A stretch of DNA of 25,147 nucleotides. Source: Candidatus Woesearchaeota archaeon. GTDB taxonomy: Archaea > Nanobdellota > Nanobdellia > Woesearchaeales > GW2011-AR4. How positions within the stretch are numbered: position 1 is the first letter of the stretch; the number at the start of each line of letters is the position of its first letter. A program made the translations under genes and the position numbers. Of this stretch, positions 1 to 25,147 are shown one piece after another. The notes under the pieces were generated by a model. That model worked only from the letters and a program-made list of their open reading frames with translations, searched no databases and was not told the DNA's origin. Location of the stretch: contig DUHN01000017.1 of the NCBI GenBank assembly GCA_013330825.1, positions 511-25,657 on the forward strand, given 5' to 3'.

Positions 1-947
1 ATGGCGCGGCATTCGAGAAGGGAGTGTTCACGTGGACGCCCGGGTTTGGTGAAGTGCGGAACACCGGCATCGTGGCAGATATCTCAAGAAAGCTGCTTGT
101 GCTGAGCAGGGTCATCGATATCGAGGTCAGCGCGCAGAGCAGCAACCTCACGACGGCCATGATCATCCCCATAACGGTGTTCAACGCCAACAGGCCGCCT
201 GCACTCGGGCATATTCTCCCTCTCATGCTGGATGAGGGGGACGTGTTTTCCTTCTCTGCCAACGCGACAGACCCGGACAATGACCCTCTCTCGTGGTCGT
301 ATGACGGTCCCTTCAGGAGAGGAGAGCAGATTGGCTATGAGGCGGCAGGCTCCTATGCCATGAAGGTGGCGGTGAGCGACGGGTTTCTGGAAGACTCGCG
401 GTACGTCCCTATCACCATAAGAAACGTCAATCGCGCGCCTGAGATGGGCCTGCCTCCGGTGGCGGCCAGAGAGAACCAGACCACCACCTACAATATCTTG
501 GCAAGCGACCCGGACAATGATGCGCTCTCGTTTGCCATCAGCGGTGCGCCGCAGGGCATGGTGCTCAGCGACGGCATCATCGAATGGACCCCTCCATTCT
601 CGACGAAGCAGGAGGAGCATGCCATCCTTGTCAGGGCATCTGACGGGAAAGCGGCGGTGAACGGGACGCTGTCCATCACTGTCTCCCATGAGAACAGGCC
701 GCCGGTTATTGCGGGCCCTTCGGCAGAATATCTCTCCGCAGAGCGGAACGTGCCGGTTCTCCTCAGCATCAACGCGACTGATCCTGACGGCGACAGCATC
801 TCCTATGAGTGGCGTTTCGGCAGGGAATCCTATCCAGGAAGCATGCACCAGCGCACGTTCTCGACAAAGGGGCAGAAGACGGTCACGGCAATGGCGGGTG
901 ATGGCAGGGCATCGGCGCAGAAGACGTTCATCATCACTGTATCCTGA
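1..947 (+). CDS. Cadherin/Ig-like repeat surface protein, 3' part only
   Basis: The frame is open from position 3 with no start codon needed, so this is the C-terminal 314 residues of a longer protein cut by the window edge. It shows three tandem beta-sandwich repeats of about 80-88 residues. Each begins with an N-R-[PA]-P motif (about residues 63, 143 and 231 of the visible part), and each carries an acidic DPDND or DPDGD turn typical of calcium-binding cadherin/PKD-like domains. A WTP motif before the first repeat and again inside the second is typical of the putative-Ig (He_PIG) family. The protein is probably extracellular and adhesive or structural; the signal peptide and any anchor would lie outside the window or are absent at the C terminus, where no membrane segment is seen. 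It ends convergently with the next gene. A GTG at 24 is only an internal codon. Exact ligand unknown. Confidence 0.8.
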   Translation, partial: GAAFEKGVFTWTPGFGEVRNTGIVADISRKLLVLSRVIDIEVSAQSSNLTTAMIIPITVFNANRPPALGHILPLMLDEGDVFSFSANATDPDNDPLSWSYDGPFRRGEQIGYEAAGSYAMKVAVSDGFLEDSRYVPITIRNVNRAPEMGLPPVAARENQTTTYNILASDPDNDALSFAISGAPQGMVLSDGIIEWTPPFSTKQEEHAILVRASDGKAAVNGTLSITVSHENRPPVIAGPSAEYLSAERNVPVLLSINATDPDGDSISYEWRFGRESYPGSMHQRTFSTKGQKTVTAMAGDGRASAQKTFIITVS

Positions 948-971
948 TTCTTGCCGCAAGGCCCGGGTGTC

Positions 972-1361
972 TCAGCCGCAGGGAGTCCCGCTCACGTTGA
1001 TGTCCGGCGACCCGATGCCCATTGAGTCGTTGATGAGGATGATGTTCCCGTCCGCATCCTCAATGTAGATGCAGAAGTCATTCTTGGCGCCGGCCTGGGT
1101 CTTGAGGTCGTTGTAAGGAAGTGACGCGAGCTCTCCAAGGCCGGATTCATTCACATTGTTGTCCTGCACGATGCGGAGAGGGGAGTTCTCCGCTTTCATC
1201 TGGTTGAGCAGGTATGATGATTCTGCCTGGATGCTGCCGGCATTCGATTCCTGCTGGTGGTTGATGAGGGTGAAGATGGAGATGAACGCAGTGAGGAAGA
1301 TGATCACCCCCAGGGTCACGTCGAACGACCAGGATTGCGCCTTGCTCATGCTCATGCTCAT
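972..1361 (-). CDS. Type IV pilin-like / class III signal peptide protein
   Basis: A 129-residue protein with a short polar N terminus containing KAQSWSFD, followed at once by one hydrophobic segment (about residues 14-30, TLGVIIFLTAFISIF). This is the layout of archaeal prepilin-like proteins processed by a class III signal peptidase. The remainder is predicted to face outwards, with two Cys and several N-x-S/T sequons, for example near the C terminus. An upstream ATG at 1403 exists, but a TATA-like site at 1377-1387 lies about 26 nt before the ATG cluster at 1361/1355/1349, so I start the gene there (1355 is equally likely). The promoter falls in the 42-nt gap after the YggS-type gene. Function is inferred from architecture only; it may be a minor pilin or a membrane-anchored surface protein. 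Confidence 0.65.
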   Translation of the reverse strand: MSMSMSKAQSWSFDVTLGVIIFLTAFISIFTLINHQQESNAGSIQAESSYLLNQMKAENSPLRIVQDNNVNESGLGELASLPYNDLKTQAGAKNDFCIYIEDADGNIILINDSMGIGSPDINVSGTPCG

Positions 1362-1376
1362 GCCTGGGCCATAGAC

Positions 1377-1387
1377 CTTAATAAGCA
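1377..1387 (-). promoter_or_regulatory. TATA box of the pilin-like gene
   Basis: The minus strand reads GCTTATTAAGG, centred about 26 nt before the ATG cluster at 1361/1355, so the transcript would start at or next to the start codon. Confidence 0.5.
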
Positions 1388-1403
1388 TTTCGACTATCGG
1401 CAT

Positions 1404-2060
1404 TTATTGGCGGGGGTGGCGCGAGCCGAATATGGCGCTTCCCAGCCGCACCATGGTGCTGCCTTCCTCAACGGCAACTTTGTAATCATCAGACATCCCC
1501 AGGGAGAGGATGTCCATGCTGACATTTGGAAGGCCCTTCGCCTTTATCCCCTCGAAAAGCCGCTTCATCTCCCTGAAATATGGCCTCGTTCCCTCGGGAT
1601 CGTCAAAGTGCGGCGCCATGGCCATGAGACCTCTGACGCGGATGTTGGGCAGGGCAGAGATTTTCCCGACGAGCCCGGCCGTTTCATCTGGGGTGCAGCC
1701 ATGCTTCTGCCTCTCCCCCCCAACATTGACCTGGATAAGGATAGTATAGGGCTTTTCCGCGTGCCTGCTGATCTCCTGCGCCAGCTCAAGAGAATCCACA
1801 GTTTGGACCATGTCAAAAACCTTCAGCGCCCGCCTCACCTTGTTCTTCTGGAGGTGGCCGATGAGGTGCAGCTCCGCTTTTCCCCTGATGAAGGGCGCCT
1901 TCCGCTTCGCCTCCTGGACGTAGTTCTCGCCGATGATGGTGGTGCCTGCACCTATTGCTTCGTTTATCTCAGCGGCAGTTCTTCCTTTGGTCGCGAGGAC
2001 AAGGGAGACTGATGGGGGCAAGGCATTGAGAAATGATTTGGTGTTTTCCACGATGGCCAT
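1404..2060 (-). CDS. YggS/PLPBP-family pyridoxal phosphate homeostasis protein
   Basis: A 218-residue, single-domain, alanine-racemase-type TIM barrel, the usual length for this family. Family landmarks are in order: the PLP Schiff-base lysine K25 in VLATKGR, IGENYVQE, HLIGHLQKNK, IQVNVGGERQKHG, VRGLMAMAP, and the C-terminal SLGMSDDY...EEGSTMVRLGSAIFG phosphate-binding segment. Members bind PLP without known catalysis and buffer cellular PLP and amino/keto acid pools in the cytoplasm. The start ATG at 2060 gives the expected short N terminus. A TATA-like site at 2089-2099 is about 33 nt upstream, implying a leader of a few nucleotides. The downstream pilin-like gene appears to have its own promoter, so this looks monocistronic and unrelated to the surface genes around it. 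Confidence 0.93.
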   Translation of the reverse strand: MAIVENTKSFLNALPPSVSLVLATKGRTAAEINEAIGAGTTIIGENYVQEAKRKAPFIRGKAELHLIGHLQKNKVRRALKVFDMVQTVDSLELAQEISRHAEKPYTILIQVNVGGERQKHGCTPDETAGLVGKISALPNIRVRGLMAMAPHFDDPEGTRPYFREMKRLFEGIKAKGLPNVSMDILSLGMSDDYKVAVEEGSTMVRLGSAIFGSRHPRQ

Positions 2061-2088
2061 GGCAGAGAGAAGGTGCTACCATTCCATT

Positions 2089-2099
2089 CATAAAACTTT
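2089..2099 (-). promoter_or_regulatory. TATA box of the YggS-type gene
   Basis: The minus strand reads AAAGTTTTATG, centred about 33 nt before ATG 2060; weaker spacing than at the other promoters here. Confidence 0.4.
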
Positions 2100-2127
2100 T
2101 GAAGGGAAACAAAAAGGGAAGAAATTT

Positions 2128-4713
2128 TTACCTGCTTGCTACCTGTGGAGGCCGGGTCACGGCGACCATTTGCCTCATCATTCGTTCCATCTTGGTGCCA
2201 TAGCGGTTATAAGCGCCGTTGACTGCATCCGAGACTGTGCTGCCGCACGCTTTGTTTTGTGTGCAGGAGGCCCAATATTCGCTGTTGGGGCCGGTGGTGA
2301 GTTTGCTGTTCCAATTATCCCGGGATATTTTATTGGCAATCCCGTTTGAAAACTGGACTGTTAATCCTGCGGATGCTTGCAGGAGCAGGTCATCTGAGTA
2401 TTTATTCTGGATTGTGGAGATGTAAGGGGTGTGCCGTGCTGCGATGAGGATGGTGCCATATCCTGCGTCATAGCGTGGGTCAGTAGAGCGAAGGTTTTCC
2501 AGGACCCTGCGCTGTTGCGACGTTTGCCCGGAGATTCTTATGTCATTTAGGTCCACACCTTGCTTGAGCGCTTCTGCTCTGAGGGTGGCCAGCATTTCCC
2601 GGCCGCGATTGACGCTGTCAGAAGTGGCGCTGTAGGCTTCTGGGCTTAACCTGCCCTCATCAACGGCCTGTCTCATATCAGCCAGATAGCTGTTCAGTCG
2701 TTGGTTGAGCTGCAGCATTTGAGGGACGTTTGTCTGTCCTATGCCTTGATACTGGCTATATACCCCACGAGAGGCATAATGGGGGTTAGTGGGATTACAG
2801 TTAGACTCAACCGCGCATATGCCTGCCAGGTAAGCGGCATATTGGCTGGAATCGCAGCGGCCGCCGGCGACAGCGCAGAAGCTTTCTGCAATCCAGGGGG
2901 TATTTGCAAGGACGGCATCTGGTGTCAAGCCGGATCCAGCAATAGTTCGTATCGGCCCATCATAGGTATAGGTTACGGGGGAAGGAGTGAAAGAGCCGCC
3001 GTTCAGTACATACTTGTCCGATTTGCCTCCCTCCAGTTCAAATGTGACCACCATGTCGAGATTGGCAGCGTCAGTTTTTACAATGCTTCTTGTGACAGTC
3101 TTGCCGTCGGAAACGAGTTTGGTGTCGCCGATGGAGGCCGTCGCCTCGCCTGCCGTCTTGAGGGAGACCACAATATCCTGCTTCTTGGCATCAGTCACAT
3201 AGTTGAGGTCGATGGTGGCTCCTTTGCTCGGCTCGATGGTTATCTTCGGGTCCGTGATTGTGTCGAGAAGCGCTGCCTTGGTGACAGTGGCCCAGCCTTT
3301 CGCTGACGGGCCTATGTATGCCTTCACCGCCGCCAGGGTGTTTGGGCCGAACTTGCCGTCAGCGCCTCCCTTGGGGCAGTATCCCTTGCCGCAGAGGAAG
3401 TCCTGCACCCATCTGACATCCTCTCCTGTTGAGCCTTCTCTGAGGGGCGTGTTTACGGGATTGTTCGGATTGGACAAGTCTGTTGTGGTGGGGGAATTGA
3501 GCGCGCGGAGGGTTTCCATATTGAGGATGCGTGGGATGGAAGTGCCGTCAGCTTTTGCCCGGGTGGGAATGTCCAGATCGTTCCTCATCTGCGCAAGCGC
3601 CCCCAGCGTCTTCGGCCCAAGAACCCCGTCTATCTTCCCCACCTGGGGATAGCCGGCGGCAGCGAGCATTTTCTGCACCTGCTTCAGCTCTGCCTTGCTC
3701 AGCGAGGCGATGTCCGTGCCGTCCTCGCATGCGGCGCAGTAGAATCTCGGGGCGATGAATTGGAAGCTGTCTCCCTTGATGTCAAACTCATTGTTTGTGG
3801 GGGAGGTCACGGAATTGGGGGTGGTGGGTCTTCCCTTGAAGCTCAGGGTGACATCATCCTTTTTCGCGTTTATGCCCCAGGTGTTGTAATTGAAGAGGAA
3901 CTGCCCGCCTCCGGCAACGATAAGGTCTCCTGTCACCCCCTTGTCGATTTCAGCGCTGCCCTTCAGCCTGATTCCCGGCGCTGAGGAGTCGATGGATGTT
4001 ATGCGAATCTTGTCGTCATTGGCCAGATCAAGGGTATTCCTGGAGGGATCGTACGTGACCCGCGTCCCGTCTTCCTTGAACGTGAGGCTGCCGAAGGAAT
4101 TGGCCGTCACCGTTGCCTTGCCGTCCTCCCTGAAGACAATCCTGCCGTTCTCTATCCTGTGCCCGTTGAGTTCCCCTTTTGAAACGGTCAGCGCACCGTC
4201 TTCTATGGTGACGGTTCCATCCTTCGTTCCTGAGACGACGATATTGGGGGAAGAGCCTTTTCCGGGTTTCACCACGATCGCTTTCTTGCCCACTACCTTT
4301 ATCTCTATTCCCGCGGCGCCGCTCTGCGTGAGTTTGCCCATGTCAATGACGTTCCCCTCCCCGTCGGTGAGCTTCTTGTCGGAGTATCTCCCGATATCCC
4401 CGAAGAAGGAGGTGATGGGGACGCCTGTCGTGGCGGAGAAATATTTCTGGAATGTTTCCTTGTTCGCATTGATGTTGGCCGGGTCGCTGAAAAACTTATT
4501 GGCCAGTTTTACGTCATCGCTCTTTGAGAAAACTGCCTTCGTGTCGAGGTATTCGCGGATGAGCGCCGGGTCATTGTTTATCGTGGCTGCGCTTTGCACC
4601 TCCGCTGCGCTGTCGAAACAGCTCTGGTAATCCGGAGGGCAGGGCGCCTGCACCGGGACTGCCAGGAAGGCGATGCACAGCACCGCAAGTAGAAGGGAGG
4701 TTGGCGTCCTCAT
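2128..4713 (-). CDS. Secreted protein with two peptidoglycan-binding domains and a lytic-transglycosylase-like domain
   Basis: An 861-residue protein with a clear signal peptide (about residues 1-23, cleavage after PVQA). Residues ~25-150 are helical. Residues ~130-325 are beta-rich with repeated short strands (EDGALTV, ENGRIVF, EDGKATV types). Two peptidoglycan_binding_1 domains follow at ~333-385 and ~423-470, each with the V-[QR]-x-[FM]-L, DG-x-[FL]-GP-[KN]-T and aliphatic pattern. Near residues 625-700 lies an SLT/GH23-like segment: ICAVESNCNP with candidate catalytic E636, then GIGQTN at 657-662 matching the family's G-[LI]-x-Q motif. The last ~150 residues are not recognised. The ATG overlaps the stop of the upstream gene by 4 nt and has a GGAGG site, so the two genes are co-transcribed. 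The 3' half looks more AT-rich than the 5' half. The activity could be cleavage or binding of bacterial peptidoglycan; the binding domains are clearer than the hydrolase call. Confidence 0.75.
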   Translation of the reverse strand: MRTPTSLLLAVLCIAFLAVPVQAPCPPDYQSCFDSAAEVQSAATINNDPALIREYLDTKAVFSKSDDVKLANKFFSDPANINANKETFQKYFSATTGVPITSFFGDIGRYSDKKLTDGEGNVIDMGKLTQSGAAGIEIKVVGKKAIVVKPGKGSSPNIVVSGTKDGTVTIEDGALTVSKGELNGHRIENGRIVFREDGKATVTANSFGSLTFKEDGTRVTYDPSRNTLDLANDDKIRITSIDSSAPGIRLKGSAEIDKGVTGDLIVAGGGQFLFNYNTWGINAKKDDVTLSFKGRPTTPNSVTSPTNNEFDIKGDSFQFIAPRFYCAACEDGTDIASLSKAELKQVQKMLAAAGYPQVGKIDGVLGPKTLGALAQMRNDLDIPTRAKADGTSIPRILNMETLRALNSPTTTDLSNPNNPVNTPLREGSTGEDVRWVQDFLCGKGYCPKGGADGKFGPNTLAAVKAYIGPSAKGWATVTKAALLDTITDPKITIEPSKGATIDLNYVTDAKKQDIVVSLKTAGEATASIGDTKLVSDGKTVTRSIVKTDAANLDMVVTFELEGGKSDKYVLNGGSFTPSPVTYTYDGPIRTIAGSGLTPDAVLANTPWIAESFCAVAGGRCDSSQYAAYLAGICAVESNCNPTNPHYASRGVYSQYQGIGQTNVPQMLQLNQRLNSYLADMRQAVDEGRLSPEAYSATSDSVNRGREMLATLRAEALKQGVDLNDIRISGQTSQQRRVLENLRSTDPRYDAGYGTILIAARHTPYISTIQNKYSDDLLLQASAGLTVQFSNGIANKISRDNWNSKLTTGPNSEYWASCTQNKACGSTVSDAVNGAYNRYGTKMERMMRQMVAVTRPPQVASR

Positions 4714-5534
4714 TGCTGTCCCTCCTCCGGCCAGGCGATGAAATGGGCGAACCTGAAGGCATTGCGGGGCAGGACGGTCCGGACGTCGTCTGAAAGCGAT
4801 GCGTCTTCGGCCGCGGCGAGAGGGTCCTCAAGCGAATACAGGAGGATTTTCCCGGTTGGGGTGTCTGTCTCTTCCATCTGGATGGAGATTCCTTTCTGTT
4901 CGGATATGTCGAGGATGCAGCTCAGGCACAAGACAGCGCCATCCTGCTGCTGCCTGGAGGCCATGTCGCGGGCAATACCGAGGAGCTGCCCCAGTGAAGA
5001 GGGGGCGGAGATGAGAATATCCCCCATCAGGGTACTGGATTCCTGGGAGCGCACGGTAATGCCCGGGGAAGCCCGCAATTCCACCACTCCGTCCGCAATC
5101 GAGACCGTCGCCTTGGGAGCAGAGGTGGAATAGTCGATCCGATAGGGATAGCCTGAAAGGTCCTGGCAGGCCGAGATGGCGTCAAGCGCTCCCTGCTCCA
5201 GCTCACGCTCGATGTCCGGGCTCTGCGGCACGAACAATTCCCTCTTGTACAGGTAATACGCAGTGTCGGTATCCTCTTCAGGGCCCTGCGCCATGCTGTT
5301 GGTGAAAACGCCGTAATGGCCTCCTTGGAACATCACTTCCGAGATGGCATCGCTGAAGCCGCTCTGCACGCACTGCTGGACATATGCCTTCACAGGGTCT
5401 GGCTCGGACTGGTGGAAAAAAGACGAGGGGATGGTGAGCGAGCCGGAGCTGTACAGGAGGACCGCAGTGATGGACAGGAGCGCCACAAGGATGAGGAAAA
5501 GGGTGATCTGGCCACTTTTTTGATGGGACATCAT
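4710..5534 (-). CDS. Membrane-anchored pilin-like protein paralogous to the divergent gene at 5621
   Basis: A 274-residue protein. The N terminus KSGQITLFLILVALLSI resembles an archaeal class III signal peptide: a charged/Gly/Gln segment followed at once by a hydrophobic stretch (about residues 9-29). The rest is predicted extracytoplasmic. It shares a pattern with the protein divergently encoded at 5621: V-x-x-[YF]-[VI]-[QE]-[QS]-C about 50 residues in, then QGG-[HY]-Y, a YY-[LW]-Y-[KN]-R segment, an acidic helix with a later Cys (ISACQDL versus NHTCLND), and a C-terminal beta-rich half. It contains an additional CLSC pair (near VLCLSCILD). It precedes and overlaps by 4 nt the secreted PG-binding protein, suggesting that the two act together, perhaps as anchor and effector. 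ATG 5534 or ATG 5531 could be the start. No enzymatic motif is recognised. Confidence 0.75.
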   Translation of the reverse strand: MMSHQKSGQITLFLILVALLSITAVLLYSSGSLTIPSSFFHQSEPDPVKAYVQQCVQSGFSDAISEVMFQGGHYGVFTNSMAQGPEEDTDTAYYLYKRELFVPQSPDIERELEQGALDAISACQDLSGYPYRIDYSTSAPKATVSIADGVVELRASPGITVRSQESSTLMGDILISAPSSLGQLLGIARDMASRQQQDGAVLCLSCILDISEQKGISIQMEETDTPTGKILLYSLEDPLAAAEDASLSDDVRTVLPRNAFRFAHFIAWPEEGQQ

Positions 5535-5562
5535 TTGCGCTTGTAAAATCCTAGGAGAAGGT

Positions 5563-5573
5563 CATTAATAAAC
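5563..5573 (-). promoter_or_regulatory. TATA box of the minus-strand surface operon
   Basis: The minus strand reads GTTTATTAATG, centred about 34 nt before ATG 5534, predicting a leader of about 8 nt. It lies back to back with the plus-strand promoter at 5589 in one 86-bp intergenic region. Confidence 0.5.
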
Positions 5574-5588
5574 GTTTCCAAGGAGAAA

Positions 5589-5598
5589 CATATAAAAA
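5589..5598 (+). promoter_or_regulatory. TATA box of the plus-strand surface operon
   Basis: CATATAAAAA, centred about 27 nt before ATG 5621, giving a leaderless transcript. With the divergent box at 5563-5573 it forms a compact bidirectional promoter. Confidence 0.6.
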
Positions 5599-5620
5599 CA
5601 TCAAATAATAGGGAATTGGC

Positions 5621-6397
5621 ATGCAAAAGAGGGTCCAGATAAAAGTCTTCCTGGCCATAGGCTTCGTCATGGTCGCCGCGCTTTTCCTGCTGTCGTACGG
5701 AGAGGATGCCCTGGACAGTGTCCGCCCGTCCTCCCAGAATCCCTCTGTCATCGAGAGCTTCATCGAGTCCTGCATCTCCCAGGTGGGCGAATGGGCGGTG
5801 TACGACACCTCATTGCAGGGCGGCTACTACATCCCTCCTGAGCCGGCCTTCCCGTATTTCTATGCTGATATCCCTTACTATTGGTACAACCGGACAGCCA
5901 GCATGCCTTCCCAGGAGCAGGCGGAGCGGCAGCTCGCCCTTTACCTTTTCGACAACATCAACCACACCTGCCTCAACGATTTCAGTGATTTCAGGAAACT
6001 CGGCTACAAGGTCTACGGCACCGGGCTCAGCGATCCTGGCGAGGTTTCCGCTGCCATGCGTGATGATGATGTCCTCTTCACGCTGAGGCATCCCATCAGC
6101 TTCGAGAAGGGGAATTCAAAGACGACGCTGGACTCGTTCCAGGCGTCCATCCCCTTAGGCATGAAGAGGGCATATGATGTCTCCGGCAAAATCATGGAGG
6201 AGCAGGTGAAGCATCCGAACGAGATGCCCCTGAGCGCGCTGGCTGCCCTCGCCGCAGCGAATAATTTCACTTTTGAGATCACCTACTTCGGCGAGGATGA
6301 CGTGCTGTACAGCATGATTCTTGATGTCCCGCAGAAGGAGCCGCTGGTGTACGGATTCATGGGCAGGTATGACTGGAGTGAGCTGCGGTATGGGTAA
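5621..6397 (+). CDS. Membrane-anchored surface protein paralogous to the divergent gene at 5534
   Basis: A 258-residue protein with one N-terminal membrane segment (about residues 9-27, VFLAIGFVMVAALFLLS) after a positive MQKRVQIK start, then an extracytoplasmic region. The landmarks match the divergent 274-residue protein: FIESCISQ, LQGGYYIP, PYYWYNR, a helix leading to NHTCLND, and a beta-rich C-terminal half. N-x-S/T sequons (NRT, NHT, NFT) fit a surface location and possible N-glycosylation. Proteins with a Cys followed by an L-QGGY motif seem familiar to me from DPANN genomes, but I cannot verify that here. The ATG is placed by the TATA box at 5589. It overlaps the next gene by 8 nt, so the pair is an operon. 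Biochemical function unknown. Confidence 0.78.
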   Translation: MQKRVQIKVFLAIGFVMVAALFLLSYGEDALDSVRPSSQNPSVIESFIESCISQVGEWAVYDTSLQGGYYIPPEPAFPYFYADIPYYWYNRTASMPSQEQAERQLALYLFDNINHTCLNDFSDFRKLGYKVYGTGLSDPGEVSAAMRDDDVLFTLRHPISFEKGNSKTTLDSFQASIPLGMKRAYDVSGKIMEEQVKHPNEMPLSALAALAAANNFTFEITYFGEDDVLYSMILDVPQKEPLVYGFMGRYDWSELRYG

Positions 6398-8462
6398 GAG
6401 AAACGTGGCTGCAGGATTTGTGCTTGTGCTGTCGGTTCTTTCCATAAGCATGGCTTTTGCCGCAACTGAAGAGATTGGTTTTGACAACCCGGCAACAAAC
6501 CCTTCCTTTTGGGGCAGGGATGATGCGGTGTACCTTTTCGAACAGATGCTTAAGGATTCAGAGAAGGCCAAGCAGGCCAGCACCGCTGACTTGAGGAAGT
6601 GGTGTGAGAAGAAAGAAGGATGCCGGCTCAAGTTTGCAGAAGAGGCTGGAGTCTCTGGATATGCGTTCGGCAAGATAACCACGAGGGGGCCTTCTCCGAT
6701 AACGGTCGATGTGGACAGCGGGTTCAGCCCCGGTGAGGTGATGATATTTGCGGACGGGAAAGTCGGCTTCCCTGATGGCGTCAAGGTCTCCGGAAAGTCC
6801 AGCATAAGCGGGAATATCGGGCAGAATATAGTCTACATCAAGGGAGGGGCTGTCGAGGTGCCTCCCGGCGGGGGAGATGGTGCACGGACATACAAGCTCC
6901 TGGATGGCGCATCGGTGCCGGTGCCTGGCGACGGCAAGATGAGCCTGACCACGGCGAAGAATGGCATCCCCCTTGAGATAAGGACGGAAGAGGGGAAGAG
7001 GGTTCTCTGGGGACCAAGCGTTGTTGAGAAGGATGGGAAAAAGCAGGGAGAGATATCCGGCACGGTGGTCCTCGCGGAGGACGGCGTGCTTCTGAAGAAG
7101 GCTTCCTACAGCAAGTATATGAAGGGAACAACAGGTACTCTAAAAGTGGTGTCATCCTCCCCGTTCACAGGCTTTCTCTTCGCTTATCGCGCATCATCCG
7201 AGGATGCATATCTCACCTTCTCCAGCTGCGAAGGCCACGAAAGCTGCTTCTTGATCGGGGAGAGTAGTATAATCGCAACAGGTGTCCCGAAAAAATCAGT
7301 CGAGTTGTATGACCGGTCCATAGGGGCAGTGGTGATTGCCGTCCCAGACGCGCAAAAAACGGATCCTCCGCCGTCCAGTGGAGAGATGTCCATGGCAGAC
7401 AAGGCCATGAAAAACCTGAAGGAGAATGCCCAGGGGGTGCTGGACACCGTCGTTGCGGCGGGGAATGCTGTCATTGAGGCGGGAAAAAAGGGGGTAGGGG
7501 AGATTGATATTTCATCCTCTGAAGCGGTGATTTCTGTGTTCAAGGATGTCGGCAAGAGCATAGGGGAACAGGCCAAAGGGGCGCTGGATGCGACCGTTGC
7601 GGCGGGGAATGCTGTCATTGAGGCGGGAAATGTTGTGTTGGCAAAGGGAAATATACTCACCGCTCCTAAGGTTGAGACGGACATTTCGGCGATCCCTCCG
7701 AAGAGCGCTACAGACGCCCTTGTTGATTCATTTGATAAGCGCTGGCACTTCAAGATGGAGCCATTGGTCGCAGGAAATCCCGACCAGCCGGATGCATCTG
7801 GGCCGTTGCGCATAACAGTCACTCCGAGAGAGCCGGAGTACCGGGCTGCCGGAGTGCCGAAAGATGCCAAAAGCAGCGACCCAAGCAGCGAAGTGGGCAG
7901 GTTTTTCCTCGATCGTGATGCCATGAAGGGCCCTCAGCAGAAGTTTGGCGATGTTCCGGATGGCCTGGCAACGAACCCTGACGCGTTTACCGGGCAGCAA
8001 GCGGGTCTGGAGGGGTCGGTATGGCCGGTGGCTGGTGCTGCTCGCCAGGAAATCGTCGATAGGGTGGCACGAGTGGCCAACGCATACATCGGAAGCGAGG
8101 TGGTTGTGGGGGATGTGGTGGTACAATCAGTGAAGACGGGAAACACGTTCCGGCTGGTTGAGGAAAGCGGTGTCAGGAGATGGGAACAGGTCGAGCCGGT
8201 GACGGTGAATGGCGTCAGGAGATGGATGAAGGTGGACAGCCCAAGATACTCCATAGACAATCACGCTGCCCTCCTGAATAAGGTGGGTGGCTATTCGAAT
8301 GACGGGAACAACAATTGCGGCGCGCGGTTCTGCATCATCGATGGCAGGCCGAAGTCCGGTGACCGGCTCGGCTCAATCTCGGGGGCAGGGGTGGCTGCAG
8401 GCAGCACAGCAAGCAGCAAGACAAGACAGGCTGTCATCGGGGCGGCATCGAGAATGCGATAG
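6390..8462 (+). CDS. Large secreted beta-rich protein with internal repeats, unknown function
   Basis: A 690-residue protein starting at ATG 6390, which gives a clean signal peptide (MGKRNVAAGFVLVLSVLSISMAFA); the frame is open further upstream but that region lies inside the previous gene. A GGAGTGAG site sits just before the ATG, and the start overlaps the previous gene by 8 nt. After the signal peptide come a helical segment (~30-85), a beta-rich region (~95-310) resembling in style the same region of the minus-strand PG-binding protein, and two copies of an Ala/Gly-rich helical unit (TVAAGNAVIEAG, ~residues 354-366 and 402-414, 48 residues apart). The C-terminal region (~560-690) contains a Cys pair (NNNCGARFC). 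No PG-binding or catalytic motif was seen. By position it is the counterpart of the gene at 2128-4713. Confidence 0.75.
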   Translation: MGKRNVAAGFVLVLSVLSISMAFAATEEIGFDNPATNPSFWGRDDAVYLFEQMLKDSEKAKQASTADLRKWCEKKEGCRLKFAEEAGVSGYAFGKITTRGPSPITVDVDSGFSPGEVMIFADGKVGFPDGVKVSGKSSISGNIGQNIVYIKGGAVEVPPGGGDGARTYKLLDGASVPVPGDGKMSLTTAKNGIPLEIRTEEGKRVLWGPSVVEKDGKKQGEISGTVVLAEDGVLLKKASYSKYMKGTTGTLKVVSSSPFTGFLFAYRASSEDAYLTFSSCEGHESCFLIGESSIIATGVPKKSVELYDRSIGAVVIAVPDAQKTDPPPSSGEMSMADKAMKNLKENAQGVLDTVVAAGNAVIEAGKKGVGEIDISSSEAVISVFKDVGKSIGEQAKGALDATVAAGNAVIEAGNVVLAKGNILTAPKVETDISAIPPKSATDALVDSFDKRWHFKMEPLVAGNPDQPDASGPLRITVTPREPEYRAAGVPKDAKSSDPSSEVGRFFLDRDAMKGPQQKFGDVPDGLATNPDAFTGQQAGLEGSVWPVAGAARQEIVDRVARVANAYIGSEVVVGDVVVQSVKTGNTFRLVEESGVRRWEQVEPVTVNGVRRWMKVDSPRYSIDNHAALLNKVGGYSNDGNNNCGARFCIIDGRPKSGDRLGSISGAGVAAGSTASSKTRQAVIGAASRMR
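7451..7630 (+). repeat. Exact 36-bp intragenic direct repeat
   Basis: Positions 7451-7486 and 7595-7630 are identical over 36 bases at an offset of 144 nt (48 codons), so the reading frame is kept. The encoded unit is VAAGNAVIEAG. Identity at silent positions points to a recent duplication or ongoing gene conversion. Confidence 0.85.
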
Positions 8463-8493
8463 CTTTTCACTTGGATCGTTTCTCACCAACATC

Positions 8494-8503
8494 TTTTTAT
8501 AAC
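8494..8503 (+). promoter_or_regulatory. TATA box of the Rieske/dus operon
   Basis: TTTTTATAAC, centred about 25 nt before ATG 8523; leaderless spacing. Confidence 0.55.
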
Positions 8504-8522
8504 GTCAAAAGCTCCCTTCTCC

Positions 8523-8840
8523 ATGCCGAATTTCCAAAAGGTGGCGACACTCGGCCAGCTCGGGCCCGGCAAGGCCATGGAGATAGAGGTGAACGGCGAG
8601 CAGATTGCGCTCTGCAACGTGGAAGGGAATATCCATGCCGTCTCCGGCGTCTGCCCGCATGCCGGCGGCCCTCTTGCGGAAGGGGAGCTGCAGGACAACG
8701 TCCTTACTTGCCCGCTCCATGGCTGGCAGTTCGAGGTGGATTCCGGCAGGTGCATGCGCATCCCGGCCATGAAGCTCAAGACCTATCAAGTGAAAGTAGA
8801 GGGCAACGACATTCTCCTGTCGATTGACGCTGATTCGTGA
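8523..8840 (+). CDS. Rieske-type [2Fe-2S] ferredoxin
   Basis: A 105-residue soluble protein made only of a Rieske domain. The cluster ligands are C44 and H46 in CPHAGGPL, and C63 and H66 in CPLHGWQFEV; the spacing and the two boxes match the ferredoxin-like small subunits of non-haem iron oxygenases and nitrite reductase NirD-type proteins. No membrane segment is present, so it is a cytoplasmic electron carrier. The ATG is fixed by a TATA box about 25 nt upstream. It is followed after 13 nt by a dihydrouridine synthase, so the two are probably co-transcribed. The electron-transfer partner cannot be told from the sequence; no oxygenase large subunit is encoded nearby. Confidence 0.93.
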   Translation: MPNFQKVATLGQLGPGKAMEIEVNGEQIALCNVEGNIHAVSGVCPHAGGPLAEGELQDNVLTCPLHGWQFEVDSGRCMRIPAMKLKTYQVKVEGNDILLSIDADS

Positions 8841-8853
8841 GGCATCTCCCACC

Positions 8854-9780
8854 ATGCCCCCCCATGCATTCCCGAAACTGGAAAGCCCCGTCGTCCTGAG
8901 CCCGATGGCTGGCGTCACCGATGTCGCGTTCCGTGCCCTCGCCAAGCGCTACGGCGCGGGATTGACATACACGGAGTTCGTGAGCAGCGCGGGCATCGTG
9001 CGGGGCAACCTTTCCTCCTCTGCCATGCTCAGGACAGCTCCTGAGGAAAAGCCGGTCGCGGTGCAGCTCTTCGGCAGCAACGTGGAGGAGGTTGTCGCAG
9101 CCGCGAAGATGGTGCAGGACAGGTTCGACGTCATAGACGTGAACTGCGGCTGCCCGGCATGGAAGGTCATCAAGACCGGGGCGGGCAGCGCATTGCTCAA
9201 CAATCCGGAGAGGATCGGCCGGTTTTTGCAGGCGCTCTCCTCCTCGGTCGAGAGGCCGGTGACGGTGAAGATCAGGGCCGGGATAAGCGGGAAGGCGAAG
9301 AACGCCGTCGAGGTGGCGAAAGTCGCGGAGAAAAGCGGCGCGGCGGCCATCGCGATCCACGGCCGCACCCAGCAGCAGGGATACTCGGGGGAGGCGGACT
9401 GGGAAATAATAAGGGAAGTGAAGGAATCGGTGTCCATTCCTGTCATCGGCAACGGGGACGTGTTCACGCCTGAGGATTTCAGGAAGAGAATGGAGGAGAG
9501 CAGAGTCGATTACATCATGGTCGCCAGGGGGGCGATGGGCAACCCCTACCTGTGCAGGCAGATCACTGATTATCTCAGCAAAGGAGAGTATGGCCAGAAA
9601 GGGGGGACAGCGCAGTTCGCCGAGTACATCCTGCTTGCGCGGCAATATGGCGTCCCGTTCCCGCTCGTTAAGAACCATGCGTCGAATTTCACCAGGGGCA
9701 TGCCGGGAGGGGCGAAGCTCAGGGCGAAAATCGCGCAACTGAAGTCGCTGGAAGAAGTGGGGAGCATCTTTGGATTGTAA
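8854..9780 (+). CDS. dus: tRNA-dihydrouridine synthase (Dus family)
   Basis: A 308-residue FMN-dependent TIM-barrel enzyme that reduces uridine to dihydrouridine in the tRNA D-loop. Motifs: an N-terminal LSPMAGVTDVAFR, the catalytic cysteine C100 in DVNCGCP, a K-I-R-A-G strand, H169 in IHGRTQQQGYSG for FMN/substrate, then VIGNGDV and the ARGAMGNPYL phosphate-binding loop. The C terminus is shorter than in bacterial DusA/B, and KNHASNFTRGMPG replaces the usual RKH segment, as in archaeal members. I start at ATG 8854, just before KLESPVVLSPMAG; the open frame reaches a TTG at 8824 inside the Rieske gene. It is downstream of the Rieske gene in the same apparent operon and ends 6 nt from the convergent PfkB kinase. 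Which D-loop position it modifies is not evident. Confidence 0.93.
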   Translation: MPPHAFPKLESPVVLSPMAGVTDVAFRALAKRYGAGLTYTEFVSSAGIVRGNLSSSAMLRTAPEEKPVAVQLFGSNVEEVVAAAKMVQDRFDVIDVNCGCPAWKVIKTGAGSALLNNPERIGRFLQALSSSVERPVTVKIRAGISGKAKNAVEVAKVAEKSGAAAIAIHGRTQQQGYSGEADWEIIREVKESVSIPVIGNGDVFTPEDFRKRMEESRVDYIMVARGAMGNPYLCRQITDYLSKGEYGQKGGTAQFAEYILLARQYGVPFPLVKNHASNFTRGMPGGAKLRAKIAQLKSLEEVGSIFGL

Positions 9781-9786
9781 TTCCTG

Positions 9787-10770
9787 TCAGAGTCTTTTGG
9801 ACGCGATAGAAATTCTGAGCTTCTTGATGCGCCGCAGGGCCTCGGGGTAGCTGAGCAGGATGTTCTTCGCCCCGTAATTGCTCAGGACGGATGAGGAGTT
9901 CACGATGCCCAGCTTGATGGCGAACGCGATGTCGCCTGTTCTCAGCAGCCCCGAGAGGAACGAGGCCGCGAACGCGTCTCCCGCGCCGGTGGCGTCGACG
10001 ACCTTGATCCTGGGCGGCATTGCGCTGTGGAGGGTGGCGCCGTCAGAGACAAAAAGCCTGTTTTTTCCGTCTGTGACGACCACCAGGTTCGGCCCGAGCG
10101 AATGGAGGTTCCTGATGGCCTGCTCCATGGGCAGTGATCCGGCAAGCAGGCATGCTTCCTCCCTGTTCAGGACGAGGAGCTCGGTATGGGTGAGGATGCC
10201 CTTCAGGGCCGAGGCCCCCTGCTTCGCCAGGTAGGTGCTCGGGTTGAACGCTATTTTGATGCCGCATTTCTTGGCGAAGAGCGCGAGCTTTTCCTGCGTC
10301 CGGAAGGATTCGTGCAGCATGGCGCCGAAATAGAACCATTTGGTCTTGAGTTTCCTGGTCGGTATCCCAGAATATGTGAGGTGGTCATTTGCTCCCTTGT
10401 AGGCGAGGATGGTGCGGTCATGCTCCAGCGTGTCCAGGATGATGGAATAGCCCACCATGCCGTCCCCGTGGGCGCAGAGCTGGTCCACTTTCTCCCTCTG
10501 GAGCTGCTTGTGGATAAAGGCGGAATTCGTGCCCTGGCCGAGCCTCCCCACGAACGCGACCTTGTGGCCGAGCCGGGAGAGCGCGACTCCAGTGTTCGTG
10601 CCGCTGCCGCCGGTCGAGAAGTCTATCTCATCGATGAGTATCTTCGAGCCGCTCGGGAAGGCGAGGAGGTCCGTCTCCCCCTTGGGGTCGATAATCTTGA
10701 CTATCTCGGAGAACTCTGTCCTGGCGAACACGTCGAACGTGGCGCTGCCGACGGTGATGACATCATACAT
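9787..10770 (-). CDS. PfkB-family carbohydrate/nucleoside kinase
   Basis: A 327-residue ribokinase-like enzyme. The N-terminal strand is MYDVITVGSATFDVF; FSTGGSGTNTGVALSRLG is the substrate-binding GG motif region; the C-terminal PfkB signature is DATGAGDAFAASF with catalytic base D265. ATG 10770 is chosen because a TATA box at 10793-10802 lies about 26 nt upstream; a longer open frame to 10875 has no such support. It phosphorylates a sugar or nucleoside hydroxyl using ATP or ADP, but the substrate cannot be assigned; the middle lid region does not identify ribose, fructose or adenosine. It is convergent with dus, 6 nt apart. A possible role is feeding sugars or nucleosides into the pentose phosphate genes found later in the window. 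Confidence 0.9.
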   Translation of the reverse strand: MYDVITVGSATFDVFARTEFSEIVKIIDPKGETDLLAFPSGSKILIDEIDFSTGGSGTNTGVALSRLGHKVAFVGRLGQGTNSAFIHKQLQREKVDQLCAHGDGMVGYSIILDTLEHDRTILAYKGANDHLTYSGIPTRKLKTKWFYFGAMLHESFRTQEKLALFAKKCGIKIAFNPSTYLAKQGASALKGILTHTELLVLNREEACLLAGSLPMEQAIRNLHSLGPNLVVVTDGKNRLFVSDGATLHSAMPPRIKVVDATGAGDAFAASFLSGLLRTGDIAFAIKLGIVNSSSVLSNYGAKNILLSYPEALRRIKKLRISIASKRL

Positions 10771-10792
10771 GGAGATCTTTTTCTTATCGAGA

Positions 10793-10802
10793 GTATTTAA
10801 TG
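10793..10802 (-). promoter_or_regulatory. TATA box of the PfkB kinase gene at 9787-10770
   Basis: The minus strand reads CATTAAATAC, centred about 27 nt before ATG 10770; leaderless spacing that decides the start. Confidence 0.55.
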
Positions 10803-10882
10803 TTTTCTTTTGGTTTTTGCTTTTATGCATGCAGGATGTCTCCAAACTGATAAGACATGGGGCAGAACTATCCAAGGCCAGG

Positions 10883-11533
10883 CTAATCGCCTGTGGTCAC
10901 CGTACGCAGCAATTCTTTGATGTCCTTGAAATTGGTGCCCTCGATGATCCCGTCTTCGCCGGTGATGATGATGTCTGCAATCGAAAAAAGCATCTTCATG
11001 TTTTCCAGATACTGCTCTGGATTGCTATATGATCCTGGGATGTTTCCTTTTTTGATGAGCGATGCCTTGATGGCGTCGCCGACAATGGCGTATGTGTTGC
11101 CATGGCATTCTGCCAAAACGGAAATGCTGTCTTCGGTGTGTCCGGGAGTATGGATTATCTTCAGGCCATTGACGCCGATGTGCGGCGTTTCGTGGTATTC
11201 CTTCCCGAATTTTCTTGTTTTTCCGGTGGCGATATCGATTAGCCATTTATCCTGGATCAATTGCGCATTCTTGAAAAGGTAGGCGTTTGCATTATGATCG
11301 AAATGCGCATGTGAAAGAATGACGTAGTTGATGTCTTCTGGTCGGAGATTTCTTGTTTTCAATCCTTTGACGAGCTTGTCCGCATATCCGAATGCGCCGG
11401 TATCGAACAGGATGCGTTTGCCGTCTTCGGTCTGCAGCAAGGTGGCCGTCGCGCAATTCGGATAGCTGAGTTTTATGTCACCTTCGGGAGTATCCTTCCG
11501 ATCAGGCGGAAGTATGATGTCGATTGATTTCAT
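10883..11533 (-). CDS. MBLAC1-like metallo-beta-lactamase-fold hydrolase
   Basis: A 216-residue MBL-fold protein. The Zn-binding motif is H75-A-H77-F-D79-H80 in ILSHAHFDHNANAYLF; the second histidine box is HTPGH (H132), and D153 in VGDA bridges the metals. The short N terminus (IILPPDR...YPNCATATLL..ILFDTG) is of the MBLAC1 type rather than glyoxalase II or RNase Z. ATG 11533 is supported by a TATA box about 27 nt upstream; ATG 11595 is an alternative. The gene looks less GC-rich than its neighbours and uses more AT-ending codons, which may mean recent acquisition. MBLAC1-group proteins include nucleases and lactonases, so the substrate is open. Confidence 0.85.
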   Translation of the reverse strand: MKSIDIILPPDRKDTPEGDIKLSYPNCATATLLQTEDGKRILFDTGAFGYADKLVKGLKTRNLRPEDINYVILSHAHFDHNANAYLFKNAQLIQDKWLIDIATGKTRKFGKEYHETPHIGVNGLKIIHTPGHTEDSISVLAECHGNTYAIVGDAIKASLIKKGNIPGSYSNPEQYLENMKMLFSIADIIITGEDGIIEGTNFKDIKELLRTVTTGD

Positions 11534-11555
11534 ACGGCTGGCTGGGGATATTGTC

Positions 11556-11565
11556 GTATAATAAT
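11556..11565 (-). promoter_or_regulatory. TATA box of the MBL-fold gene
   Basis: The minus strand reads ATTATTATAC, centred about 27 nt before ATG 11533; leaderless spacing. Confidence 0.5.
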
Positions 11566-11581
11566 CTTTGTAAATGGGGGG

Positions 11582-11604
11582 ACCGGGCAGCTCCATCTCC
11601 CGGT
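11582..11604. other. Short inverted repeat in the 107-bp gap between methyltransferase and MBL genes
   Basis: ACCGGG (11582-11587) and CCCGGT (11599-11604) are exact complements around an 11-nt loop. It lies about 40 nt after the methyltransferase stop, so it could be a transcript-end hairpin, but no T-tract follows on the minus strand. Confidence 0.35.
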
Positions 11605-11640
11605 GGTTAGTTTTTCCTCGATTGAGGCGAATAGGGGGGC

Positions 11641-12216
11641 CTATTTCTGGCAGATGTAGATGAACGTCGGCGGGATGTTCAGCGCCACGAACCTCTTGGA
11701 GATGCTCGTGAAGTAGGAGCGCAGGTAGTCGGAGAAGGTGAACGTGTAGCGGTAGAGGATGAACTTCCCTTTGGGAGAGAGCGCGTCCTTGGTCGCGGTC
11801 ATGATCCTCCCTTTTTTCCGCTCCGGAAGCTGGGAGAACGGCAGGCTCGAGAGGATGTAGTCGATGCGGGGGAGATGGTGCACCTTGAGGTAGGTGTTGA
11901 TGTGCTCGGCGCTGTCGTTGATGACTATGAGCCGCGGGTCCCTGATGGTCTTTTCGAGGAATGCGCAGAAGCTCCTGTTGGTCTCGAAGCAAAGGAGGGT
12001 GGCGTCCTTCCGCGCGAGCGCGAGTATGGACTTGGTGAAGATGCCTGTCCCCGCACCGTATTCGGCGATGTACTTCGCCTTGCTGAAGTCGACGTCCTTG
12101 AGCATGCCTTTCTTGAGGTACTGCGAGCTTGGCGTGATACTGCCTATCTCTTTCGGGTTCCTGATGAAGTTCCTGAGAAAGATGAGGCGTTCCTTCGCCT
12201 GTGATCGTTTTTCCAT
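11641..12216 (-). CDS. Class I SAM methyltransferase, phospholipid N-methyltransferase (PmtA)/KsgA-like
   Basis: A 191-residue protein. The N terminus FLRNFIRNPKEIGSITPSS is typical of the phospholipid-methyltransferase-like subgroup, followed by SAM motif I, AEYGAGTGIFT (about 51-61), an acidic end of strand 2 in LLCFETN, and motif IV-like YILSSLPFSQLP, which resembles the NPPY/NLPF loop of rRNA adenine methyltransferases. It probably methylates a lipid head group or another small or RNA substrate; archaeal lipids leave the substrate uncertain. The start at ATG 12216 is set by a TATA box 26 nt upstream; the open frame extends further but only through the repeat element at 12251-12463. Its promoter sits directly beside that element. 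Confidence 0.85.
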   Translation of the reverse strand: MEKRSQAKERLIFLRNFIRNPKEIGSITPSSQYLKKGMLKDVDFSKAKYIAEYGAGTGIFTKSILALARKDATLLCFETNRSFCAFLEKTIRDPRLIVINDSAEHINTYLKVHHLPRIDYILSSLPFSQLPERKKGRIMTATKDALSPKGKFILYRYTFTFSDYLRSYFTSISKRFVALNIPPTFIYICQK

Positions 12217-12236
12217 GGGGGACGGCGTATATGGTT

Positions 12237-12246
12237 GTTTAAAAAG
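12237..12246 (-). promoter_or_regulatory. TATA box of the methyltransferase gene
   Basis: The minus strand reads CTTTTTAAAC, centred about 26 nt before ATG 12216. It lies 5 nt from the edge of the MITE-like element. Confidence 0.55.
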
Positions 12247-12250
12247 ATTT

Positions 12251-12463
12251 CTTTGGCGGCTCGGTAGAAAGTCTCGCTCGCGCTCGGGGCAGCATCGGCT
12301 CGCTCTTCGCTTCTCGAATTGTAATCGACATTCCCCGTAGTCCACGCAGTGGATGCCGGAAGCTCGCTTCCGAGCAGGGGCATCCCCCGTTTACGCCCCC
12401 GCTGTCCACATAATCAGCGTTTGACTGATGATGCTGCCCTTCACTTTCTACCGGGCCTTTGGC
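12251..12463. mobile_element. MITE-like element with terminal inverted repeats and target duplication
   Basis: CTTTGGC occurs at 12251-12257 and again at 12457-12463, a 6-7 bp direct repeat that looks like a target-site duplication. Just inside are imperfect terminal inverted repeats: GGCTCGGTAGAAAGT (12258-12272) against ACTTTCTACCGGGCC (12443-12457), 14 of 15 paired, continued by GGGGCAGCATC (about 12286-12296) against GATGCTGCCC (about 12429-12438) after a 12-nt insertion on the left side. The interior has no convincing gene and contains a structured 57-nt core (12332-12388). The whole stretch between the NurA stop and the methyltransferase promoter is explained by this element. No transposase is present, so it would be non-autonomous; a structured RNA with a long closing stem is the alternative. 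Confidence 0.65.
12332..12388 (-). repeat. 57-nt structured repeat core, copy A
   Basis: Read on the minus strand, this segment matches 20220-20276 at 50 of 57 positions. It folds as GGATGC...GCATCC enclosing CGGAAG-CGAG-CTTCCG with a one-sided bulge. Confidence 0.8.
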
Positions 12464-13495
12464 TTAGAACCGTATGCTGTCCAGCACTTCATGCGCGTTT
12501 TTCTGGGAGAGCAGCGCAGTGATGTCCCTTCTTCCCAGCTTCTCGGCGAGCTTTGTCCTCAGGTAGGACGCGTCCTGGTTGCTCACCCTGGCCGCGCGGT
12601 CCGCCTCGACAAGGCCGTACGGATAGCCGAGAAAGACGGGGTCGTGCGAGTAGGCGGCGAGAGACGCGAAGAGAGGCTCGTCCGGCTCTGCGAAGGATTC
12701 GACGAGGAACGCGCCGGATGATTTTTGATGCAGGCGCGCGAAAGAGATGTGCGGCGCGCCGTCCGAAGGAAGGGCAACGGGAGCATACCACCATTGTTCA
12801 TGGGGGTGGTGGGGGGAGAGCATGCTGCCGAACGTGAGCCCGGAAGTGGAAAGCAGGGAATTGGTCTTGCTCACGCCGACGGCCATGATTCCCTTCTCAA
12901 TGGATGACTGCCGCAATGCGCCCAGAAGCTGCTCTTCATGGGTATAGCCCTGCTGCAGGCTCCCGTCAAGGATGATCAGGTCTCCCGCGGACAGCTTTCC
13001 GGCAGCCGCCATGGCAAGCTCCAGTTCGGCGAACCTGCGCGCGACGCTGAGGAGCGCGGAAGGCGATGCCCGCCGCACGCCGCTCCTGATGCTCCCGTCG
13101 GTGGACGCGAAAGAGAGCAGGTTCGTGTCGGGCAGCACGTTGCCGCGCAAGGGAAATAATTCAGTGGCATACGTGACGTCATTCTTCAGCGGAGAGGGGG
13201 AGATGCACGCATAGAACTCCGTCGTCATCGAGAACGCGCGCTTCATGCCGTTGTAGGCGCGCGCCACGGCCCGGATGACGCCGACGGAAAGGGAGGGCGT
13301 GGAAAGCAGCTCCGCCTGGCCGCCGTCGATGAACGCGAGGGTCCTGCCTGTGCCGCCGCTCTCCTGGAAACTGCGGAAACGGGAAGGGGAGAACGGCAGC
13401 GCCTTGTAGGAATGATTGGGAAGGAGGGGCAGTATCTCTTCATCAACAGCTTTTCTGTTGAGGTGGGTGTTGATGCTCTTGATGAGATTGTCCAT
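12464..13495 (-). CDS. nurA: NurA-domain 5'-3' nuclease
   Basis: A 343-residue protein with the NurA fold. Metal-binding aspartates are D57 in FIDGGQAE and D177 in IILDGSL; K210 in VGVSKTN and the C-terminal GLVEADRAARVSNQDA box complete the family pattern. NurA works with the HerA helicase, Mre11 and Rad50 in resecting DNA double-strand breaks in Archaea; none of these partners is in the window. ATG 13495 is the natural start, with a TATA box 25 nt upstream. The gene is divergent from topA, and the two share a 135-bp intergenic region. Alternatively it may be a paralogue specialised for another DNA-processing role, since many DPANN genomes carry NurA-domain proteins away from herA. Confidence 0.88.
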   Translation of the reverse strand: MDNLIKSINTHLNRKAVDEEILPLLPNHSYKALPFSPSRFRSFQESGGTGRTLAFIDGGQAELLSTPSLSVGVIRAVARAYNGMKRAFSMTTEFYACISPSPLKNDVTYATELFPLRGNVLPDTNLLSFASTDGSIRSGVRRASPSALLSVARRFAELELAMAAAGKLSAGDLIILDGSLQQGYTHEEQLLGALRQSSIEKGIMAVGVSKTNSLLSTSGLTFGSMLSPHHPHEQWWYAPVALPSDGAPHISFARLHQKSSGAFLVESFAEPDEPLFASLAAYSHDPVFLGYPYGLVEADRAARVSNQDASYLRTKLAEKLGRRDITALLSQKNAHEVLDSIRF

Positions 13496-13513
13496 GGGAA
13501 GGTGGGGGGAGGG

Positions 13514-13524
13514 CGGTTAATAAG
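13514..13524 (-). promoter_or_regulatory. TATA box of nurA
   Basis: The minus strand reads CTTATTAACCG, centred about 25 nt before ATG 13495. Confidence 0.5.
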
Positions 13525-13597
13525 GGTTTTCGTGATGAAGCTGTCGTCGGGAGATTTTGCAGGGGGAATGCGGTTCCCTTAAATCCTTTCCCAAATG

Positions 13598-13606
13598 TTT
13601 TTAAAC
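13598..13606 (+). promoter_or_regulatory. TATA box of the topA operon
   Basis: TTTTTAAAC, centred about 29 nt before ATG 13631, supporting that start over the ATG at 13595, which overlaps the box. Confidence 0.55.
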
Positions 13607-13630
13607 GATTTCCTTCTTTTGATTTCTTGC

Positions 13631-15895
13631 ATGCCATACACCCTCATCATCACCGAGAAGCCGGCTGCGGCGAAGAAGATCGCGGAGTCGCTCGCGGACG
13701 GCAAGCCCATCAAGGGAGGCGGCAGCGTCCCGTACTACAGCCTCACGCATGGCAAGGAGGACATCATCGTGGCGTGCGCCGTCGGCCATCTCTACGGCCT
13801 CGCCGAGAAAGATAAGAAATCGGGCCAGTTCCCGGTCTTCGACATCGAGTGGAAGCCCGCGTCAGAGATGAGCAAGGGGTCCGGATTCACCAAGAAATAT
13901 CTCGACACCATCAGGAAGCTCGCGAAAGGCGCGGCCGCGTTCGTGGTGGCCACCGACTATGATGTCGAGGGGGAGGTCATCGGCCTCAACATCGTCCGCT
14001 ACCTGTGCAGGCAGAAGGACGCCAGCCGCATGAAGTTCTCCACCCTCACCAAGGAGGACATCGTCGAGGCATTCGAGAAGAGATCCCCCCATCTCGACTG
14101 GGGCCAGGCGAAGGCAGGGGAGACGAGGCATTATCTCGACTGGTACAACGGCATCAACTACTCAAGGGCGCTTACGTCGGCGATGAAGAAGACCGGCGGA
14201 TTCAAGCTCATGTCCACCGGCCGCGTCCAGGGCCCCGCACTGAAGATCATCGTGGACAAGGAAAAGGATATCCGCGCGTTCAAGCCGGTGCCGTTCTGGG
14301 AAGTGGAGCTCCTCGCCGAGAAATCCGGCAGGGAGATAGAGGCGTGGCACGAAAAGGGCAAGTTCTGGGGCAAGAAGGAGGCGGACGCGGTCATCGCGGG
14401 GACCAAGGGGGCCAAGCACGCGCTCGTGGCCTCGGCCGAGAAGAAGGAATTCTCGCAGCAGCCCCCTTTCCCCTTCGACCTGACCACCCTGCAGATGGAA
14501 GCGTACCACGCCCTCGGCATCCAGCCGAAAAGGACGTTGGAGGTCGCGCAGAGCCTCTACATCGCCGGGGCCATCTCCTATCCGCGAACGTCCTCCCAGA
14601 AGCTGCCGGAGTCCATCGGCTACAGGAAAATCCTGCAGGCATTGGCGAAGAACAGTGGCTACACGGCGCTGGCCAACGCCCTGCTGTCGAGATCCTCACT
14701 GAAGCCGAACGACGGCGAGAAGGCCGATCCCGCGCATCCCGCCATCTTCCCGACGGGGATGCAGCCCTCGTTCGATGACGAGCGCGAGGCGAAGGTCTAT
14801 GACCTGGTGGTGAGGAGGTTCCTTGCGACGTTTTCCGACCCTGCAACGAGGGAGACCATGACCATCGTGCTGGACTGCAGCAGGGAGAATTTCATCGCCC
14901 GGGGGACCCGCACCGTGAAGAGGGGATGGCACGAGTTCTATGCGCCCTACATCGACCTGGAGGAGCAGGAGCTGCCAAAAGTGGAGAAGGGCGGGCAGGT
15001 TGCAGTGAAGAAGATAGGGATGCACACCAAGGAGACCCAGCCGCCGAAGCGCTACACGCCCGCCAGCATCATCAAGGAGCTGGAGAGGCGCAGCCTGGGC
15101 ACGAAAGCCACGCGGAGCGACATCGTGGACACGCTCTTCAAGCGCGGCTATGTGGATGGGAGGTCCATCCAGGCCACGGAGCTGGGCATCCGCACCGTTG
15201 AGACGCTCGAGAGGCACGCGCCGAAGATCATCGACGAGGAGCTGACGCGCCATTTCGAGGAGGAGATGGAGGACATCAGGGAGGGCAAACGGCAGCCTGA
15301 TGACGTGCTGGGAGAGGCGCGGGAAGCCCTGACGGACATCATCAGGGATTTCAAGAAGAACGAGAAGGAGATCGGCAAGGAGCTGTCAAAGGCCAACATC
15401 GAGACGCGCAACGAGCTGACGGGCGTCGGGAAATGCCCCTCGTGCAAGGAAGGGGACCTGCAGATCCGCAGGGGGAAGTTCGGCGGCTTCGTCGCGTGCA
15501 ACCGCTACCCGGAATGCAAGACGACATTCTCCCTCCCGAGGAACGCGTTCATCAAGCCGGCCAAGAAGGAGTGCGAGCAGTGCGGCTACCCCAAGGTGCT
15601 GGCTATCAAGAAGAAGGGCGCCCAGGAATTCTGCCTCAACCAGGATTGCCCGTCGAAATACGCGGAAGGGAAAGCGGGAGAGACGGCCAAGAAGATCGCG
15701 AAGGGCATCATAGAGAAATCCTGCCCAAAGTGCGGCAAGGGGAAAGTGGTGGTGAGATCCTCCATCTACGGGAAATTCTACGGCTGCGACCGCTATCCGG
15801 AATGCGCGTATACGGCGCAATTGGACGAACGTTCGGGGGGAGACGGCAAAAACGGGGAAGGGAAAGGAGAGGGTCATGGGAAAGGGTATTCATAA
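13631..15895 (+). CDS. topA: DNA topoisomerase I (type IA)
   Basis: A 754-residue enzyme that relaxes negative supercoils by single-strand passage. The N terminus YTLIITEKPAAAKKIA begins the Toprim domain with its E-K pair; the acidic Toprim motif is ATDYDVEGE (about 115). The catalytic tyrosine is Y317 in ISYPRTSSQ. The C-terminal third carries three zinc-ribbon modules: CPSC...CNRYPEC, CEQC...CLNQDC and CPKC...CDRYPEC. The length and zinc-ribbon tail match archaeal TopA rather than reverse gyrase, and there is no helicase domain, so nothing here points to a hyperthermophile. The final codons overlap the next gene by 20 nt, and an AAAGGAGAGG site lies inside its end, so a topA-protease-PLD operon is likely. 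Confidence 0.97.
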   Translation: MPYTLIITEKPAAAKKIAESLADGKPIKGGGSVPYYSLTHGKEDIIVACAVGHLYGLAEKDKKSGQFPVFDIEWKPASEMSKGSGFTKKYLDTIRKLAKGAAAFVVATDYDVEGEVIGLNIVRYLCRQKDASRMKFSTLTKEDIVEAFEKRSPHLDWGQAKAGETRHYLDWYNGINYSRALTSAMKKTGGFKLMSTGRVQGPALKIIVDKEKDIRAFKPVPFWEVELLAEKSGREIEAWHEKGKFWGKKEADAVIAGTKGAKHALVASAEKKEFSQQPPFPFDLTTLQMEAYHALGIQPKRTLEVAQSLYIAGAISYPRTSSQKLPESIGYRKILQALAKNSGYTALANALLSRSSLKPNDGEKADPAHPAIFPTGMQPSFDDEREAKVYDLVVRRFLATFSDPATRETMTIVLDCSRENFIARGTRTVKRGWHEFYAPYIDLEEQELPKVEKGGQVAVKKIGMHTKETQPPKRYTPASIIKELERRSLGTKATRSDIVDTLFKRGYVDGRSIQATELGIRTVETLERHAPKIIDEELTRHFEEEMEDIREGKRQPDDVLGEAREALTDIIRDFKKNEKEIGKELSKANIETRNELTGVGKCPSCKEGDLQIRRGKFGGFVACNRYPECKTTFSLPRNAFIKPAKKECEQCGYPKVLAIKKKGAQEFCLNQDCPSKYAEGKAGETAKKIAKGIIEKSCPKCGKGKVVVRSSIYGKFYGCDRYPECAYTAQLDERSGGDGKNGEGKGEGHGKGYS

Positions 15896-17681
15896 GCTCG
15901 CCCCGGTGATTGCATCCTGCGTCGCGTTCCTTGTTCTTGGTATGCTGCAGGCGTCGGCAGAGGGGCAGGGCCATATGACTTTGCTCGCGGTGAGCGAGAC
16001 GGACAATGGCTATGTGGGGGGGACTGCCGACCTCTACCTCACCATAAAGCCGGGCACTGGCCGGATCTTCCTCGAGACATTCCCCTTCACCAAGGTGGAC
16101 ACTCAGATGTCCACGCGGTTCGCGAACGAGATCGCGTGCGATTATCTCGATGTGGATTGTTCCCGGTACGATTTTTTTTACACGCTGACGGCCAAAAGCT
16201 CCATCATAGCCGGGCCGAGCGCCGGCGCGGCGATTGCTGCCCTCACGGTGGCGATGCTTGAGGGCTCGGAGGTTGACGAGGGCGTCGCCCTCACGGGAAC
16301 GATAAATTCAGGGGGATTGATAGGCCCTGTCGGCGGCCTGAGGGAGAAGGTGATTGCCGGCTCCAGGGCGGGGCTGAAGACTCTCCTCATCCCCAAGGGA
16401 GAATCCTTCTTCAGCAATGAGAGCGAGCGCGCGGCCATCGAGAACGCGACGAAGGGAAAAGTCGATATCGTCGAGATCTACACGCTCGACGAGGCGATGG
16501 AGCGCTTCACCGGGAAGAAGAGGGAGCGCAAGAGCGCAATCCCCATCAGCGAGGAATACCTGTCCACCATGAAGGTCCTCGCCAGGGAGTTGTGCGGGCG
16601 GACAAAGGAACTCGGCGAAAGCGCATTGCCCGGCAACGTGTCATCGGCCGACTGGGGAAACAATTCAGGGGAAGGGGGGATAAACGCGGGCGAGGTGCTG
16701 TCCTCTGCGAAAAACCTCTCTGGAAAAGGGGAAGCTGCGCTCGGGCAGGAAAGGTACTATTCCTCCGCCAGCTACTGCTTCGGGGCTAACGTCGAGTATA
16801 CCCTGCTCTCTCTCCTGGGAAAAAATCTCAGCAGTGGCGAGCGCGCGGCCATGGCGGAGAACATCAGCAACGCTCTCGACGCCTTTGAGGCCAAGGTCAG
16901 GAAAGAGCCCATCCGCACCATCACCGACCTGGAGAGCTACATGGTTGCAGAGGAGCGCATGGGGGAGGCGCGGCTGTACCTGAAGCGGGCCAGGAATGAG
17001 ACAGACGCTGAAGACCAGCTCTACGGGATGGCGTGGGCCACCGAGCGCCTCAGCTCCGCAGGCTCATGGTTCCAGTTCTTCGGGAAGCAGGGCAGGGAAT
17101 ATGATTTTGACAAGGACACGCTGGCCACGGGATGCACCCTCAAGCTCGCGGAGACCGAGGAGAGGATCCAATACCTCGAATTGTTCCTTCCGGTGCCGCT
17201 CGAGACCGCGCGGCGGGAGTACAGGGAAGCGCAGGAAGAGGCTGGCAAGGAGAATTATGAGATGTGCCTGTACAAGGCGAGCAAGGCGAAGGCGAGCGCC
17301 GGCGTCGTATTGGGGGTGCTCGGCGTCGACCGGGGGAATTTCCAGGAAGTGCTGGATGTCAAGCTCGGCATCGTGAGGCAGATGATTGCTGAGGAGGCTT
17401 CGCAGGGGGTGTTTCCCATCCTCGGCTACAGCTACTACGAGTACGCCGATTCCCTGAAGCAGGACGATGTGCTCTCCGCGCTGCTCTATGCCGAGTACGC
17501 GCTGGAGCTCGGCAACCTTGACTTGTATGTCAAGCAGCCGGGCGCAAGGGGGGAGATGAGGAATGCGCCGGTGGACTGGAAGCTCCTCCTGGTGTTTCTC
17601 ATCGGCATCGCGGTCGGGGTGGGCAGCGCGCTGACGATATGGGAGCGCAGGGCTACGGCGGGAAGATTGGGGAAGGGATGA
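15876..17681 (+). CDS. Secreted, membrane-anchored Lon-type (S16) serine protease without AAA domain
   Basis: A 601-residue protein with an N-terminal signal peptide (about 1-28) and a C-terminal membrane segment (about 569-588, LLLVFLIGIAVGVGSALTIW) followed by a short basic tail. Residues ~30-215 form a Lon proteolytic domain: S115 in AGPSAGAA and K158 in GPVGGLREKV make the Ser-Lys dyad with the 43-residue spacing known from E. coli Lon. No ATPase domain is present. Residues ~230-560 are helical and repeat-like (YYSSASYCFGAN, ESYMVAEERMGEARLYL, NYEMCLYKASKAKA), perhaps a TPR-like substrate platform outside the membrane. This matches the predicted archaeal surface serine proteases of the COG1750 type (recalled family, not checked). 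Translation probably couples to topA; it is followed 3 nt later by a PLD-family lipoprotein. Confidence 0.85.
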   Translation: MGKGIHKLAPVIASCVAFLVLGMLQASAEGQGHMTLLAVSETDNGYVGGTADLYLTIKPGTGRIFLETFPFTKVDTQMSTRFANEIACDYLDVDCSRYDFFYTLTAKSSIIAGPSAGAAIAALTVAMLEGSEVDEGVALTGTINSGGLIGPVGGLREKVIAGSRAGLKTLLIPKGESFFSNESERAAIENATKGKVDIVEIYTLDEAMERFTGKKRERKSAIPISEEYLSTMKVLARELCGRTKELGESALPGNVSSADWGNNSGEGGINAGEVLSSAKNLSGKGEAALGQERYYSSASYCFGANVEYTLLSLLGKNLSSGERAAMAENISNALDAFEAKVRKEPIRTITDLESYMVAEERMGEARLYLKRARNETDAEDQLYGMAWATERLSSAGSWFQFFGKQGREYDFDKDTLATGCTLKLAETEERIQYLELFLPVPLETARREYREAQEEAGKENYEMCLYKASKAKASAGVVLGVLGVDRGNFQEVLDVKLGIVRQMIAEEASQGVFPILGYSYYEYADSLKQDDVLSALLYAEYALELGNLDLYVKQPGARGEMRNAPVDWKLLLVFLIGIAVGVGSALTIWERRATAGRLGKG

Positions 17682-17684
17682 GCG

Positions 17685-18662
17685 ATGCGGCTCTCCATCT
17701 TCCTTTGCGCGCTCGCGGCGCTTCTCGCCGGCTGCGCAGGGTACGCGGTGAAGGATGTCCCTGAAGTTCTGCGCGAGCAGGGCCCTGACCCCGGCGTCTT
17801 CTTCTGCAAGCAGGACAACTGCAGCTGGCATCTTGAAGAACTGATCCTGTCTGCGCAGTCCTCAATCCATTGCGCCTTCTATGACCTTGACCTGCAGAAC
17901 ATCATCGCGGCATTGGGGGAGCAGAGCAGGCATGCTGAAGTAAGGGTGGTGCTGGATGACGAGCCCTATGAGGGAATGGTCTCAGGGGATGGCGTCCTGG
18001 TGGAAGACCGTTCTTCGCGCATGCACAACAAGTTCTGCGTCGTGGATGGCATGTACGTGTGGACGGGCTCATTCAATCCGACAACGGCTGACAACGACGT
18101 CAACGACAACAACGCCGTGCTGATGAGCTCCTATTACCTGGCGAAGAATTATGAGCAGGAATTCGGTGAGTTGTGGATGGGAGAGTTCAGCGCGGGAAGC
18201 CGTGTCCCTTACCCTTCATTTGTCCACAACGGGATGCTGGTCGAGAATGCCTTCTGCCCCGAGGACAGGTGCGAGGAAAAGGTCGCCTCGCTGCTCGGCA
18301 ATGCGTCGGTGTCCGTGTATGTCATGGTGTTCAGCTTCACATCGGAGAAGATCGCCGACGCGATGCTCTTCAGGAGGGATGCGGAGATGCGGGGCGTCTT
18401 CGATTCGTCCCAGGCAGGCAGCAGCTATTCCCAGTACAAGCGCCTTCTCGGGTTTGGCTTGCCGGTCAGGAAGGACAGGGGGAAGGGCAAGCTCCATCAC
18501 AAGGTGTTCATCATCGACAACGAGACCGTCATCACGGGAAGCTACAATCCCACGGCCTCCGGCTCTGGGGAGAATGACGAGAACGTCCTTATCCTGCACA
18601 ATCAGGGAATTGCCCGCCGGTATGCCGGGGAGTTCTTCCGCCTGTGGGAGGCGGCATCATGA
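17685..18662 (+). CDS. PLD-superfamily nuclease/phospholipase, predicted lipoprotein
   Basis: A 325-residue protein with a signal peptide ending in a lipobox-like LLAGC (lipidated or disulfide-forming C17). It has two HKD motifs: H114-x-K116-x4-D121 followed by WTGSFNPT, and H271-H-K273-x4-D278 followed by ITGSYNPT. Both halves are intact, so the enzyme should be active as a phosphodiesterase through a covalent His intermediate. The small size and the GS-[FY]-NPT sequences resemble Nuc/endonuclease-like PLDs more than large phospholipases. It acts outside the membrane, next to the secreted Lon-like protease, whose stop is 3 nt upstream. The pair could degrade extracellular nucleic acid and protein, for example for scavenging; this is inference. 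Confidence 0.88.
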   Translation: MRLSIFLCALAALLAGCAGYAVKDVPEVLREQGPDPGVFFCKQDNCSWHLEELILSAQSSIHCAFYDLDLQNIIAALGEQSRHAEVRVVLDDEPYEGMVSGDGVLVEDRSSRMHNKFCVVDGMYVWTGSFNPTTADNDVNDNNAVLMSSYYLAKNYEQEFGELWMGEFSAGSRVPYPSFVHNGMLVENAFCPEDRCEEKVASLLGNASVSVYVMVFSFTSEKIADAMLFRRDAEMRGVFDSSQAGSSYSQYKRLLGFGLPVRKDRGKGKLHHKVFIIDNETVITGSYNPTASGSGENDENVLILHNQGIARRYAGEFFRLWEAAS

Positions 18663-18694
18663 TGGCGTGGTATACCCATTCGACTGGCGAAAAC

Positions 18695-18703
18695 GATTAA
18701 AAT
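18695..18703 (+). promoter_or_regulatory. TATA box of the glutaredoxin gene
   Basis: GATTAAAAT, centred 25 nt before GTG 18724, consistent with a leaderless transcript beginning on a GTG codon. Confidence 0.45.
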
Positions 18704-18723
18704 CCGGGTGATGTTTCCGTAGT

Positions 18724-18960
18724 GTGATCACTCTCTACCAGTTTGAGGAATGCCCGTACTGCGCAAAGGTGCGCGCCGTGCTGGAGGAACTGAAGCTGCC
18801 CTATACGAAAGTCAACGTCTCCCGCGACCGGGAGGATCCGGTGAGGAAGATGCTAGCCGGGAAGTCCGGCGTGCACACCGTCCCCGTGGCGGAGATAGGC
18901 GGGAGATTCATAGGCGACAGCGGCGCCATCATCAGCCATCTCCGGCAGATGAAGGCATAG
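18724..18960 (+). CDS. Glutaredoxin-like thiol-disulfide oxidoreductase
   Basis: A 78-residue thioredoxin-fold protein with the active site C10-P-Y-C13 in FEECPYC. The cis-proline loop is HTVPV, and the GG-x-FIGDSGAI segment binds the glutathione or thiol partner. The start codon is GTG; no in-frame ATG precedes the CPYC motif and a TATA box sits 25 nt upstream. It reduces protein or small-molecule disulfides in the cytoplasm; archaea often lack glutathione, so the electron donor may be another thiol or a thioredoxin reductase. It is separated from the PLD gene by 61 nt with its own promoter. Confidence 0.92.
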   Translation: MITLYQFEECPYCAKVRAVLEELKLPYTKVNVSRDREDPVRKMLAGKSGVHTVPVAEIGGRFIGDSGAIISHLRQMKA

Positions 18961-19019
18961 CGGAGCGGCAAGGATGGAAACGGGAGTATATCATCTTCCA
19001 GTGGGAACGGACAGAAAGC

Positions 19020-19028
19020 TTTTTAAAA
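19020..19028 (+). promoter_or_regulatory. TATA box of the acidic-protein / PfkB operon
   Basis: TTTTTAAAA, centred 36 nt before ATG 19060, predicting a start near 19050 and a leader of about 10 nt that contains GAGGTG as ribosome binding site. Confidence 0.5.
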
Positions 19029-19059
19029 AATCCCCTGAAAGGCGCATCGAGGTGTCCTG

Positions 19060-19200
19060 ATGGAAGAGGAGTACGACGAGGATGATGAGGATGATGAGGA
19101 TGAGGATGACGAGAAGGATGAGGAGGAAGAGGACTTCTCTGACTTCGAGGAGCAGAATGATGATGACGATGAGAAGGAAGAGGAAAAGAAGGAGCAATAG
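19060..19200 (+). CDS. Extremely acidic 46-residue protein
   Basis: A short frame, MEEEYDEDDEDDEDEDDEKD..., ending at TAG 19200. About three quarters of its residues are Asp or Glu, with a small central DFSDF segment and a Lys-containing tail. It is supported as a real gene by a TATA box at 19020, a GAGGTG site 5 nt before the ATG, and direct abutment with the next gene (TAG followed at once by GTG). It has no fold signature; it could be a nucleic-acid mimic, a chaperone-like or histone-binding-like peptide, or a regulatory tail-like protein. Low complexity means homology cannot be judged by eye. Confidence 0.6.
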   Translation: MEEEYDEDDEDDEDEDDEKDEEEEDFSDFEEQNDDDDEKEEEKKEQ

Positions 19201-20124
19201 GTGAGCTCCATACCCGTTATGGCAACAAATGAGGTTCTCATCGTCGGCACCGTCGCCCTGGATAGCGTGAAGACGCCGTTCGGGCATGTGCAGAATGCGC
19301 TGGGCGGCTCCGCCTCGTATGCCTCCACGGCATGCAGCTTTTTCTCTCCAGCCAGGATAATCTCCATCGTCGGCGAGGATTTCCCTCCCGAGCACCTGGC
19401 CTTCCTCCAATCGAGGGGAATCGACACGTCAGGCATCAAGAAAGAAGGGAAGACGTTCCATTGGGAGGGGTTCTACGAGTTCGACATGAACGAGGCCAAG
19501 ACGATCAGGACCGAGCTCAATTCTCTCGCGACATTCGCCATCGGCATGCCTCCAAGCTACAGGGATGCGAAATACCTGTTCCTGGCAAACATCGACCCGA
19601 AGCTGCAGATGGACGTCCTTGACGCGGTGAATGCCCCTCATCTGGTCGTCATGGATACGATGAATTTCTGGATAAGCAGCAGGAAGAGGGAGCTTCTTGA
19701 GGTGATCAGGAGGGTGGATGTCCTTGTGCTCAACGACGGCGAGGCACGCCAGCTCTTCGGCACCGTCAGCCTGCTCAAGGCGGCGCGGCAGGCGCTGTCC
19801 CTCGGCCCGGAGGCGGTCATCATCAAGAAAGGGGAGCACGGCGCCCTCCTGTTCACCGACGACAGGCATTTTTCTGCCCCGGGCTATCCCTTGGAGGAGG
19901 TAAAGGACCCGACCGGCTGCGGGGACTGCTTCGGCGGCGGGCTTGTCGGCTATCTTGCAAAGGAGGGGAAGCACGACGAAAAGACGCTGAGGAAGGCGAT
20001 CGTCTACGGCAGCGTGCTCGCGTCATACAATGCAGAGGATTTCAGCCTGAACCGGCTGCGGACATTGAAGAGTGGGGACATAGAGGGGAGATACAGGGAG
20101 ATGAAGGACATCAGGGAGTTTTGA
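19201..20124 (+). CDS. PfkB-family sugar/nucleoside kinase with a TGCGD motif
   Basis: A 307-residue ribokinase-fold kinase. The N-terminal strand is VLIVGTVALDSV; LGGSASYASTA is the substrate-contact GG motif; the signature DPTGCGDCFGGG has Cys in place of the usual Ala and keeps the catalytic Asp (D242 from the GTG start). I list GTG 19201, preceded by AAGGAG and directly abutting the acidic gene; ATG 19219 would remove six residues and is a reasonable alternative. The TPFG-x-V-x-NALGGSA layout resembles a bacterial/archaeal subgroup whose substrate I do not know. It is transcribed with the acidic protein and upstream of the pentose phosphate genes, separated by a 273-bp spacer, so a role in ribose or nucleoside salvage is plausible. 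Confidence 0.9.
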   Translation: MSSIPVMATNEVLIVGTVALDSVKTPFGHVQNALGGSASYASTACSFFSPARIISIVGEDFPPEHLAFLQSRGIDTSGIKKEGKTFHWEGFYEFDMNEAKTIRTELNSLATFAIGMPPSYRDAKYLFLANIDPKLQMDVLDAVNAPHLVVMDTMNFWISSRKRELLEVIRRVDVLVLNDGEARQLFGTVSLLKAARQALSLGPEAVIIKKGEHGALLFTDDRHFSAPGYPLEEVKDPTGCGDCFGGGLVGYLAKEGKHDEKTLRKAIVYGSVLASYNAEDFSLNRLRTLKSGDIEGRYREMKDIREF

Positions 20125-20219
20125 GTTCTGCCCTTATTCCGGTGTGAAGAAGGTTGGCACGAAATGGAAGGTTGCCATCCTTCTGGCAAATCCATTCAAC
20201 AAAGGCATCAAGCCGACAA

Positions 20220-20276
20220 GGGGGATGTCCCTGCCCGGAGGCGCGCCTCCGGCATCCACTGCGCGGGCTACGGGGA
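20220..20276 (+). repeat. 57-nt structured repeat core, copy B
   Basis: This matches the minus strand of 12332-12388 at 50 of 57 positions. The inner stem is CGGAGG-CGCG-CCTCCG (20236-20251) against CGGAAG/CTTCCG in copy A, a compensatory A-U to G-C change; the outer stem GGATGT (20223-20228) pairs with GCATCC (20252-20257) with one G-U. It lies in the 273-bp gene-free spacer 20125-20397. The rest of that spacer holds a small TTGCCA/TGGCAA hairpin (about 20172-20189) and the transketolase promoter. The flanks match copy A only weakly and clear terminal repeats are not seen, so this looks like a decayed or partial copy. Confidence 0.75.
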
Positions 20277-20367
20277 GGCAGCCTCGTCAACAACGATGAC
20301 GGAGCGTTCGAAGCCGCTAACCCGGAGTGAAACGGAGATTCGGGACAGAGCCATCGGCAACAAAACG

Positions 20368-20376
20368 CTTAAAAAC
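20368..20376 (+). promoter_or_regulatory. TATA box of the transketolase-transaldolase operon
   Basis: CTTAAAAAC, centred 26 nt before ATG 20398; leaderless spacing that fixes the transketolase start well inside the longer open frame. Confidence 0.6.
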
Positions 20377-20397
20377 ATGCGAGATGCCCCTCCTGCC

Positions 20398-21240
20398 ATG
20401 GAAAAGGCCGAAATTCTTGGTCTCAAGAGGACGGCAAAGGAGCTGCGCAAAGCCATCATCGACATCGTCTACAAGGCGCAGTCCGGCCATCCCGGCGGCT
20501 CGTTGAGCGAGATAGACATGCTCGTCGCGCTGTATTTCTCTAGGCTGAATGTCGATCCGAAGGATCCGAAGGGAAAGGGCAGGGACAAGTTCGTGCTGAG
20601 CAAGGGCCATGCCTCTCCCGGCCTGTACGCCGTGCTGGCGGAGAAAGGGTTTTTCCCAAAAAAGGAGCTGGACGGCTTCAGAAAAATCGGCAGCATGCTG
20701 CAGGGCCATCCGGAGCTTGCAACTCCGGGAATCGAGTATGCGGGGGGATCGCTCGGGCAGGGCATCTGTTTCGCCGTGGGGCTTGCGCTGGCGGGGAAGC
20801 TCGACAAAAGCAAGGCGAAAGTCGTCGTCATGATAGGGGACGGCGAGGCGCAGGAAGGCGCGGTCTGGGAAGCATCGATGGCAGCGCATTTCCACAAGCT
20901 GGACAATCTCATCGCCATACTCGACAAGAACCAGGTGCAGGAGACCGGCAGGACCGAGGAGGTCATGGCCATCGACCCTGCAGCGGAGAAATGGAAAGCG
21001 TTCGGCTGGAACGTGGCGGAGATCAACGGCCACGACATGGGGCAGGTGGTCGATGCGCTCGGCAGGGCATGGTCCATGCAGAATGGGAAGCCGACGATGA
21101 TTGTCTCCAACACCGTCAAGGGCAAGGGCGTGTCGTTCATGGAGCTCAACCACAAGTTCCACGGCAAGGCCCCGAATGAGGAGGAGTACAAAAAGGCCAT
21201 TGCGGAGATTGAGGCCATCGATGTGGAGAAGTTCGGATAG
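20398..21240 (+). CDS. Transketolase, N-terminal (thiamine diphosphate-binding) subunit
   Basis: A 280-residue protein equal to the PP domain of transketolase. Visible motifs: SGHPGGSLSE (H31), SKGHASPGLYA (H71), LQGHPE (H104), GGSLGQG, and the diphosphate-binding GDGEAQEG (147-154) with N178 in LDKNQ for Mg and ThDP. It pairs with the following gene, which carries the Pyr and C-terminal domains; split transketolases of this form are common in Archaea and some bacteria. The complex exchanges two-carbon ketol units between ketoses and aldoses in the non-oxidative pentose phosphate pathway. The open frame begins at 20164, but the first 78 codons run through the repeat-bearing spacer; the TATA box and the match MEKAEILGLKRTAKELRK support 20398. 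Confidence 0.95.
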   Translation: MEKAEILGLKRTAKELRKAIIDIVYKAQSGHPGGSLSEIDMLVALYFSRLNVDPKDPKGKGRDKFVLSKGHASPGLYAVLAEKGFFPKKELDGFRKIGSMLQGHPELATPGIEYAGGSLGQGICFAVGLALAGKLDKSKAKVVVMIGDGEAQEGAVWEASMAAHFHKLDNLIAILDKNQVQETGRTEEVMAIDPAAEKWKAFGWNVAEINGHDMGQVVDALGRAWSMQNGKPTMIVSNTVKGKGVSFMELNHKFHGKAPNEEEYKKAIAEIEAIDVEKFG

Positions 21241-21291
21241 GATGCCTTCATCGGTGATGGGTATGAGAACCATGGTGACGTGATTGGGAAA

Positions 21292-22233
21292 ATGGCGGAA
21301 GTGAAGAAGGAAGCGACGCGGGAAGGGTATGGCAAGGCGCTTGTCGAGCTGGGCAGGGCCAACAAGGACGTCGTGGTCCTTGACGCGGACCTCAACGACT
21401 CAACGAAAAGCGACTATTTCAGGGCTGCGTTCCCGGACCGGTTCTTCAACGCGGGCATCGCCGAGCAGGACATGATCGGCATGGCTGCCGGGCTTTCCGT
21501 CTGCGGGAAGATCCCGTATGCCTCGACGTTCGCCATCTTCAGCGAACGGGCGATCGAATTCACGCGCAACATCGTCGCGCGCAACAAGCTCAACGTCAAG
21601 ATCGCTGGCAGCCACGCCGGCATCCATACGGGAGAGGACGGCAAGTCCGCGCAGGCCATCGAGGACATCGCCTTCTACCGCGCCTTGCCGAACATGGCAG
21701 TCATCCAGCCTTGTGACAGCGTGGAGACCCGGAAGGCGGTCTTCGCATTGGCGGAATACAGGGGACCGTCCTATATGAGGCTGCTGAGGAACCCGTTGCC
21801 GATCATTCATGGCGATGGCTACCGGTTCAGGGTGGGGAAAGGGGAAGTGTTGGCGGAAGGCGGCGACGTGGCCATTATTGCCACCGGCACCATGGTCCAT
21901 GAGGCGCTGGCCTCCATCGAGCTGCTGAAAAAAGAGGAGATTGCTGCGACGGTCGTCAATATGCACACCATCAAGCCCTTGGACACTGAATTGATAAGAA
22001 AATTGGCGGAGAAAGCAGGCTGTTTTGTCACGGCAGAAGACCACAATGTCATCGGCGGCCTTGGGGGGGCTGTCGCGGAGCTGTGCGCAAAAGAATGCCC
22101 GGCACCCATCGAGATGGTGGGTGTGCAGGACCGCTTCGGGGAGTCCGGGAAGCCGGCTGAGCTGTACGAGAAGTATGGGCTGACGGCAAAGCATATTGCT
22201 GAGGCGGCCAGAAAGGCAGCAAAGCGGAGATGA
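21292..22233 (+). CDS. Transketolase, C-terminal (pyrimidine-binding) subunit
   Basis: A 313-residue protein. The catalytic glutamate E58 in GIAEQDMIGMAAGL activates the thiamine aminopyrimidine; AGSHAGIHTGEDGKSAQAIEDIA is the substrate/cofactor loop, and the C-terminal third (ATGTMVHEAL, MHTIKPLD, EDHNVIGGLGGAV, DRFGESG) is the transketolase C domain. It starts 51 nt after the N-terminal subunit; GTG 21280 is an alternative start four codons upstream, and neither start has a strong ribosome binding site. It assembles with the preceding subunit into the active enzyme and is followed 6 nt later by the transaldolase. Confidence 0.95.
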   Translation: MAEVKKEATREGYGKALVELGRANKDVVVLDADLNDSTKSDYFRAAFPDRFFNAGIAEQDMIGMAAGLSVCGKIPYASTFAIFSERAIEFTRNIVARNKLNVKIAGSHAGIHTGEDGKSAQAIEDIAFYRALPNMAVIQPCDSVETRKAVFALAEYRGPSYMRLLRNPLPIIHGDGYRFRVGKGEVLAEGGDVAIIATGTMVHEALASIELLKKEEIAATVVNMHTIKPLDTELIRKLAEKAGCFVTAEDHNVIGGLGGAVAELCAKECPAPIEMVGVQDRFGESGKPAELYEKYGLTAKHIAEAARKAAKRR

Positions 22234-22239
22234 CTGAAA

Positions 22240-22890
22240 ATGCAGATTTTTCTTGACACGGCAAATCTGAAAGAGGTGGAAGAGGCAGTCAAATATGGGT
22301 TTTGTGATGGAGTAACTACAAATCCATCATTAATAGCAAAAGAAGGTCTCGATTATAATGATACATTGAAGAAAATAGCCCAGATGGTCAACGGCCCCGT
22401 AAGTGCTGAGACTGTCGCCCTTGATGCAGGAGGAATGCTCGGAGAGGGACGCGCGTTCGCAAAACTCCACAAGAACATCATTGTCAAGGTCCCGTTGACA
22501 AAAGAGGGGCTTCTGGCGTGTCAATTCCTCACCAAGGAAGGCATCCGCGTCAATGTCACTTTATGCTTCTCCGCGAACCAGGCGCTGATGGCCGCGAAGG
22601 CCGGGGCGTTCATCATCTCCCCTTTCGTCGGGCGCCTGGACGACATCGGGCAGACGGGCATGGAGTTGATCAGAGAGATAAGGCACATCTATGATAATTA
22701 TGAGTATCAGACAAAAATACTGGTCGCGTCAGTAAGGCATCCCGTCCACGTCAAGGAATCCGCCATGATCGGCGCGGACATCGCGACCCTGCCCTACAAG
22801 GTATGGGAGCAGCTCTTCACCCACCCCCTGACCGATGCGGGCATCCAGAAGTTCCTGGATGACTGGAAGAAGGTGCCGAAGAAGAGATGA
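22240..22890 (+). CDS. tal: Transaldolase of the small FSA/TalC type
   Basis: A 216-residue TIM-barrel protein, the length of the fructose-6-phosphate aldolase/TalC group. The N terminus is [17 protein letters not shown] is the substrate loop; the Schiff-base lysine is K83 in IIVKVPLT; then [23 protein letters not shown] and VASVRHP. It transfers the dihydroxyacetone unit between sugar phosphates, completing the non-oxidative pentose phosphate branch with transketolase; the fructose-6-phosphate aldolase activity of some relatives cannot be excluded. A GGAGATGA site precedes the ATG. The first ~140 nt are clearly AT-richer than the rest of the gene, giving a mosaic look. Confidence 0.95.
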
Positions 22891-22896
22891 GTGGTT

Positions 22897-22976
22897 CTGA
22901 GACCATTAACTTAAGGCATTTCTCCCGCCGCACCGCCATAGACGGCACTCCAGATTCCTTAACCTAAGGGTCTCAG
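22897..22976. repeat. 80-nt inverted repeat after the transaldolase gene
   Basis: The left arm 22897-22916 (CTGAGACC..TTAAGG) and the right arm 22957-22976 (CCTTAA..GGTCTCAG) are near-perfect complements over 20 nt, around a 40-nt loop that contains a GCCG/CGGC pair. It begins 7 nt after the transaldolase stop and ends 18 nt before the next TATA box. It may end or stabilise the operon transcript, or be a short mobile hairpin element. Confidence 0.7.
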
Positions 22977-22993
22977 TCGTTCTGCTCGAAATG

Positions 22994-23002
22994 TTTAAAA
23001 AG
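22994..23002 (+). promoter_or_regulatory. TATA box of the three-helix membrane protein gene
   Basis: TTTAAAAAG, centred about 29 nt before ATG 23027. An AAAGGAGGT site at 23016-23023 also precedes the ATG, so a slightly earlier transcript start would allow Shine-Dalgarno initiation. Confidence 0.5.
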
Positions 23003-23026
23003 GCGGAATGCGGGAAAGGAGGTTAA

Positions 23027-23383
23027 ATGCACACCTACACCCTGTTCTTCACCATCGTCGTGCATATACTGACTATTCTTGCCCTCATCTACGTCTTCAT
23101 CATCCTCACCAGAGCCGCCAGGATGCAGAAGTCCGAGCTCACCGCGAGATTCGAGTATTGGAGGAGGGAAAAGATATTCAGGAATTCCCTGCTGATACTG
23201 GCGATTGCATTCGTGTTTGATGCCGTCTCCATTTATGGAGCCATATTCCGCGCCTGCGGGGACACCACCGTGGAAGTGACGCAGGTGATAAGCCGCGTAT
23301 TCATCTTCATCTTCATTGTCTACCTGATACAGGCCACAAAGAATATTCCGATGGCGAAGAAGCCCGGCAGCAAGGGCGCGTAA
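23027..23383 (+). CDS. Small membrane protein with three predicted helices
   Basis: A 118-residue protein not recognised by family. Hydrophobic segments lie at about residues 5-28 (TLFFTIVVHILTILALIYVFIIL), 53-72 (LLILAIAFVFDAVSIYGAIF) and 85-102 (VISRVFIFIFIVYLIQA). A basic, Arg/Lys-rich loop after helix 1 (RAARMQKSELTARFEYWRREK) suggests that this loop is cytoplasmic. It has its own TATA box and a good AAAGGAGGT site. It precedes another small membrane gene in the same direction, though that one has its own promoter. No catalytic residues are evident. Confidence 0.75.
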   Translation: MHTYTLFFTIVVHILTILALIYVFIILTRAARMQKSELTARFEYWRREKIFRNSLLILAIAFVFDAVSIYGAIFRACGDTTVEVTQVISRVFIFIFIVYLIQATKNIPMAKKPGSKGA

Positions 23384-23394
23384 AGGGCGTATGC

Positions 23395-23413
23395 GGTGCC
23401 TCTCGCAGGGGCA
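23395..23413 (+). other. Hairpin after the three-helix membrane protein gene
   Basis: A TGCC...GGCA stem with extra inner pairs lies about 10 nt after the stop codon; possibly a transcript end. There is no clear T-tract directly after it. Confidence 0.25.
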
Positions 23414-23444
23414 ACGGTTCCGTCCGGGCTGCTCTGTCGAAAAG

Positions 23445-23452
23445 TATTTAAA
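23445..23452 (+). promoter_or_regulatory. TATA box of the small coiled-coil membrane protein gene
   Basis: TATTTAAA, centred about 57 nt before ATG 23506, predicting a start near 23474 and a leader of about 30 nt, unlike the mostly leaderless neighbours. Confidence 0.5.
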
Positions 23453-23473
23453 GTGCCCTCGCGGGTGATGATT

Positions 23474-23487
23474 ATCCCTTCGGGGAT
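23474..23487 (+). other. UUCG-tetraloop hairpin in a 5' leader
   Basis: ATCCC-TTCG-GGGAT: a perfect 5-bp stem closed by a C(UUCG)G tetraloop, at the predicted 5' end of the transcript and followed by AAAGAGGTG as ribosome binding site. Confidence 0.5.
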
Positions 23488-23505
23488 GAAAAAGAGGTGC
23501 AGAGC

Positions 23506-23712
23506 ATGTTTTTTGACATCGACATCCAACGGCTGATTCTCGCAGTCATCGTCGGCACATTGGCCGCCATCGTCTATTCGCTCCGCGTCCTGGTGCTCAT
23601 GGAGCGCCGCATTGCGAGCATCGAGGGCCACATCGAGCGCCTCATCGAGAAGATCATGCGCGAAGAGATCGTCATAGAGAAGGAAGTGCACGGCCTCAAG
23701 AAGAAAAGGTAG
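23506..23712 (+). CDS. Small single-span membrane protein with coiled coil
   Basis: A 68-residue protein with one membrane segment (about 9-32, LILAVIVGTLAAIVYSLRVLVL) and a C-terminal amphipathic, charged helix (MERRIASIEGHIERLIEKIMREEIVIEKEV) with heptad spacing, ending in LKKKR. It is probably a membrane-tethered oligomeric coiled coil. ATG 23506 follows an AAAGAGGTG site by 8 nt; GTG 23497 would overlap that site. It is convergent with hjc. No family recognised. Confidence 0.7.
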   Translation: MFFDIDIQRLILAVIVGTLAAIVYSLRVLVLMERRIASIEGHIERLIEKIMREEIVIEKEVHGLKKKR

Positions 23713-23748
23713 TTGCTGCCGTTCTCTGTTTTTCTTTGCCTGCTTTCC

Positions 23749-24135
23749 CTATTGCTGGATCAATTCCTCGAACGTGAGCCCCTTCTGCTCCGCCAGGGAG
23801 GCGGAGATGGCGTAGCCCGCCGGCGTCTCCCGGATGTCTTCCAGCATCATGAAGCGCCACTGCCGCGCGATCTTGAGGGCTATCCATGCCTCCGCGCCGA
23901 AGGCCCTGGCGAATGTCCTGACCTGCTCCACGTCGTCCTTGCCGAGGTATTTGGCGGTGCCGCTCGTCACCTTGCACTCGATGGCCAGCTTCCTCCTTGC
24001 GTTCCCGGCCAGCAGGTCCGGGCTCGGGTACTTTGAGGAGCCGCTTCCCGCGACCCGGATGCACGCCCACCCGGCCGCCCAGAACTTGTGCACCAATTCC
24101 CGTTCTGCGTTGATGCCTTTGGATTTGAGGGACAT
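23749..24135 (-). CDS. hjc: Holliday junction resolvase Hjc
   Basis: A 128-residue archaeal resolvase of the PD-(D/E)xK nuclease fold. Catalytic residues line up with Hjc: E11 in NAERELV, D40 in YPSPDLLAG, and E53 and K55 in LAIECK. The RVAGSGSSKYPSPD loop is the typical substrate-binding stretch. As a homodimer it cuts four-way DNA junctions symmetrically during recombination repair. I start at ATG 24135 (MSLKSKG), since a TATA-like box at 24155-24162 sits 24 nt upstream within the last codons of the RNase Z gene; ATG 24153 is six codons longer and lacks support. It is convergent with the small coiled-coil membrane protein. Confidence 0.95.
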   Translation of the reverse strand: MSLKSKGINAERELVHKFWAAGWACIRVAGSGSSKYPSPDLLAGNARRKLAIECKVTSGTAKYLGKDDVEQVRTFARAFGAEAWIALKIARQWRFMMLEDIRETPAGYAISASLAEQKGLTFEELIQQ

Positions 24136-24149
24136 GGTAACGGAGGGAA

Positions 24150-25040
24150 TCACAGTTTTATCTTGAGGAAATCATAGGCGCACGTGCTCTCCGGGAATTT
24201 TTGCCGCGCTTCCTCCTCCAGTTCCGAGACGTCCTTGTACCGCGCGCTGAAGTGGGTGAGGTAGAGCTTGCCGACGCCTGCCCGCGCCGCTATCTGCGCC
24301 GCCTGCGATGCGGTCATGTGGCTGTACTCCTCCCCTTTTCCCTCGAGCGAGGAGGCGTAAGTGGACTCGCAGATGAGGATGTCCGCCTGGTGCGCGAGGG
24401 CGAAGCAGTTCTCGCACAGCCGGGTATCAGTTATGTAGGCCACCTTTCTCCCCTTCTCCATCGTGGAAACATCGTCGGGGGAGATGGCCTTTCCCTTCAC
24501 GGTGACGGCATGCCCTTCCTGGAGCTTTCCGACTATGGGACCCGGCCTGATGCCGAAGTGCTGCAGCTTCCTGGGCAGGATTTTTCTCCTGTCCTTCTCG
24601 ATGAAGGCGTAGCCGAGCGTCTCGATGCCGTGCTCCATGGGCAGCGCCTCAAGCGCGAAATCCTTCCCGTCGTAGAGCCTGCCTTCGGCCACCTCAATTA
24701 TCTTCAGCTCAATGTCCTTGTCGAAGACGAACGCCTTGAACAGGTGGGCGATGCGGTCCTTCGTTCCCCTGGGACCGTAGATCTCTAAAGTCTTGCCGTA
24801 GTCCGTCGCGCTCAGCGTCTGCACCAGACCCGGAAGGCCGAGCACGTGGTCGCCGTGCCAGTGCGTGATGAGCACTTTCGTGACGGCCGTCATCTTCACC
24901 CCCGCCGCCTTGAACTGGCGCTGGATGCCCTCGCCGCAGTCGAACAGCATGCCCTCGGTCTTGTAGCTGAGGAAGACTCCGCTCTGGTTCCTTTCCTTGG
25001 TCGGCACCATTGATGAGGTGCCCAAAAAGGTGATTTCCAT
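24150..25040 (-). CDS. rnz: Ribonuclease Z (tRNA 3' processing endonuclease)
   Basis: A 296-residue MBL-fold endonuclease that removes the 3' trailer from tRNA precursors. Motifs: LGTSSMVPT at the N terminus, FDCGEGIQRQ, the Zn site H60-W-H62-G-D64-H65 in ITHWHGDHVLGLPG, the exosite-bearing middle, MEHGIETLGYAF, ITDTRLCENC, CESTY, HMTASQAAQIA and LTHFSARY. This is the short RNase Z form, as expected in Archaea. The ATG at 25040 lies 26 nt after a TATA box, giving a leaderless transcript. It sits just downstream of, and in the same direction as, a tRNA gene lacking an encoded CCA, which is a fitting substrate type. Confidence 0.97.
   Translation of the reverse strand: MEITFLGTSSMVPTKERNQSGVFLSYKTEGMLFDCGEGIQRQFKAAGVKMTAVTKVLITHWHGDHVLGLPGLVQTLSATDYGKTLEIYGPRGTKDRIAHLFKAFVFDKDIELKIIEVAEGRLYDGKDFALEALPMEHGIETLGYAFIEKDRRKILPRKLQHFGIRPGPIVGKLQEGHAVTVKGKAISPDDVSTMEKGRKVAYITDTRLCENCFALAHQADILICESTYASSLEGKGEEYSHMTASQAAQIAARAGVGKLYLTHFSARYKDVSELEEEARQKFPESTCAYDFLKIKL
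24155..24162 (-). promoter_or_regulatory. TATA-like box of hjc inside the end of rnz
   Basis: The minus strand reads GATAAAAC, centred 24 nt before ATG 24135, within the last rnz codons. Confidence 0.45.
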
Positions 25041-25061
25041 GGGGGGAAGAACAGAAATAGC

Positions 25062-25070
25062 CTATATAAG
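25062..25070 (-). promoter_or_regulatory. TATA box of rnz
   Basis: The minus strand reads CTTATATAG, centred 26 nt before ATG 25040; one of the clearest boxes in the window. Confidence 0.65.
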
Positions 25071-25111
25071 TGTTTCAGTTTTAAAAGAGAAGGAGGTAAT
25101 GAGAAAATAAA

Positions 25112-25147
25112 TGCGGAGAGCAGGATTCGAACCTGCGAAGGCACTAA
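25112..25147 (-). tRNA. 3' end of a tRNA, probably class II (tRNA-Leu likely)
   Basis: The minus strand shows a T arm GCAGG-TTCGAAT-CCTGC (25120-25136), the acceptor 3' strand TCTCCGC (25113-25119) and discriminator A at 25112. No CCA is encoded. The visible variable region ends TTAG-T-GCC-TTC before the T stem, which fits the second half of a long variable arm; with discriminator A this suggests Leu rather than Ser. The anticodon lies outside the window. Confidence 0.85.

Follow-up and report, generated by a model that had tools for sequence, protein, structure and literature searches.

Why should an archaeon encode a secreted protein with two domains of a kind that binds bacterial peptidoglycan, directly behind a gene for a pilin-like membrane protein? 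The locus that raises this question lies in a stretch of 25,147 nucleotides (hereafter the window) on contig C81 of a genome comprising 83 contigs and 1.16 Mb, with an estimated completeness of 87.1% and contamination of 0.14%. That the host is an archaeon is shown by topoisomerase I: of the 54 loci from named genomes, 52 bear the label Woesearchaeota, Nanoarchaeota or Nanoarchaeia (of the other two, one is labelled Micrarchaeota and one only "archaeon"). Placement of the host in the "Woesearchaeal order" rests on named relatives. The answer that we favor, with a rough probability of 0.6, is that the 861-residue protein (W861) is a tool, secreted or surface-borne, that is directed against bacterial murein and combines an anchor with an exchangeable muralytic tip. 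W861 and its 274-residue neighbor (W274) would then form one two-gene unit of a multi-copy family in the Woesearchaeal order, in which a pilin-like membrane protein is followed by a large secreted one whose C-terminal domain is exchangeable, the two genes usually overlapping or touching. The features on which the argument draws are as follows.

2128..4713, minus: W861, predicted secreted protein of 861 aa, open reading frame with ATG start
4645..4713, minus: putative Sec-type signal peptide of W861, residues 1-23, read by eye from the sequence
3724..4644, minus: N-terminal region of W861 (residues 24-330); two genes of genome G270 have related N-termini
3580..3693, minus: PG_binding_1 copy 1, residues about 341-378, 25.9 bits in the genome scan (cut-off 23)
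3316..3429, minus: PG_binding_1 copy 2, residues about 429-466, 27.2 bits in the genome scan (cut-off 23)
2314..2931, minus: SLT/GH23-like domain, residues about 595-800, placed by alignment, no Pfam hit; it holds a helical insertion of about 80 residues (about 663-740)
2806..2808, minus: E636, candidate catalytic glutamate (E-S motif), on a column that is E in 31/31 aligned SLT domains
2734..2736, minus: Q660 of GIGQ, counterpart of the GLMQ glutamine, on a column that is Q in 29/31 aligned SLT domains
2476..2481, minus: D745-P746, counterpart of the SLT DP motif, with D in the first column in 21/31 aligned SLT domains
4710..5534, minus: W274, pilin-like membrane anchor of 274 aa, whose stop overlaps the W861 start codon (ATGA)
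5621..6397, plus: paralogous anchor of 258 aa, divergent from W274 (4.5e-7 by blastp against W274, among ten proteins)
6390..8462, plus: secreted partner of the 258-aa anchor, 690 aa, without a Pfam domain

The reading frame, strand, length and ATG start of W861 are as given in a preliminary description of this DNA, which had also named two peptidoglycan-binding domains and proposed an HMM check of residues 330-470. PG_binding_1 (PF01471) indeed scores 45.4 bits over two stretches against a Pfam cut-off of 23, with each of the two copies in that segment over the cut-off on its own, and from these scores murein binding by W861 is well supported. The N-terminus, MRTPTSLLLAVLCIAFLAVPVQA, was read by eye as a Sec-type signal.

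The nature of the C-terminal part is best approached through the relatives of W861. A phmmer search with residues 23-330 followed by iterated hmmsearch reached, among 883 ORFs, two genes of G270, which belongs to the same order; the first (E below 1e-3) was found in the opening round and the second one round later. By profile the resemblance of W861 to them is clearer, the last-round E-values of 1.2e-33 and 6.2e-30 in this set being inflated because both genes were already in the profile; blastp of W861 against each of the two (L243 and L251), among six proteins, gives weak values of 3.4e-4 and 0.003. L243 carries PG_binding_1 (40.2 bits) and, at its C-terminal end, Peptidase_M23 (84.9 bits), so that wall-binding and catalytic domains are both over the cut-off there, while in W861 the binding domain is over the cut-off and the putative catalytic one is placed by alignment. 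L251 has PG_binding_1 (34.0 bits) and a Glucosaminidase match of 26.8 bits (E 8.8e-6), below the cut-off of 30.2. These two proteins share 30% identity over 465 columns (E 1e-41) and diverge thereafter, and each gene lies downstream of an anchor gene with a 4-base overlap. The SLT-like domain of W861 occupies the same position as the M23 domain of L243 and the Glucosaminidase-like end of L251, and these three different muralytic-type ends on three related proteins are the strongest reason for calling the end of W861 a wall enzyme. The layout resembles that of polymorphic toxins, with a common N-terminal part and differing C-termini in L243 and L251, the N-terminus of W861 being more distant.

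Full-length matches to an alignment of the three proteins were found in 2 of 352 genomes of the order (its own and G270), the 12 other matching genomes holding only short pieces, and among 34 proteins matched in the protein database none except W861 itself had more than 17% of W861 aligned. Its homologues besides itself were four proteins with 14-15% of the query matched, three of them near the size class of the PG-binding part; none was found in the 58 other genomes searched, and residues 575-861 had no match in 326 other genomes, nor among 3243 candidates. A search of viral contigs returned no close relative (16 pattern matches, 0 confirmed), and no sign of viral origin was seen. Among the PHROGs, five families named as endolysins were matched via the PG-binding part, and residues 665-715 had a single weak match (CII-like, E 0.006). 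The idea of one N-terminal domain common to all anchor partners was unsupported, as iteration from W861 gave only the two G270 genes.

W274 starts like a pilin (HQKSGQITLFLIL) and its KSGQITLF fits the pilin-like signal pattern. What we take to be the class III type signal is a basic residue followed by Q-[ILV]-[TS]-x-F where a hydrophobic helix begins; among 63 anchors, 55 have a loose form of this motif and 32 the strict form. The prepilin peptidase family PF01478, which scores 59.6 bits in the genome of W861 and is present in 38 of 39 genomes searched (own included), may process these anchors. A profile of three anchors from this genome matches in 91 of 99 genomes, own included, with 11 matches on 10 frames in the own genome. 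For 64 of 72 anchor ORFs, at loci chosen non-randomly and mostly as the strongest matches, a downstream ORF qualified as a partner, that is, lay on the same strand, had at least 150 aa and started between -150 and +300 bases from the anchor stop. Where the anchor has no more than 460 aa (59 pairs), the two genes share exactly 4 bases in 25 cases and are within 30 bases of each other in 46, and a hydrophobic start segment is found in 57/59 partners compared with 278/819 other ORFs. The earlier guess of a two-component surface system gains support from this recurrence of an anchor with a secreted protein. Two further observations concern the window: a small pilin-like protein, KAQSWSFDVTLGVIIFL, is encoded at 972-1403 (minus), the second gene downstream of W861, and the product of 17685-18662 (plus), which is PLD-like in two stretches (117.5 bits) and starts with a lipobox-like LLAGC, is possibly a surface nuclease or phospholipase.

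Fifty-three of the 64 partners, from the own and related genomes, were counted in a Pfam scan, after five with anchors above 450 aa and six cut by a contig end had been dropped. Ten are over a Pfam cut-off for SLT (4), PG_binding_1 (2), LysM (3) or M23 (1), and one further partner is over the cut-off for Peptidase_C25; L234 (PG_binding_1, 18.2 bits) and L161 (SLT, 19.4 bits) fall below the cut-off and outside the ten, and L156 and L208, two of the six contig-end cases, had no Pfam match when scanned singly. Both PG_binding_1 proteins of the own genome are anchor partners, and in its six short-anchor pairs four partners carry PG_binding_1 (2), LysM (1) or M23 (1). Two of the six are W861, with PG_binding_1, and the 690-aa protein of the window, which is without a Pfam domain and does not match W861 by blastp at E<=1; the other four are listed below. 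A seventh short anchor (C55, L220) has no qualifying partner.

C9: 1708 aa, PG_binding_1
C49: 985 aa, LysM, 21.4 bits (cut-off 20.9)
C50: 625 aa, M23, 113 bits
C20: 670 aa, HEFGH motif, no Pfam match

As a separate observation, the partners at L064 12948-14960 and L227 1451-3334, from two genomes, are 26% identical over 683 columns, and the own-genome member of this pair has the HEFGH metallopeptidase-like motif and no Pfam hit.

The association between anchor and muralytic domain is one-sided. Of PG_binding_1 genes in other genomes, 4/20 directly follow an anchor, two of these in G270 (20 were fetched of 27 such proteins, one of the 20 without testable upstream sequence). The proposal that SLT domains of the phylum generally stand behind this anchor was rejected, as 0/21 best same-order SLT matches directly follow one, including L175 and L183, where the contig left no room for an anchor. 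Other arrangements were noted around SLT genes. With a broader anchor model, a longer anchor-like ORF of about 710-750 aa heads the SLT gene cluster at L180 and L188, separated from the SLT gene by one or more large ORFs. At 4/20 SLT loci fetched (L173, L177, L178, L186) the SLT gene has a GatE-like gene no more than about 2.3 kb upstream of it. In the own genome, a 438-aa SLT protein scoring 40.1 bits closes a series of small pilin-like membrane proteins (L063 4163-7586, G000:C1), and a similar run was seen by eye before seven SLT genes (L170, L171, L174, L176, L182, L184, L189). The arrangement has the look of a conserved surface apparatus equipped with a wall enzyme of its own.

A rival reading is that W861 is shed to break down the wall material of dead bacteria as a source of nutrients, and not for attacking or holding living ones. 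This would suit DPANN archaea as fermenters and users of salvaged cell material, as they are portrayed in the available text of two studies (PMC10936187, PMC9723730), and some other anchor partners are peptidase-like (the HEFGH motif and Peptidase_C25). The pairing with a pilin-like membrane protein and the swapped hydrolase tips look more contact-dependent; neither feature is decisive, and we regard scavenging as unlikely.

Whether W861 has a catalytic end at all depends on its C-terminal part. The preliminary description had pointed to E636 and a GIGQ segment as SLT-like; E636 and G657-I-G-Q660 are both in the sequence, and the SLT-like reading of the segment holds for the aligned motif columns, while the Pfam SLT model and an archaeal SLT HMM miss it. 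The region first given as residues 610-720 is better drawn at about 595-800, because the helical stretch at about 663-740 separates GIGQ from the DP motif. In MAFFT alignments E636, S637, G657, Q660, D745 and P746 fall on SLT hallmark columns, and all four modes align E636, Q660 and D745 with theirs; in the third SLT motif, A-Y-N, W861 has L in the tyrosine column. The ES+G+Q pattern, a criterion chosen only after W861 had been inspected, is present in W861 and in 0/300 decoys (0/150 ORF ends and 0/150 shuffles), and a looser set of E, Q and D in 3/150 ORF ends and 1/150 shuffles. The hhalign comparison of the W861 end with an SLT profile gives E 0.0018 over 18 columns, a score reached by 0/500 decoys (0/300 ORF ends and 0/200 shuffles), with a profile that includes L207, the source of its ICAVES segment; BLASTP of W861 against this SLT partner, a pair picked by eye, gives E 0.002 over 17 residues. 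The SLT HMM was built from 30 domains, 25 of which were used in the MAFFT and structure alignments (L035, L054, L056, L058 and L059 being left out), with six anchor partners added.

The proposed SLT/GH23 HMM check of the C-terminal region returned no hit: W861 does not reach the cut-off of PF01464, and a Pfam scan of its C-terminal part gives nothing at E<=0.1 and, at E up to 10, only insignificant matches to unrelated families. The archaeal SLT HMM gives -0.6 bits; of its half-profiles, the N-terminal one gives 0.3 bits (rank 85 in the null set) and the C-terminal one no hit. A four-motif SLT score failed, being equaled by 98/1052 null ORFs and 139/300 shuffles; for its two-motif part the figures are 29/1052 and 30/300, and those of 3/1052 null ORFs and 32/2000 shuffles are tuned, because the blocks had been narrowed beforehand. 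An SLT-guided model of W861 had no Foldseek match at E<=0.001 in the PDB and a viral library, which leaves room for other lysozyme families. The apparent SLT likeness comes entirely from alignment, no family model used here having reached significance. We read the end of W861 as muralytic because of these alignment statistics together with the relatives ending in M23 and Glucosaminidase-like domains, and the domain is probably a GH23 lytic transglycosylase, divergent in sequence, in which E636 would act as the acid.

The same observations could be taken to mean that W861 only binds, its PG_binding_1 domains attaching the archaeon to bacterial walls and its C-terminus being degenerate or an unrelated, non-catalytic helical domain. 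Such a view would account for a C-terminus that no family library used here recognizes, for the large helical insertion and the missing AYN tyrosine, and it has parallels in partners for which Pfam finds a binding domain alone (L065, L150, two on L221, L254, L256). Against it stand the six residues on SLT hallmark columns, the absence of ES+G+Q from all 300 decoys, and the occupation of the same slot by M23 in L243 and a Glucosaminidase-like domain in L251, and we consider it doubtful.

If W861 acts on murein, the polymer is presumably foreign, as had been suggested at the outset, and this is supported because the PBP transpeptidase PF00905 was not found in the own genome (with 87.1% completeness as a caveat); the family occurs in 1 of 59 genomes searched, own included. 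That single case (G044:C1:1062871-1063686, 111.9 bits) is in a single-contig genome of the same order. A Mur ligase-like protein occurs in the own genome and others (32/59, own included), and is no proof of murein synthesis because the Methanocaldococcus and Haloferax controls match the family too. As a separate case, one related genome has Mur ligase domains at G040:C7 and G040:C2, three in all, of which two score strongly (176 and 156 bits); these may be murein-type synthesis genes or contamination. A role in the own envelope, with W861 remodeling an archaeal surface polymer or clearing a path for a pilus in the manner of bacterial VirB1-type enzymes, could draw on the pilin-like anchors flanking W861 and on the other SLT protein at the end of a pilin-like gene run (L063 4163-7586), but is very improbable, since own murein is not expected where no PBP transpeptidase is found and the M23 and Glucosaminidase-like relatives suggest murein.

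Returning to a tool against bacterial murein, the families involved suggest that W861 would be exported by Sec, would grip bacterial murein with its two PG_binding_1 domains and would probably cut the glycan strand, E636 serving as the acid. From the pairing of the genes alone, W861 may be tethered and displayed at the archaeal surface, or released from it, via its pilin-like partner, and it might in this way breach or graze the wall of neighboring bacteria. A wider proposal, which we put forward tentatively and at somewhat less than even odds, is that the pairs form a multi-copy anti-bacterial contact system, widespread in the order, whose tips swap among lytic transglycosylase, M23 endopeptidase, glucosaminidase, LysM and peptidase, with W861 bearing one such tip, a transglycosylase too divergent for domain searches, and the many domain-less partners bearing further ones.

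The general idea of murein-degrading Woesearchaeota is already published, to judge from the available text of three reports (PMC8204110, PMC9723730, PMC12352652). In the accessible part of the first, large extracellular murein-like transglycosylase proteins are described in Pacearchaeota and Woesearchaeota and bacterial hosts are suggested (PMC8204110), and the corresponding part of another gives the same report for three bins (PMC10936187). As described there, fam00969 (PMC8204110) is like W861 in its lineages and in its proposed wall attachment or degradation, and it has the extracellular location and the lytic transglycosylase domain that are predicted for W861; the two are set apart by description, fam00969 reaching up to 3,000 aa with a recognized domain, while W861 has 861 aa, an SLT-like part missed by models, PG_binding_1 and a neighboring anchor. 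Same-class genomes of several families (e.g., G264, G198, G256, G181) have SLT-matching open frames that measure about 2,000 to 2,700 aa and are perhaps the large proteins of that report. For "vampiristic" Woesearchaeota, GH23-based predation and murein degradation have been proposed from CAZy genes in genome bins, and the available text describes neither a domain swap nor an anchor gene (PMC9723730).

The closest parallel is with archaeal modular hydrolases, prominent in Nanoarchaeota, that carry PG_binding_1 and in which catalytic domains are replaced (PMC12352652, from its accessible portions, as are the following points). Woldo and Danwoldo are secreted and have two PG_binding_1 domains and one murein hydrolase domain, the tip being M23 or glucosaminidase between relatives, and L243 and L251 repeat this pattern of replacement. 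In the haloarchaeal proteins M23 precedes the binding domains, whereas in the G270/W861 type the hydrolase follows them, and a pilin-like partner gene is not mentioned in those portions. M23-type homologues were counted in four Nanoarchaeia genomes, and L243-like genes may for this reason already be in the tables of that study; a known secretion signal was found in only 32% of homologues. A catalytic filter based on Pfam would pass over W861. A further report, again taken from its available text, deals with archaeal pilin islands and polymorphic toxins and with the diverse pilins of DPANN (PMC6393860). Like the W861 family, polymorphic toxins combine a constant delivery part with an exchangeable C-terminal effector; W861 differs in that it would act outside, on the wall, and no known trafficking domain was found in it. 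The DPANN secreted protein family cls.004306, located beside secretion and S-layer-like genes (PMC6393860), could be related to the anchors. In the literature searched, outside of which lie most subscription papers and all preprints, we found no description of the pairing of an anchor with a swapped tip.

To our knowledge, the hosts and prey of most DPANN archaea are unknown. With a recurring gene pair in which the variable end is often matched by domains that bind or cut murein, a bacterial partner of Woesearchaeota becomes directly testable, and the anchor gene offers a handle for wall-active enzymes that domain searches miss.
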